Below are positions 1 through 64,000 of a stretch of DNA of 64,000 bases, one piece after another. The number at the start of each line of letters is the position of its first letter. The first letter of the stretch is position 1. The notes beneath the pieces are model-generated. The model saw nothing but the letters and a program-made list of their open reading frames with translations. It searched no databases and was not told the DNA's origin. Position numbers and translations under genes: made by a program. Source of the DNA: Hyphomonas sp. CY54-11-8 (GTDB lineage Bacteria; Pseudomonadota; Alphaproteobacteria; Caulobacterales; Hyphomonadaceae); NCBI RefSeq assembly GCF_000682735.1, contig NZ_AWFD01000036.1:124001-188000 (forward strand), given 5' to 3'.

Positions 1-509
1 TGTCTGGCGATCCCATTGCCAACTGCCGTCCACACGGTGAAGGCGACCAGATTGTTGAGCGTGAAAACAGTGGTGATCATCCAGATGACCGCAAATCGAT
101 CCTCCGTCCCGTCAGTCAGGAATTGCGTGAACATCAGCGCGATGATGACATAGGCTTTCGGGTTGAGCGCCAACAGGATGACGCCATCCATGAACCCGGC
201 AGGCCGGGCCTCTCTCACGCTTTCAATGGCGCCGGCCCGGAAAAGTTTCCAGGCGAGATACAGCACGTAGGCTGACCCGGCCCATTTGATGACCAGGAAC
301 ACCTGTGAAGAACGTTCGAGCGCTGCGGCAAAGCCCAGACCGATCGCCGCGGTCACAAGCCACGTGGCGAGATGATAACCGGCGCTCGCCGGCAGGGTCG
401 CCGCCAGGCCGAAGCGCGCGCCATTGGCCGCAAAGAACATGTTTCCCGGCCCGGGACTTTAGGCCAGTGGAAACAGGAACAGGAGCAGCGCAAGCAATTG
501 TGTGATCAT
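1..509 (-). pseudogene. LysE/RhtB-family amino acid exporter, interrupted by an in-frame stop and cut by the window edge
   Basis: Reading leftward from the ATG at 509 gives a short hydrophobic N-terminus, then a TAA stop (459-461), then the same frame continues to the window edge with a typical LysE/RhtB exporter sequence: SPGPGN motif, glycine-rich first helix, VLYLAWKLF helix and the ALNPKAY loop. In the family the SPGPGN motif directly follows the first hydrophobic stretch, and here the stop sits at the residue just before it. A TAC/TAT tyrosine codon turned into TAA would explain it. A Shine-Dalgarno-like GGGAG precedes the ATG. The family are inner-membrane proteins that export amino acids and related solutes. 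It lies 70 bases downstream of mutY on the same strand. Pseudogene or single-base sequence error; the rest of the visible frame is intact. Confidence 0.75.
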
Positions 510-579
510 TGAGGAATCTCCCGGTATGCCTGCCGGGTTTTCCTTGCTCGGACCGCCGCCAGCGACCCGATTCTTGCGG

Positions 580-1632
580 TCAGCCCGACGTCGCCAGCCG
601 GAATGCCTTGGCGAAAACGCTGGGCAGGCCTTCCACCCCGGCCAATGGCACCCAGACGCCGTCTGCCTTCGGGCGGCGCGGCAGGTTTGCCCGCTGCACG
701 GTGAGGCGCAGATCGAAATGCGTGAAGACGTGGCGGACTTCGCCAATCTCCTCCCAGCCTGCCGCGAAGGGGGGGGCGAGATCTGAGCGCTCGCCCTCCG
801 ACCAGTCGCTGGTGGGCAGGCCCAGCATGCCACCGAGCAGTCCCTTGTCCGGTCGCCGCTGCAGCAGAACTTCGCCCTTGTGAACCGCCACGAAGGCCGC
901 GCCGCGCCGGATGGGCTTCACCTTTTTCGGCGGTTTGATGGGATAGCGCTCCGGGTCGCCTTCCGCCTTGGCAGCGCAATAAGCGGCAAGCGGGCAGATC
1001 AGGCAGTTTGGCTTGGTCGGCGTGCATACCGTGGCGCCGAGGTCCATCAGCGCTTCGGCAAAGTCCCCCGGACGGTCGTCCGGTACGAGACGTTCCACTT
1101 GCTTATGGAGGCGCTTCTTCTCCTCGGGCCAGTCACCTTTTAGAGCCAGAAGGCGCGCGAAGACGCGATCTACATTGCCGTCCACCGCCGCGGCCGCCTG
1201 GTTGAACGCGATCGCGGCGATGGCGCCCGCCGTATAAGGCCCAATGCCCGGCAGCCTCTTCAGCGCCTCCGCCGTTTCCGGCCAGCTGCCGCGCGCCGCA
1301 ATCTCCCGCGCACATTTCAGCAGGTTCCGCGCCCGGGCGTAGTAGCCGAGCCCGGCCCAGGCCGCCATGACATCTTCATCCTTCGCCTCGGCCAACGCCT
1401 CGACCGTCGGCCAGCGCTTTGTAAAGGCATGGAAATACGGCGTGCCGTGAGGAATGGTTGTCTGCTGCAGCATGATCTCGGCCAGCCAGACGCGGTAAGG
1501 GTCCCGCCGCTCGCCCAGCGCCGTGCGCCACGGCAGATCCCGCCCATGCTTGTCGAACCAGACGAGCAAGTCTGCAGGCAGTCTGTTCAAATCCCCGTGT
1601 TTCGGCACAGCCTGCCTTCCCGTTGTCTTCAT
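580..1632 (-). CDS. mutY: A/G-specific adenine DNA glycosylase MutY
   Basis: 350-residue protein that removes adenine mispaired with 8-oxoguanine or G. The helix-hairpin-helix LPGIGPYTAGA lies at about 127-137, the catalytic Asp is D151 in VDGNV, the catalytic Glu is E52 in LAEIMLQQT, and the [4Fe-4S] cysteines C203, C210, C213 and C219 show the C-x6-C-x2-C-x5-C spacing of MutY. The C-terminal third is the NUDIX-like 8-oxoG recognition domain. Length is normal. The start at 1632 is 20 bases from the start of the divergent DciA-like gene, so the two share a promoter region. Confidence 0.97.
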   Translation of the reverse strand: MKTTGRQAVPKHGDLNRLPADLLVWFDKHGRDLPWRTALGERRDPYRVWLAEIMLQQTTIPHGTPYFHAFTKRWPTVEALAEAKDEDVMAAWAGLGYYARARNLLKCAREIAARGSWPETAEALKRLPGIGPYTAGAIAAIAFNQAAAAVDGNVDRVFARLLALKGDWPEEKKRLHKQVERLVPDDRPGDFAEALMDLGATVCTPTKPNCLICPLAAYCAAKAEGDPERYPIKPPKKVKPIRRGAAFVAVHKGEVLLQRRPDKGLLGGMLGLPTSDWSEGERSDLAPPFAAGWEEIGEVRHVFTHFDLRLTVQRANLPRRPKADGVWVPLAGVEGLPSVFAKAFRLATSG

Positions 1633-1652
1633 TCCCGTGCAATCTCAGATCA

Positions 1653-2216
1653 ATGGTGACCAGATCAAGCATCGATCCCATTGAGGAGGCCCGCGCACGG
1701 GTCCGTCTGCGCTACATGCGCGGCCGGGCCGTCCATCCGGGCATGCCGAAGATCGGTGTGGCGGCTGAGCGGCTGACCCGCAAGTCCGGTGCGAAGAAAC
1801 TGCCGCCGATCCAGGTCCTGAAGAGCCGGTGGCGCGAGATCGCCGGGGAGCAACTCTACAAGTTCTGCCGGCCCGAACGCCTGAGCGGCGGCAAGGACGG
1901 CCGGGTGCTGACCCTGCGCGTTCTGCCTCAGGCGGCTCCGATGGTTCAGCACCAATCAGAGACAATCCGCCAGCGCGTCTCGGTTGCGGCCGGCGGCGAT
2001 GTGATCTCGATCAAACTGGTGCAGGGCGCGCTGAGCACCACCGATGCTCCCCAGAAACCGCGCCGGGTGATCCGCCCGCTCACCCCGAAGGAACGCGCCG
2101 AACTCGAAGCGAGCACGGCCGGCATTCAGGACAAGCGGCTGCGAGAGGCAATTGTTGCGCTCGGGGCGGCCATGCTAACCGCTGAAAACCCCAAAAACAC
2201 ACGGGACCCATCATGA
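1653..2216 (+). CDS. DUF721 / DciA-family protein
   Basis: About 187 residues from ATG 1653. The middle section (LPPIQVLKSRWREIAG, then CRPERL, LTLRV and a QHQSETIRQR stretch) is the DUF721 domain, also called DciA, the ancestral loader of the replicative helicase DnaB in many bacteria. The C-terminal part carries a proline/arginine linker and a predicted helix. An upstream in-frame start at 1623 would overlap the mutY start, so 1653 is preferred. Its stop overlaps the start of the next gene (ATGA, 2213-2216), which suggests translational coupling with the DsbA-like gene. The DciA role is known for the family and not shown for this member. Confidence 0.85.
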   Translation: MVTRSSIDPIEEARARVRLRYMRGRAVHPGMPKIGVAAERLTRKSGAKKLPPIQVLKSRWREIAGEQLYKFCRPERLSGGKDGRVLTLRVLPQAAPMVQHQSETIRQRVSVAAGGDVISIKLVQGALSTTDAPQKPRRVIRPLTPKERAELEASTAGIQDKRLREAIVALGAAMLTAENPKNTRDPS

Positions 2217-2869
2217 CCGGACTGCCCCGACGCCTCGCCACCGCTGCACTCGCCTGCATTGCTCTTGCGGCTCCGGCCCTTGCCCAGGACGACTGGAAAG
2301 AGTGGAGCGCCGCAGACGAGCTTGGCTGGGTGGAAGGCGACGCCGATGCGCCCGTCACGGTGATCGAATACTTCTCGCCCACCTGCAGCCACTGCAAGGA
2401 ATTTGCGGAAGAGGTCCTGCCGGTCGTCGAGGAGAACTACATTGCCACGGGCAAGGTCCGTTTCGTCATGCGCGAATGGGTGCGTAATTCGGTCGACAAG
2501 ACGATCCTGACGCAGGCCCGGTGCCTGCCAAAGGAGGACGGCGTTTCCTACATCAAAGACATCTTCGCCCGGCAGGATGAGATCTTCGTCGCCGCACAGG
2601 TCGGAACCCTGCCCGGCACGCTTTTGATCGTCGGCACACCTTACGGCATCACTGACCGCGAGAAATTCGACGCCTGCTATCAGGATATGGATATCCGCTT
2701 CGACATGCTGGAAGTCGACAAATCCTCGGAACATTACGACGTCCACGCCTCGCCGACTTTCATTGTCGACGGAATGGCCCATGCCGCCACAACCGTCATG
2801 ATGACGCCCGAAGGATTCACCGCTTTTCTTGACGCGGAACTGGCCAAAGCCGCTTCTGCAACCAACTGA
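2213..2869 (+). CDS. DsbA-like periplasmic thiol:disulfide oxidoreductase (CSHC)
   Basis: 218 residues. A Sec signal peptide ends at ALA-Q (about residue 24), followed by a thioredoxin fold of the DsbA/BdbD type: active site C58-S-H-C61 after the strand VTVIEYFSPT, helical insertion, and a cis-proline loop in ASPTFIVDG. The predicted role is to introduce or exchange disulfides in exported proteins in the periplasm. It overlaps the DciA-like gene by four bases and is followed after 82 bases by a second protein of the same fold, so this is a tandem paralogue pair. The substrate cannot be read from the sequence. Confidence 0.9.
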   Translation: MTGLPRRLATAALACIALAAPALAQDDWKEWSAADELGWVEGDADAPVTVIEYFSPTCSHCKEFAEEVLPVVEENYIATGKVRFVMREWVRNSVDKTILTQARCLPKEDGVSYIKDIFARQDEIFVAAQVGTLPGTLLIVGTPYGITDREKFDACYQDMDIRFDMLEVDKSSEHYDVHASPTFIVDGMAHAATTVMMTPEGFTAFLDAELAKAASATN

Positions 2870-2951
2870 ATGCGCGCCAAAAGTTAACAGCAGCCCCCGC
2901 TTCCGTTAACCAGTTGGCAACCCAATCGACTCAATTCTTAACGCGAAAGCC

Positions 2952-3710
2952 ATGATCATGAATCTTCTCTCGAGACGCTCCGCCCTGGCCGCAGTTTCGG
3001 CCCTGATGCTTGCTGCATGTGGCGGTGGCGACGGCGGCTCCACAGCTGGCGTACCCGCCATCACGAAGGGCGACCATGTGAAGGGCCCCGAGAACGCCCC
3101 GATCACGATCATCGAATACGCCTCGCCGACCTGCCCGGCCTGTAAGTATTTCCACGACGACATCCTGCCGGCTCTGACGGAAAAATATGTCGTCACCGGC
3201 AAGGTGAAGTTCGTCTTCCGCGAATACCCGATCCACGAGCCGGATGTGCCGGCCTATGTGCTGGCCATGTGTGCCGGAGACGACAAGTTCTTCGACGTCA
3301 TGGATGACTTGTTCCGCAACCAGGTCGGCGTCGTCACCGCTGCCCAGAACGGCACGCTGAAAGCCACGCTGCAGACGATCGGCAAGCGCCACGGCATTGA
3401 GACGACCGCCCAGTTCGACGCCTGCATGGAAAACCGCGACTATCGCACAGCGCTGGCCGACAAGTACCAGGTCGCCACCGAGAAGTGGGGCGTCGACTCG
3501 ACCCCGACTTTCATCATCAATGGTGAGAAGCACCTGTTCGGCGGCGAGACCGGCTCGGTCGAGAATTTCTCGAAATTCATCGACGGCCTGCTGGGCGAAG
3601 AAGTGCCTGCGACGGAAACCGAAGCTGCCGCCCCGGCCGAAGACGCTGCGCCGCAGCCGACTACAGCTGGTGAAGATGCCGGCGTGCCGGAAACCACAGA
3701 CCAACCATAA
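2952..3710 (+). CDS. DsbA-like lipoprotein thiol:disulfide oxidoreductase (CPAC)
   Basis: 252 residues. The N-terminus is a lipoprotein signal with lipobox LAAC (C23), then a Gly/Ser-rich tether and a DsbA-type thioredoxin fold with active site C61-P-A-C64 and cis-Pro loop in STPTFIING. The last 35 or so residues are an Ala/Glu/Pro/Thr-rich tail unlike the paralogue upstream. The lipobox predicts anchoring to a membrane facing the periplasm. ATG 2958 is an alternative start. smc begins 15 bases downstream, and a DsbA-type gene upstream of smc is a known alphaproteobacterial arrangement. Confidence 0.9.
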   Translation: MIMNLLSRRSALAAVSALMLAACGGGDGGSTAGVPAITKGDHVKGPENAPITIIEYASPTCPACKYFHDDILPALTEKYVVTGKVKFVFREYPIHEPDVPAYVLAMCAGDDKFFDVMDDLFRNQVGVVTAAQNGTLKATLQTIGKRHGIETTAQFDACMENRDYRTALADKYQVATEKWGVDSTPTFIINGEKHLFGGETGSVENFSKFIDGLLGEEVPATETEAAAPAEDAAPQPTTAGEDAGVPETTDQP

Positions 3711-3725
3711 GACAAGGGAGCCGGA

Positions 3726-6700
3726 ATGCAGATCACTGAACTTCGCATTGCCGGCTTCAAGTCGTTTGTCGACCCGCAGGATTTTCCCGTCGAACCCGGT
3801 CTGACCGGGATCGTCGGGCCGAATGGCTGCGGCAAGTCAAACCTCCTCGAAGCGCTGCGCTGGGCCATGGGTGCAAGCTCAGCCAAGGCGATGCGCGGCG
3901 GGGAGATGGATGACCTGATCTTCTCCGGCTCTGCCGGACGTCCGGCGCGCGAGACCGCCGAAGTCACGCTGATCCTCGACAATTCCAAACGCACGGCGCC
4001 GCCCGAATTCAATGGCTCAGACACGCTGGAGATTGTCCGCCGCATCCGCCGCGGCGCGGGCACGTCCTACAAGCTGAATGGCCGCACGGTGCGCGGCAAG
4101 GACATCACGCTCCTGTTCGCGGATGCCTCGACCGGGGCAAACTCCCCGGCGCTGGTGCGTCAGGGGCAGATTTCCGAACTGATCGGATCGAAGCCGCAGA
4201 ACCGCCGCCGTATCCTCGAAGAAGCCGCAGGCATCGCGGGCCTCAATACACGCCGCCACGAAGCGGAGCTGAAACTCAACGCCGCCGAAGCAAATCTCGA
4301 ACGTCTCTCTGAGGTGTCTGCCGAGGTGGAGCGACAGCTGGCCAGCCTGAAGCGGCAGGCTGCGAAAGCGCGCCGCTACAAGAAGCTGTCCGAAGAGATC
4401 TACGCCCTCGACGCGCTGATCGCCCATCTGCGCTGGCACGAGGCGAAGCTTGCCTGCGAGACGGCGCGCGAGAAGCTGGAAGAAACGAAGCGTCAGGTCG
4501 AGGATACGTCCCGGCAGGATGCCGCTTGCGAAGCTGCACGCGTCGAAGCCGGCGAAGGCCTTGCCCCGCTGCGCGAAGCCGAAAGCCTCGTCGCGGCGAA
4601 ACTCGGCCAGGCACGGATTGCGCTCGCCAAGCTCGAAACCGAACGCAAGGTCGCCTCCGACGCCCATGCCCGGCTGGAAGCCGAAGCGACCCGCCTGATG
4701 GAGGACATCGAGCGCGAGCAGGCCGCCAAGACCGAAGCGGAAGACGCACTCGCCAACGCCAAGTTCGAACTCTCCGCCCTGCCGGTGGAAGACGAAACCG
4801 CCAATGCCGAGACCGAAGCGCAGACTCGCGCCGCGCTCGAAGCCGCGCGTGCTGAGCTGATCAAAGCTGAACAGGCTGCAGACGACTCACAGGCCCGCCT
4901 GTCCGAAGCGCGTGCCCGTCGTCAGGCCTCTGAGGACCAGGCTGCGGCCCAGACCCGGCGCAAGACACAGCTGACCGCTGAAGTTGAACGCCTGCATGCC
5001 GACATGGCCGCTCTCGAAGATGCCGTTACACTCGTCAGCAAGCTGAAGGCTGCGAAGGCTGCCGAAGAAGAAGCTGAAACAGCGCTTCAGGCTGCAGAAC
5101 ATGCCGTTGAAGAAGCTGAACAACGCCTTGCCGCCACGCGTGATGCCGAGACGGCTGCCCAGCCGCAGCGCGATGAAGCCGCGAGCGCTGTCCGCGAATT
5201 GGAAGCCGAAATCGGCGGCCTGCGCAAACTGCTGCGCAAGGCCGAAGGGTCGAGCGCCCCGCCGGTCGTCGAGCGCATCCGCACGAGAGACGGCTATGAG
5301 AAAGCCATCGCAGCCGCCCTCGGTGACGACATCGAAGCCCCGACTGACAAGGCCGCCGCTATGTATTGGGGCGGCGCCGACGCCGTTGGCCAGGCGCTGC
5401 CGGAAGGAGCGACGCCGCTCTCTCAGTACACGGATGCGCCGGGAGAACTCGCCGCGCGCCTGTCACAATGTGGACTGGTCGATGTCGCAGATGGCGCGCG
5501 CCTCGCCGGACAGCTAAAGCCAGGCCAGCGTCTGGTTTCGAAGGAAGGCCATCTCTGGCGCTGGGACGGGTTTGCCCGCACACCAGACGCGCCTGTCAGC
5601 GCCGCTGCCCGCCTGGAACAGCAGGCCCGCCTTGAAGCCGCCCTTGCCGAACTTGGCCCGCTACAGGAAACGCTCGCGGCGCGTGACGCAGATTTCACCG
5701 CCGCACGTGACGCCCGGATCGCCGCAGAAGAAGCCTTGCGCAATTACCGCTACGAAGTCGCCCCGGCCCAGCGCGCGCTGAACATGGCGCGCAGCACAGT
5801 GACGGAAGCAGCGCAGGCCTGCGAACGCGCCGCAATGAAACGCGACACGGCCGACGAAGCGCTCTCGCGGGCGGAGTCCGAACTGTCCATCGTCAATGAG
5901 AACCTCGCCCTGATCGCACCGTCCGACAGCCGCGAGCAGGAAAGCCAGCTCGAAGCGCGTCTCGCCGAGGCCCGCGCCGCAGTCGCCGAAGCCCGCTCTG
6001 CCGAGATTGAAGCGCGGGGCCGCCTGACCGACATCACACGCGGCCGGGAACAAGCCGCCGCACGCCGGCAAGGTCTTGAGCGTGACGTGCAGACCTGGAC
6101 GAGCCGCATCACTGCGGCGTCCGAACGGGTTGGCCGCCTGCTGGAGCGCCGCTCCGCCGCGGCGGCCGAAGCGCTGGCCGCTAAGACCCGCCCGGAACAG
6201 CTCGCCGCGGAAATCGACATGCGATCTGCTGAGGTCGCGTCCCTGGAGGCCGAGCGCCAGAAGGCCGCCGACCAGCTTGCCGAAAAGGAAGCTGCGATCC
6301 GCGAAGCCGAGTTCGCTGCCCGCCGGGCCTCTGCTGCCGCCTCCGAGGCACGCGAATCCCTCGCCGGCTGGAAAGTGAAACTCGAAACGGCCGAAAGCCG
6401 CCTTGAAGAATCGGTCGAGATCGCCCGCAATAATTTCCAGCGCACACCGGAAGGCCTGCTCGCCATTGCCGAAGCCGGCCTCGATGAAGAGGAAATGGGC
6501 GAGTTTGCTCCCCGCGACATCGAACGCCGGGCGGAAGACCTGCGCCGTACCCGCGACCAGCTCGGCGGCGTGAACATGGAAGCCGAGGAAGAAGCCGCCG
6601 AGATGGAAGAGCGCCTCGGCGCGCAGGTGATCGAGAAGGAAGACCTGACCAAGGCGATCGCCAAGCTGCGCCAGGGCGTCGAAGCCCTGAACGAGGAAGG

Positions 6701-7187
6701 CCGCGAGCGCCTCGTGAAAGCGTTCGAGCAGGTAAATGAGCATTTCAAGGCCCTGTTCACGGCGCTGTTCCGCGGCGGCCAGGCCGAACTGCGCCTCGTC
6801 GATGCCGACGATCCGCTGCAGGCCGGCCTCGAAATCTTCGCCCAGCCACCTGGCAAGAAACTGGGCACGCTGAACCTGATGTCCGGCGGCGAGCAGGCCC
6901 TGACGGCGGCGGCGCTGATCTTCGCCGTCTTCCTGTCCCGCCCGGCTCCGATTTGCGTGCTGGACGAGGTAGATGCCCCGCTGGATGACGCAAACGTCGA
7001 CCGTTTCTGCAATATGCTGAACGAGATGCGCCAGCGCACCGACACGCGTTTCGTGATCATCACGCACAACCCGGTCACGATGAGCCGGATGGACCGGCTT
7101 TTCGGGGTTACGATGCGCGAACAGGGCGTTTCAAAGCTGGTTTCTGTGGACCTGCAGGCCGCCGAAGAGCTTGTTGCGGCGGAGTAG
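3726..7187 (+). CDS. smc: Chromosome segregation ATPase SMC
   Basis: 1153 residues with the full SMC plan: Walker A GPNGCGKSN at 31-39, a long Ala/Glu/Arg-rich coiled coil, a hinge region at about 510-620 interrupting the coil, a second coiled coil, then the ABC signature LMSGGEQAL and Walker B VLDEVDAPLDD near the C-terminus. With ScpA and ScpB (not in this window) it forms the condensin that compacts and separates sister chromosomes. A GGGAG Shine-Dalgarno lies before the ATG. The coiled coils generate very long antisense open frames that are not genes. Confidence 0.97.
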   Translation: MQITELRIAGFKSFVDPQDFPVEPGLTGIVGPNGCGKSNLLEALRWAMGASSAKAMRGGEMDDLIFSGSAGRPARETAEVTLILDNSKRTAPPEFNGSDTLEIVRRIRRGAGTSYKLNGRTVRGKDITLLFADASTGANSPALVRQGQISELIGSKPQNRRRILEEAAGIAGLNTRRHEAELKLNAAEANLERLSEVSAEVERQLASLKRQAAKARRYKKLSEEIYALDALIAHLRWHEAKLACETAREKLEETKRQVEDTSRQDAACEAARVEAGEGLAPLREAESLVAAKLGQARIALAKLETERKVASDAHARLEAEATRLMEDIEREQAAKTEAEDALANAKFELSALPVEDETANAETEAQTRAALEAARAELIKAEQAADDSQARLSEARARRQASEDQAAAQTRRKTQLTAEVERLHADMAALEDAVTLVSKLKAAKAAEEEAETALQAAEHAVEEAEQRLAATRDAETAAQPQRDEAASAVRELEAEIGGLRKLLRKAEGSSAPPVVERIRTRDGYEKAIAAALGDDIEAPTDKAAAMYWGGADAVGQALPEGATPLSQYTDAPGELAARLSQCGLVDVADGARLAGQLKPGQRLVSKEGHLWRWDGFARTPDAPVSAAARLEQQARLEAALAELGPLQETLAARDADFTAARDARIAAEEALRNYRYEVAPAQRALNMARSTVTEAAQACERAAMKRDTADEALSRAESELSIVNENLALIAPSDSREQESQLEARLAEARAAVAEARSAEIEARGRLTDITRGREQAAARRQGLERDVQTWTSRITAASERVGRLLERRSAAAAEALAAKTRPEQLAAEIDMRSAEVASLEAERQKAADQLAEKEAAIREAEFAARRASAAASEARESLAGWKVKLETAESRLEESVEIARNNFQRTPEGLLAIAEAGLDEEEMGEFAPRDIERRAEDLRRTRDQLGGVNMEAEEEAAEMEERLGAQVIEKEDLTKAIAKLRQGVEALNEEGRERLVKAFEQVNEHFKALFTALFRGGQAELRLVDADDPLQAGLEIFAQPPGKKLGTLNLMSGGEQALTAAALIFAVFLSRPAPICVLDEVDAPLDDANVDRFCNMLNEMRQRTDTRFVIITHNPVTMSRMDRLFGVTMREQGVSKLVSVDLQAAEELVAAE

Positions 7188-7246
7188 CGCACACATTACG
7201 AAAATAATCCAAGAAAAAACAGGGGGATAGCTTTCTGCATCTCCGG

Positions 7247-7275
7247 TTGACTTGGACAGCCTGCCTACATAGTTT
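7247..7275 (+). promoter_or_regulatory. Candidate sigma-70-type promoter of the F0 operon
   Basis: TTGACT (7247-7252) and TAGTTT (7270-7275) are separated by 17 bases, upstream of atpI. The -35 is close to consensus and the -10 is moderate. Predicted transcription would start near 7282 and give a leader of about 55 bases. Confidence 0.45.
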
Positions 7276-7337
7276 GCGCCGAAATCCGGGGGGAAGCCCC
7301 GTCGGCAAGGATTCGCGGCTGCGGAGCATCTGAAATC

Positions 7338-7700
7338 ATGTCCAGCGAGGGACCGAACGACCTCGGCGAACGCATCGCCAAGGCAAAGGCGGCCCGCGAT
7401 GAGCGTGAGGCGAGAAAGCGGCGCGATGAGCAGGCAGACGGTGTCAGTCTCTCGGCAGGGGGCTATGCCCTGCGTTACGGTGCCGAATTCGTCGCCAATG
7501 TCTTTGTCGGAGGCTTTATCGGCTTCTGGATCGACAAGTTCGCAGGAACAGAGCCCTGGGGATTGCTGATTGGCGGCACCTTCGGGTTCGCTGCAGGGAT
7601 CCGGGCCATAATGCGTGCCTATAAAGAGCTGAACGCTCGGGCACTTGAAATGACACAGGGGCAAAGTGCCCCGAATGAAGACGGGACCGAGGACGAATGA
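7338..7700 (+). CDS. atpI: ATP synthase protein I (AtpI/AtpZ family)
   Basis: 120 residues: a charged N-terminal helix rich in Lys/Arg/Glu, then two transmembrane helices (about 47-64 and 74-92) with the glycine-rich IGFWIDKFAG loop typical of AtpI/AtpZ, and an acidic C-terminal tail. AtpI assists assembly of the c-ring and is linked to Mg2+ handling in some bacteria. It is the first gene of the F0 operon and overlaps atpB by four bases (ATGA). Confidence 0.88.
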   Translation: MSSEGPNDLGERIAKAKAARDEREARKRRDEQADGVSLSAGGYALRYGAEFVANVFVGGFIGFWIDKFAGTEPWGLLIGGTFGFAAGIRAIMRAYKELNARALEMTQGQSAPNEDGTEDE

Positions 7701-8467
7701 CCTTCCTGATGCCGAGCGTAGCGATCGACCCGATCCACCAGTTCCAGGTCAGCAAATGGCTGGACCTGAATATCGGTGGCGTAGACCTGTCCTTCACCAA
7801 TGCCTCCGGCTTCATGCTGCTGGGCGTTGTGCTGACCATCGCCTTTTTCGGCGTGGCCGCTTCGAAGGGCCTTCTGGTGCCGTCCCGCCTGCAGTCGATG
7901 GCCGAAATCGGCTATGGCTTCGTCGCTGACATGGTGCGCGGCGCAGCCGGCGAGGAAGGCCTCAAATTCTTCCCGTTCGTCTTCACGCTCTTCTTCTTCA
8001 TCTTCTTCGCCAACATGATCGGCATGGTGCCATACGCCTTCACCACGACGAGCCACATCATCGTGACCGCTGCGCTCGCCCTGCTCGTGATCTCGATCGT
8101 GATCGGCTACGGCTTCTACAAGAACGGCCTGAAATTCTTCAAACTGTTCGCCCCGTCCGGCGCGCCGTTCCTGATCTACTTCCTTCTGGTGCCGATCGAG
8201 GTCATCTCGTTCTTTGCCCGTCCGCTGACCCTGGCGCTGCGTCTGTTCGCCAACATGCTGGCCGGTCACATCATGCTGAAACTGTTCGCCGGCTTCGCCG
8301 TCACACTGATCGGTGCCGGCATTGCCTACGTTCCGGTGGCACTTCTCGCTTTCTCGATGGGCGTTGCGCTCAACGCGCTCGAATTCCTGGTTGCAGGCCT
8401 TCAGGCTTACGTCTTCGCAATCCTGACCTGCGTCTATCTCAACGACGCCCTGCACCCGTCCCACTAG
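7697..8467 (+). CDS. atpB: F0F1 ATP synthase subunit a
   Basis: 256-residue integral membrane protein with about five to six transmembrane helices. The essential arginine helix is present in RPLTLALRLFANMLAGH, the Arg that faces the c-ring carboxylate. The end GLQAYVFAILTCVYL is the family's last helix. It forms the proton half-channels. The start overlaps the atpI stop, and a stem-loop separates it from atpE. Confidence 0.97.
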   Translation: MTFLMPSVAIDPIHQFQVSKWLDLNIGGVDLSFTNASGFMLLGVVLTIAFFGVAASKGLLVPSRLQSMAEIGYGFVADMVRGAAGEEGLKFFPFVFTLFFFIFFANMIGMVPYAFTTTSHIIVTAALALLVISIVIGYGFYKNGLKFFKLFAPSGAPFLIYFLLVPIEVISFFARPLTLALRLFANMLAGHIMLKLFAGFAVTLIGAGIAYVPVALLAFSMGVALNALEFLVAGLQAYVFAILTCVYLNDALHPSH

Positions 8468-8480
8468 GACCCTGTTCGCC

Positions 8481-8502
8481 GGTGCGGCGTCAAAGCCGCA
8501 CC
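8481..8502 (+). other. Stem-loop between atpB and atpE
   Basis: GGTGCGGC and GCCGCACC form a perfect 8-base-pair stem around the loop GTCAAA. No U-run follows, so it is not a standard terminator. It may be an mRNA processing or stabilising element ahead of the highly expressed c-subunit gene. Confidence 0.55.
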
Positions 8503-8586
8503 AAAACCGCTTGACGCCTCCCACCGAACACGCTTCACGGGCGGCAAAATGTAGAAACCTTAAGCATTCCAACAAGGAGACACCCA

Positions 8587-8823
8587 ATGGAAGGCGATAT
8601 CACTCTCGGCCTCAAATATGTCGGCGCTGGCCTCGCAACGCTCGGCATGATCGGTGCTGCAATCGGTGTGGGCAACATCTTCGGCTCGTTCCTCGACGCC
8701 GCCATGCGCAACCCGTCCGCTGCTCCGCAGCAGACCGGCAACCTCTTCATCGGTATGGCCCTCTCCGAGGCGCTCGGCATCCTGTCGTTCCTCGTCGCCA
8801 TCCTGATCCTGTTCGTGGTCTAA
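8587..8823 (+). CDS. atpE: F0F1 ATP synthase subunit c
   Basis: 78-residue hairpin of two transmembrane helices. The polar loop RNP (41-43) and the proton-carrying carboxylate E61 in ALSEALGI are both present, and the glycine-rich first helix ([17 protein letters not shown]) packs the ring. A strong Shine-Dalgarno AAGGAG stands before the ATG, as expected for a subunit needed in about ten copies per enzyme. Stem-loops flank the gene on both sides. Confidence 0.97.
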
Positions 8824-8845
8824 TCGACCAACGTCCAGCCTGAAC

Positions 8846-8874
8846 GGGCCGGCGGCACAATTGCCGGCCGGCCC
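8846..8874 (+). other. Stem-loop between atpE and atpF'
   Basis: GGGCCGGC at the left pairs with GCCGGCCC at the right across a partly paired interior, giving a strong GC hairpin just after the atpE stop. There is no U-run. It mirrors the hairpin before atpE and may mark atpE as a separately stable mRNA segment. Confidence 0.5.
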
Positions 8875-8907
8875 GATCCTGTCGTATCCCGACACAGAGG
8901 TAACCTG

Positions 8908-9459
8908 ATGCTGATCGCATTGCTTGCTGAAGGCGCTGCCCACGGGCACACGCCGGACGACGCACCGCCGGCCTTCCCGCCGTTCGAGACCTGGCACATG
9001 CCGGGCCAGTTGTTCTGGCTCGCAATCCTGTTCACGACGCTGTACCTGGCAATGTCGCGCTGGATCCTGCCGAAACTGTCTGACACGCTGGAAAAGCGTT
9101 CAGACCGGATCGCTTCGGATCTCGATCAGGCAGCCCGTCTGAACGATCAGGCGACCGAAGCCCAGCAGGCCCTTGAACTTCGCGTGGCTCAGGCCCGCAA
9201 CAAGGCCCGCGAAACCTCGGAAAAGGCGAGCGAGAAGATGGAGGCCGAAATGGCCGCCGAAACATCGCGCGTCGATGCCGAAATCGCCAAGAAACTGGAA
9301 GCTGCCGATGCCCGCATCGCCACGCTCCGTTCGAATGCGATGGCAAATGTTGAGCAGATCGCTGTCGACACGGCCGAAGCCATGACGGCCCGGTTTGGTC
9401 TGAAAGCCTCTGCCGGCGACCTGAAGTCTGCCGTCTCGGCCGCGATGGAGAAGAAGTAA
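8908..9459 (+). CDS. F0F1 ATP synthase subunit b'
   Basis: 183 residues. A short N-terminal segment rich in His, Pro and Asp precedes one transmembrane helix (about 36-52, LFWLAILFTTLYLAMS), then a long amphipathic coiled coil rich in Ala/Glu/Lys forms the peripheral stalk. The motif WILPKLSDTLEKR after the helix is typical of b' subunits of Alphaproteobacteria and cyanobacteria, which use a b/b' heterodimer. It is followed after four bases by atpF. Confidence 0.93.
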   Translation: MLIALLAEGAAHGHTPDDAPPAFPPFETWHMPGQLFWLAILFTTLYLAMSRWILPKLSDTLEKRSDRIASDLDQAARLNDQATEAQQALELRVAQARNKARETSEKASEKMEAEMAAETSRVDAEIAKKLEAADARIATLRSNAMANVEQIAVDTAEAMTARFGLKASAGDLKSAVSAAMEKK

Positions 9460-9463
9460 GACC

Positions 9464-10066
9464 ATGAAACGCATCGTCCTCTTCTCTGCTGTCGCTGCAT
9501 CGGCCCTCCCGGCCTTTGCCGCTGAAACCGAACATGGCGCCGCCGGTGGCCATGGTGGTGGCGGCTTCCTCGGCGGACTGGCCTATGCCGCGACCGACCC
9601 GGTCACCTTCACCGCTTTCCTGGCCCTTTGTGGCTTCCTCGCCATTGCCTGGCGCATGGGTGCCTTCAAGACCGTTCTGGGCGGCCTCGATTCCCGCGCT
9701 GACGCCATCCGCAAGGAACTGGAAGAAGCTGCCAGCCTCCGCGAACAGGCTGCCGAAGCCCTCGCCGCGGCTGAACGCAAGGCCCAGGACGCCGACAAGG
9801 AAGCCGAAGCCATGATCGAACAGGCCAAGGCCGACGCCAAGCGCATCATGGAAGAGACGCGCAAGGACATCGCCGAACGCCTCGCCCGCCGTGAAGCCCT
9901 CGCCGAAGCGCGTATCTCCCGCGCTGAAGCTGAAGCGACCGAAGAAGTGCGCCGCGCTGCTGCCGATGCTGCTACCGAAGCGGCCCGCCGCCTGCTGGCC
10001 AGCGATACGGCTGTCGACCAGTTCGAGAAAGCGGCCCGCGAAATCGAGAAGGCCCTGACCAACTAA
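9464..10066 (+). CDS. atpF: F0F1 ATP synthase subunit b
   Basis: 200 residues. The order is unusual: a signal-peptide-like start (MKRIVLFSAVAASALPAFA, plausible cleavage after residue 19), a His/Gly-rich linker, one transmembrane helix (about 47-65), then the long stalk coiled coil starting at LGGLDSRADAIRKELEEA. The stalk and gene order identify it as subunit b, partner of b'. The extra leader is not part of the classical subunit and may be cleaved after insertion. Last gene of the operon, with a terminator 26 bases downstream. Confidence 0.93.
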   Translation: MKRIVLFSAVAASALPAFAAETEHGAAGGHGGGGFLGGLAYAATDPVTFTAFLALCGFLAIAWRMGAFKTVLGGLDSRADAIRKELEEAASLREQAAEALAAAERKAQDADKEAEAMIEQAKADAKRIMEETRKDIAERLARREALAEARISRAEAEATEEVRRAAADAATEAARRLLASDTAVDQFEKAAREIEKALTN

Positions 10067-10091
10067 GGTCCCTTTCAGGCAATCTATACAG

Positions 10092-10123
10092 AAAACCCCG
10101 CGAAGTTCGCTTCGCGGGGTTTT
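10092..10123. terminator. Rho-independent terminator, usable in both directions
   Basis: ACCCCGCGAA pairs perfectly with TTCGCGGGGT around a 6-base loop, flanked by AAAA on the left and TTTT on the right. It ends the F0 operon on the plus strand and can also stop the ABC exporter transcript arriving on the minus strand. Confidence 0.9.
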
Positions 10124-10204
10124 TCTATGGGGCCAAACAAACCCGTCACTTCGTCGGCTCCGGGACACCGGTAAGCATCCAGCGCCCTGCACGCCTGAAC
10201 TGGC

Positions 10205-11926
10205 TTAGCTGAGCTGCAGCTTCACGAGGCGGGCATAGGCGCCGTTCGCGGCGAGCAGGTCGTCGTGGCTGCCCTGCTCCACCACACGGCCATCCTCGAC
10301 CACCAGGATACGGTCAGCGGCCCGGACGGTGGACAGGCGGTGAGCGATGATCAGAACGGTGCGGCCGCGGCCAAACTCACCGAGGGCCTGCTGCACGCGG
10401 GATTCGCTCTCGGCATCGAGGGCCGAGGTCGCCTCATCCAGCAGCAGGATCGGCGCGCCGCGCAGGATGGCCCGGGCAAGCGCGATGCGCTGGCGCTGGC
10501 CACCTGAGAGGTTGCGGCCCATTTCACCGGCAGGCGACTGATAGCCCTGCGGCAGGGCCATGATGAACTCGTGCGCGAAAGCCGCGCGGGCCGCGACTTC
10601 AATCTCGGCCTTCGTGGCGCCCAGCCGTCCAAGTGCGATGTTCGCCTGGACCGTGTCATCGAATAGCGCCGAGTCCTGAGAGACGAGGCCCAGATTGGCC
10701 CGCAAGCTCTCTCCGGTCATCCCGCGGATATCCTGACCGTCGACGCGGATCACGCCGCCAGAAGGATCATAGAGACGTAGCAGCAGGTTGAAGATGGTGG
10801 ACTTGCCTGCACCGGACGGGCCAACGATGGCGACCGTCTCTCCCGGCGCTGCCTTGAAGCTCAACCCTTTGAGGGCGGGCGTCCCGTCCGGATAGGAGAA
10901 GGCGACGTCCTCGAAGGAGACATCGCCGGACACTTTGCCGAAACGCCCCGCGCCCGGCCGGTCTGCCATGACTGGTTTGGCTTCGATGATCTCGAACACG
11001 CGGTCTGCCGCAGCGCCGCCTTCCTGCGCGACGGAGTTCAACGTGCCCAGCGCGCGGATCTCAGGCGAAGCAACGCCCAGCGCCGCGATGAAGGCCAGGA
11101 GATCGCCGAGGGACATCTGGCCCTGCGAAATACGCCAGGCCGCAAAGCCGAGAATACCGGCCAGCGCAACGCCGCCCGCGATTTCGAGGATCGGGTCGAC
11201 GGCGGCGCGGTCGGCCAGGACTTTCAGGAACAGGCGGGAACGTTCGGCGAAGCCGCTGCGCGCCCGGCCTTTCTGATAGGCTTCGAGGCCATACGCCTTG
11301 ATCACACGCGCCGACTGGAAGCCTTCGGAAAGCAGCGAGGTCATTTCGCCGACCTGCTTCTGTGCCCGGCGGGAACGTTTGCGCACGCGGTTGCCAAGGC
11401 TGATGACCGGCGCAAACGCAATCGGATAGGCGACGAGGATCAGCAGGGTCAGCTGCCAGTCGATCCAGGCCATCACGCCGAGACAGCCAATCGTTGTCGC
11501 TGTGCTCTTGGTGAAATTGTTGGCAAAGCGCAGCGCGGCATCGCGGATCGCGTTTACGTCATTGATGAAACGCGAAACGAAGCCGCCCGACGCATCCTCG
11601 GACAGGCGTGCGAAATCGCCGTCGATCAGCGCTTCGAACTCATGGGTCTGCATGCTGACAAGGCCGCGCTGGACGCCGGTATTGTTCAGCAGCGTCATCA
11701 GGTACATCGTCAGCGAGCGGGCCGCGGCGAGGGCCACAATCGCGGCGCCGATGTGCAGGATCCAGCTGGAATCGGCATTGCCGCTTTGGCCGAAACTCGC
11801 TTCGAGCCGGTCGCCCATCAGCTTCAGCACAAAGGTATAGGCCATGGCACACAAGGATGTGCCCAGCGCCATCAGCGTGCCGCCGACGAACCAGCCGAGG
11901 TGCGGCCGGAAATAGGCCGCGAACAA
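10205..11926 (-). CDS. MsbA-like ABC exporter (fused membrane and ATPase domains)
   Basis: 573 residues: a six-helix type I exporter domain (about 1-310), then an ATPase with Walker A GPSGAGKST at 369-377, Q-loop SQD, signature LSGGQ at 473-477, Walker B ILLLDE at 493-498 and H-loop IIAHR. One polypeptide homodimerises. Family members flip lipid A core or other amphiphiles across the inner membrane, and the position after pmbA and cysQ-DUF4170 fits the cluster that in many Alphaproteobacteria leads into lipid A genes. No ATG is available; TTG at 11926 is the only credible start, with GGGGGAG upstream, because the frame is closed by a stop inside the upstream gene's end. Confidence 0.9.
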   Translation of the reverse strand: MFAAYFRPHLGWFVGGTLMALGTSLCAMAYTFVLKLMGDRLEASFGQSGNADSSWILHIGAAIVALAAARSLTMYLMTLLNNTGVQRGLVSMQTHEFEALIDGDFARLSEDASGGFVSRFINDVNAIRDAALRFANNFTKSTATTIGCLGVMAWIDWQLTLLILVAYPIAFAPVISLGNRVRKRSRRAQKQVGEMTSLLSEGFQSARVIKAYGLEAYQKGRARSGFAERSRLFLKVLADRAAVDPILEIAGGVALAGILGFAAWRISQGQMSLGDLLAFIAALGVASPEIRALGTLNSVAQEGGAAADRVFEIIEAKPVMADRPGAGRFGKVSGDVSFEDVAFSYPDGTPALKGLSFKAAPGETVAIVGPSGAGKSTIFNLLLRLYDPSGGVIRVDGQDIRGMTGESLRANLGLVSQDSALFDDTVQANIALGRLGATKAEIEVAARAAFAHEFIMALPQGYQSPAGEMGRNLSGGQRQRIALARAILRGAPILLLDEATSALDAESESRVQQALGEFGRGRTVLIIAHRLSTVRAADRILVVEDGRVVEQGSHDDLLAANGAYARLVKLQLS

Positions 11927-11966
11927 TCTCCGCAGGCTCCCCCGCTGCGCCTTCGGTTGTCCGGGA

Positions 11967-13085
11967 TCAGACGTGATGATGATCCCCCGTCAGCGGATCC
12001 AGCAGCTTGTGGGCGTGCAGAATGAAGTAGCGCATTTCGGCATGGTCCACCGTGCGCTGTGCCGCCGATTTCCAGGCGTCATAGGCGTCCTTGTAATTCG
12101 GGAAGGCGCCAACAAAGTCCATCTTGGACAGGTCTTCGAATTCGACTCCGGTTACGTCCTTCAGCTCACCGCCAAACACGATGTGCAGCAATTGCTGCTG
12201 GCTTTTCGGGGCGTCGCCCATTTTTCTGTGCTCCATGGTTGTGGCGGCGCTGGCCGCCCTTTCCTGTGGGTCAGGTATACCCACAAATTCTGTCCTGCGC
12301 ACTAACAGAGGGTGAAGCCCGGCGCCAGCCGCGATGACACTGCGCTGCGCAGGGACTTCCTGATTGAACACAAGGAGTTCACCCTTGTGGGTGGTCACCG
12401 TGCCGCCTGCCTGTTCGACGAGCACTGTCCCGGCGGCAAGGTCCCAGTCTGACTTGCCTGCCAGCGTCACGGTCGCGTCCCATTCACCGGTCGCAACCAG
12501 CGCCATGCGCAGCAGGGTCGAGTTCGGTTTCGGACGGGCGATCACAACATTTGGCCATGGCTCCGGCCAGCTCGGATGATCGATCATGCCTTCATTGGTG
12601 ATCAGGCGGCAGCCGGTCTCTTCCGAACAGTGGGAGACCCGGATCGCCTGTCCGTTCAGGAACGCGCCGCCCGCCTCCCAGGCTTCGTAGAAGCGGTCCT
12701 GCCGCGGGGCATAGAGCACGCCGGCAACCGCGCGGCCTTCCTCGATAACGGCCAGCGCAACGCACCAGTTCGGATCGTCGCGCATATAGGCCCGTGTGCC
12801 ATCGATCGGATCGACAACCCAGCAGCGCTGTTTCTGTCGCGCCGCGAGGCTGTCGGTGGTTTCTTCGGACAGCCAGCCATATTCGGGGCGGGCGCGCTGA
12901 AGGTGCGCCGCGCAGAGCCGGTTCACTTCGATGTCGGCTTCGGTGACCGGGCTGCCCCCGGTCTTGTGCCAGACGCGGTTCGGCTGCCCGCCGCGCTGGT
13001 AAGAGACGGCCAGCTGGCCGGCCTCGCGGGCGAGCGCCCGCATCGTGTCCATGTCTTCGAGGAGCGTCCGCTCAGCTGCCCGCAA
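11967..13085 (-). CDS. CysQ-like inositol-monophosphatase-family enzyme fused to a DUF4170 domain
   Basis: 372 residues with two parts. Residues 1-265 or so are an inositol monophosphatase/CysQ fold: the metal motif DPIDGT at about 92-97 (after WVV), the upstream SEETTD acid cluster and the distal SDWDLAAGTVLVEQAGG. Such enzymes hydrolyse 3'-phosphoadenosine 5'-phosphate or inositol phosphates. Residues about 289-372 match DUF4170 (VFGGELKDVTG, FEDLSKMDF, AEMRYFILHAHKLLDP), normally a separate protein of about 80 residues encoded next door in Alphaproteobacteria. There is no stop between them, but an internal ATG at 12221 with GGAG nine bases upstream could yield the DUF4170 part alone. The start overlaps pmbA by 14 bases; 13052 and 13043 are alternative starts. 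Confidence 0.88.
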   Translation of the reverse strand: MRAAERTLLEDMDTMRALAREAGQLAVSYQRGGQPNRVWHKTGGSPVTEADIEVNRLCAAHLQRARPEYGWLSEETTDSLAARQKQRCWVVDPIDGTRAYMRDDPNWCVALAVIEEGRAVAGVLYAPRQDRFYEAWEAGGAFLNGQAIRVSHCSEETGCRLITNEGMIDHPSWPEPWPNVVIARPKPNSTLLRMALVATGEWDATVTLAGKSDWDLAAGTVLVEQAGGTVTTHKGELLVFNQEVPAQRSVIAAGAGLHPLLVRRTEFVGIPDPQERAASAATTMEHRKMGDAPKSQQQLLHIVFGGELKDVTGVEFEDLSKMDFVGAFPNYKDAYDAWKSAAQRTVDHAEMRYFILHAHKLLDPLTGDHHHV

Positions 13086-14418
13086 GACTCATCCCTTCCA
13101 CCAGAATACTCGGCGCATCGCGTGTACCCCGGAATTCGAGGTTCGACGCGGGCACGAGGCGCGAGAACATCGACGGCAGGTCGCCAGCGATGGTGACTTC
13201 CGAAACCGGGTAAGCGATCTCGCCATTCTCGAACCAGAAGCCCGCGACGCCGACGGAATAGTCGCCGGTGTTCGGATTGATCGACGGGCCGAACATGTCG
13301 GTGACCAGCAGGCCTTTGCCAACATCCGCCATAAGCTCTTCCGGCGTGTTTTCCCCGGCGCGCAGATAGATGTTGGAGGTCGTAACGCCGGGCGGATCGC
13401 CAAAGCCGAGTGCGGAGAACCCGTTCGGCTCCAGTCCAAGCTGTTTTGCCGACGGCGTGTTCAGCAGCCAGGTGGTGAGGCGGCCATCTTCGATCAGGTG
13501 CGTCTCGCGCACCGGCAGGCCTTCGCCATCATGGTTGCGCGAGCCCATGCCCATTACCCGGAACGGATCATCGGTGATGTAGACACCCTTGGCGAAGACC
13601 TGATCGCCCATCCGGTCTTTCAGGTAAGAGACGCCGCGCGCAATCGACGGTCCGGAAATCGCGCCCAGCAGCGCGCCGATCAGGCTGGCCGAGACGCGCC
13701 GGTCATAGATGACGGCCGCCTTTTGCGTACCGAGCTTGCGGGCGCCGAGGCGGGCAATGGTGCGATCGCCGGCTGTTTTGCCCACTTCTTCGGGCGACGG
13801 CATCTTGTTGAGGAAGCGGACCGACCAGGAGTCATAGTCCCGCTCCATCTTGCCATCCTTCTCGGCCACGGCGGAAAGGCCGAGGCTGGTGGAGGATCCC
13901 GTCTTGAAAGCCGCAAAGCCATTGGACGCGGCAACCCAGCGCTTCGAGCGGTTCCAGGAGGCCCCGCACCCTGCCACCGTCTTGATGCCCGGAATGGCAA
14001 GCGCCGCCGCCTCCGCGGCCAATGCACGCTCTTCAAGCGACTCGGCCGGCATTTCCGGCTCACCGGTCAAATCCATATCGAGATCGCCCGTGGCGAGCAT
14101 GGAAGCATCCGGCAGGCCGCAATACTTGTCTTCCGGCACAGCCTTCGCCATGGCCACGCAGCGTTCGGCCAGCATTTTCAGGCCGTCGGGCGACAGGTCT
14201 GCGCTGGAAACATGCGCCTGGCGTTTTCCGTAGAAACAGCGCAGCGCAACGGACACGCTTTCCTCGCGTTCAATGCTCTCCAACTTGCCGTCCCGCACGG
14301 CGACGCCGACACCGTCCGCCTCGCCGATGCGGGCGTCTGCTGCGTCTGCGCCGGCTTTGCGGCACTGCTCAATGAGACCGGCGAGGAGATCTGCCGGTGG
14401 AATCCTGAAATCAGCCAT
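13072..14418 (-). CDS. pmbA: TldE/PmbA-type metalloprotease partner
   Basis: 448 residues matching PmbA/TldE throughout: the N-terminal strand GVGVAVRDGKLESIEREES, a central TASTSLG-like segment (GSSTSLGLSAVAE), ARGVSYLKDRMGDQVF, and the C-terminal NPNTGDYSVGVAGFWFENGE. With TldD it forms a heterodimeric protease involved in maturing microcins and clearing unfolded peptides. TldE lacks the zinc-binding HExxxH helix of TldD, and none is seen here. First gene of the minus-strand run toward the ABC exporter. Confidence 0.93.
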   Translation of the reverse strand: MADFRIPPADLLAGLIEQCRKAGADAADARIGEADGVGVAVRDGKLESIEREESVSVALRCFYGKRQAHVSSADLSPDGLKMLAERCVAMAKAVPEDKYCGLPDASMLATGDLDMDLTGEPEMPAESLEERALAAEAAALAIPGIKTVAGCGASWNRSKRWVAASNGFAAFKTGSSTSLGLSAVAEKDGKMERDYDSWSVRFLNKMPSPEEVGKTAGDRTIARLGARKLGTQKAAVIYDRRVSASLIGALLGAISGPSIARGVSYLKDRMGDQVFAKGVYITDDPFRVMGMGSRNHDGEGLPVRETHLIEDGRLTTWLLNTPSAKQLGLEPNGFSALGFGDPPGVTTSNIYLRAGENTPEELMADVGKGLLVTDMFGPSINPNTGDYSVGVAGFWFENGEIAYPVSEVTIAGDLPSMFSRLVPASNLEFRGTRDAPSILVEGMSLAGS

Positions 14419-14506
14419 GCGCGCTAGATGGCCTGCGGCTTCTGCAGGCGCAACTCCCCGAGTCAGAAACAGTCATGCGTTGCACTTGCGGAACGCCCCC
14501 AAATAC

Positions 14507-14535
14507 AAAAGCCGCCAGCGTTTCCGCCGGCGGCT
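14507..14535 (-). terminator. Rho-independent terminator after the 91-residue membrane protein gene
   Basis: On the minus strand AGCCGCCGGCG pairs with CGCTGGCGGCT (one wobble) around a GAAA loop, followed by TTTTGTATTT. Confidence 0.8.
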
Positions 14536-14559
14536 CCGTTATTCCCCCGCTCAGACAGA

Positions 14560-14835
14560 TCAGTCGTCCCGGCGCGCATCCGGCAACCGGTCGTTGATGT
14601 CGTCCCGGATGTCGAGCAGCGTTACGATCAGACCGCAGATCAGGCTGGCCGCGATCCAGCCGCCCACGGTGAACACGGCGAAATCGGCCACCTGGGCCAG
14701 CGTGCCCGTCAGGCCCACGAGTTCGCCCGTGAATTCGCCCTTGTTGTAGATGCCCAGTGCGATCCCCGACACGATGACGGCAATATAGGCCACGTAGATC
14801 ATCGTTCGGAAGCTGTTGATAATAAAGAACTTCAT
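14560..14835 (-). CDS. Small two-helix inner-membrane protein, function unknown
   Basis: 91 residues. Two transmembrane helices (about 12-29 and 50-74) are joined by a short loop with Gly and Thr, and the C-terminus is charged and arginine/aspartate-rich (DIRDDINDRLPDARRDD). I do not recognise a named family with confidence, though the layout resembles DUF4282-like membrane proteins. A good terminator follows directly, which supports a real monocistronic gene. Confidence 0.7.
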   Translation of the reverse strand: MKFFIINSFRTMIYVAYIAVIVSGIALGIYNKGEFTGELVGLTGTLAQVADFAVFTVGGWIAASLICGLIVTLLDIRDDINDRLPDARRDD

Positions 14836-14957
14836 GGTCTTCCCCTTTCTGGAGCAAATCGGAATCTAAGGGGATTAACCCTGTTCGTCACGCAAATACT
14901 CGTCAGAAACGAACCTGACTCTCATCAGCTGGTGCAGATTTGCACTATCCTGCGCGC

Positions 14958-15275
14958 TCAGCTGTCTTCCTCAGCCGACAGTTCACACTTTTCCATTTCC
15001 TGTTCGGCATCGAAAAACTGCATCTTTTCCTCGTCCGACAGGCTGAGAATGTATTCGCCGACCGGGCGTTTCTCGCGGGAAATCGCTACGGCAGAGCGCT
15101 TGAACAGGTCCGGGCTGAGTTCGGACTGCATGGCATCGACAATACAGGCACACGTCTCCGGCACCTCGCCTTCCGCGATACAGGTATCGACAAGCTGATC
15201 GTGGCTGTCTTTCGGGCCGCCACACCCGGTCAGCGCAGCGGCAAAAGCCAGCCCCGCAAGCATGATCGTCCGCAT
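14958..15275 (-). CDS. Small putative lipoprotein, function unknown
   Basis: 105 residues from ATG 15275. The signal peptide ends in a lipobox LTGC, so the mature protein is expected to be lipidated and periplasmic. The rest is soluble, acidic and mostly helical with a CACI pair (ETCACIVDAMQSEL), a pattern seen in small cysteine-containing Caulobacterales lipoproteins. A longer frame begins at 15323, but only the 15275 start puts the signal peptide at the N-terminus. Confidence 0.7.
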   Translation of the reverse strand: MRTIMLAGLAFAAALTGCGGPKDSHDQLVDTCIAEGEVPETCACIVDAMQSELSPDLFKRSAVAISREKRPVGEYILSLSDEEKMQFFDAEQEMEKCELSAEEDS

Positions 15276-15352
15276 CGGCGTCTCCCTCACCGGTAACGCG
15301 GGCGAGCGAAGCATGAATCCCACTGTGGGGGAAGCGGTGCCGTTTCGAGGTG

Positions 15353-16072
15353 CTATTCGCGCTGCAGGATCTTGTCGACCTGGATGCCCTTGCCGAAATC
15401 GCGCAGGAAATCCTCTTTCACCTCCAGCCGGTCATAGTCTTCGGCGATCCAGTCGAGGAAGGGCTTCCACTCGTCTTCCGGCCGTCCCGCATTGAAGTCG
15501 GCATAGGCCTGGAAGAAGGCATCCAGCATGCCCGTCTTGCCGTGCTTGATGTGGAGATATTTCAGGGAAAGTTGCTCAGTCGCCTGATGGAACGGGACTT
15601 TTTCCTTGAGCAGCATATAGAGCACAGCCATCAGACCGGCCCGATCTGCACCTGATTTGCAATGCATCAGGGCCGGATATTCGATCGTCTCGAACAGGTC
15701 GCGGGCCGCGAAAATCGCTTCGCGGGTCGGCGTATCACGGGAAAAAACCTGAAAATCGATCAGTGTAATACCGGCCTGTTCGCAGGCTTCTTTCTCCAGC
15801 AGGTAATAGCCCTTGGTGCTTTCACCCCTCAGATTGAGGATCGTCTTCAGTCCCAATTCTTTCGCATATTTCATGACCTTGGCGGGCGACGGCTGGTTCG
15901 ACCGGTACATGTCCGGCGAGATCTGGTGGAGATTCTGGTAGATCGCGCGCAGGAAGCCATGGTCCTGCCAGACCATTTCGCGCCGTGCTCGTGCGCGGCC
16001 TTCCCTTGTCGAAAGGTCCGCCGCGATGTGCTTGCGTTTCTTGCGCTTTGCCTTGGGAGTCAGTTTCACCAT
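15353..16072 (-). CDS. Dual-specificity / tyrosine-type protein phosphatase
   Basis: 239 residues. The P-loop signature HCxxGxxR is present as HCKSGADRAG with catalytic C138 and R144, and the upstream LRGES (about 82-86) is typical of the Siw14/DSP-like bacterial subgroup. The strongly basic N-terminus (KAKRKKRKH) may bind membrane or polyanion. Substrates in this subgroup include phosphotyrosine proteins and inositol polyphosphates, so the name is kept broad. Divergent from the chaperone-like gene. Confidence 0.85.
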   Translation of the reverse strand: MVKLTPKAKRKKRKHIAADLSTREGRARARREMVWQDHGFLRAIYQNLHQISPDMYRSNQPSPAKVMKYAKELGLKTILNLRGESTKGYYLLEKEACEQAGITLIDFQVFSRDTPTREAIFAARDLFETIEYPALMHCKSGADRAGLMAVLYMLLKEKVPFHQATEQLSLKYLHIKHGKTGMLDAFFQAYADFNAGRPEDEWKPFLDWIAEDYDRLEVKEDFLRDFGKGIQVDKILQRE

Positions 16073-16197
16073 GAAGCTTCGCGCTTAACCTTACGCCCGG
16101 TTTCCATCAAGCGCTGGCTCGCAGGGAAATCTAAACCGGGCGGTAAGGTTCTTTTACGATCATGTCATGAATTGCTGGCCCTCCAGGGACGTGAGCC

Positions 16198-17058
16198 ATG
16201 CCTGCCAAAATGCCATTTCGCGCTTTCCTTGCGGCTCTTCTGGCCGCCGGGGGCGCTGCATTCATGGCTGAAGCCCAGGGCCGGATCGGAATTCAGCCCG
16301 CCAGCGTGGAGCTGGAACTGGATGCCGGCCAGCCGATGCGGCAGGTCGTGACCGTCGCGAACCTCGATCCCGCCCGCCCCGTTTCCGTATCGCTCGCGCT
16401 GGCCGACTGGGCCTTTGACGCAGATGGCGCACCCATTTTCACACCTGCCGGAGAGAGCGAAACCTCCGCCGCCGCCTGGACCCGCTATGGCGCGCCGACC
16501 ATTTCGCTGGCGCCCGGCCAGTCAAAACAGGTGTTCATCAACCTCTCTACCCCGGAACGGCCCCCGCGGACCGGAGACTATCGGGTCGCCCTGCTTGCTT
16601 CATCCGTCATGAAGGACGCGGAAGGCCGCTGGCAGAAAAACCAGATCGCCTCCCTGGTGAGCATGACGATCGGCAAGGCAAGTTCCCGTCCGCGCATCGA
16701 GGCGAGCCGCCTGACCGTCACCGACGCCGGAGCCCCGGCGATCGGCCTCGACTTCTCCAATACCGGCAACGCCCATGCGCGCCTGGAGGGTGTGATCGAA
16801 GTCCGCAGCGGCACCGAAGTCGTGATCACGCGGAAGCTGACCGATGTGATCGTGCCGGAAAAAGGCACGCGTACCCTGATCGTGCCGCTGGGCCAGCCCC
16901 TGCCGGCGGATGCCGATATCGAGGTCCGCCTGACCAACCTGTTCGCTCCGCAAACCACGCGCGGCGAGAAGGCGCTCCTGGTTCACAAGGTGAAAACCGA
17001 GGCTGAGGCCGCGACCGAAGTGGTGGACCTGTCCCTCCCGGTCGGCGGGCTGAATTAG
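16198..17058 (+). CDS. Periplasmic pilus-chaperone-like immunoglobulin-fold protein
   Basis: 286 residues. A signal peptide (cleavage near AEAQ, about residue 27) is followed by two beta-rich domains. The first carries the PapD-type pattern IQPASVELELDAGQPMRQVVTVAN with a tail of alternating strands and the RPPRTGDYRVAL stretch that resembles the chaperone cleft region. No usher or pilin gene lies nearby, so it may act as a general periplasmic chaperone or as part of a locus elsewhere. Confident on fold class, not on partner. Confidence 0.7.
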   Translation: MPAKMPFRAFLAALLAAGGAAFMAEAQGRIGIQPASVELELDAGQPMRQVVTVANLDPARPVSVSLALADWAFDADGAPIFTPAGESETSAAAWTRYGAPTISLAPGQSKQVFINLSTPERPPRTGDYRVALLASSVMKDAEGRWQKNQIASLVSMTIGKASSRPRIEASRLTVTDAGAPAIGLDFSNTGNAHARLEGVIEVRSGTEVVITRKLTDVIVPEKGTRTLIVPLGQPLPADADIEVRLTNLFAPQTTRGEKALLVHKVKTEAEAATEVVDLSLPVGGLN

Positions 17059-17167
17059 GCACTTTTCCAAAAAAATCACACTGCCTGCATCCATTCAGGC
17101 CCTTCGCTGCATCTGACAGTCAAACAGCGGCAATTCCGCCGCGCGAGTTTGCAAGAAGGAGCCTGAA

Positions 17168-17542
17168 ATGACCGAAGACATTGTCGTCCCGGCCATATTG
17201 TTCGGATCAATCGTCGGGATTGTGTGGCTGGTCAGCTATTTCAATTCCCGCAAACGCAACACCATCCATGAGACGCTACGCCATGCCATCGACAAGGGAC
17301 AGGTCCTGTCGGACGACATGATGGTGCGCCTGTCGCTGGCGAACGACCCGGTGCGGGCTGACCTCCGCCGCGGCGTGCTGTTCATCGCCGCCGGTCTTGC
17401 CTTTGCCTTCCTCGGCACGATGGTGGGCATGGAAGAAGGCGAAGCGATCCGTCCGATGCTGGGCGTTGCCGCCTTCCCGGTCTTCCTGGGTGTTGCATAT
17501 CTGGGCCTGTGGGTGTCGGGTCGCAATGAACGGAAGGCCTGA
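17168..17542 (+). CDS. DUF6249-type membrane protein
   Basis: 124 residues with an N-terminal transmembrane helix (about 7-25), a cytoplasmic amphipathic segment (NTIHETLRHAIDKGQVLSDDM) and two more helices in the C-terminal half. The arrangement and the TLRHAIDKGQ motif match small membrane proteins often encoded just before ECF sigma factors (DUF6249-like). AAGGAG precedes the ATG. It sits directly ahead of the sigma factor, probably in one transcript. Confidence 0.75.
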   Translation: MTEDIVVPAILFGSIVGIVWLVSYFNSRKRNTIHETLRHAIDKGQVLSDDMMVRLSLANDPVRADLRRGVLFIAAGLAFAFLGTMVGMEEGEAIRPMLGVAAFPVFLGVAYLGLWVSGRNERKA

Positions 17543-17573
17543 CCTCTTTCTGGTCACGGACGAAGGACGGGAC

Positions 17574-18110
17574 ATGCGCACGGATCCGGACCTGGCAGCA
17601 GATGCTGCACGCGGCAGCGAGGCGGCTTTCGCCGAACTCGTCCGCCGCCACCAGGCCCGCGTACGCGGCATGGCCCGGCGCCTGACAGGGTCGGCGAGCG
17701 CCGGTGACGACATTGCCCAGACCACCTTCCTGACGGCCTGGCAGAAGATCGCCACCTATGCCGGCGGCACGTTCAGCGCCTGGATCTGCGCCATCTGCTG
17801 GCGAGAATTCCTCCAGGTCCGCCGCAAGACAAGGCCGGAGATCGAGTTCGACGAAACGGCCGAGATCATTCCCTTTGGCGCGCATGGTTCCCGGCCCAGT
17901 GACCAGCAGGACGACCGGATGGACCTCAGCCGGGCACTGGAAAAACTGACAGAGGCCCAGCGTGTCTGCGTCGTCATGTGCGTCGCCGCCGGCCTCACCC
18001 ACCGCGAAGCGGCCGAAGCCACCGGTTGGCCGCTTGGCACCGTGAAATCCCATGTGTTGCGTGGCGTCGAAGCCCTCCGCAAACACCTTGCGAAGCCCGA
18101 AGTGGCGTGA
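17574..18110 (+). CDS. ECF-family RNA polymerase sigma factor
   Basis: About 178 residues with region 2 (AFAELVRRHQARVRGMARRL, then DDIAQTTFLTAWQKI for -10 recognition) and region 4 (LTEAQRVCVVMCVAAGLTHREAAEATG followed by the LGTVKSHVLRG helix-turn-helix). There is no region 3. The ATG at 17574 has a clear Shine-Dalgarno (GAAGGA); ATG 17526 inside the DUF6249 end is the other possibility. The next gene, 12 bases on, encodes a small membrane protein that may be its anti-sigma factor. Confidence 0.9.
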   Translation: MRTDPDLAADAARGSEAAFAELVRRHQARVRGMARRLTGSASAGDDIAQTTFLTAWQKIATYAGGTFSAWICAICWREFLQVRRKTRPEIEFDETAEIIPFGAHGSRPSDQQDDRMDLSRALEKLTEAQRVCVVMCVAAGLTHREAAEATGWPLGTVKSHVLRGVEALRKHLAKPEVA

Positions 18111-18122
18111 TGGAGTAGAAAC

Positions 18123-18470
18123 ATGCGCGAAGAAGAAACCTTCCAGGACCTGTCCAGCCTGTTCGCGGCCGAAGACCGCGCGCTGGAAGCCAAGCCCTTC
18201 GTGGACGAGGTGATGGGCAAGGTGCGCCGCCGCGCCCTGATGCGCCGGGGCATTTTGCTGGCCGTGGGCGGCATTGGCGCCGTCGTCGCCGCGCTCCAGC
18301 TGCCGGGCCTGCTCGGCGAGTGGGTGACGCTGGACAGCACCGTGACCAAAACGATCTCCTCCGCCCAGCAGCAGGCGGGCCTTCTGGCAACTGCCGATCC
18401 GCTCTGGCTGGGCATTGTCGCGGTGGTCGGTCTGTGCGTCGCCGCCGTCACCACACTGGAACGGACCTAA
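18123..18470 (+). CDS. Small membrane protein, candidate anti-sigma factor
   Basis: 115 residues: a cytoplasmic N-terminal helical segment (FQDLSSLFAAEDRALEA), then two transmembrane helices (about 40-62 and 92-111) with a short periplasmic loop. The position just after an ECF sigma gene and the helical cytoplasmic N-terminus are what is expected of a simple membrane anti-sigma factor. There is no zinc-binding HxxxCxxC motif, so it is not of the ZAS class. Function is inferred from context only. Confidence 0.7.
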   Translation: MREEETFQDLSSLFAAEDRALEAKPFVDEVMGKVRRRALMRRGILLAVGGIGAVVAALQLPGLLGEWVTLDSTVTKTISSAQQQAGLLATADPLWLGIVAVVGLCVAAVTTLERT

Positions 18471-18501
18471 AGACCACACGACAGGTGAGCGGAGAAAACC
18501 C

Positions 18502-18990
18502 ATGATACGCCTCCGCCCGATGCTGGACAGCGAGTTCGCTGACTATGTCGCCTATTTCGTTCCTGACTATGCCGCGGAGATCTCCGCGAATTATGATCAG
18601 GACATGGACAGCGCGCTGGCGAGCGCGAAACGGGACGTCGAGCGTGATTTGCCTCTGGGCGCCGATACACCGGGACAGGACCTTTTATGCATCATTGGCG
18701 AAGACGGCGCCGCCACGCTCGGCTATCTCTGGTGCAAGCCGGATAAAGACGGCCCCTGCGTTTTCATCAGCGACTTCTACATTCTTCCAGCCCATCGCGG
18801 AAAGGGCTACGCCAAAGCCGCCCTGACAGCTCTGGAGGAGATGTATGCCAAGACAGGTCACAGCGAAGTCCGGCTGCGGGTCGCCTCGGATAATGACATC
18901 GCTCAAAACCTGTACCGGAGTGCCGGCTTCTCTCCGACGGGTATCAATATGAGGAAAGCCTTCGGCAGAGCCACCCCGGAGCGGAGCTGA
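18502..18990 (+). CDS. GNAT-family N-acetyltransferase
   Basis: 162 residues. The acetyl-CoA site is visible as ISDFYILPAHRGKGYAKAAL (motif A, Q/RxxGxG/A as RGKGYA) followed by LRVASDNDIAQNLYRSAGF (motif B). The substrate is unknown. GGAGA lies eight bases before the ATG. It follows the sigma/anti-sigma pair and could be transcribed with it. Confidence 0.88.
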   Translation: MIRLRPMLDSEFADYVAYFVPDYAAEISANYDQDMDSALASAKRDVERDLPLGADTPGQDLLCIIGEDGAATLGYLWCKPDKDGPCVFISDFYILPAHRGKGYAKAALTALEEMYAKTGHSEVRLRVASDNDIAQNLYRSAGFSPTGINMRKAFGRATPERS

Positions 18991-19516
18991 CCTTTCTTCC
19001 AGCACGTTTGCCCGGAAACGCTCTCGCATTCCGGCAAAATCATAAAACCTGGAGAGGCTCAGCCGCTATCGTTCCACGCCACGGCGAGCGCTTCATTAAG
19101 GCGTACACTGAGGACCTGCCAGAAGCTCTCGGCGAGCCGGCCCGCGCAGAAGCGTGGCACAGCCTGAAGACTGACCGGCGTTATCTCACCTGCCGTCCGC
19201 CAGCGGTGCAGCGCCCGCGCCGTCTCCACCGCCTCTGAAAGAAAATCGCCTGTCTCATCCATGCAGAAGAGGACGGAGGCGATGCGAAACTGTCGGACTC
19301 AAGCACGCAGATGTGTTGTGGGTGTTGGGTTTGGGGGTGGATGGAACGGGATCTGTCCACGGAACCGGCCAACAAGATGGCAGGAGACATCCGCGGCAGG
19401 CCTGGAAGTCTCACAGGCTGTCCGCTCTTGTAAATGCAGTCCGCCAATTCCACTTATTGTGACGCCGGTCAAACCGACGATCCCCGCACCGGTGACAGGC
19501 TTTCTCGGCGGAATCC
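18991..19516. other. 526-base stretch with no supportable gene
   Basis: No frame shows a recognisable domain or a convincing ribosome-binding site. A 67-codon minus-strand frame (19059-19262) has protein-like composition but no Shine-Dalgarno and no family I know. A G-rich plus-strand run (19318-19344) has three tracts of three or more G. It could be a decayed gene between two unrelated units. Confidence 0.5.
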
Positions 19517-20473
19517 ATGGACATTGCACTTCTGATTGTCGGCGGCCTTCTGGGCCTTGTTTTTGGCGGTGACCTACTTGTTCGCGGCGCTGTTGACCTG
19601 GCCCGCAGGGTCGGTCTGTCGCCGCTCGTGATCGGCCTCACCCTTGTTGGCTTCGGCACGTCCACACCCGAACTGGTGACCAGCCTGCAAGCCGCTTTTG
19701 TCGGCTCCCCCGGTATTGCGGTGGGCAATGTGGTCGGCAGCAACATCGCTAACATTCTGCTCATCCTCGGCGTCGCTGCATTGCTCGCGCCTGTCATTAT
19801 CGACAAGGCAGCCTTCCGGCGGGACGGAACAGTGCTTGTCCTTTCCACACTCATGTGTCTGGGCGCGGCCCTGTTCGGGCGGTTTACACCGGCGATCGGG
19901 GCCTTCTTTGTCCTGACATTGATGGCCTATCTCGTCTTCACTCTTCTCAATGAACGGCTGGCGAGCGCCTCGAAGCCAGAAGTTGAAGTCGTTGGCGAAC
20001 GGCAAGTACAATCTGGTAGCGTCTGGAAGGACCTCGCTTTTATCGCGGCCGGTCTCGCGCTCACGATCCTTGGCGCCCGTTTTCTGGTGTTCGGCGCCAT
20101 CGAGGTCGCTCAGGCCTTCAAGGTTTCTGAAGCGGTCATCGGCCTTACTATCGTCGCCGTCGGCACATCCCTGCCGGAACTGGTCACGACCATTGCCGCC
20201 GCCCGCCGTGGCCAATCCGACATCGCGTTCGGCAACATTGTCGGCAGCAACATTTTCAACGTCTTGTTCATTCTCGGCACAACCGCCCTCATTCATCCCA
20301 TCGCGGTACCGGCCTCTATCGCCACATTTGACATCTGGGTGATGACAGGCGTGACCGCACTTTTACTTCTGGTTGCCGTGACGCGCTGGCGCATCAGCCG
20401 GGTCGAAGGCGCAATCCTTCTTGGTGCCTATGTGGCCTACAGCGTCTGGCTCGGCTCGATGGCCGGTTTGTAG
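19517..20473 (+). CDS. Calcium/sodium antiporter (CaCA family, YrbG-like)
   Basis: 318 residues, about ten transmembrane helices in two inverted halves. The two alpha-repeats are seen as GFGTSTPELVTS (45-56) with GNVVGSNIANI (70-80), and AVGTSLPELVTT with GNIVGSNIFNV in the second half; these carry the ion-binding Glu and Ser/Asn residues. It exchanges Ca2+ for Na+ or H+ across the inner membrane. A loop rich in charged residues separates the halves. Confidence 0.93.
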   Translation: MDIALLIVGGLLGLVFGGDLLVRGAVDLARRVGLSPLVIGLTLVGFGTSTPELVTSLQAAFVGSPGIAVGNVVGSNIANILLILGVAALLAPVIIDKAAFRRDGTVLVLSTLMCLGAALFGRFTPAIGAFFVLTLMAYLVFTLLNERLASASKPEVEVVGERQVQSGSVWKDLAFIAAGLALTILGARFLVFGAIEVAQAFKVSEAVIGLTIVAVGTSLPELVTTIAAARRGQSDIAFGNIVGSNIFNVLFILGTTALIHPIAVPASIATFDIWVMTGVTALLLLVAVTRWRISRVEGAILLGAYVAYSVWLGSMAGL

Positions 20474-20488
20474 CGTAGCTGCCTTTTT

Positions 20489-20581
20489 TCAGCGGGACGG
20501 AGGATTCTTCCACGCCATGCCTTCCAGCAGGGGCTTGGACTCGCAGAGCTGCAGACTGGCGATGCCTGTAATGAAGGCGAA
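20489..20581 (-). pseudogene. Degenerate duplicate of the 3' end of maf
   Basis: Read on the minus strand this segment encodes AFITGIASLQLCESK followed by PLLEGMAWKNPPSR and a stop, which aligns with the C-terminus of the intact Maf at 22526-23125 (AFVTGI...LPLYETK, ALLEGMGWKNPP) with about eight residues missing after TGI. By hand, 41 of 50 bases match in the block from the shared TTCTTCCAC to GCAG. No start or other part of maf is present. It marks an old rearrangement around the permease gene. Confidence 0.8.
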
Positions 20582-20701
20582 GGTACGAGCACAAGTCACG
20601 AGACGCATTAGCGCTTTTGATTGACGAACTGGCGGGTCCGCTGAACAAAATACTGGAACCGAGGGCGATCCAGCCTCCGGTTTGTCGACGGATTCTGTTG
20701 A

Positions 20702-22522
20702 ATGAGTTCCTTGTTTTCAGAACCGGCAATCGAGATCGCCATCGTTCTGTTGCTGGTGGTGGTGGTCTTCTTTGGCTTCATAAAGGAAAGGTTTCCGGCT
20801 GACGTCACCGCGCTCCTGGCGATGGGGGCGTTGCTGCTCACCGGCATTTTGACCACCGAGGACGCGCTCGGCGTCTTCTCCAATTCGGCACCGATCACGA
20901 TCGGCGCCATGTTTGTTCTTTCAGCCGCGCTGGAACGCACGGGCGTCATCGATGCGGGCGGCCGCCTGGTTTCCCGGCTGGCCACGAAAACCTCCCCCGT
21001 CATCGCCGTCATTGCGATGATGACGGGCGTGATCGTCCTGTCCGCATTCATCAATAACACGCCTGTCGTTGTCATTCTTATCCCCGTGGCGATGAGCCTG
21101 GCGAAAAGCATCGGGGTATCCGCATCAAAGCTGCTGATCCCGCTCTCGTTCGCCTCCATCTTCGGGGGGACCACCACGCTGATCGGGACATCGACGAACA
21201 TTCTTGTAGACGGCGTTTCCCAGACCAACGGCCTTGCGCCTTTCGGCATGTTCGAGATTACCGGCGCCGGCCTCTGCCTGGCCCTGGCTGGCGCGGTCTA
21301 CATCGCCATTGTCGGCCCCTTCCTGCTGCCCGTACGCGAGACGCTCGCCGCCATGCTGCCTGACAGCAAGGAGCGTCGCTTCATCGCCCAGATCCTGATC
21401 CCGATCGATTCCCCTCTGGTCGGCAAACAGCTGTCCGAGACGGGGTTCACCGCCGGGAAAGGCTATACGATCGTGGACGTATTTCGCGAAGGCCAGTCCC
21501 TGCGGGCGGACCTGACGTCGATCAGGCTCAAAGGAGGCGACCGGGTCGTGCTGCGTTCACCTGTGGCAGAGATGCTGACGCTCCGCGAGGCTGGAAGCGT
21601 TGCCATCGGTGCGCAAGCCAATGCCCGGCCGAGCTTCGAACCGGTTCAGACCAGTGAGACGGTCATCATGGAGGGCGTGATCGGCCCTCAGTCCCGCCTG
21701 ATTGGCCGCCGCCTTGAAGGGCTGGGCCTCGCCCGGTTGTACGGCGTCTACGTGCTCGCAATCCATCGGCGCGGAGAGAACATGGCACCGCAGATGGGGA
21801 ACCTGTTCTTTGAGGTGGGTGACACGGTCCTGATCGAAGGGCCTGCCAAGGGCGTGCGGCAGGTTTTCGAAGAAGGCGATTTCAACAATCTCACCCAGAC
21901 GTCCGAGAAGGCCATCAAGCGGGACAAGGCCCCGATTGCGGTCGCAGCCGTTCTGCTAGTCATGGGACTTGCTGCGATTGAAGTCCTGCCGATTGTGGCC
22001 CTGGCCATCATCGCTGCGACGGCTGTCGTCGCGACCGGCTGCCTCGATCACAAAGAGGCCTACAAGTCCATCCAGTGGGACATCCTGATGTTGATCTTCG
22101 GCATGCTCGCGCTGGGCATTGCCATGGACAAGACCGGCGCTGCCGAGCTGATCGTCAATAGTCTCGTCGCGCTGACGGGGGGGCTCGGCCCGATCTACAT
22201 CCTCGCTGCGCTCTACCTGATCACTTCCATCCTTACAGAGATCATCAGCAACACTGCGGCGGCGATCCTGCTCACGCCGATAGCCATCGGTCTCGCCGAA
22301 CAGTTCGGCATTGATGCGAGGCCTTTTGTGGTGGCGGTCATGTTTGCGGCAAGCGCAAGCTTCGCCACACCGATCGGTTATCAGACGAATACGCTGGTCT
22401 ATACAGCAGGCGGCTATCGCTTCGCGGATTTTTTGAAGATCGGACTTCCGCTGAACATCGTCATGCTGGTGGTCGCGGTTTTCGTCATTCCGGCATTCTG
22501 GCCGCTGGCTCCTGCTGAATAG
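20702..22522 (+). CDS. SLC13/DASS-type permease with central RCK-C (TrkA-C) domains
   Basis: 606 residues. An N-terminal membrane half (about 1-225) contains SAFINNTPVVVILIPV and the TTTLIGTSTNI motif characteristic of the DASS/ArsB-like fold. Two TrkA-C domains follow (about 225-390; IPIDSPLVGKQLSETGF and GPQSRLIGRRLEGLGL), then a second membrane half with SNTAAAILLTPIA and TPIGYQTNTLVY. Such proteins move anions such as sulfate, phosphate or dicarboxylates with Na+ or H+; the RCK-C domains probably sense a ligand. The gene ends three bases from convergent maf and is flanked on its other side by a maf remnant. Confidence 0.92.
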   Translation: MSSLFSEPAIEIAIVLLLVVVVFFGFIKERFPADVTALLAMGALLLTGILTTEDALGVFSNSAPITIGAMFVLSAALERTGVIDAGGRLVSRLATKTSPVIAVIAMMTGVIVLSAFINNTPVVVILIPVAMSLAKSIGVSASKLLIPLSFASIFGGTTTLIGTSTNILVDGVSQTNGLAPFGMFEITGAGLCLALAGAVYIAIVGPFLLPVRETLAAMLPDSKERRFIAQILIPIDSPLVGKQLSETGFTAGKGYTIVDVFREGQSLRADLTSIRLKGGDRVVLRSPVAEMLTLREAGSVAIGAQANARPSFEPVQTSETVIMEGVIGPQSRLIGRRLEGLGLARLYGVYVLAIHRRGENMAPQMGNLFFEVGDTVLIEGPAKGVRQVFEEGDFNNLTQTSEKAIKRDKAPIAVAAVLLVMGLAAIEVLPIVALAIIAATAVVATGCLDHKEAYKSIQWDILMLIFGMLALGIAMDKTGAAELIVNSLVALTGGLGPIYILAALYLITSILTEIISNTAAAILLTPIAIGLAEQFGIDARPFVVAVMFAASASFATPIGYQTNTLVYTAGGYRFADFLKIGLPLNIVMLVVAVFVIPAFWPLAPAE

Positions 22523-22525
22523 CGC

Positions 22526-23125
22526 TCAGCCCTCCCGGGATATGGGAGGGTTCTTCCACCCCATCCCCTCGAGCAGGGCCTTGGTCTCATAGAGCGGCAG
22601 TCCGACAATCGCCGTGTAGCTGCCGTTGATGCCGGTGACGAAAGCGCCGGCGGCGCCCTGGATGCCGTAGCCGCCGGCCTTGCCCTTCCAGTCGCCGCTG
22701 GCGACGTAATCGGCGATGTCCCGGTCGGTGAGGCGTTTGAATTTCACGCGGGCGAGCACGGTGCGGGCGCTGAAGCGGCCATCGGGCGCGCGCACCGCGA
22801 TGCCAGTGATGCACTGGTGCGCCCGGCCGGAGAGGAGCCGCAGGAAGGCCTCGGCCTCGGCCGCGTCGGCGGCTTTCTCAAGGTTCCGGCTGCCCAGCGC
22901 GACGACCGTGTCGGCGGCCAGAACAAAGCCCTCTTCGGGGCAGGCCAGCGCCTTTTCGCGCGCAAGCCGTTCAGCCAGCGCGCGCGGGCTTTCGTCCTTG
23001 CGGCGGGTTTCGTCGATGTCTGTGGGGCAGATGGCGTCCGGCACAATGCCGATCTGGGCGAGCAGTTGCTGCCGCCGGGGGCTTGCGCTGGCAAGGATGA
23101 GCCGCGCGGCCCCGGTGGACGCCAT
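22526..23125 (-). CDS. maf: Maf-family nucleoside triphosphate pyrophosphatase
   Basis: 199 residues. The start ARLILASASPRRQQLL has the SxSPRR substrate loop, and VLAADTVVALG carries the catalytic Asp region, then GYGIQGAAGAFVTGINGSYTAIVGLP. Maf enzymes hydrolyse non-canonical or methylated NTPs and stop their incorporation. It begins five bases after the infA stop, the usual alphaproteobacterial infA-maf order. Confidence 0.95.
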   Translation of the reverse strand: MASTGAARLILASASPRRQQLLAQIGIVPDAICPTDIDETRRKDESPRALAERLAREKALACPEEGFVLAADTVVALGSRNLEKAADAAEAEAFLRLLSGRAHQCITGIAVRAPDGRFSARTVLARVKFKRLTDRDIADYVASGDWKGKAGGYGIQGAAGAFVTGINGSYTAIVGLPLYETKALLEGMGWKNPPISREG

Positions 23126-23130
23126 GACGC

Positions 23131-23349
23131 TTACTTGAAGCGGTAGGTGATGCGGCCCTTGGTCAGGTCATAGGGCGTCATCTCGACCATCACTTTGTCG
23201 CCGGTCAGCACGCGGATGCGGTTCTTGCGCATCTTGCCGGCCGTGTGGGCGATGATCTCGTGGTCATTTTCGAGTTTCACGCGGAAGGTCGCGTTCGGCA
23301 GCAATTCCACTACCGTTCCCTCGAATTCAATCAGTTCTTCCTTCGACAT
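23131..23349 (-). CDS. infA: Translation initiation factor IF-1
   Basis: 72 residues, the full length of IF-1, with the S1/OB-fold sequence [35 protein letters not shown] and the end KGRITYRFK. It binds the ribosomal A site during initiation. It is followed at once by maf. Confidence 0.97.
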
Positions 23350-23475
23350 GCAGTCTCCAAAACAGGACGGTCCAACGCGCCGCCATCCGTTGATTTAGGG
23401 TGCGCCTTAGCGCTTTGCATGGATTCCGGCAAGGATTCGAGTCATCCGGCGGCCTCTCTGACCGCCCCTGCCCCC

Positions 23476-23516
23476 AAAAACGCAACCGGATGAGAGGCGG
23501 AAAACCTCTCATCCGG
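23476..23516 (-). terminator. Rho-independent terminator after the tautomerase gene
   Basis: A perfect 12-base inverted repeat, CCGGATGAGAGG with CCTCTCATCCGG, around a 7-base loop; on the minus strand it is followed by TTGCGTTTTT. It separates the tautomerase gene from infA. Confidence 0.9.
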
Positions 23517-23551
23517 CGCGGGGGAACTATGCTCGCGGGGACTGGTTAAGG

Positions 23552-23776
23552 TCAGGCCGCGTTGGCTGTCGCCAGGGCGTGGACATCCGCCGCTTTGAGC
23601 ACCTGGCCGCCAATGGCCCAGTCGCCCTGTTCGACTTCCATGACGCGGACCCAGGTCACCGGGCGCATCGCTTCGCCTTCCACAGCGACCATGGCGTCGG
23701 TGACGCGCTCGATCAGGTCTTGCTTCTGGGCTGGGGTGAAGACGTCTTTGATCACATCGATCGTAACGAGAGGCAT
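23552..23776 (-). CDS. 4-oxalocrotonate tautomerase-family enzyme
   Basis: 74 residues from ATG 23776, so Pro-2 becomes the N-terminal catalytic proline after Met removal ([13 protein letters not shown]). The frame could begin at 23815, but that would bury the proline. The rest follows the small tautomerase beta-alpha-beta fold with [18 protein letters not shown]. The substrate is not predictable. It is divergent from the winged-helix regulator and has its own terminator. Confidence 0.88.
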
Positions 23777-23918
23777 GTTGATTTCCTTTTGTTTTTTGTC
23801 AGGGGCCAGGACCATCCCGGCGCCGATGAGTTGAACTTACGGCAGGCCGCCCGGGCAGAATTGGAGAGGGTCTGGAGAATTTGTGGAGAAATTCCGGATT
23901 CCGTCTAGTCTGGCCCGG

Positions 23919-25493
23919 ATGATCTATCTTTTTGAAGATTTCGAACTGGATCAGGCCAGGTTCGAGTTGCGGCGCGGAGGAGAAACGCTGCCGACCGAAC
24001 CGCAGGTTTTGTCGCATCTCCTCCTGCTGGCGGAGAACCATGACCGACTGGTGAGCAAGGACGAGATCATCGACAAGATCTGGGATGGACGGGCAGTGTC
24101 GGATTCGGCCCTGTCCAGCCGCATCAAGTCCGCCCGCAAACTGCTGGGCGACGATGGGCGGGCCCAGCGCCTGATCCGCACGGTGCATGGGGTCGGCTTC
24201 CGCTTCGCGGTCGAACCGGAATTCCGGGGGGCTGAGACGCCCGTCGCGACAGTGACCGAAACGGTCATCGAAACGGCGGATGCCGCACCGGAGGCCCCGG
24301 TCTCGGGCAGCAAGCCCTCCATTGCCGTGCTGCCCTTCCGGCTGATCGGCATCGCGGGCGAGTATGCGCCGATGGCGGATGCCCTGCCACATGAGCTGAT
24401 CACCAGCCTGTCGCGCCTGCGCTGGCTGTTCGTCATCGCGCGCGGGTCGACCTTCCGCTTCCGGAGCACTGAGCCGGATGTGCGGAATATCGGCGAGGTG
24501 CTGAACGTCGGCTATGTACTTTCCGGCGCGGTGGAGATCATCGGATCGCGCATGAAGGTGACCGTCGAACTGGCCGAAACGAAGGATGGCGGCGTGCTGT
24601 GGGGCGAGCAGTATGCCGGAGAGATCGGCGATGTTCACGAGTTCAGGGAACAGATCGTCTCAGCGGTCGTGTCGGAGCTCGACGTGCATATCCCGCTCAA
24701 TGAGGCGCGCATGGCGAGGGCTCTGCCCGCCACCAGCCTTGATGCCTGGTCGGCCTATCATCTCGGCCTCAACCACATGTTCCGCTTCACCCGGAAGGAC
24801 AATGAGATCGCCCAGGGCCTGTTCCGGCAGGCGCTGGAACGCGTACCGGATTTCACGCGTGCCCATGCCGGCATGTCCTTTACCCGCTTCCAGAACGCTT
24901 TCCTTCACTACGTTCCGGACACGGATGCAGAGATCGCCGGGGCGCGTGCCTCGGCCGAGCAAGCCATGGCCTGCGATCCGATGGATCCGTTTGCCAACCT
25001 GGTGATGGGCCGTACCCATTGGATCGAGAAAGACCTCGACGGATCCTATCACTGGCTGGACAGGGCGGTGTCCCTCAATCCCAATTATGCACAGGCGGTG
25101 TATCTTCGCGCCCTGTCGCAAACCATGTCGGGGCGCGGCGTGGAAGGCGAACAGGATGTCGATCTCGCGATCCGCCTCAGCCCGCTGGATCCATTGCATT
25201 ATGCCATGCTCTCGACGCGTGGCCTGACCCACCTTCTCCGGGATCATCACCAGGAAGCGACCCTTTGGGCTGAACGGGCCGTGCGTACGCCGGGGGCCCA
25301 TGTCCACATCACAGTCATCGCAGGCATGGCCCGCAAACTGGCAGGTGATGATGAGGCCGCAAACCGCTGGATAGAACTGGCCCGGCAGCGCGATCCGGAT
25401 ATCAGCGTGGAAGGCTTCTTCAGCGCCTTCCCCTTCAACGACCCGGTCCAACGGGCCAAAATCGAAAATGCGCTGAAGTCGTTGGGTCTCTAG
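23919..25493 (+). CDS. CadC-like regulator: OmpR-type winged helix plus TPR domain
   Basis: 524 residues from ATG 23919; a GTG at 23883 with GGAG upstream is an alternative. Residues 1-95 are an OmpR/PhoB winged helix ([19 protein letters not shown], recognition helix in [17 protein letters not shown], wing [10 protein letters not shown]). A proline/glutamate-rich linker leads to a segment [10 protein letters not shown], typical of the adenylate-cyclase/TolB-like associated region, and then several TPR-like helices to the C-terminus. There is no transmembrane helix, so it is a cytoplasmic variant. Its target is unknown, but the divergent tautomerase gene is the closest candidate. The end overlaps the UPF0262 gene by four bases. 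Confidence 0.85.
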
Positions 25494-25978
25494 CCTGCTG
25501 CCCGAGCCTGGCCCGCATGGAGGGCACAGATCAGGGTGAACAGGCGCCGGGCGGTCAGGAAATCGATCTCGACCTTGCCCTGCAGACGTTCTGCCAGAAG
25601 CTCCGAGCCTTCATTGTGAACACCGCGCCGGGCCATGTCGATCGCTTCGATCTGGTGCGGCGACTGGGTGCGGATCGCATCGTAATAGCTGTCGCAGATC
25701 ATGAAATAATCGCGGATCACGCCCCGGAACGGGTTCAGCGACAGGATGAAGGTGTGAACGTCCTTGCCGTGCTCGTCGCGCACAGCGAAGACGAGGCGCC
25801 GCTCAACCTTGGATAGGACCAGGATGAACGGGCCCTCGCCGTGCTCCGGCAGGGCGAAGCTGTTCTGTTCGATCAGGTCGAAGATGGCGACACGGCGCTC
25901 ATGCTCGGCGTCAGGCCCCGAGGCGCCCAGCGTGTCTTCGTCGATCTCGACAGCGATGAGGCGGTTCTTATCCGACAT
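25490..25978 (-). CDS. UPF0262 family protein
   Basis: 162 residues from ATG 25978. The block [34 protein letters not shown] is characteristic of UPF0262, a protein of unknown function found almost only in Alphaproteobacteria next to hisD. The start overlaps the end of hisD by 11 bases, which indicates co-translation. A longer frame from 26077 would run well into hisD and is not likely. Confidence 0.9.
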
Positions 25979-27278
25979 CACCGGTTCCTGCGTTAGACCG
26001 GATGGAGATGGAGCGCGCATGCGCCGGCAGGCGCTCTGCTTCGGCAAGGCGCAGGGCCGCCGGGGCCAGCGCGGCAAAGCCTTCGGCGCTCGCGCGCTGC
26101 ACGCTCATGCGCTTCAGGAAGTCATAAAGACCGAGGCCAGAAGAGAAACGCGCCGCGCGGCTGGTGGGCAGCACGTGGTTCGAACCGGTAACATAGTCGC
26201 CCAGCGCTTCCGGCGTGTGGTGGCCGAGGAACACTGCCCCGGCATGGCGGATCTTCGGCAGCATGGCGTCGGGGTCAGCCACGGCGAGCTCGACGTGCTC
26301 CGCGGCGATGCGGTTGGCGATGGTGGCGGCCTCGTCCAGGTCGCGCGCGAAGATGATTGCCCCGTGAGACGACCAGGACCGGGCCGCGCGCTCGCCCGTG
26401 GCCAGCGTTTTCAACTGCTTGTCCACAGCGTTATCCACAGCCCTGCCCACAGCCTCATCCACAGCAATCAGGATCGACTGGGAGGATGGGTCGTGCTCGG
26501 CCTGGCTGAGCAGGTCTGCCGCGATCCAGTCCGGATTTGCGGTCTCGTCCGCGATGACGAGGATTTCCGAGGGCCCCGCAATCGTGTCGATGCCGACGCG
26601 GCCGAAGACCTGGCGCTTGGCTTCAGCAACGAAGGCGTTGCCCGGCCCGACAATCTTGTCGACCGGTTTCAGCCGCCCGGCCCCGAAGGCCAGCGCACCG
26701 ACCGCCTGTGCCCCGCCGAGCGGGTAGAATTCGTCGACCCCTGCCCGCAGGGCCGCATAGGCCACAGCGGGGGCCATCTCGCCCTTCGGTGCCGGGGCGA
26801 CCATGACGATCCGGTCCACGCCTGCGATCTTGGCCGGAACGGTGTTCATGAGCACGGAGGACGGGTAGCTCGCCCGTCCGCCCGGGACATAGACGCCGAC
26901 GCTTTCCAGCGACGTCCAGCGCCAGCCAAGCTCGACGCCAGCCTCATCCGTAAACGAATGGTCTTCCGGGCGCTGGGCGCTGTGATAGGCGGCGATGCGA
27001 TCATGGGCGAAATCGATGGCGGCTTTCAGGTCTGCCGGGCATTCGGCGGCCAGCGCAGCAAGGTCCACATTGTCGGACTGCAGCGTGGTCGGGTCGATCT
27101 GCAGCTCGTCGAACTGGGCCGTATAGCGGGCCACAGCCTCACCGCCGCGGACTTCCACCTCATCCAGGATCTTCGCAACGATGCCGCCTACGTCATGGCC
27201 ATCCGCCCGCTGTTCCCCAAGGAAGCGGCTGAACCGGGTCTCGAAATCCGGTGCGGATGTGCTGAATGTACGGGCCAT
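25968..27278 (-). CDS. hisD: Histidinol dehydrogenase
   Basis: 436 residues from ATG 27278, the usual length. It oxidises L-histidinol to histidine in two NAD+ steps. Seen motifs: [18 protein letters not shown], the signature [33 protein letters not shown], the catalytic SQAEHDP and the zinc/active-site end SNHVLPT. Between residues about 270 and 290 a four-unit A-V-D-x helix repeat is encoded by a 12-base tandem repeat. No other histidine gene is near, the normal alphaproteobacterial layout. Confidence 0.96.
26419..26466. repeat. Four-unit 12-base tandem repeat inside hisD
   Basis: Units are TTGTCCACAGCG, TTATCCACAGCC, CTGCCCACAGCC and TCATCCACAGCA. The second starts with TTATCCACA, the consensus DnaA box. 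On the minus strand the units encode A-V-D/G-x repeats in a helix of HisD. Confidence 0.85.
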
Positions 27279-27442
27279 TGGCGCGGAATTCCCAGGAAGG
27301 ATTGGTGTTTTGAACCCCGCTTCATGGACTCTCCATCCGCCGCTGGCAAGGCGCTGAGTCGGCGCATTCAGCCCGTCAGGCTTGGCCACCCCCGCTTCCC
27401 GGCTTAGGCTCGCCCATCCGGCACGGTTTCGGAGGACCGCCA

Positions 27443-27826
27443 ATGTTCAGCCATGTCACCCTCGGCACCAATGACTGGGCCGCCGTGAAGTCCTTCTGGG
27501 CAGCAGTCATGGAGGCGCTCTCCATCCCGGTCATGTTCGAATATGATGGCGGCATTGCCTATGGCGAAGCCACTGGGCCAAAACTGTTCATCGGCCCGCC
27601 GTTCGACGGCCAGCCCGCCACGAACGGCAACGGCACGCATGTTGCCTTCATCGCAGACAGCCGGGCCAAGGTGGACGCATTTTATGCGGCCGCGATGGCC
27701 AATGGCGGATCGGATGAAGGCCCGCCCGGCCCGCGCCCGCACTATCACAAGAACTATTACGGCGCCTATGTGAGAGACCCGGACGGGAACAAGCTCCAGG
27801 CAGTCTGCCACCGGGCGGAGGGGTAG
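27443..27826 (+). CDS. VOC-fold (glyoxalase/bleomycin-resistance-like) protein
   Basis: 127 residues with one VOC module pair: FSHVTLGTNDWAAVKSFW at the start, THVAFIADSRAKVDAFY in the middle and YYGAYVRDPDGNKLQAV at the end, including the usual metal-ligand positions H4, the His in GTHVAF, and the DPDGN loop. The substrate is unknown. It lies between hisD and DUF2948 on the opposite strand, splitting a cluster that is normally contiguous. Confidence 0.88.
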   Translation: MFSHVTLGTNDWAAVKSFWAAVMEALSIPVMFEYDGGIAYGEATGPKLFIGPPFDGQPATNGNGTHVAFIADSRAKVDAFYAAAMANGGSDEGPPGPRPHYHKNYYGAYVRDPDGNKLQAVCHRAEG

Positions 27827-27829
27827 CGC

Positions 27830-28282
27830 CTACCGCTTCCGGCGTTCGTGGCTGGGCGTGTGCCTCGTATTCCAGATGTAATCGCTGTCGAGCAGGGTCG
27901 CGTCGAGGGCTTCCACGGTCAACTCGATTTCGCCGTCGCCTGCGAAGAGGAGCGTGATTTTGCCTCCGGGCGGCTCGGCGTCCGGCGTGAAAGTCACCTG
28001 TAGTAACGACAGGATCAGTTCCGGGTCGGCCTTGGTCACGGCGCGGGTTTTCACGCCCAATACGCCGTCAAAGGCAAGCAGGGAGCGGACACGCTCGCCG
28101 TCGCGGCGCTTGGTGACGCCCTCTTCCCAGCGGTAGCGGTTGATCTCCAGCGAGAAGCGGCGGATGCGCGCCTCGTAGTTCAGGTTCTCGGCCTTCACGA
28201 CGGCGTCCTGCACCGCGGCGGAAATGATTTCGAGATCCTCGGCCTCTTCAGCCAGGAGGCGGAGTGGTTTCAGTTCAGACAT
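27830..28282 (-). CDS. DUF2948 family protein
   Basis: 150 residues. LKPLRLLAEEAEDLEIISAAVQDAV at the start and the RRFSLEINRYRWE segment are typical of DUF2948, an alphaproteobacterial family of unknown function encoded beside murA and hisD. The short C-terminus ends in basic residues. It begins 24 bases after the murA stop and is very probably in the murA transcript. Confidence 0.88.
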   Translation of the reverse strand: MSELKPLRLLAEEAEDLEIISAAVQDAVVKAENLNYEARIRRFSLEINRYRWEEGVTKRRDGERVRSLLAFDGVLGVKTRAVTKADPELILSLLQVTFTPDAEPPGGKITLLFAGDGEIELTVEALDATLLDSDYIWNTRHTPSHERRKR

Positions 28283-28306
28283 GCCAGCCCCTTCAAGTCG
28301 TCGCCC

Positions 28307-29587
28307 CTATTCCTCTTCCCCGGACCGGCGCTCGATCTTCGCGCCACAGGCCGTCAGTTTCTCTTCCAGCCGTTCGAAGCCCCGGTCGAGGTGGTAGATG
28401 CGGTTCACCACGGTTTCACCCTCGGCCGCAAGCCCTGCGATCACGAGCGAGACCGATGCGCGCAGATCTGTCGCCATGACAGGCGCTGCTGTCAGCTGGG
28501 GCACGCCCTTCACGATGGCTTCCTGCCCGCGCACGGTGATGTCGGCGCCGAGGCGGGAAAGCTCCGGCGCATGCATGAAGCGGTTCTCGAAAATCGTCTC
28601 GCGGATGACGCTGGTGCCGTCGGCGATGGCCATCAGGGCCATGAACTGGGCCTGCAGGTCGGTCGGAAACCCCGGGTGCGGCTGTGTGGAGAGGTTCACG
28701 GCTTTGAGGTGCGTGCCGTTCCGGCGGATGCGCAGCGTGTGGGCGGCTTCATCAGCGTCCACGGTGACGCCAGCCTCACGCAGCTTGGCGATCAGCGCGC
28801 CGAGCGCATCGACCGGGCAGCCGTCCAGCGTCACGTCCCCGCCCGCGGCGGCCGCGGCGATGGCATAGGTGCCCGCCTCGATCCGGTCTGCCATGACCGA
28901 ATGGGTCGTGCCTTTCAGGCTCTCGGCGCCCTTGATGCGGACGACGGCCGTGCCGGCGCCGGTGATATCCGCGCCCATGCTGTTCAGGCAGTTTGCAAGG
29001 TCTTCGATCTCCGGCTCACGCGCGGCGTTTTCGAGGATGGTCGTGCCTTCGGCCAGCGTGGCGGTCAGCATGGCGTGCTCGGTCGCGCCGACGCTCGGCA
29101 TGGAGAAATTGATGTGCGCACCCTTCAGACCGTGAATGGCCGCAGCCTTCACATAGCCCTGCTCCACTTTCAGGTCCGCGCCCATGGCGGCCAGCGCCTG
29201 AAGGTGCAGGTCCACCGGCCGGGCGCCGATGGCACAGCCGCCGGGCAGCGACACGGTGGCGTGGCCGGAGCGCGCGATCAGCGGGCCCAAAACGTTGAAG
29301 CTCGCCCGCATCTTCCGCACCTGGTCATAAGGCGCGATCGTGCTTTTCAGCTCGGCGGCGTTCAGGTGGCAGGTCGACTCGCCCTTCGGCCAGTAGACCT
29401 CGACGCCGAGTGTTTCCAGCAGCTGCGCCAGGAAGCGCGTGTCCGCCAGGCTCGGCATGTTGGTGAGGGTGATCGGCTGGTCCGTCAGCAGGCAGGCGAC
29501 CATGAGCTTCAGCGCCGAATTCTTGGCGCCGGAGATCGGGATATGGCCATTCAGCTTGTGGCCACCTTGAATAACGAGTCTGTCCAT
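28307..29587 (-). CDS. murA: UDP-N-acetylglucosamine 1-carboxyvinyltransferase
   Basis: 426 residues. It transfers enolpyruvate from PEP to UDP-GlcNAc, the first committed step of peptidoglycan synthesis in the cytoplasm. Catalytic C118 lies in [12 protein letters not shown], the site alkylated by fosfomycin; the N-terminal [16 protein letters not shown] carries the conserved Lys and Asn. Length is normal. Confidence 0.97.
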
Positions 29588-29651
29588 GGGGGCTCTTATA
29601 CCGTGCTTCGCGGTTTTGGGAGGGCCGGATTGTGTTGATTTTCAGCGGGTT

Positions 29652-30857
29652 TCAGCGGAGCACCAGCGGCAGGCGTTTCAGGCCGCGGAGACCAGCGCGG
29701 GAAATCCATTTCACATTCTCTGCGCCGCCCTTGATGGCGAGGCGGGGGTAGCGGCTGAGCAGGACGTCCAGCGCGACTTCTGCCTCCAGCCGGGCGAGGT
29801 GGATGCCGAGGCAGATGTGGGGACCTGAGCCGAAGCCGACGTGGCGGTTCGGACGGCGGGCGAGGTTCAGCGTCTGCGGATCTTCGAACTCAGCCGGGTC
29901 CATATTCCCGGCGGCGAGGAAACCGAAGACGCGGTCGCCGCGTTTCAGCGCCCTGTCCTCGAACGCCATGTCTTCTTTCACAAAGCGCGGCTTGGTCATC
30001 TGCACCGGCGTGCAGTAGCGCATCAGCTCGTCGACAGCGATGAAACGAGCCTCCTCATCCATGGCCCGGACGGCATCGGCGGCGCCCGGCTGAGTCAGCA
30101 GCGTCCAGACGCCGGAGGACAGGAGGTGCGTCGTCGTCTCATGCCCCGCCACGAAGAGGACGAAGACCATGGCGAGCAGCTCATTCTCGCTCATCTTCTG
30201 GCCGTCTGCCTCGGCATGGACGAGTTCCGACACGAGGCCTTCGCGCGGTTCTGCGTGCAGGGCGCGGAACTCCTGCCGCAGCATGTCCTGGATGTGACCG
30301 AGCCGGAACAGGCCCCACAGCATGGTGAGCGGAGAATCGGTGGCAGTCAGGTTGCTAAGCGTGCGGGAGAGCTTTGCCTCGGTCTCTGGCCGGAAGCCGA
30401 GCAGGCCGTAGATCACTTTCAGCGGCAGCGGACGGCAGAAGCCGGACACGAGATCCGTGTTCCCGTCCGTTTCCATCAGGTCCAGCAGCTCATGCGCATA
30501 GGCCACGATCTTCCGGCGCTGGGTCAGGATCGCCGCGCGCCGGAACGGGGCATCGGCGAGGCGTCGCAGGCGCGAATGATCCGGATCGTCCATGGAGAGG
30601 ACATTGTCCGCCATGATCTTCAGTGACTTCGGCAGGAAGGGCATGCCGAACGCCGCCTTGTGCCCGGCATGGCGGGCATCGACAACGAACCGGTCCTTGT
30701 CCTTCAGCACGGCATGGATCGCCGCGTGGCGGGTGACGAGGTCGATTTCGCCCAGAATCGGCATCTTTGCCCGGTACCAAGCATTTTCAGCCACAATGGC
30801 GGTCAGCATCTCATGGGGGGCAGCAAGATAAGCCCGTGATGAGAGGGAAAGCGTCAC
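29652..30857 (-). CDS. Cytochrome P450
   Basis: 401 residues, soluble bacterial class. Heme ligand C349 lies in FGSGPHICLGIHLARLE, the I-helix oxygen motif is VAGHETTTH and the ExxR pair is in VDELMRY. The substrate is unknown and no ferredoxin or reductase gene is adjacent. The start is GTG at 30857, overlapping the stop of the small upstream gene (GTGA), so translation is probably coupled to it. Confidence 0.93.
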   Translation of the reverse strand: MTLSLSSRAYLAAPHEMLTAIVAENAWYRAKMPILGEIDLVTRHAAIHAVLKDKDRFVVDARHAGHKAAFGMPFLPKSLKIMADNVLSMDDPDHSRLRRLADAPFRRAAILTQRRKIVAYAHELLDLMETDGNTDLVSGFCRPLPLKVIYGLLGFRPETEAKLSRTLSNLTATDSPLTMLWGLFRLGHIQDMLRQEFRALHAEPREGLVSELVHAEADGQKMSENELLAMVFVLFVAGHETTTHLLSSGVWTLLTQPGAADAVRAMDEEARFIAVDELMRYCTPVQMTKPRFVKEDMAFEDRALKRGDRVFGFLAAGNMDPAEFEDPQTLNLARRPNRHVGFGSGPHICLGIHLARLEAEVALDVLLSRYPRLAIKGGAENVKWISRAGLRGLKRLPLVLR

Positions 30858-30991
30858 TTGCCTTTGTCCGGTTTGGCCGCGGAATCGGCCGGCGGCTTGC
30901 GCGCGGCGGCCTTGCGGCGGCGCAGGTTGGCCCGCAGCGCAGCGGCCAGGCGTTCAGCTTTCTCGTCCTTGGGAGGGGATTTGTCTGTCAT
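30854..30991 (-). CDS. 45-residue basic protein of unknown function
   Basis: Starts at ATG 30991 and encodes 45 residues: MTDKSPPKDEKAERLAAALR, then a NLRRRKAAARK basic helix and a Lys/Ala/Pro tail. The pattern AERLAAALRANLRRRK is seen in short conserved alphaproteobacterial proteins near murA. Its stop overlaps the P450 start by four bases, which argues that it is translated. No function can be given. Confidence 0.65.
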   Translation of the reverse strand: MTDKSPPKDEKAERLAAALRANLRRRKAAARKPPADSAAKPDKGK

Positions 30992-31068
30992 GTCAGGTGC
31001 AATTCGCGGCGAAACGGTCTTTTCATGTCGGATGGCTTAAGCTAAACGCCGCTTTCCGCACCTGCAAT

Positions 31069-31143
31069 GCCGCGGTAGCTCAGTGGTAGAGCGCATCATT
31101 GGTAATGATGAGGCCGAGAGTTCAATTCTCTCTCGCGGCACCA
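31069..31143 (+). tRNA. tRNA-Thr (anticodon GGT)
   Basis: 75 bases. The acceptor stem GCCGCGG pairs with TCGCGGC (one wobble), the D-loop is AGTGGTA, the anticodon stem CATCA/TGATG encloses TTGGTAA with anticodon GGT, the T-arm is GAGAG-TTCAATT-CTCTC, and CCA is encoded. Confidence 0.96.
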
Positions 31144-31244
31144 GCGGATCCCCGGAAAATTCAGCGCCACCTACGGGGCCTTACGGCTTTTCTTCCATGG
31201 GCCGGGCTCCTATGGGATGAATATCCAACCCGCGAGACGTAACC

Positions 31245-32645
31245 ATGGCCTCCGTGAAGAAGCCCCGCTTTACCTATAACCGCCTGAACCGGCGGCTCGA
31301 TGTGCTGGTGCGGGGCAAACTGTGGCTGCAGGTGATTCTGGCGCTGTGCACCGGGATCGGCGTCGGTCTCGTTCTTGGGCCAGACCTCGACTTTGTACCA
31401 CGTGACCAGGCCGCCGTGATCGGCGACTGGCTGGGCTTGCCGGGGAACCTGTTCCTGGCGCTGGTGCGGATGGTGATCATTCCGCTGGCGGCCAGTTCCA
31501 TCATCCTCGGCATTGCCGGCACCGGCGGCGGGGAAGCGCTTCGCACCGTGGGCCGGAAACTGCTGGTCTTCGTGATGCTGACGACGGTGACCGCCGTGAT
31601 GATCGGCATCTCGCTCGCACGCTTCATCCGTCCGGGCCGGGGTCTGGAGCACGTCTACCCTTCCCCGCCCAGCCTCAAGCCGGAAAACCTGCAACTGGCT
31701 GAACCACCGCCTTCGCCGCTGGAAGGCATAACGAAAGAGTTGCCGGACATGATCACCGGCCTCATTCCACAGAACATTGCCGCTTCCCTGCTGGAACAGG
31801 ACATGCTGGCCATCGTGATGTTTTCCCTGTTCGTGGGCATCGCGACGGTGACCGCCGACAAGAAGGAACTGACCCGCCCGCTGGTGGCGCTGGCGGAAGC
31901 GATGCTGGAAGTCTCCATGACGGTGATCCGCACGGCGATGCGCTTTGCGCCGCTCGCCGTGTTCGGCCTGATGGCGGAAACGACGGCCACCAACGGCTTC
32001 AGCACGCTGGTCGACCTTGCCACCTATTGCGGCATTGTCCTGTCAGGCCTCACCTGCCTGCTCCTGCTCTATCTCGTGATCGTCACCGTGTTCGGGCGGA
32101 TGAACCCGGTGAAGTTCATCGAGGCGGTGGTGCCCGTCCAGCTGCTTGCCTTCTCCACGTCCAGTTCGGCCGCAGTGATGCCGCTGACGATGAAGACGGC
32201 GATCGACAAGTTGAAGACGCCGCCCTCTCTGGCAGGCGCCGTGGTGCCGCTGGCCTCGACCGTGAACATGGCCGGCACGGCGCTCTACCAGTCCGTCGCG
32301 ATCATGTTCCTTGCGGACATTTCCGGCACGCCCTTGTCACCGGGCGATCTCGCTCTGGTGATGGTGACACTGACCGGGGCCTCCATCGGCGCGCCGGCTG
32401 CGCCGGGCGCCAGTATCGCGATCCTTGCGACCACGGCGACGAGTTTCGGCGTGCCGTTGACAGGCCTGCCGCTGGTCATGGGCGTCGACCGGATTCTCGA
32501 CATGGCGCGGACACTCGTGAACGTGACCGGCGACCTCGTCCTCTGCCGGATCGTGACGCCGAAAGGCAAACGCGCAAACGAAACGCTGGAACCGGAGGAG
32601 TCCCCGGTTGCGACAGAACAAGCGTCGGCGGAAAGCCCGGCCTGA
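31245..32645 (+). CDS. Dicarboxylate/amino acid:cation symporter (DAACS family)
   Basis: 466 residues, about eight transmembrane helices and two re-entrant loops. The family's serine-rich motif is FSTSSSAAVMP, the NMDGT-type motif appears as NMAGTALY with Ala in place of the usual Asp, and the substrate/ion motif MGVDRILDMARTLVNVTGD is intact. It takes up dicarboxylates, glutamate or related solutes with Na+ or H+. A long hydrophilic loop (about 135-165) and an acidic C-terminal tail are additions. The missing Asp of NMDGT may change ion coupling. Confidence 0.9.
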   Translation: MASVKKPRFTYNRLNRRLDVLVRGKLWLQVILALCTGIGVGLVLGPDLDFVPRDQAAVIGDWLGLPGNLFLALVRMVIIPLAASSIILGIAGTGGGEALRTVGRKLLVFVMLTTVTAVMIGISLARFIRPGRGLEHVYPSPPSLKPENLQLAEPPPSPLEGITKELPDMITGLIPQNIAASLLEQDMLAIVMFSLFVGIATVTADKKELTRPLVALAEAMLEVSMTVIRTAMRFAPLAVFGLMAETTATNGFSTLVDLATYCGIVLSGLTCLLLLYLVIVTVFGRMNPVKFIEAVVPVQLLAFSTSSSAAVMPLTMKTAIDKLKTPPSLAGAVVPLASTVNMAGTALYQSVAIMFLADISGTPLSPGDLALVMVTLTGASIGAPAAPGASIAILATTATSFGVPLTGLPLVMGVDRILDMARTLVNVTGDLVLCRIVTPKGKRANETLEPEESPVATEQASAESPA

Positions 32646-32672
32646 ATGGCCCTGCCTGAATGGCCTGGCCTG

Positions 32673-34874
32673 CTACTCCGCGAAGCCGCGATCCCGCATG
32701 AGGGCACCGATCTCGGCATCGCGGCCACGGAACAGGCGGTAGGCCTCGGCCGGATCCATCGAATTGCCGGCAGCGAACAGGTATTTGACCATCGCGCTCG
32801 CGACATCCTGATCATAGAAACCACCGGAAGCTTCAGCGAACGCTTCTGCGGCGTCTGACGTCAGCACATCGGCCCAGAGATAGCCGTAATAACCGGCCGC
32901 ATATCCCTCGCCGGAGAAGACGTGCCCGAATTGCGGCGTGCGGTGGCGCATCACGAGTTCGGACGGCATGCCGAGTTCATCGAGCGTCTCACGCTCGAAC
33001 TTGTCGGGATCGAGGCCTTCCGGATCGGCCATGTGAAGCTTCATGTCGATCAGGGCGGACGCCAGGTATTCCGTCGTTGCGAACCCCTGATTGAACGTGG
33101 AGGCCTTGCGGATCTTCTCGACCAGTTCTGCCGGCATCGCCTCACCTGTCTCTGCACTGACGAGATAGGTGTTGATGACGTGGTCGGTCGACAGCCAACG
33201 CTCCAGCAGCTGGGACTGGAACTCGGTATAATCGCGCAGGCCGCCGGTCAGGCTCGGATACTCCACTTTCAGCGACAGATAGTGCAGCGCGTGACCGAAC
33301 TCATGGAACATGGTCTCGGCATCGTCCCAGGAGAGCAGCACCGGCTCGCCTGGGGCAGGTTTCACGAAGTTGGAATTGTTGGCTGCCAGGACATTCTTCT
33401 CACCCCGGAAGCTTTCGTGCGAACGATAGGTCGTCGCCCACGCGCCGGAACGCTTGCCGTCACGTGCGAAAGGATCGAAATACCAGAGGCCGACATTACG
33501 GCCCGTCGCCTTGTCGTTGACCTCATACACTGTGACATCCGGATGGAAGACCGGTACGGAACCATCGGTGATCGGTACGAATTCGAATCCAAACACTTCA
33601 CCTGCGACGTCAAACATGGCGAGGCGCAGATTGTCGAGCTGGAGGTATTGCTTCACTTCCTCGGAATCGAGGTCGTATTTCGCCTTGCGGACTTTCTCTG
33701 CATAGAAACGATAGTCCCACGGTGCGATCGTGATGCCTGCACCTTCCGCATCCGCCAGGGCCTGCATATCCGCGACTTCTTCGTGCACACGGCCGACAGA
33801 CGCCTTCCACACCTGCAGCATCAGGTCGAAGGCCCGGTCCGGCGTCTTCGCCATCCGGTCTTCCAGGCGCCATGCCGCGAAATTGTCGTAACCGAGCAGC
33901 GCAACACGCTCATCGCGCAGCTTCAGGATCTTCGCGATGATGGCATTGTTGTCGTGCGCATCGCCATTGTCGCCGCGATTGTAATAATTGCGCCAGACCT
34001 GTTCGCGCAGGTCGCGCTCGGTGGAGAAGGTCAGGAACGGATCCATCGAAGAACGCGTGTTGCGCACGGCATACATGCCCGGCTTGCCGAGCGCGTCGGC
34101 AGCCGCCGCAGCGGAGCTCAGATAGGACTCCGGCAGGCCGCCTGTCTGATCCTCGCTCAGATAGGTGACCCAGCCTTCCTCGTCGGCCAGCAGGTTGCCG
34201 GAGAATTCGGCATAGAGCCCGGCCAGTTCCTTGTTGATCTCCGCAAACTTCTCAGCCTTTTCCCCCGTTAGCGTGCCGCCATTGCGGGTGAACTGCTGAT
34301 GGATGATTTCGACGAGACGCTGCTGGGCGGGAGTGAGCGTGTCGTATTCCTCGCCCTGCCGCACAGCATCGACGCGGGCGAACAAGGCCTGGTCCTGGTT
34401 GATCGAGTCGTAGAACGCCTGAATTTCCGGATCCATCCGCGTTTCGATCTCACGGAATTCCGGTGTCGAAAGGTTCGACCCCCAGAGGTAATAGTAGGCC
34501 AGCACACGGTTCAACTGGCGGCCGCTATCTTCCATAGCAGCGATTGTGTTCTCAAAGGTCGGTGCATCCGGGTTGGCCGTGATCGCATCAATCTCTGTGC
34601 GCTGTGCGGCCATACCCTCTTCAAGTGCCGGCTCGATCAGGGCGATATCCATCTTGTCGAAGGCCGGAACCCCGCCATAGGGGCCTTCAAAAACATCGCC
34701 CGGGCTCCAGGCCGTTTCCGCCGTCGCTTCCGGGACCGCCTCGGTTGATTCACTCGTGCTTCCGGCCAGTTCGACCGGATCACTGGCTTCGGTGACATCC
34801 GGCGTAATTCCGGCACAGGCGGTCATCATGGTGGAGCCGAGAATGAAGGACAGGAAGGGTCTGGATCGGGTCAT
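32673..34874 (-). CDS. M3-family zinc oligopeptidase, probable lipoprotein
   Basis: 733 residues. The zinc site HEFGH lies near residue 522 in ETMFHEFGHALHYL, with the downstream helix expected of M3A (Dcp/OpdA-like) peptidases. The N-terminus is a lipoprotein-type signal (lipobox MTAC at about 17-20), then a Thr/Glu-rich linker of roughly 40 residues, so it should sit in the periplasm, like periplasmic Dcp. It cleaves short peptides. It converges with the symporter gene, 27 bases apart. Confidence 0.92.
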   Translation of the reverse strand: MTRSRPFLSFILGSTMMTACAGITPDVTEASDPVELAGSTSESTEAVPEATAETAWSPGDVFEGPYGGVPAFDKMDIALIEPALEEGMAAQRTEIDAITANPDAPTFENTIAAMEDSGRQLNRVLAYYYLWGSNLSTPEFREIETRMDPEIQAFYDSINQDQALFARVDAVRQGEEYDTLTPAQQRLVEIIHQQFTRNGGTLTGEKAEKFAEINKELAGLYAEFSGNLLADEEGWVTYLSEDQTGGLPESYLSSAAAAADALGKPGMYAVRNTRSSMDPFLTFSTERDLREQVWRNYYNRGDNGDAHDNNAIIAKILKLRDERVALLGYDNFAAWRLEDRMAKTPDRAFDLMLQVWKASVGRVHEEVADMQALADAEGAGITIAPWDYRFYAEKVRKAKYDLDSEEVKQYLQLDNLRLAMFDVAGEVFGFEFVPITDGSVPVFHPDVTVYEVNDKATGRNVGLWYFDPFARDGKRSGAWATTYRSHESFRGEKNVLAANNSNFVKPAPGEPVLLSWDDAETMFHEFGHALHYLSLKVEYPSLTGGLRDYTEFQSQLLERWLSTDHVINTYLVSAETGEAMPAELVEKIRKASTFNQGFATTEYLASALIDMKLHMADPEGLDPDKFERETLDELGMPSELVMRHRTPQFGHVFSGEGYAAGYYGYLWADVLTSDAAEAFAEASGGFYDQDVASAMVKYLFAAGNSMDPAEAYRLFRGRDAEIGALMRDRGFAE

Positions 34875-35046
34875 GTCAGGTCCTGATTGGAAGTTGCGGG
34901 AACAAAAGCGGACCGGGCGCTGTCCACCTTCGAACGAATTGTAACTTTATATCAGCATGATCGCCGACACAGGCAACCATGCGCCTCAGTTGTTCAAATT
35001 ATTCTTCTGTTTTAAACAGAATTGCCACACCAGCAATCCCAAATCG

Positions 35047-35077
35047 AAAAAGGGCAGACCTTTCGGCCTGCCCTTTT
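35047..35077 (-). terminator. Rho-independent terminator after glpK
   Basis: AAAAGGGCAG pairs with CTGCCCTTTT, with one A/C mismatch and two more G-C pairs above it around a TTTC loop. On the minus strand it ends in TTTTTCG, 20 bases after the glpK stop. Confidence 0.88.
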
Positions 35078-35097
35078 GTTCAAGCGCGCGAACCCGA

Positions 35098-36579
35098 TCA
35101 GGCCAGCGTGCGGCGAAGGGCGGCGGCCCAGCCCTTCAGTAAAGCTGTTCTCTGCTCATCACCCATCTGCGGCTCGAAACGCACGCCTTTGACCTCGCGC
35201 GCCTGCCAGTCCGCCCCCTTCATCCAGCCGAGCTGCATCGCAGCAAGTGCCGCCGCGCCAAGCGCGGTCATTTCCCGATAGTCCGGCCGCACAACAGGAC
35301 GGGCGCAGACATCGGACAGGAACTGCATCAGCCAGTCATTGGCGACCATGCCGCCATCGACTCTCAGCTCACGGATCTCCACACCGTCCGCCTCGAACGC
35401 GTCCAGCAGGTCCCGTGTCTGGTAGGCAACTGCCTCGAGACCTGCGCGGACGAGATGGGCCGCAGTGGTTGCGCGCGTGATACCGCTAATCGTGCCACGC
35501 GCATCGGCATTCCAGTGCGGCGCGCCAAGGCCGGTGAAGGCCGGCACAATATAGACACCGCCATTGCCAGGCAGCGCCGCGGCCATCTCTTCGCTTTCGG
35601 CTGCGTCGGAAATCAGCCCCAGATCGTCGCGCAACCATTTCACGACTGTGCCGGCATTGAAGATGGAGCCCTCAAGCGCCATCGCCCCGCCTTCCGCGGT
35701 TTCATAGCCGACCGTCCCCAGCAACCGGTTCTTCGACTCCGGCTTCTCTGCCCCGGAATTGGCAACAAGGAACGCGCCGGTGCCGTAAGTGATCTTCGCC
35801 ATGCCTGGCGAAAGGCAGCCTTGTCCCACCAGGGCAGATTGCTGGTCACCTGCCGCGGACAAGATCGGCAGCGCCTTTCCGAACAGGCTTTCATCACAGA
35901 GCCCGAAGTCCGCAGAATTGGGCTTTACCTCCGGCAGCATGCTCATCGGCACACGGAACAGGCTGCACATGGCTTCGCTCCAGCCACCGTCATCTCCCAG
36001 ACCGAGACGATAGAGCAACGTGCGCGAGGCATTGGACACATCGGTTGCATGCACACGCCCGCCTGTGAGGTGCCAGATCAGGAAGGTTTCAACCGTACCG
36101 AAGGCAAGTTCTCCCGCTTCCGCCCGTTCGCGTGCGCCGGTCACCGTGTCCAGGATCCACGCGATTTTCGTGCCGGAAAAATACGGATCGATCAGCAGGC
36201 CGGTCTCCGCCTGAACGGCTGCCTCGTGCCCTGCCGCCTTCAGCGCATCGCAGGCGTTGGCCGTGCGCCGGTCCTGCCAGATAATCGCAGGCGCCAGCGG
36301 CTTGCCGGTCTTGCGCTCCCAGACGAGGGTCGTTTCCCGCTGGTTGGTGATGCCGATCCCGGCGATCCGTTCGATGCCGCCCGCCTCAGCTAGGGCGGCC
36401 TGACAGACTTCGACGGTTTTCTCCCAGATCGTCTTGCCATCCTGTTCGACCCAGCCATCGGCAGGATAGGCCAGCGGCACTTCTTCCTGGGCAAGGGAGA
36501 CCTGATTGAAGTCCCGATCGAACACGATGGCCCGGGTTGAGGTTGTTCCCTCATCGATCACCAGGATAGCATCTGCCAT
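35098..36579 (-). CDS. glpK: Glycerol kinase
   Basis: 493 residues from ATG 36579; a longer frame from 36636 has no support. It phosphorylates glycerol to sn-glycerol 3-phosphate. FGGY-kinase features: the ATP loop DEGTTSTRAIVFD, glycerol-contacting GITNQRETTLVW, IIWQDRRT, and the C-terminal signature VDGGMVANDWLMQFLSD. No glpF or glpD lies nearby. A terminator follows. Confidence 0.96.
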   Translation of the reverse strand: MADAILVIDEGTTSTRAIVFDRDFNQVSLAQEEVPLAYPADGWVEQDGKTIWEKTVEVCQAALAEAGGIERIAGIGITNQRETTLVWERKTGKPLAPAIIWQDRRTANACDALKAAGHEAAVQAETGLLIDPYFSGTKIAWILDTVTGARERAEAGELAFGTVETFLIWHLTGGRVHATDVSNASRTLLYRLGLGDDGGWSEAMCSLFRVPMSMLPEVKPNSADFGLCDESLFGKALPILSAAGDQQSALVGQGCLSPGMAKITYGTGAFLVANSGAEKPESKNRLLGTVGYETAEGGAMALEGSIFNAGTVVKWLRDDLGLISDAAESEEMAAALPGNGGVYIVPAFTGLGAPHWNADARGTISGITRATTAAHLVRAGLEAVAYQTRDLLDAFEADGVEIRELRVDGGMVANDWLMQFLSDVCARPVVRPDYREMTALGAAALAAMQLGWMKGADWQAREVKGVRFEPQMGDEQRTALLKGWAAALRRTLA

Positions 36580-36632
36580 GTATTTGTTCCTCCGGGATTT
36601 TCCGGGAGGATGGACCGGGCCGGCCAATGTCG

Positions 36633-37088
36633 TCAACGCATCTCGCGTCTCGGCCCACGATCACCGAACCACCAGAGCGTCGCAGCCATTGCGGCGAAGG
36701 TGGCCGTGTCCACAATGCCCGCCTGTCCGGCCTTATCCGCCCCTAGGAAGACTGTGCCCGTGGTGCCCCAGAGCAGCACGGTCAGAGCGGGCCGGGTCAG
36801 CGCGCGTACGGCGTTCACCCAATTGTCGCTCTCGCCGATAACTGCCTCCGCTGCCATGGACGCCGAGAGACCTACCCAGGCACCGGACGTTTCTGCAGCA
36901 TGCAATTCTGCTTCCCGCCCCGCCGCGTCGGCCTCGATGCGAAGCTTCTGCATTTCGGATTCATGCACCCAGCGGGCCTGTTCATGCACCGGCGCTTGAC
37001 GTGCCTCAACCAAGCCCGCGGTTCGCCCGATCACCATACCGACGAGTCCGAACAGCCCTCCGCCCGCCGCGCTCGCGGCCAGCGCCAA
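36633..37088 (-). CDS. Holin-like three-helix phage/GTA-type protein, probable remnant
   Basis: Up to 151 residues. The layout is a glycine-rich hydrophobic N-terminus, a charged helix (HESEMQKLRIEADAAGREAEL), then VNAVRALTRPALT and two hydrophobic helices ending in LWWFGDRG. That order and the VRALTRPALT and WFGDR patterns resemble three-TM holins of alphaproteobacterial prophages and gene transfer agents. There is no ATG at the N-terminus; a TTG at 37088 sits just after an in-frame stop, ATG 37040 is the next choice, and neither has a clear ribosome site. No other phage gene is intact nearby. The family call is by pattern only. Confidence 0.5.
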   Translation of the reverse strand: MALAASAAGGGLFGLVGMVIGRTAGLVEARQAPVHEQARWVHESEMQKLRIEADAAGREAELHAAETSGAWVGLSASMAAEAVIGESDNWVNAVRALTRPALTVLLWGTTGTVFLGADKAGQAGIVDTATFAAMAATLWWFGDRGPRREMR

Positions 37089-37179
37089 CCGTCTGCATCA
37101 AAGTCAGAAACAGTTTCGATCAGCATACGCACAAGTCTGAGCGCCTGGCTTGCCTGTTGGATTGAGGAGGCCGGAACAG

Positions 37180-37211
37180 AAAAGCGCGGCCCGTGTCACC
37201 GCAGGCCGCGC
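37180..37211 (-). terminator. Rho-independent terminator after the nitronate monooxygenase gene
   Basis: GCGCGGCC pairs with GGCCGCGC across a 12-base loop; on the minus strand TTTTCTGTTCC follows, about 40 bases after the stop codon. Confidence 0.8.
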
Positions 37212-37252
37212 CAGTTGCCGGTGTCGGATACGCCCGGCTTTATCCCCTTGCC

Positions 37253-38248
37253 TCAGCCAGCAGTCGCGGGCGCTGCGCCCCAGGTACGTGGCTGGTTCAG
37301 TTTCTCGATCGCAGCCTTGTACTCCGATTCCAGCTGGTCGACATAGTCAGCCACGGGGCCGCGCTTCTTGACTGCACCGATGCCCTGGCCACAGCCCCAG
37401 ATGTCTTTCCAGGCTTTGCTCTTGGTGTTTCCGCCGGAGCCGAAGTTCATCTTGCTCGGATCGCTCTCGGGCAGATTGTTCGGATCGAGCCCGGCGGCCT
37501 CGATCGACGGCTTCAGATAGTTGCCGTGCACGCCGGTGAAGAGGTTCGAATAGACGATGTCCTCAGCGCCATAGGACACAATCGCGTCCTTGTAGCCTTC
37601 GACAGCGTTGGCCTCATCGCAGGCGATAAAGGCCGAGCCCATATAGGCAAAGTCAGCGCCCATCGCGATCGAGGCAGCAATGGCTCCACCATTAGCGATA
37701 GAGCCGGACAGCGCCAGCGGGCCATCGAAGAATTCGCGGATCTCCTGGATCAGCGCGAACGGCGAAAGCCGGCCAGCGTGACCACCCGCACCCGTACAAA
37801 CGGCGATCAGGCCGTCGGCGCCCTTCTCCAGCGCTTTCTTGGCGAAGAAGGTGTCGATCACATCGTGCATCACCACACCGCCATAGGAATGGATCGCGTC
37901 GTTGACGGCTTTTTGCGCCCCGAGCGACGTGATCACCAGCGGCACCTTGAACTTCACGCAAGCCTCGACATCGTGCTCCAGCCGGTCGTTCGACTTGTGC
38001 ACGATCTGATTTACGGCAAATGGCGCGGCCGGACGATCCGGGTTCTTCTCATCATGTTCGGCCAATTCCGTCGTGATCCGGTCCAGCCACTCATGCAGCA
38101 CAGGCCCGGGGCGGGCGTTGAGCGCCGGGAAGCTGCCGACGATACCAGCCTTGCACTGGGCAATGACCAGCTCAGGACCGGAAATGATGAACAGCGGCGA
38201 TCCTATCAAAGGCAGGCGCAGGTTCTGGAGCACGGGCGGCACAGCCAT
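37253..38248 (-). CDS. Nitronate monooxygenase (2-nitropropane dioxygenase-like)
   Basis: 331 residues from ATG 38248, which has AAGGGGA eight bases upstream; TTG 38254 is less likely. The FMN-binding TIM barrel is recognised by PLIGSPLFIISGPELV at the start, VCTGAGGHAG at about 150-160 and LSGSIANGGAIAASIAMGADFAYMGS, the phosphate-binding region. These enzymes oxidise propionate-3-nitronate and related alkyl nitronates with O2. A palindrome that could bind a TetR-type regulator lies just before the ribosome site. Confidence 0.92.
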   Translation of the reverse strand: MAVPPVLQNLRLPLIGSPLFIISGPELVIAQCKAGIVGSFPALNARPGPVLHEWLDRITTELAEHDEKNPDRPAAPFAVNQIVHKSNDRLEHDVEACVKFKVPLVITSLGAQKAVNDAIHSYGGVVMHDVIDTFFAKKALEKGADGLIAVCTGAGGHAGRLSPFALIQEIREFFDGPLALSGSIANGGAIAASIAMGADFAYMGSAFIACDEANAVEGYKDAIVSYGAEDIVYSNLFTGVHGNYLKPSIEAAGLDPNNLPESDPSKMNFGSGGNTKSKAWKDIWGCGQGIGAVKKRGPVADYVDQLESEYKAAIEKLNQPRTWGAAPATAG

Positions 38249-38266
38249 GGGCAATTTCCCCTTAAA

Positions 38267-38281
38267 GTGAACAGTGTTTAC
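38267..38281. promoter_or_regulatory. Candidate TetR-type operator before the nitronate monooxygenase
   Basis: GTGAACAGTGTTTAC is a 15-base inverted repeat around a central G with one mismatched pair. It is placed 19 bases upstream of the ATG at 38248. The AACA-N-TGTT core is common in TetR-family operators. No TetR gene is adjacent. Confidence 0.4.
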
Positions 38282-38371
38282 ATTGACCCTAAATCTAGCG
38301 TCCTGACCACTCCGGGCAAGCCATAACGTGGGGGGAAGCTGATTCCGTTACGGCCTCGTCTTGAAATCGGA

Positions 38372-39673
38372 TCAGCTGGTCCCGCTTATCCCAGGCGGTG
38401 TCACGAGCACCTTGTCCACCCGGCGGCCATCAAGGTCCATCACTTCAAACCGGTAGCCGGATATGTGTACCACATCGCCGTCGCGGGCGAGGCGCTGCAG
38501 ATGATGGATAATCATGCCGCCAACCGTCACGGCACCCCCATCGGCCTCCCCGAAATCCGGGGCCGACAGCAGGATTTCCAGATCCTCGACAGGCATCAGG
38601 CCGTCAATCAGCCAGGATCCGTCTTCGCGCCGGGCCGGGCGGTCGATGCCCTCGCTGGGGGAGAACGCGCTGTCACCCGCAATGGCGCCGAGCAGATCTG
38701 CTGCGGTGACCATGCCCTGGATGCTGCCATGCTCGTCCACGACCAGCACCATGCGCACTTCGGTATCCTGCATGGATTCCAGAAGGCGCATGACCGAAAG
38801 CGTTTCCGGTACGAACGTAACCGGCCGGGCGACGGTCTTGAGGTTCGGCCCCTCGCCGCTCAGATCAGTGGCGAGAAGGTCCTTTGTCTGGACCACGCCG
38901 AACACACGGTCCAGTCGCTCATCCGCGACCGGGAACCGGGACTTGCCGCTTTCGAGGATCTCCCGTTTCACGTCTGCCCACGGATCGGTTGTATCGATCC
39001 AGACAATATCCGGTCTTGGGATCATGATGGAACGCACGTCCCGGTCGGCGAGTCGCATGACACCGCGCATCATGCGCTGTTCTTCAAGGTCGATGACGCC
39101 GCTCGTCGCACCTTCATCCAGGATGGCGTGGATTTCTTCTTCGGTTACCGGTTCCTGCTTGATCCCTGCAAGGCCCAGCAGGCTGAGCAGGCCTTCGGTC
39201 GAAACGCGGAGCAACCAGACAACCGGAAAGGCCAGCCTGGAAACGAATGCCATGGGCGGCGCCATGACTTTGGCGATCGCCTCCGGCGCGATCAGCGCGA
39301 TCCGCTTGGGCACAAGTTCACCGATGACGAGCGACAGAAAGGTTGTGAAAACGATCACCAGCCCGAACGCGATTTCCCCAGCTTCCGCCTCTATGGCCGG
39401 CACATGTTTCGCAATGAAAGGCGACAATTCATCTGCAATCGCTGTCGCGCCATAGGCACCGGCAATGATACCCACCAGAGTGATCCCGATCTGCACCGTC
39501 GACAGGAAACGGGATGGATCAGCCTGCAGGTTGATCACCGTTTTGGCGCCCACATCGCCCTGGTCCGCTTTTGACTGGAGCCGCGCGGTCCGGGCGGAGA
39601 CGATAGCCAACTCCGACATTGCGAACACACCGTTCACCACAATCAGTCCGAGAAGGATAAAGAATTCGACCAT
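38372..39673 (-). CDS. CNNM/CorC-HlyC-type membrane protein (hemolysin family)
   Basis: 433 residues from ATG 39673. A DUF21/CNNM membrane domain of four helices (about 1-195) is followed by a CBS pair (about 205-325; MIPRPDIVWID and the VDEHGSIQGMVTAADLLGAI end) and a C-terminal CorC_HlyC domain (about 345-425). The family is linked to Mg2+ and Co2+ transport or resistance; the hemolysin label is historical. Confidence 0.93.
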   Translation of the reverse strand: MVEFFILLGLIVVNGVFAMSELAIVSARTARLQSKADQGDVGAKTVINLQADPSRFLSTVQIGITLVGIIAGAYGATAIADELSPFIAKHVPAIEAEAGEIAFGLVIVFTTFLSLVIGELVPKRIALIAPEAIAKVMAPPMAFVSRLAFPVVWLLRVSTEGLLSLLGLAGIKQEPVTEEEIHAILDEGATSGVIDLEEQRMMRGVMRLADRDVRSIMIPRPDIVWIDTTDPWADVKREILESGKSRFPVADERLDRVFGVVQTKDLLATDLSGEGPNLKTVARPVTFVPETLSVMRLLESMQDTEVRMVLVVDEHGSIQGMVTAADLLGAIAGDSAFSPSEGIDRPARREDGSWLIDGLMPVEDLEILLSAPDFGEADGGAVTVGGMIIHHLQRLARDGDVVHISGYRFEVMDLDGRRVDKVLVTPPGISGTS

Positions 39674-39818
39674 GGCGCGTTGTGCCTCTGCCAATAAGGT
39701 GGAGCCGGTACGGGCGAGACCCGGCCGGCATGAGCGCCAGAACAGCGCAGGTAGATAGAAAAACAGAGCCTAGAGAGCTTGGTGCCCGCGCTCAATGCCC
39801 ATCGGGCAAAGCGCTCGC

Positions 39819-40634
39819 TTAACCAATCCGTGCGCTGCCGCCACCATCGACCGGTAACAGGGCGCCGGTAATGAACCGGGCTTCGTCACTCGCAAGGAAC
39901 AGGGCTGCGTGCGCCGTGTCCCAACCGGACCCCATGAAGCCCATCGGCACGCGTGCCGCCCGCTCCTTGCGCAGCTCGTCCTCCGGAACGCCGCGCATCT
40001 TCGCGATCCCGCGGATCGCCATGGGCGTATCCATCAGGCCCGGCAGGATGGCGTTGCACCGCACGCCGCGCGACGCACCGGACGTTGCCACGCTGAGGGT
40101 CATCCGGTTCATGCCCGCCTTGGACACTTCATAAGCCATCTGGAACCCGCCCGCGAGCGATGCCAGCGACGAGATGTTGACGATCGCGCCCGCGCGGCGC
40201 TCCCGCATGCCCGGCAACACCGCTTTGGAAACCAGCCAGGCCCCCTTCAGATTGATCTTCAGCGTGCGATCAAAGGCCTCTTCGGTCAGCTTGTGCGGCG
40301 GACCATCACCCGCATCACCAATGCCAACATTGTTGATCAGGATGTCCGGTGGACCGAACGCCTCTTCAGCAGCTGCGGCAATCGCCGCGGCATCGTCCGG
40401 ATCACATACGTCAGCCGCAAAGGCTTTCGCGCTGCCGCCCTCCGCGAGGATGTCCGCGACGGTCGCCTCGGCTCTGCCCAAGTCCCGGTCAACACACAGA
40501 ACTCTGGCGCCAGCCCGCGCGAACAGGAGTGCGATGGCTTTCCCATTCCCGACCGTTTCACCCGGTGTCTGGCCGGCACCTGTCACGATCGCGACCCTGC
40601 CGGACAGGCGGCCGGTCACATCTGCAAGGCTCAT
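39819..40634 (-). CDS. Short-chain dehydrogenase/reductase
   Basis: 271 residues. The NAD(P) loop is AIVTGAGQTPGETVGNGKAI, with an insertion of about four residues in the usual TGxxxGxG motif; D-R-D after strand 2 suggests NAD. NNVGIGDAG, the catalytic Ser in NISSLAS and Y-x-x-x-K in YEVSK are all present. The substrate is unknown. It overlaps the upstream carboxymuconolactone-decarboxylase-like gene by four bases, so the two probably act in one catabolic route. Confidence 0.93.
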   Translation of the reverse strand: MSLADVTGRLSGRVAIVTGAGQTPGETVGNGKAIALLFARAGARVLCVDRDLGRAEATVADILAEGGSAKAFAADVCDPDDAAAIAAAAEEAFGPPDILINNVGIGDAGDGPPHKLTEEAFDRTLKINLKGAWLVSKAVLPGMRERRAGAIVNISSLASLAGGFQMAYEVSKAGMNRMTLSVATSGASRGVRCNAILPGLMDTPMAIRGIAKMRGVPEDELRKERAARVPMGFMGSGWDTAHAALFLASDEARFITGALLPVDGGGSARIG

Positions 40635-41194
40635 TTGACGAGGTCCGGGTCGAGGGTCAGGTCATCGTCCAGAGGTACACCAAAACTGTTCAGCATCATG
40701 GAGACCTGCGTGTACTGGCCGACCGTCATGACCAGATCCATCTTCTGTTTCTGACTGAAGCCGGACAGCGCTTCCCAGGTTTTATCCGTAATGAACGCAT
40801 CTGATGTCAGCTCATCCGTTGCCTGAAGCAGGGCCTTGTCGTTCGCGCTCCAGCCCGGCGCGTCCGGACCGGCCTTGATGCGCTCGATTTCGTCTTCGGT
40901 CAGGCCGCAATCGAGCCCAATGCGCTTGTGCTGGGCCCATTCATAGCCGGCCTTCCAGTTGTATCCGGCGCGGAGGATGACCAACTCGCGGTCGCGCGGG
41001 CTGAGGTCATTGTATTTCGACAGGATGTATCCGCCCCAGCCCATGAAGCGCTTGTAGGCCTTCGGCGCGCGGGCGAGCGTGCGGAAGACATTGAACACAG
41101 GGGCGTCGCCGAAACGGCCCGCGATCATTTCCTTCACTTCCGGGCCCATCTCCGAATCGGCGAGCGGCGTGATACGCGGTGTCTTCAGTCTCAT
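40631..41194 (-). CDS. Carboxymuconolactone decarboxylase / AhpD-like family protein
   Basis: 187 residues, all helical. The core LSPRDRELVILRAGYNWKAGYEWAQHKRIGLDCGLT has the E-x3-H and the following cysteine region of the CMD family. Members are decarboxylases in aromatic catabolism or peroxidase-like AhpD proteins; the single cysteine here argues against a classical AhpD CxxC site. It is coupled to the SDR by a four-base overlap. Confidence 0.88.
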   Translation of the reverse strand: MRLKTPRITPLADSEMGPEVKEMIAGRFGDAPVFNVFRTLARAPKAYKRFMGWGGYILSKYNDLSPRDRELVILRAGYNWKAGYEWAQHKRIGLDCGLTEDEIERIKAGPDAPGWSANDKALLQATDELTSDAFITDKTWEALSGFSQKQKMDLVMTVGQYTQVSMMLNSFGVPLDDDLTLDPDLVK

Positions 41195-41268
41195 GGCTTT
41201 CCTCCCGGCCTTTATCTCTTCCGGGAACTAAACCTGTCACGCGAACACACCGCAAGCCGGACGTGAGG

Positions 41269-41622
41269 TCAGCCGCGCTCCATCCGGGCCTGCATCATGG
41301 ACAGCCAGGCGTGCTGGCGGTGAATCATGGAGACGAGTTCGGCGTCGTCGCCCTCCTCCAGAAGGCGGTCGAGCCATAGGCCCAGGATTCGCGTATGCGA
41401 GCCCATCCACTCTTTTAGCAGGTCCTGACGCACGCCGCGGGCTGCATCGCCCTCGCCTTGCAGCACACCACACGGGCTGGAAGCGTCCGCCGGGACATGT
41501 CCCGCACCCCCGTCATGCCGCGCGGTTCCCCGGCGTGCGCCAGTGTTCGATAAGCCGGAATCGCCCGTATCTATTGGGCCATCGCATGGAATGAGCCTCA
41601 GAACCGCACGTGCTTGTTTCAT
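41269..41622 (-). CDS. Unknown protein preceded by a Fur-box-like operator
   Basis: 117 residues from ATG 41622, which has GGAG seven bases upstream. A frame from 41667 exists but would be translated from the operator itself. The first 60 residues are low in secondary structure and rich in Gly, Asp and Ser. The last 55 are helical (DLLKEWMGSHTRILGLWLD, then LVSMIHRQHAWLSMMQARM) with several His and Met residues. I recognise no family. It is divergent from the methylmalonyl-CoA mutase operon. Iron regulation is inferred from the operator. Confidence 0.6.
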   Translation of the reverse strand: MKQARAVLRLIPCDGPIDTGDSGLSNTGARRGTARHDGGAGHVPADASSPCGVLQGEGDAARGVRQDLLKEWMGSHTRILGLWLDRLLEEGDDAELVSMIHRQHAWLSMMQARMERG

Positions 41623-41636
41623 GGGAATCTCCAAAT

Positions 41637-41657
41637 TGCGAATTATTCTCATTCGCA
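41637..41657 (-). promoter_or_regulatory. Fur-box-like palindrome overlapping a promoter
   Basis: On the minus strand TGCGAATGAGAATAATTCGCA is a 21-base palindrome with eight of ten pairs matching, containing the GAGAATAATTC core of Fur boxes. A TTGACG (41677-41672) and GAATGA (41654-41649), 17 bases apart, form a promoter whose -10 lies inside the box, as expected for repression. The downstream ATG is at 41622. Confidence 0.6.
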
Positions 41658-41755
41658 TTATTGGCATCTTGCGTCAAGACGTTCCGGGCCGCTACGGAAT
41701 GCCGCCAAGTAAGTGGTTCACTTTTTCAATTCTTTGCGCCAATACACGGGCCATC

Positions 41756-43663
41756 ATGGCAGACGACATCCTCCCGCTTTCCAGCACTTTTCCGGACGCC
41801 ACCGAAGCCGAATGGATGGCTTCGGTCGAAAAGGCCCTCAAGGGCCGTGGCATCGATGCAATCACCCGCACCACGGCGGACGGGCTGAAGATCCGCCCGC
41901 TCTATCGTGAGAGCGATTTTCCGGCTTCGAAAGACCCGCTCGGCACGCCCGGCGAGGCGCCTTATCTGCGCGGGCCGACGGCGGCGCCGGACAAGTGGCT
42001 GCCCTGGGATATCCGGCAGGCATTCACCCATGCCTCGCCTTCGCACACGCATGGCGAAGTGCTGCGGGATCTGGAACGCGGCGTGAGTTCGGTTGAACTC
42101 AGCGTCGATTCGACCGGACGACACGGTGTCCAGGCCATGACCATGCCGGACTATGACATTGCCTTGAACGGCGTCGACGCGACCATCGCAGGCGTTGCGC
42201 TTGACCCGGTCATGACCTCCGGAACACGCGAAGCCGCCTTCCTGGCCGAGTGGGCCCGGAACAAGGCGGACGCCAAACTCGACTTCAACATGGACCCGCT
42301 GGGCGCCCTCGCCCGCACAGGCAAACTGGCCGGCGGCCTCGACGCCGCCTTCGCCGAGGCGGGCGCGCTCGCCAAGGTGCTGGCCGCGAAATACCCCGCT
42401 GCGAACCTCTTCCGCATCGATGCCCGCGCCGTACATGAGGCCGGTGGATCGGAAGCGCTGGAACTCGCCGCGCTGATCGCCTCGGCCGTCGACACGCTGC
42501 GCCGCCTTGCCCCGCACATCGGTGCGGCGGACGTGGCCGCGAAGACAATCTTCTGCCTCGCCCTCGACGCCAATTACGGTATCGGCGTGGCGAAGCTGCG
42601 CGCCGCGCGCCGCCTGTGGGCCCGTATTGAAGAAGCGCTTGGCCTGACCTCGAAACCGATGCGCCTTCAGGGCTACAGCTCTGCCCGGATGCTGACACGC
42701 TATGACGCGTGGACCAACATGCTGCGCAACACTGCGGCCGCCTTTGCGGGCGCTGTCGGCGGAGCGGACATCCTGACCATCCGCGCCTTCAACGAGCCAC
42801 TGGGCACGCCGGAAGAACTCGGCCGCCGCATCGCGCGCAACACCCAGCTGATCGCGATGGAAGAAAGCCAGCTCGGCCGCGTGGCGGACCCGACCGGCGG
42901 CGCATGGTTCACCGAGACGTTCGCCAATGAACTGGCCGAAGCCGCCTGGGCCGAATTCCAGAAGATCGAAGGCGAAGGCGGTTATGCCGCCTCCCTCATG
43001 TCCGGCGCCTTCCAGGGCCGTGTGAAAGCGACCCGCGACGCCCGCGCCAAGGATATTGCCAAGCGCAAGATCCCGGTCACCGGCGTTTCCGAATTCCCGC
43101 TGCTGGAAGAGATCGCCGCCCCGGTAGCCGATCAGCCGCACCTGCGCTCGGGCGCCGAACTGACGGACGAAGCGCTGCAGGCGCTGGTGCCCGACCTGCC
43201 GCCCGCCACGGAAACGGACGCGACCGCCGAGGCGCTGGAGCCGATTCATCTCAGCGCAGACTTCGAAACCCTTCGCGACAAGGCCGCTGCGGCACCCAAG
43301 CCGCCGGCGATCTTCCTCGCCACGCTTGGCCCTCTCGCTGAATACACGGCCCGCGCAGACTTCGCCCGCAACCTGTTCGCGGCGGGCGGCCTCGCCGCCA
43401 AGGAACCGCCGGTGCCACCGAAAGACGCCGCCGAGGCCGCGGCTGCCTTCAAGGCGTCCGGCTGCCGCATCGCCTGCATCTGCGGTAGCGATGCACGCTA
43501 CACGGATGAAGCAGATGCCGCCGCAAAGGCGCTGAAAGAGGCCGGTGCGCAACATGTCTGGATCGCCGGCAAGCATGAAGGCGACGGCATCGACTCACAG
43601 GTCTTCATGGGCTGCGATGTGCTGCACAATCTGAAACTCGCCCACGCCGAACTGGGGCTATGA
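41756..43663 (+). CDS. mutA: Methylmalonyl-CoA mutase small (beta) subunit
   Basis: 635 residues from ATG 41756; the longer frame to 41543 is not plausible. It has the (beta/alpha)8 barrel of the mutase family (WDIRQAFTH, RMLTRYDAWTNMLRNT, ADILTIRAFNEPLG, RIARNTQLIAMEESQLG, DPTGGAWFTE) and a C-terminal flavodoxin-like domain that lacks the DxHxxG cobalamin motif, as in non-catalytic small subunits. With MutB it interconverts (R)-methylmalonyl-CoA and succinyl-CoA for propionate use. Its stop overlaps the next start. Confidence 0.93.
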   Translation: MADDILPLSSTFPDATEAEWMASVEKALKGRGIDAITRTTADGLKIRPLYRESDFPASKDPLGTPGEAPYLRGPTAAPDKWLPWDIRQAFTHASPSHTHGEVLRDLERGVSSVELSVDSTGRHGVQAMTMPDYDIALNGVDATIAGVALDPVMTSGTREAAFLAEWARNKADAKLDFNMDPLGALARTGKLAGGLDAAFAEAGALAKVLAAKYPAANLFRIDARAVHEAGGSEALELAALIASAVDTLRRLAPHIGAADVAAKTIFCLALDANYGIGVAKLRAARRLWARIEEALGLTSKPMRLQGYSSARMLTRYDAWTNMLRNTAAAFAGAVGGADILTIRAFNEPLGTPEELGRRIARNTQLIAMEESQLGRVADPTGGAWFTETFANELAEAAWAEFQKIEGEGGYAASLMSGAFQGRVKATRDARAKDIAKRKIPVTGVSEFPLLEEIAAPVADQPHLRSGAELTDEALQALVPDLPPATETDATAEALEPIHLSADFETLRDKAAAAPKPPAIFLATLGPLAEYTARADFARNLFAAGGLAAKEPPVPPKDAAEAAAAFKASGCRIACICGSDARYTDEADAAAKALKEAGAQHVWIAGKHEGDGIDSQVFMGCDVLHNLKLAHAELGL

Positions 43664-44012
43664 TCGCCATGATGCTGGAATTCACACTCGACAACTGGGA
43701 GAACCACCCTTGCGTAAAGGGACGTCCGGCCATTGAGCGGGACGTGCGGGAGAACCGCGCCATCTTCGCAACGGCCGGTTCAGGCGAGGAAAGTGTCGCT
43801 CCGGTCGATTGCCCGCTACCCGCCGTGCTCACACGCGCCAATGGCGACCGGGTCTCCGTCATCATCCTGCAGGCACAATGGTCTGCAGACCGCTCGGGAT
43901 ATGTGTTCGGCGCCGTCGACCAGAACGGCAAGCCTTACGTCGCCACGTCCAGCGAAACCCTCATCCTGAAACAGCCGACTCCGGAATGGACGGCTAATCT
44001 GGAGATGTCCAA

Positions 44013-44016
<4 letters not shown>
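43660..44016 (+). CDS. Unknown 118-residue protein between the two mutase subunit genes
   Basis: The gene overlaps mutA by four bases at its start and mutB by four bases at its end, so it is probably translated with both. ATG 43669 and 43672 are alternative starts. The product is soluble, with a [24 protein letters not shown] segment and a C-terminal half of beta strands ([22 protein letters not shown]). I recognise no family. MeaB-type chaperones and epimerases, the usual partners in such operons, are much different in size and sequence, so it is neither. Confidence 0.8.
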
Positions 44017-46175
<2,159 letters not shown>

Positions 46176-46218
46176 CGGTGCCGATTGTCGGGGCGCAGGC
46201 TTCTGATAGGCTTCCACC

Positions 46219-46833
46219 ATGGCAAGCCTGACCTCAACCTCCGGATACGCTGCAGAAGCAGACGATCTGTTTGTGCGTTACGAGGCGCTGTCGGCGCCGG
46301 AAACACATGCGCATTGGCGGCATCTGTTTCCTGAGCCGCGTGCACGCACGCTCGATATCGGCGCAGGCACGGGGCGGGATGCCGCCTGGCTGGCTTCGCT
46401 CGGTTATTCCGTGCTGGCAGTGGAACCAGTGGAGACGTTGCGCCTGCGAGCGGCAAAGCTTCATCCGGAACCTGAGATCACATGGCTGGAAGACCGCCTG
46501 CCGGGGCTGGCGAACACGCACGCTCGAGTCGAGCGGTTCGACATGGTGATGCTGAACGCTGTGTGGATGCACCTGACCGAAGAAGAACGCACCACCGGCA
46601 TGGAACGCGTGGCGACGCTCCTGGCGCCGGGTGCCCGGCTGTTCATGAGCTTGCGCCACGGCCCCATCCCGGAAGGACGCCGCATGTTTGATGTGACAGG
46701 CGAAGAAACCATCGCCCTCGCCGCGCCTTGCCACCTCCGCCCCATCAGCCACGTCCGCAAGAACTCCATCATGGCAGAAAACAAGGCCCGGGGCGTTGAA
46801 TGGACCGCGCTGGTATTCGAAAAAGACTCTTGA
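46219..46833 (+). CDS. Class I SAM-dependent methyltransferase
   Basis: 204 residues. The SAM motif I is TLDIGAGTGRDAAWLASLGY, followed by the acidic end of strand 2 (VLAVEPVE) and a post-motif VMLNAVWMHL. The substrate is unknown. It starts 43 bases after mutB and may be read through from it. Confidence 0.88.
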   Translation: MASLTSTSGYAAEADDLFVRYEALSAPETHAHWRHLFPEPRARTLDIGAGTGRDAAWLASLGYSVLAVEPVETLRLRAAKLHPEPEITWLEDRLPGLANTHARVERFDMVMLNAVWMHLTEEERTTGMERVATLLAPGARLFMSLRHGPIPEGRRMFDVTGEETIALAAPCHLRPISHVRKNSIMAENKARGVEWTALVFEKDS

Positions 46834-46893
46834 AACGCTGGGCTCGCCTCCCCAAATATATCGTTATTCGATAACACAAAAGGATCGCCCTCC

Positions 46894-47214
46894 ATGCTCG
46901 TCACCACCACGCCCACGGTTCAGGGCCATGAGATTTCGAAGTATCTCGGCGTCGTTTGCGGCGAGGTCGTGGTCGGCGCGCATCTCGGCAAGGACATCCT
47001 CGCCAGCTTCACCAATATCGTCGGCGGGCGCTCGAACGCCTATGAAAGCACGCTGCGCGAAACGCGCGACGATGCGCTGGCAGAGATGATGGAAGAAGCC
47101 AGGAAGCTCGGCGCCAATGCCATTGTCGGCACGAAGTTCGACTACACCGTGATCGGTCAGGGCGGCTCGATGATGATGGTGGCGGTCTCCGGCACGGCCG
47201 TGTCGCTGGTGTGA
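46894..47214 (+). CDS. YbjQ/UPF0145-type putative heavy-metal-binding protein
   Basis: 106 residues matching UPF0145/Ybj[22 protein letters not shown] at the start, [26 protein letters not shown] in the middle and a final strand [13 protein letters not shown]. The family forms pentameric dodecin-like shells and is named heavy-metal binding without proof. AAGGA precedes the ATG. Confidence 0.93.
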
Positions 47215-47216
47215 GC

Positions 47217-47615
47217 ATGCTCTACGAGACCGCTCCGACAGCGGAGGACATTCTTGGCCTCGCCGAAGCCTGCATCGCCCGCCTGCCCCAGCAAATGCGG
47301 ACCGCCGCCGACGCCGTGCGCATCATCGTGGAAGACTATGCCGAGGACGAAATCCTCGACGAGATGAAGATCCAGGATGCGCTGGAGCTGTCCGGCCTCT
47401 ATTCCGGTGTGCCGCTGATCCATGAAAGCGTGACGCATCCGTCGATCCAGCAGCCGCTGGTCTATCTCTACCGCCTGCCGATCCTGTTCGAATGGGCTGC
47501 GCGGGGAGACGTGACGCTGGACGAGCTGGTCGCCCACGTCACGATCCACGAATACGGCCACCATTTCGGTTGGTCCGATGAGGAAATGCACCGCCTGCTG
47601 GACAGTATGGACTGA
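47217..47615 (+). CDS. Small zincin (DUF1025-type metallopeptidase family)
   Basis: 132 residues from ATG 47217; GTG 47211, overlapping the preceding stop, is an alternative. The zinc motif HEYGHHFG lies at 111-118, close to the C-terminus, as in the minimal MpriBi-like zincins of the DUF1025 family. Proteolytic activity is not established for most of these. It converges with the GFA gene, four bases apart. Confidence 0.88.
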   Translation: MLYETAPTAEDILGLAEACIARLPQQMRTAADAVRIIVEDYAEDEILDEMKIQDALELSGLYSGVPLIHESVTHPSIQQPLVYLYRLPILFEWAARGDVTLDELVAHVTIHEYGHHFGWSDEEMHRLLDSMD

Positions 47616-47619
47616 CGCG

Positions 47620-48015
47620 TCAGGCCTTCGACTTGTGCGCCAGCGTGTGGGCGTGCTTCTCCCAGTTCTGCCCGTCGAACTTGTTCACGGTGACGTTCAG
47701 GTCCTGCCAGTCATCGATGCACCGCCAGGTGACGGCCACGCCGTCCGGATTGGAGCGCGGAATGTAGAAGCTCTTCACCCCGCATGTCCGGCAGAACAGG
47801 TGTTTCGCCACGCCCGTATTGAACGTGTACTCGACGAGGTTGTCGTTGCCCTGTGTGAGGCGGAAGCGGCTGGACGGGACGATGATGTGGATATTGCCCG
47901 ACATGGCGCACATCGAGCAGTTGCAGTCCTCCACCTCAAACGCGTCAGGCAGGTCCACTTCCCACCGGACCGCGCCGCAATGGCATCCGCCAAGATGGGT
48001 CTTCAGCTCGCTCAT
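47620..48015 (-). CDS. GFA-family (CENP-V-like) zinc protein
   Basis: 131 residues from ATG 48015. Zinc ligands are visible as GGCHCGAVRW, CNCSMCAMSG and FCRTCGVKSFY, the glutathione-dependent formaldehyde-activating enzyme pattern. Family members include S-hydroxymethylglutathione-forming enzymes, but most have no known activity. It starts 19 bases after the amidase stop. Confidence 0.92.
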   Translation of the reverse strand: MSELKTHLGGCHCGAVRWEVDLPDAFEVEDCNCSMCAMSGNIHIIVPSSRFRLTQGNDNLVEYTFNTGVAKHLFCRTCGVKSFYIPRSNPDGVAVTWRCIDDWQDLNVTVNKFDGQNWEKHAHTLAHKSKA

Positions 48016-48034
48016 CGTCTTTCTTCCGTCTGGT

Positions 48035-49483
48035 TCAGCCCACCCAGTGCGGCGGGCGTCTCCCCGCCCATGGCCGGGCCTGTTCCAATTGTCCAGCCAG
48101 ACGGAACAAAAGGCTTTCAGACCCATACCGTCCGCCAAACATCATGCCGATCGGAAGCCCACCTGCCGCTTCTTCGGTCGGTTCCGTCCAGTACAGCGGA
48201 ACGGACATGGCGGGGCAGCCGGTCTGGTTGAAGATCGGACAATGCGCGCCAAAGCCGGCAATCGCCTTGCCCATGGCATCACCGTCCTGCGTCAGCGCCA
48301 TTGTGCCCAGCTTGTCGGGCGCGCGATGCGTCACCGGCGAGAGCGTCAGGTCAAACTCGCCATCGATCAGGAATTGCTCATAGTCGATGGCGACCGAATT
48401 GAAGAGATTGTTCGCCTTGGCGAGTTCCACCATCGGCACGGTCCGGCCGAGATGCGCCATGGACGCCGTGATCGGTTCCATCTCGTCCTCGCGCACCGGC
48501 CGGCCCAGCATGGCGGAGCGGTCGTCGAAGGCCGCGGCGATGTTCGCGGAGATCGTGAACAGCGCATACTTCGCGAGCAGTTCCCCATCGAATTCCGGTC
48601 CGGTCTCGACCACTTCGTGCCCCAGATCCGACAGCAGCTTCGCGGTTGCCATAAGCCCCGCATCCGCATCGGCATCCGGCATGGTGCCATTCGGCGCCCG
48701 CTTCCAAAGCGCGATACGCAGCCTGCCAGGATCGCGGCTGACTTCCTCCAGATACGGACGGTCCGGCGCCGGGGCCACATAGCGGCTGCCCGTCTCCCGG
48801 CCATGGCAGGCATCCAGCAGAGCCGCGCTGTCCCGCACGCTGCGGCTGACCGCATGGACGGTGGACATGCCGTTCCAGCCCTCGGTGCGCCCCGGCCCCA
48901 TCGGCACGCGGCCGCGGGACGGCTTGATGCCGAACAGGCCCGTACAGGAGGCTGGAATGCGGATGGAGCCGCCGCCATCGCTCGCCTGCGCTACCGGCAG
49001 CACACCCGCAGCAACGGCTGCGCTCGCTCCGCCGGACGAGCCGCCCGACGTGCGGGTCAGGTCCCACGGGTTCCGCGTCTGGCCGTAGAGCGTGGATTCG
49101 GTGGTCGTGGTCAGGCCATATTCCGGGGTAGTCGTCTGGCCAAAGAAAACGAGGCCTGCTTCGCGATAGCGCTTTGTCAGCACGGAATCGCGCTGGGCAA
49201 CATTGCCTTTCCAGGCGACCGAGCCATTGGTCAGCGGCGCGCCTTTTACTTCAACGGCGAGATCCTTGGTGACAAAGGGCACGCCGGCGAAGGGCCCATC
49301 GCCGACGCCGGTTTCCAGCTGCGATTTCGCGAGATCCGGATAAAGCGCGCTGAAACAGTTCAGCTTGTCCTGCGCAGCCTCAGCCCGCGTGACAGCGGCT
49401 TCCAGCAGTTCTGCGGCGCTGACCTGTTTGCTGCGGACAAGCTCCGCCAGACCCAGACCATCATAATCGGCGTATTCTTTCAT
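48035..49483 (-). CDS. Amidase signature-family hydrolase
   Basis: 482 residues from ATG 49483, preceded by GGGAGGG; a TTG/GTG-type start at 49507 is less likely. The catalytic triad is seen as Lys in PFVTKDLAVEV and Ser-cisSer in TSGGSSGGASAAVAAG, followed by SDGGGSIRIPASCTGLFGIKPSRGR. These enzymes cleave aliphatic or aryl amides. It is co-oriented with the GFA gene downstream. GatA identity is unlikely because no gatB or gatC is near. Confidence 0.92.
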   Translation of the reverse strand: MKEYADYDGLGLAELVRSKQVSAAELLEAAVTRAEAAQDKLNCFSALYPDLAKSQLETGVGDGPFAGVPFVTKDLAVEVKGAPLTNGSVAWKGNVAQRDSVLTKRYREAGLVFFGQTTTPEYGLTTTTESTLYGQTRNPWDLTRTSGGSSGGASAAVAAGVLPVAQASDGGGSIRIPASCTGLFGIKPSRGRVPMGPGRTEGWNGMSTVHAVSRSVRDSAALLDACHGRETGSRYVAPAPDRPYLEEVSRDPGRLRIALWKRAPNGTMPDADADAGLMATAKLLSDLGHEVVETGPEFDGELLAKYALFTISANIAAAFDDRSAMLGRPVREDEMEPITASMAHLGRTVPMVELAKANNLFNSVAIDYEQFLIDGEFDLTLSPVTHRAPDKLGTMALTQDGDAMGKAIAGFGAHCPIFNQTGCPAMSVPLYWTEPTEEAAGGLPIGMMFGGRYGSESLLFRLAGQLEQARPWAGRRPPHWVG

Positions 49484-49540
49484 TCGGCCCTCCCGTTTTG
49501 CCACCACTGTGGAACGCCGGGCGCCGAAAGGAAACCCTGA

Positions 49541-50080
49541 TTACGGCTCCATATCAGGCGGCGGGGGCGGAGGTGAAGGGCCATCCCCCGGACCACCGCG
49601 TTCGCCCGGTCCCGAACCACGCTTGGGATTATGACCGCCCGGTCCGCGTCTCAGGATCTGCGCCATATGCTGGCGCTCTTCTTCCGACATGGAGGCAAAC
49701 AGGTTCACCATGGCTTCGTGTGTGGCCTCATTCACCGCATCGTCTGCCGATCTCAGTTTGCGGAAAGCCTCCCGCACCGCGTCGGCGTCATAGGGCTCGG
49801 CGATGACTGCTTCAGCCAGCTGCCGGCGCGATTCGACCCGCGCCGTGCGCTCTTCCGCAGACGCTTTGAAAGCTTCCTTGAACACCCGCCGCATGGCCTG
49901 ACGGCTGCCATCGTCGCGGTCACCCCAGGAGATACGCTCCCGCGGCGGCCTATCCGGTGTGCCCTTCGGGCCTGCCTGCATCAGGAGCCCAGACAGAAGG
50001 CCCACAAGAATCATGTTCGCCATCAGCGAACCAATCAGCCACAGGGGCCACCGCCGGGGCGTATCAGACGTGTCGCTCAT
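49541..50080 (-). CDS. Spy/CnrR-like periplasmic heavy-metal-sensor-type protein
   Basis: 179 residues. An N-terminal transmembrane helix (about 12-34) anchors a helical periplasmic hairpin (RQAMRRVFKEAFKASAEERTARVESRR, then VREAFRKLRSADDAVNEATHEAMVNLFASMSEEERQHM), the pattern of the heavy-metal-resistance/Spy fold. The C-terminus is Gly/Arg/Pro-rich and ends in a run of six prolines with an acidic tail. It overlaps the upstream anti-sigma-like gene by four bases. Confidence 0.82.
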   Translation of the reverse strand: MSDTSDTPRRWPLWLIGSLMANMILVGLLSGLLMQAGPKGTPDRPPRERISWGDRDDGSRQAMRRVFKEAFKASAEERTARVESRRQLAEAVIAEPYDADAVREAFRKLRSADDAVNEATHEAMVNLFASMSEEERQHMAQILRRGPGGHNPKRGSGPGERGGPGDGPSPPPPPPDMEP

Positions 50081-50550
50081 TCTGCCGCCTCACTCATCAA
50101 TTCATAATCGCCAAATCCGAGGGCCGCATACATCACAACGTCGGTCTCATCCGTCGTCTCGGCGCTGGCCACCGATGCGGGCAGCGAAACATTCACACCA
50201 ATCACAAGCCCCATGACCAGAGAGGCCACGGCCCCCGCTGGCAGCCATCCCGGCAGGAACCGCCATAGGCCGAACTTCGCCCCGGCATCCCGCTTCGGTT
50301 TCGGCGCGCCCGCCAACAGACTGTTGCGCAACGATGCGGACACTTCGGCCGCCGGAACGAGGTCGAGGAACTGGTCCAGGCGGCGGGCATCATCCAGAGC
50401 TTTCGCAAACAGTCCGGGCGCCTCCGCCATGCGGCGCGCAGCAATCTCCCGCATCGCCTCGGGAAAGGCAGCAGGATCGGCACCGTAAGCCTCGATCAGT
50501 TCGAGGACCCGTTCGTCAGACAAGGTCGATGTCATCCTTTGGTCCTTCAT
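50077..50550 (-). CDS. Membrane anti-sigma factor candidate
   Basis: 157 residues: a cytoplasmic helical domain (DERVLELIEAYGADPAAFPEAMREIAARRM, then LDDARRLDQFLDLVP), one transmembrane helix (about 104-122) and a short periplasmic end. The starts of the sigma gene and this gene overlap by four bases, as is usual for sigma/anti-sigma pairs. No zinc motif is present. ATG 50535 is an alternative start. Role inferred from context. Confidence 0.78.
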   Translation of the reverse strand: MKDQRMTSTLSDERVLELIEAYGADPAAFPEAMREIAARRMAEAPGLFAKALDDARRLDQFLDLVPAAEVSASLRNSLLAGAPKPKRDAGAKFGLWRFLPGWLPAGAVASLVMGLVIGVNVSLPASVASAETTDETDVVMYAALGFGDYELMSEAAE

Positions 50551-51089
50551 GCCACACTCCGTTCGGCCAGTGTCGCCCTCAAGCTGCGCCGGGCGCGCGC
50601 GAGAAGGCTTTCCAGCGCTTCTTCACTTGTTTCCATGATTTCCGCCGCCTCCACCTGAGAGTGTCCTTGCAGGGCGCAGAGCGTCAAGGCAGCTGCCTGG
50701 CGCTCCGGAAGGTTGGCGATTGCTGTTTCGATCGCCTTCACCCGTTCGGTCTGCAACAGCCGTTCAGGTGGGGTCAGCTCCGGGTCCGTCATCTCCGGCA
50801 GTTCGCCGGGCAGGGATTCGCGGCGCTTGCGCAGGATGTCGTAACAGAGGTTCAGCGCCACGCGGTGCAGCCAGGTCGAGAACCTGGCTCGCGGTTCCCA
50901 GGTGGGCAGCGCTTTCCATGCGCGAAGGAAGGTCTCCTGAGTCACGTCTTCTGCTTCCATCCGGTCGCCCAGCATCCGTGTTGCCAGGCCGAGAACTCCC
51001 GGTGAGTACCGGTCGACCAGCCACGAGACGGCTGACGGATCGCCCGCCGCCGCCCGTGTGATCTGGTCGAGATCCGATACAAAAGCCAC
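50547..51089 (-). CDS. ECF-family RNA polymerase sigma factor
   Basis: About 180 residues from GTG 51089 (a longer frame begins with GTG 51128). Region 2 is WLVDRYSPGVLGLATRMLGD, then AEDVTQETFLRAWKAL; region 4 is ANLPERQAAALTLCALQGHSQVEAAEIMETSEEALESLLARAR. Of the RpoE-like type. Coupled to the anti-sigma candidate and a Spy/CnrR-like protein, an arrangement known from CnrYXH-like metal-responsive systems. Confidence 0.92.
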   Translation of the reverse strand: MAFVSDLDQITRAAAGDPSAVSWLVDRYSPGVLGLATRMLGDRMEAEDVTQETFLRAWKALPTWEPRARFSTWLHRVALNLCYDILRKRRESLPGELPEMTDPELTPPERLLQTERVKAIETAIANLPERQAAALTLCALQGHSQVEAAEIMETSEEALESLLARARRSLRATLAERSVA

Positions 51090-51193
51090 GGAACCGAGCT
51101 TACTCCGTTGAAGGCGGGATGCACGCACTCAATACGGTGGTGTCACATACTGAATGCGTGCCGTGCCGCCCAACCGGGCCTGAGCCCGATCTC

Positions 51194-51682
51194 TTATTCG
51201 TCTTCCGGCGGAGGCGGTGGTGGCATGTCGCCCCGCATGCCGCGGAAGCCGGCCTTGCGATCCGGGATTTCGTCGATCGCGATCACGCCATCGCCATCCT
51301 TGTCGAACCGGTCGAACATGCGGTTAGGCTTGGAGGTGAATTCTTCAGCACTGATCGCACCGTCACCGTCGGTGTCCATACGCTTGAACATCTCGGCCTG
51401 ACGCTGCGTCCTCTTCTGGGCCATCATGGCTTCGTGGTGCGCAGTCATCTCGGCTTCGCTGACCTTGCCATCCTGATCGATATCAATGGCAGAGAACATC
51501 ATGGCACGGTGGGCATCGACTTCGGCTTTGGTGATGTTGCCATCACCGTCCGTGTCCATCGCCTCCATGCGATCCTTCATCATGCCCGGTCCTTGACCGC
51601 CGCCGCGTGGGCCAGCGAGTGCCGGCAGAGCGATTGTGGCCACCGCGGCCAGGGATGCTGTCGCGAGAAAGATACGTTTCAT
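51194..51682 (-). CDS. Secreted EF-hand protein with four Ca2+-loop motifs
   Basis: 162 residues. A signal peptide (cleavage after ALPALA, about residue 23) precedes four DxDxDG-type loops: DTDGDGNITKAE, DIDQDGKVSEAE, DTDGDGAISAEE and DKDGDGVIAIDE. The C-terminus ends in six prolines and an acidic tail (PPPPPPEDE). It is predicted to bind Ca2+ or other divalent ions in the periplasm. It lies directly upstream of the sigma/anti-sigma/Spy-like genes on the same strand. Confidence 0.9.
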   Translation of the reverse strand: MKRIFLATASLAAVATIALPALAGPRGGGQGPGMMKDRMEAMDTDGDGNITKAEVDAHRAMMFSAIDIDQDGKVSEAEMTAHHEAMMAQKRTQRQAEMFKRMDTDGDGAISAEEFTSKPNRMFDRFDKDGDGVIAIDEIPDRKAGFRGMRGDMPPPPPPEDE

Positions 51683-51735
51683 AAGGGGGTAGCTCCTCTC
51701 TTTCGCGGCCGCCGCTGTGTCCGGGCGACCAGTGA

Positions 51736-54441
51736 TTATGAAACGGGAGAAGGCCCGCTTTCCGTCGCGTCGAGGTGCAGTTTTTCCACAGCCAGCTGGT
51801 GAAGCCTTGATTTTGTGGAAGATAATTCAGTCTCCAGATCACGGAATGTGCCGGCTTCGACGGCCCTGCAGAGCCTGTCCCGCAGGCCTGCCGGCATGAC
51901 ATCGGAGCGCGTTTCGGTGCCAATGGCCACGCGTTGGACCTGTTGGAGTGCCTGGAGAAGGCGCAGGCCTTCCGTCAGCAGAAGGCGTTCCTCGATGTTG
52001 AAGCTGGAGCGTTCAATGGCGTCCTGCGTGGACGCACAGATCGCTTCGCCCCGTCCACCGAGCAGCATGTCCTGCTGCACGACGAACTCCACATCGATCA
52101 GTCCGCCCTCGGCGGTTTTGAGGTCCCACAGTCCCTTGCCCGGCTTTTCCCGGTAGAGGCGTTGACGCATGTCGGTAATGTCAGCCGGGATAGCTTCCGC
52201 ATTTGTCTTCGCACGTTCCGTGATCGCATCGAAGGCAATATCCATGACGGTCTGCCCGAGCGCCTCATCTCCCGCGACCGGGCGCAACCGGGTCAGCGCC
52301 ATATGCTCCCAGGTCCAGGCATCCTTGTGCTGATAGGATGTGAAGGCTGGCAGGCTGACCGCAACAGGGCCTGCGCGGCCGGATGGGCGCAGGCGCATAT
52401 CCACTTCGTAAAGGGCGCCTTCCGCGGTGGGCGCCGTCAGCGCAGTGATCAGGCGCTGGGTGAAGCGCGTGTACCAGGTCTGCGCTTCCAGCGGGTCGGC
52501 ATCATAGATGACGAGGATGTCTAGATCGGACCCGGCGGTCAGTTCCTTGCCGCCCAGCTTGCCCATGGCGAACACGCCCCAAGAACCGTGTTGCGGCCCG
52601 TTGCGGCGCTCGGTTTCCCATTTCGCCGCGGCGGCCATTTCCCGGATTGTGTCGTCGGCAAGCGCTGTCCAGTATTCCGCCGCATCCTTCGCCGGGATAA
52701 GCCCGTGCAGCAGGCGGTGGCCAGTCAGGAAGTGCTGGTCGCGGTGATAGCGGCGCCAGGCATCCAGCGCGCTGTCGAAGCTCGTATCAGGTCCGATCTC
52801 AGGCCGCACCGGCGCTTGCCCGCTGACGAGCGATTCCAGCAAGTCCGGACGGCGGGACAGGATTTCCGCGAGGCGGGGCGCCAGCGCCAGCGTCGCGACC
52901 AGATCGTCCAGCAGGTCCGGTTCTGCCAGCAGCATGGCCAGCGTCTGCACACCGGACGACATGCCGCCGAAGAAACGGGAGAACCAGCGGAACGCCTCGT
53001 CAGCCTCACCCGTCTTGCCCATGTCTTCCAGGAGGCGCGGCAGGATCGCCGTCAGTAATTCGCGCCCGCGCGCCGTACGCGTGGCGGGCACACGGCCCCG
53101 GTGCCAGCTGCGGATCGTCTCGATCGCCGCACTCGGATCACTGAAGCCGAGACCTCGGAGGGTTTCGACCGTGCCCGGATCGTCATCGACCCCCGTGAAC
53201 ACGAAATTGCCGGACCGGGTTTCCCCAGCCGCCCTGTCTTCGGCAGCAAACAGGGCGTCATAGGCCGACTGGACGATCCGGCGTGTTTCGAGAACGTCCC
53301 GGTCAAATTCCTCCAGATTTCCATAGCCACTGAGGAAGGCGACCACTTCCCGCGCTTCCGGGTCCTTCGGCAGCGTGTGGGTCTGTTCATCATTCCGCAT
53401 CTGGATGCGGTGCTCGACATTGCGCAGCTGGCGATAGGCTTCGGTCAGGTCGCGTGCTGTCTCGTCCTCAACAACTCCGCCAGCGCGCAGGGCCTCCATC
53501 GCGCCAAGGGTCGTATTGTCCCTCAGTTCAGGACGCCGGCCGCCGAGGATCAGCTGCTGGGTCTGAACAAAAAATTCGATCTCGCGAATGCCGCCCGGCC
53601 CCAGCTTGATGTCAGGGTTCGGAATACTGAATTCCCGCGCCTTGGCCTTGGTGTTGATCATCCGTTTGATCGCCTGGATGTCACCAATGGCCCAGTAGTC
53701 GAGATTCCGGCGCCAGACATAAGGCTCCATCCCCTTCAGGAAGCGCTTGGCCGCCGCGATGTCTCCGGCGGCCGGGCGCGCCTTGATCCAGACCATCCGT
53801 TCCCAGTTCTGGCCGACGCTTTCATAATAGACTTCCGCCATGGCGGTGGACACGGCCAGCGGTGTCGAGGACGGGTCGGGTCTGAGGCGCAAATCGGTGC
53901 GGAAGACATAACCGTCTTCGGTTATATCATCGAACATGCGGACGATATCCCGGGCGACGCGCTGTGCCGCCTCGCCGGGCGAACGTTCCCCTCCGTCGAA
54001 CAGGTCGGGGTCATAGAAGATGCAGAAGTCGATGTCGCTGGAGTAGTTGAGTTCGAACGCGCCCATCTTGCCAAGCGCAATGGCGAAGATGCCATCGCCG
54101 GAAAGGCCATGATGCGCGAGGGCGACTTTGAGAGCGGTATCGACGCACTCACAGGCGAGTTCTGTCAGCACCAGTGTGACGTCCATGACGTCCAGCGTGC
54201 CTGACAAGTCTTCCCCGGCCAGCGACAAATGCGTTGCCTGTTTGGCCCGGCGCAAAACACGCATCGCCTCTTCGATGGGCTTCTGGCCCAATTTCGGCAG
54301 TATACGTACGGTTTCGATGGCTTCGCGCCAGTCCCGGTCTTCCAGATCCCGGCCGACCAGCCGCCGCAGATATGGCGCCCGTTCGCAGGCAAGTGCCAGC
54401 GCTGCTTCAGGAGTTTCAGCAATCGGTCTGACGTTCAGCAT
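51736..54441 (-). CDS. glnE: Bifunctional glutamine synthetase adenylyltransferase/deadenylylase
   Basis: 901 residues, somewhat shorter than E. coli GlnE. Both nucleotidyltransferase domains are visible: the N-terminal (deadenylylating) GKMGAFELNYSSDIDFCIFY near 125-145 and the C-terminal (adenylylating) GKLGGKELTAGSDLDILVIY near 625-650, each with the paired Asp. It adjusts glutamine synthetase activity in response to PII signalling. It follows the two-component pair with two bases between genes. Confidence 0.95.
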   Translation of the reverse strand: MLNVRPIAETPEAALALACERAPYLRRLVGRDLEDRDWREAIETVRILPKLGQKPIEEAMRVLRRAKQATHLSLAGEDLSGTLDVMDVTLVLTELACECVDTALKVALAHHGLSGDGIFAIALGKMGAFELNYSSDIDFCIFYDPDLFDGGERSPGEAAQRVARDIVRMFDDITEDGYVFRTDLRLRPDPSSTPLAVSTAMAEVYYESVGQNWERMVWIKARPAAGDIAAAKRFLKGMEPYVWRRNLDYWAIGDIQAIKRMINTKAKAREFSIPNPDIKLGPGGIREIEFFVQTQQLILGGRRPELRDNTTLGAMEALRAGGVVEDETARDLTEAYRQLRNVEHRIQMRNDEQTHTLPKDPEAREVVAFLSGYGNLEEFDRDVLETRRIVQSAYDALFAAEDRAAGETRSGNFVFTGVDDDPGTVETLRGLGFSDPSAAIETIRSWHRGRVPATRTARGRELLTAILPRLLEDMGKTGEADEAFRWFSRFFGGMSSGVQTLAMLLAEPDLLDDLVATLALAPRLAEILSRRPDLLESLVSGQAPVRPEIGPDTSFDSALDAWRRYHRDQHFLTGHRLLHGLIPAKDAAEYWTALADDTIREMAAAAKWETERRNGPQHGSWGVFAMGKLGGKELTAGSDLDILVIYDADPLEAQTWYTRFTQRLITALTAPTAEGALYEVDMRLRPSGRAGPVAVSLPAFTSYQHKDAWTWEHMALTRLRPVAGDEALGQTVMDIAFDAITERAKTNAEAIPADITDMRQRLYREKPGKGLWDLKTAEGGLIDVEFVVQQDMLLGGRGEAICASTQDAIERSSFNIEERLLLTEGLRLLQALQQVQRVAIGTETRSDVMPAGLRDRLCRAVEAGTFRDLETELSSTKSRLHQLAVEKLHLDATESGPSPVS

Positions 54442-54443
54442 GC

Positions 54444-55844
54444 TTATGCCCTGGGCAATCTCAATGTCGCTTTCAGCCCGGGCGATCCCTCCGGGCCGTT
54501 TCCGTCAGACAGGATCAATTCACCGCCATGCATTTCCGCAACTGACACAACGAGGGCAAGGCCGAGGCCGCTACCCGGCTGGGTGCGTGCCGAATCCATC
54601 CGTTGGAAGCGTTGGACCACCCGCTTGCGCGCGTCCGGCGGAACGCCCGGTCCGGTATCGATGACTGTGAGATCGACCGTGCCTTCCGGGCCGCGCGCCA
54701 CGGTAAAACTGACATTTCCGCCCACGGGTGTGTACTTGATGGCATTGTCGAGCAGGTTCGACAGAGCCTGGCCGATCAGGTCCCGGTCGCCCAGAACCAT
54801 CAGGTGTTTCGCGATCTGGCTGCGGAAGCTCTGTTCGGCCTCTTCACAGGCCGGCTCGAACAGTTCGGCCAGTTCTTCGGCGAGTTCGCTGACGTCCATC
54901 CGCACGCGCTCGCCTTCTGCACCCGCTTCGAGGCGGGCAAGGCGCAGGATGGCGTTGAAGGTGCCGAGCACCCGGTCGACTTCCTCAACCGTCTCTCCAA
55001 GCGTCGCTTCGGCGCTTTCCTTGGACATCGGCTCGGAGAGCGCGATCTCCAGCCGGTTGCGCAGACGCGAGAGCGGGGAGCGCAGATCATGAGCAATTGC
55101 GTTGCCGGTATTGCGGGTGGATTCGACCAGCTTCTCGATCTGGTCGAGCATCGCATTCATGCGCTGGCCCAGACGGTCGAACTCGTCGCCGGACCCTCGC
55201 ACAGGCACGCGGCGGCCAAGCTCGCCGCCCATCACCATTTCTGCCGTCCGCGCGAGTTCATCTGCCCGCCGCGCCGCGCCGCGAGAGATCAACAGACCGC
55301 CCAGCAATGACAGGACAAGCCCGATGGGCGCGGCAATGAAGATGGCGTTCTGGATCCGACCCACAATCGCGGTTTGCTGCGCAGTATCAAACGCCACCAG
55401 CAAAGCCCCGCCATTGTCGCGCAGGCGCACGATGCGGCCTGCCACGGGACGGACGACTTCGGACCCGTCCGGCTCCGTCAGCGTGACTTCGAAGTACACG
55501 GTCTGGACATCAAGATCAGGATTATGCGCAGGCATGCGCTGGAAGTGTCCGGCGATACGGCGGCCCGAGGCATCTTCGAGATAGTAGAAAAAGGTCGATC
55601 CGTTGCGGGTCATCCGCTCGAACACCGACTCGCTGAGGCGTTCCATGCCGCCGGTGAAGTAGGCATTACCCAGCTGTTCGAATTCCAGATCCATCCGCCG
55701 GTCGGATTCCGCGCGAATGTAGTAAACCGTCGAATAATAGAGGTAGACCAGCAACGCCGCCGAAAATGCTGCGAACATGGCGCTGTAGAGCAGCGCCAGC
55801 TTGAATGTGGTCGTCCTAAGGAAGGTCGGCAGGGCGAATTTCAT
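54444..55844 (-). CDS. Membrane sensor histidine kinase
   Basis: 466 residues: a transmembrane helix (about 17-38), a periplasmic sensor of about 130 residues, a second helix (about 168-188), HAMP, and a HisKA domain with phospho-acceptor H252 in NAIAHDLRSPLSRLR. The ATPase has N-box LLDNAIKYTP, DTGPGVP and GSGLGLALV. The ligand is unknown. Gene order with the response regulator and DegP protease resembles alphaproteobacterial envelope-related two-component loci. Confidence 0.95.
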   Translation of the reverse strand: MKFALPTFLRTTTFKLALLYSAMFAAFSAALLVYLYYSTVYYIRAESDRRMDLEFEQLGNAYFTGGMERLSESVFERMTRNGSTFFYYLEDASGRRIAGHFQRMPAHNPDLDVQTVYFEVTLTEPDGSEVVRPVAGRIVRLRDNGGALLVAFDTAQQTAIVGRIQNAIFIAAPIGLVLSLLGGLLISRGAARRADELARTAEMVMGGELGRRVPVRGSGDEFDRLGQRMNAMLDQIEKLVESTRNTGNAIAHDLRSPLSRLRNRLEIALSEPMSKESAEATLGETVEEVDRVLGTFNAILRLARLEAGAEGERVRMDVSELAEELAELFEPACEEAEQSFRSQIAKHLMVLGDRDLIGQALSNLLDNAIKYTPVGGNVSFTVARGPEGTVDLTVIDTGPGVPPDARKRVVQRFQRMDSARTQPGSGLGLALVVSVAEMHGGELILSDGNGPEGSPGLKATLRLPRA

Positions 55845-55876
55845 GGCTCGCTAGTGCCAGCGCCCTGCCAATCCGT

Positions 55877-56551
55877 CTAGCCCTGCAACCTGTATCCGGC
55901 CCCGCGGACCGTGTGCAGCAGCGGCTCGTCGAATTCCTTGTCGATCTTGGCGCGCAGGCGCGAGACGTGAACATCGATCACATTGGTCTGCGGATCGAAA
56001 TTATAGTCCCACACTTTCTCCAGAAGCATGGTGCGCGTCACGACCTGGCCAGCATGGCGCATCAGGTATTCCAGAAGGCGGAACTCACGCGGCTGCAGGT
56101 CGATCTTCTGGCCAGCCCGCGTGACCTTGCGGGTCAGCAGGTTCATTTCCAGGTCGCCCGCCTTCAGCACGGTGACCGGCGGTTCCTGGCCCGGCGTGCG
56201 CCGGCCGAGCGCCTCAACGCGTGCAGCAAGTTCTGCCGGTGCGAACGGCTTGGCGAGGTAGTCCTCGGCGCCGGCCTTCAGGCCCTGTACCTTGTTCTGG
56301 ACGTCGCCCAGCGCCGACAGGAAGAGCGCCGGTGTCGTGCCGCCCGCGTCACGGAATTCCTTCAGCAGGGTCAGGCCGTCTTTCTCTGGCAGCATGCGGT
56401 CGACCACCATGGCGTCGAATTCTTCCGACCGCGCCTTTGCCAGTCCACGCTCGCCATCGTCCGCTTTGTCCACCGAATGCCCAGCCTCAACGAGGACCTT
56501 CTCGATAAAGCTGGCCATTTCTGCGTCGTCTTCGATCACCAGCACTCGCAT
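55877..56551 (-). CDS. OmpR-family response regulator
   Basis: 224 residues from ATG 56551. The receiver domain has the acidic pair EDD at 7-9 and phospho-acceptor D51 in VVDRMLPEKDG, with Lys in YLAKPF. A winged-helix output domain follows (LQPREFRLLEYLMRHAGQVV, VSRLRAKID, VRGAGYRL). It is the partner of the histidine kinase 32 bases downstream. DegP lies upstream on the same strand. Confidence 0.95.
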   Translation of the reverse strand: MRVLVIEDDAEMASFIEKVLVEAGHSVDKADDGERGLAKARSEEFDAMVVDRMLPEKDGLTLLKEFRDAGGTTPALFLSALGDVQNKVQGLKAGAEDYLAKPFAPAELAARVEALGRRTPGQEPPVTVLKAGDLEMNLLTRKVTRAGQKIDLQPREFRLLEYLMRHAGQVVTRTMLLEKVWDYNFDPQTNVIDVHVSRLRAKIDKEFDEPLLHTVRGAGYRLQG

Positions 56552-56589
56552 GGGATCCTCCTGAACTGTGTCTAGCATTTCCGCCTCAC

Positions 56590-58125
56590 TTAGTCTTCGC
56601 TGATGTCGATGGTGCGGTAGGTCGTGATCTGGCCCACACGCACAGCGATCAGTACTTTGGTCCGGTCCGCCTTCTTGGCGGCATCGATGGCCTTCTTCAG
56701 AACCTCAACGCTCGAGACCGGCTCATTGTTGGCTTCCAGGATGACCATGCCGCGCTGCAGGCCGGCCTCTTCGATCGCTCCGCCACGCTCAACCTCTGAA
56801 ATCACGAGACCGGCTTCGTCCTTGTCGAGGCCGAGACGCTGGCGCATCTCGTCGTCGAGCGGAATGAAGGTCACGCCGAGTGATTCCATGGTGGCTTCGT
56901 CGGCATTGTCGCCGGAGCCTTCGGACAGGGCCGAAGCCGGAATGCGCTGGGCGCTGAGATTGTCGCCCCGCTCGCCGACGACGACATTGATCGTCTGACG
57001 CTTGCCGCCACGCATGATGTCGAACTTGTTCGATGTGTTGGCGATCAGACGGCCGACAAGGCGGGTCGTCGAGGTCGCATCGCTGACCTTCTGGCCATTG
57101 ACCGACAGGATGATGTCGCCACGCTGGAGGCCGCCTTTGGCCGCCGGGCTGTTTTCGGTCACGTCAGCGATGATGGAGCCATCATTGTTGTCCATGCCCT
57201 GGGCCTCAGCCATGTCTTCGGTGAGGTCCTGGATCTGGACACCCAGCCAGCCGCGGGAGACATGACCATCCTTGATGATGGCCTGGGTCACTTCCTGGGC
57301 CAGCTCGGCCGGGATCGCGAAACCGATACCGACCGAACCGCCGGTGGGCGACAGGATCTGCGTGTTCACACCGACGACATTGCCGTGCAGGTCGAAGGTC
57401 GGGCCGCCGGAGTTGCCGCGGTTGATCGCAGCATCAATCTGGAGAAAGTCCGTATACGGGCTGTCATTGCCGAGCTCCCGGCCATCGGCCGAAAGGATGC
57501 CTGCCGTCGCCGTACCGCTGAATCCGAACGGGTTGCCGAGGGCCACGACCCAGTCGCCCTTGCGGAGATTATGGGAGTTGCCGAAACGCACATAGGGGTA
57601 TGTCCCCTTATCCTTCACCTTGATAACGGCGAGGTCTGTATCGGGATCAGTGCCGATGAGTTCGGCTTCCAGTTCAGCCCCGTCCTTCGTTACCACTTCA
57701 ATCTGGACGGCGTTCTCGACCACGTGATTGTTGGTCACGATGTAGCCGTCCTGCGAAATGAAGAAGCCGGAGCCGAGCGAACGCGCTTCGCGGGTCTGCG
57801 GCTCCTCGCCTTGTTCTTCTTGCTGGCGGCGCTGCTCAAGGAAGTCGTCGAGCCCCGGCAGACCGCGGAACTGTTCGAAGAATTCCTGCATGTCGCCCAT
57901 GTCGTTGACCTGGCGTTCGGATACCACGTTCACGCTGACGACGGCGGGTTCGACGCGTTCGATCAGGTCGGCAAAGCTCATCGGCGCGCCCGCAGGCGCC
58001 TGGATCGCGATCGGCTGAGCGCCGGCCTCTGGGCTGAGAATCTGAGGCGCGATCGACAAGGTCCCAACCGCTGCGGCTCCGAAAAGCGCTGCAACCAGTG
58101 CCTGCCGAGAAATGCCAAGTTTCAT
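56590..58125 (-). CDS. DegP/HtrA-type (Do family) periplasmic serine protease
   Basis: 511 residues from ATG 58125, which has GGAGAGA upstream. An N-terminal signal or anchor (about 7-28) precedes a trypsin-like domain with triad H134 (TNNHVV), D164 (TDLAVIKV) and S239 (RGNSGGPTFD), then two PDZ domains (GWLGVQIQDLTED and the C-terminal LGVTFIPLDDEMR region). It degrades or refolds damaged envelope proteins. In this cluster it separates ccmH from the two-component genes. Confidence 0.95.
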   Translation of the reverse strand: MKLGISRQALVAALFGAAAVGTLSIAPQILSPEAGAQPIAIQAPAGAPMSFADLIERVEPAVVSVNVVSERQVNDMGDMQEFFEQFRGLPGLDDFLEQRRQQEEQGEEPQTREARSLGSGFFISQDGYIVTNNHVVENAVQIEVVTKDGAELEAELIGTDPDTDLAVIKVKDKGTYPYVRFGNSHNLRKGDWVVALGNPFGFSGTATAGILSADGRELGNDSPYTDFLQIDAAINRGNSGGPTFDLHGNVVGVNTQILSPTGGSVGIGFAIPAELAQEVTQAIIKDGHVSRGWLGVQIQDLTEDMAEAQGMDNNDGSIIADVTENSPAAKGGLQRGDIILSVNGQKVSDATSTTRLVGRLIANTSNKFDIMRGGKRQTINVVVGERGDNLSAQRIPASALSEGSGDNADEATMESLGVTFIPLDDEMRQRLGLDKDEAGLVISEVERGGAIEEAGLQRGMVILEANNEPVSSVEVLKKAIDAAKKADRTKVLIAVRVGQITTYRTIDISED

Positions 58126-58777
58126 GATTTCTCTCTCCAACTCTCTGAAATATCGCCGTTTGTCCGGTCGGACGTTACATAATCATACGAGAACGAATGT
58201 GGTCATTAAAAGACAGTAAGTCGAATGGAATCAGGAGATCACGCCGGTGCCCAGGAACGGACCGACGCTCTGTCCGATCAGCTCATTTCCGGCAGGCGAG
58301 GAATGGAGAGGAATCCGATCGAGGCCCGGCCGCGCCTGGAAAACTCTTCTCAACCAGCCGCCGAATGATGGGGTCGACAAAATTCTGAAACTTCAAATCT
58401 TATCAGATTTAAACATACCGTTAGTATGACTAAATCGAAAAAGCCCTTGAAATACTACAGTTTGCGAGACATACTTGTTTTCACTATAGATCAGAAGGGG
58501 CTGATTTGTGCGCTTGATTAACCGCATGCCAGACAGGCTGTTGCGTCATCGCGCCTATGCCTCAAACCAGTTGCCGGCGCTGGAAGGGCCCAATCCCCGG
58601 GCCTACCGGTGTCAATCACCACTTCGTACGTCTTGCCTACTGCCAAGGTGGCTTGCGAAGTCCCATTCAGACGTCAAGCAATGTCCCCACCCAGCCTGAC
58701 GGCTATTCCCACGGGGGTCGGCGCCGGCAAACCCTGCCCCTCACAATTTCGAGATCCTGTCTGAATGGCAGGCGGGG
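58126..58777. other. 652-base stretch with no supportable gene
   Basis: Short plus-strand frames at 58508-58699 and 58557-58940 have no recognisable product, and the second runs into ccmH. The 58380-58500 part is clearly AT-richer than its surroundings and contains two adjacent perfect inverted repeats, AAATCT-TATC-AGATTT and CATAC-CGTTA-GTATG. CAGACGTC occurs twice about 114 bases apart. It may hold promoter signals for degP or be the residue of a lost element. Confidence 0.5.
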
Positions 58778-59176
58778 TCAGACGTCTTCCGATTCGATCT
58801 GGTCCACGACTGTCCGCTTCCGCCGTGCGGTGAGGAAGCCGATGAGTCCGCCGATGGCGAGCAGGAGAAACGGACCAAGCCAGAGCAGCATGCCGCTCAG
58901 ATTGTTTCCCTTCGGGCGGAACAGCACGAACTCGCCATAGCGGCTTTCAAACCAGTCGCGCACTTCCTGGTCGGTAGACCCTTCGCCGACCATTTCGCGA
59001 ATGCGGGTCCGCATATCCTCGGCGATCGGCGCAGCGGATTGGGAGACGGGTTCATTCTCGCACGCCACGCAGCGCAGCTCCCGCATCAGCGCCTGCGCGC
59101 GGGCCTCCTCCGCCGGATTATCCAGCGGAACATCGGCCGCCAGTGCGATCACGAGAGACAGGAACAACGCCTTCAT
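58778..59176 (-). CDS. ccmH: Cytochrome c maturation protein CcmH
   Basis: 132 residues. A signal peptide, the periplasmic LRCVACENEPV motif with redox pair C36/C39, and a C-terminal transmembrane helix (about 98-117) match CcmH/CycL. It reduces the apocytochrome CxxCH cysteines for heme attachment. The common LRCxxCQN motif here has Glu in place of Gln. It overlaps the ccmF stop by four bases. Confidence 0.94.
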   Translation of the reverse strand: MKALFLSLVIALAADVPLDNPAEEARAQALMRELRCVACENEPVSQSAAPIAEDMRTRIREMVGEGSTDQEVRDWFESRYGEFVLFRPKGNNLSGMLLWLGPFLLLAIGGLIGFLTARRKRTVVDQIESEDV

Positions 59177-61053
59177 CGCTTGACCTTCACCATGCTGAGA
59201 CAGCCGCCGAGGCCAATCAGCAGTACGCCAAAGTATACGAAATCAATCAGCGGATTGAAGTAGACCCGGAAAACCCAGCGTGCCTGCCCGTCCACGACAC
59301 GCTGCTCGCCAAGCGCCGCATAAAGATCGCCCGTGCCGGTCTTGAAGATCGCGGTCTCGGTCGTCGGCATGCGCGCGGCAGGATAGTAGCGCTTCATCGG
59401 CTGCAGCACGGTCGTCACACCGCCCTTCACGGCGGTCAGCACCGCCTTGTCCGCATACCAGTTCGGCCCCTCGATGGAGCGGACATCTTCCAGAGTCAGG
59501 GTCCAGCCAGCCGCCTCGCCCGATCCGCCTTCTGCCAGCGCAACCGTGGTTTCATACCGTTCGGTCGTTTCGATCACGGCGCCGATGATGAACAGGCCGA
59601 TCCCCATATGGGCGAGGGTCATGCCCCAGACGCGCGGGGAAACGCGGAACACGCGCTTCAGCGTGACGGCACGGCGCCGCAGTTCCCACAAGGCACCGCC
59701 GATCAGCCAGACGCCAAGCGCCAGCCCAAATGCCGCGCCCAGTGAAATCTTCCAGATGCCAATACCCAGCGCGGCAAACACGGCGACCAGTGCGGCACCT
59801 GCGATGGCCCAGCGCGTCCACTGCTTCAGATCCGCCTTGCCCCACGCCCAGTTCTGGGCGACGGGCAGCAGGACGAGCAGGACCGCCAGGATGGGCACGA
59901 AAGTCAGCCGGAAATATGGTTCGCCTACGGACATGGTGCGTCCAGCGGCTTCGGCCATCAGCGGGAAAAGTGTGCCCAGCAATACGGTCAGCGCTGCCAC
60001 GATAAGCACGATGTTATTGGCCATCAACGCGCCTTCGCGGCTAACAATCAGCCAGGGCTTGGCGCCTTTCAGGGAAGGCCCGCGCCAGACGAACAGGCCC
60101 AGGGCGAGCACGCCATAGACCATCAGTCCGAACAGAAGGATCGTTCCACGCTCCGGATCAACAGCAAAGGCATGAACGGAAGTCAGCACACCGGAGCGCA
60201 CGAGGAAGGCGCCCATGATCGAGAACAGGAACGCCAGCACGGACAAAAGCGCCGTCCAGGCCGCAAAGTTTTCGCGCTTTTCCGTGACGATCACGGAGTG
60301 CAGCAAGGCCGCTCCGATCAGCCAGGGCATGAGGGACGCATTCTCCACCGGGTCCCAGAACCACCAGCCGCCCCAGCCAAGCTCGTAATAGGCCCAGTAG
60401 GATCCCAGCGCGATGCCCAAGGTCAGGGGCACAAAGGCGGCGAGCGACCAGCGCCGGGCTTCCTTCGCCCACACCCGGTCAATGCGCCCATCCATCATGC
60501 CGGCCGCAGCGAGCGCGAAAACGAAGGAGTACCCGACATAGCCGAGATACAGCATCGGCGGATGGAAGGAGAGTGCCGGGTCCTGCAGGAGCGGGTTCAG
60601 CCCCGCCCCCTGAAAGGGCGCCGGGTCGAGGCGCAGATAAGGTGAGGACGCAAACAGCAGGTAGCCCATCGCGCCGGCGGTCAGGAACCCCTGCACGCCG
60701 AGCGCATGGGCCTCGAAATTCACACGTCCCGTCTTCATCAGGGCAGCCGCCGCTGCGCCGAACGCAAAGGTCACCAGCGCCCAGAGCGCCATGGAGCCTT
60801 CATGGTTTCCCCATGTGCCGGCAATCTTGTAGAGCATCGGCTTCAGCGTGTGGGAGTTGTTCGCCACAAGCAGGAGCGAAAAGTCCGAAACGGCAAAGGC
60901 ATGCACCAGCGTGAGGAACGAAAACGCCATCAGGCCAAAACCGGTCACGGCGGACATGCCTGCCCACCGGCGATCGCCCTTCAGGCCGAAGATCGTCTGC
61001 GCCAGCGCGGCGCCGAGCGCCAGGAAGGCCGCGAAATGCCCGGCTTCGATCAT
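59173..61053 (-). CDS. ccmF: Heme lyase subunit CcmF
   Basis: 626 residues with many transmembrane helices. The WWD heme-handling motif is WGGWWFWDPVENASLMPW at about 230-247, and the NSHTLKPMLYKIAGTWGNHEGS stretch carries conserved His residues. It couples heme from CcmE to apocytochrome c in the periplasm. It overlaps ccmE and ccmH by four bases each. Confidence 0.96.
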   Translation of the reverse strand: MIEAGHFAAFLALGAALAQTIFGLKGDRRWAGMSAVTGFGLMAFSFLTLVHAFAVSDFSLLLVANNSHTLKPMLYKIAGTWGNHEGSMALWALVTFAFGAAAAALMKTGRVNFEAHALGVQGFLTAGAMGYLLFASSPYLRLDPAPFQGAGLNPLLQDPALSFHPPMLYLGYVGYSFVFALAAAGMMDGRIDRVWAKEARRWSLAAFVPLTLGIALGSYWAYYELGWGGWWFWDPVENASLMPWLIGAALLHSVIVTEKRENFAAWTALLSVLAFLFSIMGAFLVRSGVLTSVHAFAVDPERGTILLFGLMVYGVLALGLFVWRGPSLKGAKPWLIVSREGALMANNIVLIVAALTVLLGTLFPLMAEAAGRTMSVGEPYFRLTFVPILAVLLVLLPVAQNWAWGKADLKQWTRWAIAGAALVAVFAALGIGIWKISLGAAFGLALGVWLIGGALWELRRRAVTLKRVFRVSPRVWGMTLAHMGIGLFIIGAVIETTERYETTVALAEGGSGEAAGWTLTLEDVRSIEGPNWYADKAVLTAVKGGVTTVLQPMKRYYPAARMPTTETAIFKTGTGDLYAALGEQRVVDGQARWVFRVYFNPLIDFVYFGVLLIGLGGCLSMVKVKR

Positions 61054-61475
61054 CCGCCGATTGCCTCGGGGCGCAGTTCGCGCGGCTGGTAGTTCTCGTC
61101 ATGCTTCGCCAGGATCTGGCGGGCGGTGAATGTGCCGTCGGGACTGAACTGGCCGATAGCAACAACGCCCTGCCCTTCGCGGAACAGGTCCGGCGCAATA
61201 CCGGTGAACGCGACCTTGATGTCGGCGTCGCTGTTGTCCATCACAGTGAACATCATGGTGGCGCCATCCGCCGAATAGGTCAGCGACCCCGGCTCGACCC
61301 AGCCGCCGACTTTCACCTCACGCCCCTCTTTTGGCAGGCCTTTCTCGGCCAGCGTTTGGGGTGTGTAGAAAAGGTTGGCATTCTGGCGCAGGGCCATGAA
61401 GGCAAGCCCCGCCGCAGCCAGCAGCAGGACGGCGGCGATGCCAAACGTGTAGAGTCGTCGAGTGCGTGCGCGCAT
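61050..61475 (-). CDS. ccmE: Heme chaperone CcmE
   Basis: 141 residues. One N-terminal transmembrane helix (about 10-28) is followed by the OB-fold (VKVGGWVEPGSLTYSADG, VAFTGIAPDLFREGQGVVAIG). The covalent heme-binding H125 and Y129 lie in LAKHDENYQP. It hands heme to CcmF. ccmI, often found just upstream in Alphaproteobacteria, is absent here. Confidence 0.96.
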   Translation of the reverse strand: MRARTRRLYTFGIAAVLLLAAAGLAFMALRQNANLFYTPQTLAEKGLPKEGREVKVGGWVEPGSLTYSADGATMMFTVMDNSDADIKVAFTGIAPDLFREGQGVVAIGQFSPDGTFTARQILAKHDENYQPRELRPEAIGG

Positions 61476-61590
61476 GCCGGTCTTATAGAGCGACCCGCGC
61501 CAAATTGGGAGTGCGGCAGATGCATCCGGCGCGGGCGAGACCCTGACGCCCGTATGGGCAGGCTGGAAAGGCCTGAACCCAATAGAGACG

Positions 61591-61605
61591 TGGCTGTCTA
61601 ATTGC
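61591..61605 (+). promoter_or_regulatory. Sigma-54-like -24/-12 promoter element before the [FeFe]-hydrogenase gene
   Basis: TGGC (61591-61594) and TTGC (61602-61605) are 7 bases apart, giving the GG-N10-GC spacing of sigma-54 promoters (consensus TGGCACG-N4-TTGC). The predicted start is near 61617, 46 bases upstream of the ATG. A TATACT at 61618-61623 has no good -35, so a sigma-70 promoter is less well supported. Confidence 0.4.
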
Positions 61606-61662
61606 GGGCTGTGCGTTTATACTGGGGATTATGACGCCTGCAGCATTTGAGACCTTTTTCGG

Positions 61663-63735
61663 ATGATCGAACTGACGATCAATGGGCGGCTGGTCGAAAT
61701 AGCCGAGGGTGCCACGCTGCTCGATGCTGCCAGCAAAGCAGGCATCCATATCCCCACGCTTTGCCATTATCCGGGCCTGCCGTCCCATTCGGTCTGCCGG
61801 ATGTGCCTGGTCGAGGTTGAAGGCGAGACAAAGCCGCGGCCAGCCTGCACGACTCCGGCGAATCAAGGCGACGTCGTCGAAACGGATTCAGATGCACTTC
61901 GGGAATTCCGGCAGAGCAATGGAGAGTGGCTGTTAGCCCGCCACCCGAACGACTGCATGCGATGCGAGGTCAACGGGTCCTGCAAACTGCAGAGTCTTGT
62001 CGCTGAAAACCAGTGGGAGGAGCGCTGGGAGGAAATTCCCCCGGGATCTGCCGCACATCCTGAACATTCATCAGCTGACCACACGTCGCCCAGCATATGG
62101 CGGGACCTGTCCAAATGTATCGAGTGCGGCCTGTGTGCCGAAGCCTGCGGCGAGGCCGGCCAGCAGCAATACGTGATCGGGTTTGCCGAACGCGGAGACG
62201 AACGCCTACCCGTCACCGTCTTCGACGACCCATTGTCTGAAACCCAGTGCATTTCCTGCGGTCAATGCACGCTGGTCTGTCCGGTCGGCGCCCTGATAGA
62301 GGCGCCGCATTGGCACGACGTTCTGCATACGCTCGACGCGCGCAAACGCACCTCTGTCGTCCAGGTTGCGCCAGCCACACGTATCGCGATCAGCGAAGAG
62401 TTCGGCATGGCGCCCGGGACTGTCAGCACCGGCAGGCTGATCAATGCGCTGAGGCAGCTCGGGTTCGATTATGTCTTCGATACGAATTTTACAGCTGACC
62501 TGACCATCATGGAGGAAGGGACGGAGCTGCTGACCCGTCTGGAAACACAGACGGACCTTCCACTGTTCACATCCTGCTGTCCGGGGTGGGTGAACTGGCT
62601 TGAGCTCAACCGGCCCGATCTCCTTCAGCATCTCAGCACGACGAAATCCCCCCAGCAGATGCATGGCGCCATCGCAAAGCGGGGCCATTTCGCGCGATCC
62701 CTCGGACCGGAATTCGCCGAGGGAAAAACGGAGCCCTATGTTGTCAGCGTTATGCCGTGTACGGCTAAAAAAGACGAGGCCTTGCGGCCGGGTATGTCCG
62801 GTGACGTGGATCATGTGTTGACCACGCGGGAACTCGCCCGGATGATCCGGTCCCGGGGCATTGCATTTGGCGCCCTTTCCGAAGACGGCAGTTTCGACAG
62901 CCCGCTCGGCCAGAGCACAGGCGCAGCGCAGATCTTCGGCGCCTCTGGCGGTGTGATGGAAGCGATGGTTCGTACCGCAGCCCACCTCACAGGGCAGGAA
63001 GACCAGGTTCCGCTGGAGTGGCAGCAATTGCGTGACGTGCGCGAAGCCGTAAAGACGGCGACCATTCCCGGCATCGGAACCGTAGCGGTCTGCAATGGCA
63101 TTGCCGCGGCTCAGCGCATGCTGGAGACAGACGCATGGCGCACGGCATATGTGGCCATCGAGGTCATGGCCTGTTCGGGCGGATGTCTGGGCGGCGGCGG
63201 CGAGCCGAAATCCATGGACCCTGATGTCCTGAAAAAACGCAGCAAAGCGATCTACGACATCGATGTCAAAGCCCCGCGCAGGCGCTCCTATGAGAACCCT
63301 GACGTCCGGAAACTGTACGATACGGAACTTGGGGAGCCGAACTCGATAGCCGCGCACGCCCTGCTGCACACCACCCACACGGCAAGGCGCTCAGACCGAT
63401 CGCTGCTGGCGCGGTTTCTCGATTGCGTGGACCGGCGCGATGCCGAGGCCGCCGCAAGCCTGTTCCATCCGGACGGCGTCTGGTCCACCGCCTCACCCTT
63501 CGGCGATATCCGGGGCGCAGACAACATAGCGGCGCTCATCCGCAGCGGCCTGCCACCCAGGAAATTCGGCCCTCATTTTGTGCGGCATCATCTGGAGCCG
63601 CCTGCCGTGCCAGATGATCTCGTCGTCGTTACGCCTGATGGCCAGCGATGCCGGTTCAGCATGGAAACATGTTCGATAGATGCGGATGGACGATCCCGGG
63701 TCGGGATCAGAACCCTCGAACGCCACATCCTCTAA
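61663..63735 (+). CDS. [FeFe]-hydrogenase, group A, M3 (CpI-like) type, with a C-terminal SnoaL/NTF2-like extension
   Basis: 690 residues in five parts. (1) Plant-type [2Fe-2S] domain: C34, C45, C48, C62. (2) His-Cys3 [4Fe-4S]: H94, C98, C101, C107. (3) Two [4Fe-4S] clusters: C152, C155, C158 with C206, and C196, C199, C202 with C162. (4) H-domain with L1 TSCCPGW (proton-transfer C305, cluster ligand C306), L2 MPCTAKKDEA (C366, K369), L3 EVMACSGGCLGGGGEP (C504, C508), plus TIMEEGTEL and KSPQQ. The small-subunit-like end (NPDVRKLYDTELGEP...AHALLHT) closes the hydrogenase at about 572. (5) Residues 577-690: SLLARFLDCVDRRDAEAAASLF, DGVW, IRGADNIAAL and closing strands, typical of NTF2/SnoaL folds. 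The predicted reaction is reversible H2 oxidation/proton reduction, with ferredoxin or similar as partner. No Shine-Dalgarno is evident. Maturases HydE/F/G are not in the window. Confidence 0.93.
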   Translation: MIELTINGRLVEIAEGATLLDAASKAGIHIPTLCHYPGLPSHSVCRMCLVEVEGETKPRPACTTPANQGDVVETDSDALREFRQSNGEWLLARHPNDCMRCEVNGSCKLQSLVAENQWEERWEEIPPGSAAHPEHSSADHTSPSIWRDLSKCIECGLCAEACGEAGQQQYVIGFAERGDERLPVTVFDDPLSETQCISCGQCTLVCPVGALIEAPHWHDVLHTLDARKRTSVVQVAPATRIAISEEFGMAPGTVSTGRLINALRQLGFDYVFDTNFTADLTIMEEGTELLTRLETQTDLPLFTSCCPGWVNWLELNRPDLLQHLSTTKSPQQMHGAIAKRGHFARSLGPEFAEGKTEPYVVSVMPCTAKKDEALRPGMSGDVDHVLTTRELARMIRSRGIAFGALSEDGSFDSPLGQSTGAAQIFGASGGVMEAMVRTAAHLTGQEDQVPLEWQQLRDVREAVKTATIPGIGTVAVCNGIAAAQRMLETDAWRTAYVAIEVMACSGGCLGGGGEPKSMDPDVLKKRSKAIYDIDVKAPRRRSYENPDVRKLYDTELGEPNSIAAHALLHTTHTARRSDRSLLARFLDCVDRRDAEAAASLFHPDGVWSTASPFGDIRGADNIAALIRSGLPPRKFGPHFVRHHLEPPAVPDDLVVVTPDGQRCRFSMETCSIDADGRSRVGIRTLERHIL

Positions 63736-63834
63736 AACAGGCCGGCGTCAACGTTCCGAACCACGCCATCACAGCTCGCGTGGCACGCGAATTGCTACTG
63801 GTTTCCCTTTCCGCTTCGGCCTGGGAGACCCGTA

Positions 63835-64000
63835 TTGCGCCAGCTTAGAATCTTTGGCGATCTCACCGTCCAGGTGGGGATCATCCTGATCAGTGTGGCG
63901 GCCCTGTTGTCCCTGATGCGCGATGGGTTTCACATCTTCGTCCACGAAAGCTTCGCCTGGCTGATCGGTGTGACACAGGCTTTTTTCGGGACGCTGTTTG
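63835..64000 (+). CDS. Membrane protein of unknown function, cut by the window end
   Basis: From TTG 63835 an open frame runs off the window: a short basic start (LRQLRIFGDLT), one clear transmembrane helix (VQVGIILISVAALLSLM), a hydrophilic stretch with His residues (DGFHIFVHESF) and the start of another hydrophobic segment. The start codon is uncertain (GTG and ATG 63919 also possible), and the frame stays open upstream without a better start. It is co-oriented with the hydrogenase, 99 bases after its stop. No family is recognised. Confidence 0.4.
   Translation, partial: MRQLRIFGDLTVQVGIILISVAALLSLMRDGFHIFVHESFAWLIGVTQAFFGTLF

Follow-up and report, generated by a model that had tools for sequence, protein, structure and literature searches.

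Gene and domain organization

The window (the whole stretch of 64,000 nucleotides of Hyphomonas sp. CY54-11-8 DNA that was analyzed) contains an intact open reading frame with an ATG start at positions 61663-63735 of the forward strand, encoding a protein of 690 amino acids. The gene sits within the ccm cytochrome c maturation genes, in agreement with the core and respiratory surroundings described in a first-pass annotation of the sequence. The host is an aerobic marine bacterium, and carriers of the gene are otherwise scattered. The gene contains the following features:

61663..63735, + strand: complete gene, SnoaL-tailed homologue of group A-type [FeFe]-hydrogenases, 690 amino acids
61663..61890, + strand: N-terminal [2Fe-2S] domain, residues 1-76, with C34, C45, C48 and C62 (Pfam Fer2_4, 5e-19; cysteines invariant in 62/62)
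61909..62013, + strand: His-Cys3 [4Fe-4S] region, residues 83-117, with H94, C98, C101 and C107 (Pfam PF10588, 1.8e-10; invariant in 62/62)
62092..62313, + strand: two ferredoxin-type [4Fe-4S] clusters, C152/155/158/206 and C162/196/199/202 (alignment)
62569..62589, + strand: H-cluster motif L1, TSCCPGW, residues 303-309, with proton-relay C305 and cubane ligand C306 (aligned with CpI C299/C300)
62752..62781, + strand: H-cluster motif L2, MPCTAKKDEA, residues 364-373, with cubane ligand C366 and K369, equivalent to CpI K358 (alignment to CpI)
63160..63207, + strand: H-cluster motif L3, EVMACSGGCLGGGGEP, residues 500-515, with C504 and C508 (alignment to CpI)
63223..63387, + strand: small-subunit-like region Fe_hyd_SSU, residues 521-575 (Pfam, 2.2e-18)
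63388..63732, + strand: C-terminal SnoaL/NTF2-like tail, residues 576-690, family-specific (SnoaL_4, 1.5e-9; structure prediction)

The Pfam scan also matched Fe_hyd_lg_C (1.1e-80) and two 4Fe-4S motifs. In the alignment with CpI (4xdc) the four cysteines of the [2Fe-2S] domain, the His-Cys3 ligands, the eight ferredoxin cysteines, the cubane ligands C306, C366, C504 and C508 and the proton-relay cysteine C305 all match, so that the ligands of an M3 [FeFe]-hydrogenase and the three H-cluster signatures reported by the first-pass annotation were confirmed throughout by Pfam, by the NCBIfam model TIGR02512 and by the CpI alignment. A chance origin of this hydrogenase-type ligand set is excluded. 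The alignment likewise shows a complete set of ligands for the three 4Fe-4S clusters and the one 2Fe-2S cluster of a predicted electron wire, together with the [4Fe-4S]H ligands and the residues of the putative [2Fe]H pocket and proton path.

The protein scores above the cut-off of the group A [FeFe]-hydrogenase model (TIGR02512, 429.3 vs. 405.95 bits) and carries motifs L1, L2 and L3. The alternative identity of NuoG was rejected (TIGR01973, 125.7 vs. 470 bits, covering residues 4-234 only), and the assignment as an M3-type homologue of group A held. Nar1/NARFL proteins are H-domain homologues without the [2Fe]H pocket; the pocket residues are retained here, which rejects this identity on the basis of residues rather than of a Nar1 model. 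The best-scoring named family model is that of HydA of the electron-bifurcating HydABC complex (group A6), but the score stays below the cut-off (NF040763, 651 vs. 765 bits) and HydB/HydC-like partners accompany the gene in no more than 7 of the 68 loci. The score for the clostridial ferredoxin hydrogenases of the CpI type is also below its cut-off (NF040762, 444 vs. 900 bits). Motifs, spacing and fold agree with both CpI and HydA of HydABC. The protein shares the M3 layout, the H-cluster pocket and the proton path with CpI of Clostridium pasteurianum, at 36% identity, but is 116 residues longer than 1feh (574 amino acids), is encoded in a genome without maturases, and carries a Glu where CpI has Gln within the GGGxP stretch of L3. 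HydA of Thermoanaerobacter kivui HydABC (8a6t) shares all cluster ligands and the domain order up to residue ~575, with 42% identity over the Foldseek alignment; the protein differs from it by the lack of conserved partner genes and of HydEFG and by the SnoaL tail. The likeness to CpI proposed earlier stands for the M3 layout and the ligands, but HydA (8a6t) is the better match (468 vs. 357 bits for CpI) and the tail had been overlooked.

The AlphaFold2 model of the tail has a pLDDT of 89.6, and both its NTF2 fold and its SnoaL profile place it among the SnoaL/NTF2 domains. SnoaL_2 was matched by 51 out of 52 family tails scanned (52 out of 62 intact members), and the tail is missing in all 13 Thermotogota relatives. 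The best Foldseek match is ketosteroid isomerase (KSI; E = 8.8e-6, with a TM-score of merely 0.48), to which the tail is linked by its fold and a weak sequence match. Residues F585 and S611 align with KSI residues 16 and 40, which we take to be the catalytic Tyr and Asp; because these are replaced, KSI chemistry is not expected, the identity as a ketosteroid isomerase was rejected and a KSI-like enzymatic role of the tail appears doubtful. Extra domains on an H-domain have been described for the SLBB domain of CbA5H (PMC13397568) and for a rubrerythrin fusion (PMC11926857), but these domains differ from SnoaL, and CbA5H is matured with HydEFG (PMC13397568).

Distribution, conservation and selection

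The family comprises 67 of the best 80 loci among 320 relatives, all of them Proteobacteria going by the record titles; Janthinobacterium and Thioclava are among the carriers. The remaining 13 of these 80 loci belong to tail-less Thermotogota proteins with 43-48% identity. Within the genus the gene is present in 4 out of 42 Hyphomonas genomes; the other 38 have no match of full length. Among the copies in genome contigs, 61 out of 67 are intact and of full length, five of the other six are merely cut at a contig end, and one (L101) is frameshifted. Contamination was rejected as an explanation, as two congeners carry the gene in the identical place and the titles of 23 searched carrier genomes contain neither "MAG" nor "uncultured".

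No neighboring gene is common to more than 7 of the 68 loci (the available flanks varied between a few bases and 10 kb per side, which places some neighbors outside the view), and hence no HydB/HydC-like gene exceeds this number; one group A6 comparator locus does have NuoE/F-like neighbors. No relative with >60% identity was found in plasmids and phages, 23 pattern matches in viral contigs contained no relatives, and inspection by eye revealed no shared downstream block that would indicate an integron or mobile cassette at the gene. By eye, some beta- and gammaproteobacterial loci show a short upstream resemblance. A scan of six loci against Rfam gave no matches, and a scan for sigma-70 promoters and terminators near the gene gave nothing exceeding shuffled sequence. 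FNR-like boxes are a low-oxygen signal; boxes with at most two mismatches occur upstream in 16 out of 64 regions compared with 14.8% of stretches drawn at random from these loci (one-sided p = 0.022, uncorrected, with control stretches that were not matched for intergenic composition), and the best site upstream of the window gene has four mismatches.

Conservation was counted in 62 out of 68 sequences (the window and 67 loci), leaving out the frameshifted L101 and five copies at contig ends (L092, L095, L096, L099, and L117). Every cluster ligand and C305 are invariant across the 62 intact full-length members, as are the equivalents of CpI C299, K358, M353, M497, E279, E282, and R286, and the equivalents of CpI Q325 and S319 are kept in 61 out of 62. 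Among the H-domain positions that are fixed in 11 Thermotogota sequences, the family kept 13 out of 15 pocket and proton-path positions compared with 75 out of 134 others. By these counts, the [2Fe]H pocket and the proton path have not relaxed, which would be hard to explain without any bound di-iron cofactor. Residue E514 within L3 is fixed across the family and is Gln in the 11 Thermotogota sequences.

The codon comparisons indicate that the family is under purifying selection. Between the window and G004 the dN/dS ratio (w) is 0.083 for the whole gene, 0.062 for the H-domain, and 0.165 for the tail, and the H-domain ratio ranges from 0.031 to 0.236 (median 0.117) across 216 pairs. The gene diverged faster than its surroundings, with a dN of 0.086 between G000 and G004 compared with 0.020-0.049 for seven neighbors. 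A long branch separates the family from the Thermotogota in a tree whose rows come from the genus and from the best 80 of 320 relatives, 11 Thermotogota sequences serving as outgroup. This sampling gives the family no position relative to groups A-D, and row L014 of the tree is a wrong ORF with a long branch.

Maturases and H2 metabolism

The window's genome contains no match to HydG or HydE at E ≤ 1e-3, and the HydF model finds only generic GTPases (best 76.7 bits, cut-off 325.55). Among 48 further carrier genomes, none contains HydG even at E ≤ 1e-3, HydE above the cut-off, or HydF at E ≤ 1e-30. The three maturases expected in a genome with a functional group A enzyme are absent at these thresholds. 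All three maturases were detected in 3 out of 3 Thermotogota controls. Weak HydE matches (≤42.9 bits) occur in 8 out of 48 carriers and also in 12 out of 14 control (ring) genomes, one of them above the cut-off. Across 397 Pseudomonadota genomes a single HydG exceeded the cut-off, and it adjoins an ordinary hydrogenase (G475). The first-pass annotation had named the HydEFG search in advance as the test that could speak against an active hydrogenase, and the absence of all three does so; its "complete CpI-like" hydrogenase, taken as a working H2 enzyme, is not supported in the window's genome or in 48 out of 48 further carriers. HypD of the [NiFe] CN/CO pathway is likewise missing from the window's genome. 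Because HypD is found in 8 out of 50 carrier genomes (probably 8 out of 49, since G260 and G239, with tail and size identical to those of L081, seem to be a single genome), a supply of CO and CN through the [NiFe] pathway was rejected as a general explanation.

A recombinant Entamoeba enzyme reportedly shows activity, going by a title only. HydEFG are regarded as required for H-cluster synthesis (PMC10711303, PMC6984386), and some eukaryotes are described as possessing the hydrogenase with the maturases absent (PMC3785491). The genome of Rhodospirillum rubrum is also described as lacking HydEFG, and its hydrogenase is considered probably inactive or put to another use; close relatives do have maturases (PMC4967309). 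As far as the description in that source allows a comparison, both cases concern an alphaproteobacterial gene without HydEFG, but the present family spans several classes and is tailed. Thiomicrospira chilensis, T. kuenenii and T. pelophila are listed with [FeFe]-hydrogenases and did not consume H2 (PMC4744846). Since O2 was present in these assays (1% or, for some strains, air; PMC4744846), the missing H2 uptake is weak evidence. A family member (L105, 70%) is present in Thiomicrospira chilensis, whose genome (G221) contains no HydG, HydE, or HydF. The putative [FeFe]-hydrogenases of Thiomicrospira/Hydrogenovibrio are assigned to the H2-evolving group A1 (Greening et al. 2015, via PMC4744846), with the nearest annotated proteins in Roseibacterium and Wenzhouxiangella (70% and 68%; PMC4744846). 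We infer that these proteins belong to the SnoaL-tailed family; the relevant parts of PMC4744846 mention neither a tail nor missing maturases for them.

Possible functions of the family

About as probable as all other explanations together is that the genes form a distinct, selected family derived from HydABC-type enzymes which, in genomes without maturases, repurposed the H-domain as a redox protein and is not a conventional hydrogenase. The family would have originated from group A, HydABC-type [FeFe]-hydrogenases, with stand-alone members spread thinly across the Pseudomonadota without HydE/F/G. The cubanes would be loaded by the general Fe-S machinery, and the canonical CO/CN/dithiolate di-iron subcluster would probably not be made. 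At the H-domain cubane and the conserved proton-linked pocket, the protein may sense redox state or may oxidize or reduce a small molecule whose identity can be guessed at best, and the tail could, equally speculatively, be a module for ligand binding, oligomerization, or gating. With no [2Fe]H made and a redox role, the protein would most likely not be a conventional H2-metabolizing enzyme.

An active [FeFe]-hydrogenase, with an H-cluster or close analogue made by a HydEFG-independent route in aerobes, is unlikely, albeit the best placed of the alternatives. We know of no way to make CO, CN, and the dithiolate bridge when HydG and HydE are missing, HypD is missing from 42 out of 50 carrier genomes, and the 68 loci show no conserved partner gene. 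The equivalents of the CpI pocket and proton path that are invariant in 62 or 61 out of 62 members, their better retention than that of other ancestrally fixed positions, the purifying selection, and the slightly raised number of upstream FNR-like boxes (uncorrected) all favor such a route. Maturase-less precedents exist in R. rubrum (PMC4967309) and some eukaryotes (PMC3785491), but the possession of maturases by close relatives of R. rubrum (PMC4967309) and the lack of H2 uptake in T. chilensis (PMC4744846) point the other way. It is rather improbable that this family of aerobic Pseudomonadota functions as an [FeFe]-hydrogenase-type enzyme with a di-iron site or similar cofactor built without HydE/F/G and with a SnoaL tail that possibly serves in delivery, protection, or gating.

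There is a small chance that a standard H-cluster is supplied from outside the cell or is the product of maturases that have diverged beyond the reach of the HydE/F/G models. The models could miss extremely divergent maturases, and the weak HydE matches in 8 out of 48 carriers could be read in this way, but such matches are also seen in control genomes, HydG stays unmatched in all 48, and the widely dispersed gene moves without a fixed neighbor. An ordinary CpI-like hydrogenase that metabolizes H2 under microaerobic conditions or senses it, an option raised in the first-pass annotation, is very improbable and largely refuted because the maturases are absent: it would fit the CpI/HydA-like motifs, spacing, and fold and the slight excess of FNR-like boxes (four mismatches at the window's best site notwithstanding), but the scores fall short of the A6 and clostridial cut-offs and no neighbor, and hence no HydB/HydC-like gene, recurs in more than 7 of the 68 loci, unlike in the A6 comparator. 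A non-functional relic of a transferred gene, for which the missing maturases, the raised dN between G000 and G004, the frameshift in L101, and the presence in only 4 out of 42 congeners could be cited, is the least probable reading, contradicted by an H-domain dN/dS of at most 0.236 in all 216 pairs and by the invariance of all cluster ligands, with 61 out of 67 copies intact and five of the others merely contig-cut.

The maturase-less puzzle of R. rubrum recurs here as a conserved, selected, and dispersed family with an intact cofactor pocket in culturable hosts. Either outcome matters: the family would represent a new H-domain function within the H2-evolving group A1 (via PMC4744846) or a novel way of building the H-cluster. 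If the latter were true, it would be, to our knowledge, the first maturase-independent H-cluster-like system kept as a family.

A SnoaL-tailed [FeFe]-hydrogenase homologue and its family

The gene at 61663-63735 (+) encodes 690 amino acids, as the first-pass annotation had placed it, and its designation there as an M3 [FeFe]-hydrogenase is borne out at the sequence level. Pfam and NCBIfam identify a full M3 protein of group A (Fe_hyd_lg_C, 1.1e-80; TIGR02512, 429.3 bits vs a cut-off of 405.95), and all Fe-S ligands were found in a residue-by-residue alignment to Clostridium pasteurianum hydrogenase I (CpI). An AlphaFold2 model (59-row alignment, pLDDT 87.1) matched HydA of T. kivui HydABC best (8a6t; TM 0.90 on target, 42% identity), followed by CpI.

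The annotation overlooked the tail. Residues ~576-690 match SnoaL_4 and SnoaL_2 in Pfam, and among 52 scanned tails of the family SnoaL_2 was detected in 51 and SnoaL_4 in 49 (E<=0.01). No solved hydrogenase chain aligned to the tail in a structure-sequence search, chain matches stopping near residue 577. Modelled separately (pLDDT 89.6), the tail matched ketosteroid isomerase (KSI) folds with a top E of 8.8e-6, yet with a TM of only 0.48 and an rmsd of 7.1. Since F585 and S611 occupy KSI positions 16 and 40 in the alignment, the tail is KSI-like in fold and probably not an isomerase.

A search of genome contigs gave 320 relatives; the 80 best, on which the following rests, comprise 67 loci at 56-80% identity, here called the family, and 13 from Thermotogota at 43-48%. 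The tail is absent from all 13 Thermotogota proteins, which stop at 579-586 amino acids. Judged by title, all 67 among these best 80 belong to Alpha-, Beta-, Gamma-, Zetaproteobacteria or unclassified Proteobacteria, and the carrier genera include Thioclava, Jannaschia, Alloyangia, Janthinobacterium, Pseudoduganella, Rhodoferax, Thiomicrorhabdus, Hydrogenovibrio, Gallionella, Nitrosomonas and Mariprofundus. The window gene and 61 loci are intact and full length (pairwise identity 60-99%, median 71%); the copy in a Thiomicrospira sp. Kmv17 bin (L101:2-1674), with 20 stops in the frame read, is either a pseudogene with a frameshift or the product of misassembly. A quick tree, containing no other hydrogenase groups, places a long branch (SH-aLRT 100) between the family and 11 Thermotogota rows, with the Alphaproteobacteria mostly grouped and Beta and Gamma intermingled. 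Nearly full-length group A-like hydrogenases (38-41% identity, 80-81% of the query) also occur in the faecal 'Bacteriophage sp.' records MT835590.1, MT835800.1 and MT837374.1, possibly bacterial contigs mislabelled as phage.

According to passages of PMC4744846, Greening et al. 2015 assigned proteins of Thiomicrospira chilensis, kuenenii, pelophila and Hydrogenovibrio marinus to group A1, their nearest annotated relatives are from Roseibacterium (70%) and Wenzhouxiangella (68%), and T. chilensis, kuenenii and pelophila showed no H2 consumption when given 2% H2 with 1% O2 (for some strains other media and air were used). Our carrier loci include T. chilensis DSM 12352 (L105), which means that some members of the family have already been published as putative hydrogenases. 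In the open-licence literature no account was found of the tail, the family or its uniform lack of HydE, HydF and HydG, nor any paper joining FeFe hydrogenase with SnoaL.

Genomic setting and the Hyphomonas ccm locus

With genes called roughly and flanks differing in length between loci, no neighbouring gene recurs at more than 7 of 68 loci. One group A6 comparator, by contrast, is surrounded by NuoE/NuoF-like genes. By eye, the ~60 bases immediately preceding the start codon are alike in several beta/gamma loci (L043, L046, L054, L056, L097) and may represent a promoter, a leader or a transfer scar; no Rfam match was obtained in L043, L054, L056, L097, L089 or L010. FNR-like boxes with <=2 mismatches lie upstream in 16 of 64 regions against 14.8% expected (p 0.022 uncorrected), a slight excess that is at most suggestive, and the best site upstream of the window's gene has 4 mismatches.

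Hyphomonas leads an aerobic life, and 4 of 42 Hyphomonas genomes carry the gene. It lies between ccmI and ccmE-ccmF-ccmH in the window's genome (G000) and two others (G004, G006), and elsewhere in Hyphomonas sp. UBA5111 (G037, locus L042). All 42 genomes contain ccmI, and the ccmI-ccmE junction was compared in 30 returned loci (L145-L172; window 61475-61663 and beyond). Of the 30, 26 could be classed: ccmI directly adjoins ccmE (within ~250 bases) in 15, three are the carriers and eight have a wider gap of ~0.5-1.3 kb. Two of the wider gaps were read; L146 holds an HxlR regulator and a flavoprotein there and L155, by eye, an acyltransferase-like ORF. The differing cargo and the empty junctions indicate that this spot receives cargo and that the gene is an insertion there. 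Directly downstream, from window position 63835 (L010:3835-5595), lies a gene for an FGE-sulfatase (formylglycine-generating) domain protein (Pfam 2.2e-61); it is absent at the corresponding place in G004 and G006 and therefore represents an independent, strain-specific insertion into the ccm hotspot. In a comparison of G000 with G004 the hydrogenase-like gene has diverged further than seven neighbours (dN 0.086 vs 0.020-0.049; dS 1.04 vs 0.44-0.83), reflecting either faster evolution or replacement.

Active-site residues and maturase genes

H94 and 21 cysteines are invariant in 62 of 62 sequences: 19 cluster ligands, the proton-relay C305 and C477. Invariance holds at 14 of the 18 positions that we take to line the [2Fe]H pocket or proton path, against a mean of 6.1 in random H-domain sets (14 reached in 3 of 20,000 draws). 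A fairer control considered only positions that do not vary among the 11 Thermotogota rows: retention in at least 64 of 65 family rows was seen at 13 of 15 pocket or proton positions and at 75 of 134 others (Fisher one-sided p 0.018). Retention above that of other ancestrally fixed positions indicates that the cofactor pocket is not decaying. This strict conservation is the strongest argument for a bolder reading, that the protein holds a di-iron cofactor made by a novel assembly route, to which we give a small but real chance. The residues specific to the family could form a signature of altered chemistry; they include:

Family-specific residues (conserved in >=64 of 65 family rows, present in <=1 of 11 Thermotogota rows)
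W312, window 62596-62598 (+)
Q423, window 62929-62931 (+)
C477, window 63091-63093 (+), extra cysteine
E514, window 63202-63204 (+), glutamate replacing glutamine in H-cluster motif L3

The first-pass annotation had proposed a search for hydE, hydF and hydG elsewhere in the genome, and regarded the absence of all three as evidence against an active hydrogenase; none was found. Searches of the window's genome (100% complete; 3.9 Mb in 38 contigs) for HydG and HydE gave nothing at E<=1e-3, and those for HydF gave generic GTPase domains only. A further 48 carrier genomes were searched (3 of the same genus, 23 without MAG or uncultured in the title, 22 MAG or uncultured), which together account for G004, G006 and 46 of the 67 carrier loci (G037 standing for the genome of L042); isolates and larger bins were preferred. 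None of the 48 had HydG at E<=1e-3, HydE above the cut-off of 254.6 (weak matches in 8, <=42.9 bits) or HydF at E<=1e-30; all three maturases were detected in 3 of 3 Thermotogota control genomes in every search. HypD was detected in 8 of the 50 carrier genome entries, but not in the window's genome.

Among 397 Pseudomonadota genomes drawn by the search tool (completeness >=90), Fe_hyd_lg_C occurs in five, three with the family protein (G000, G006, G260) and two with ordinary hydrogenases (G475, G593). HydG exceeded its cut-off only in G475, on the same contig as the hydrogenase and <3 kb away. The ordinary-side exception is the alphaproteobacterial G593, with two other [FeFe]-hydrogenase H-domain matches (L131, L135) and no HydG match. 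It resembles R. rubrum, for which passages of PMC4967309 describe such a hydrogenase without maturases, deemed inactive or of different role by earlier authors, and all maturases in close relatives; parts of PMC3785491 report maturase homologues in some, not all, eukaryotes possessing [FeFe]-hydrogenase. Ordinary H2 metabolism dependent on HydE, HydF and HydG is unlikely in the family.

Selection and possible function

Between the window and G004, Nei-Gojobori dN/dS is 0.083 for the whole gene (H-domain 0.062, N-terminal clusters 0.071, tail 0.165), ratios that are rough because dS is near 1. For a closer pair of family loci (L082/L084, dS 0.47) the H-domain value is 0.031. Over 216 pairs passing a saturation filter the H-domain ranges from 0.031 to 0.236 (median 0.117) and the tail from 0.070 to 0.921 (median 0.266), the value of 0.92 coming from the near-identical L090/L094 with very few changes. 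Such selection contradicts the view of the gene as a relic.

The sequence shows the ligands for an electron wire, together with a cubane site, a proton wire and a pocket that is intact; an NTF2-like module is fused to them. Selection maintains the protein without known maturases and without a fixed partner. The reading that we prefer, whose chances appear evenly balanced, is that Isc/Suf would load the cubanes and the canonical [2Fe]H would not be made; a different small molecule would undergo redox chemistry, or be sensed, at the H-site, and the tail may act as a ligand-binding or oligomerisation module.
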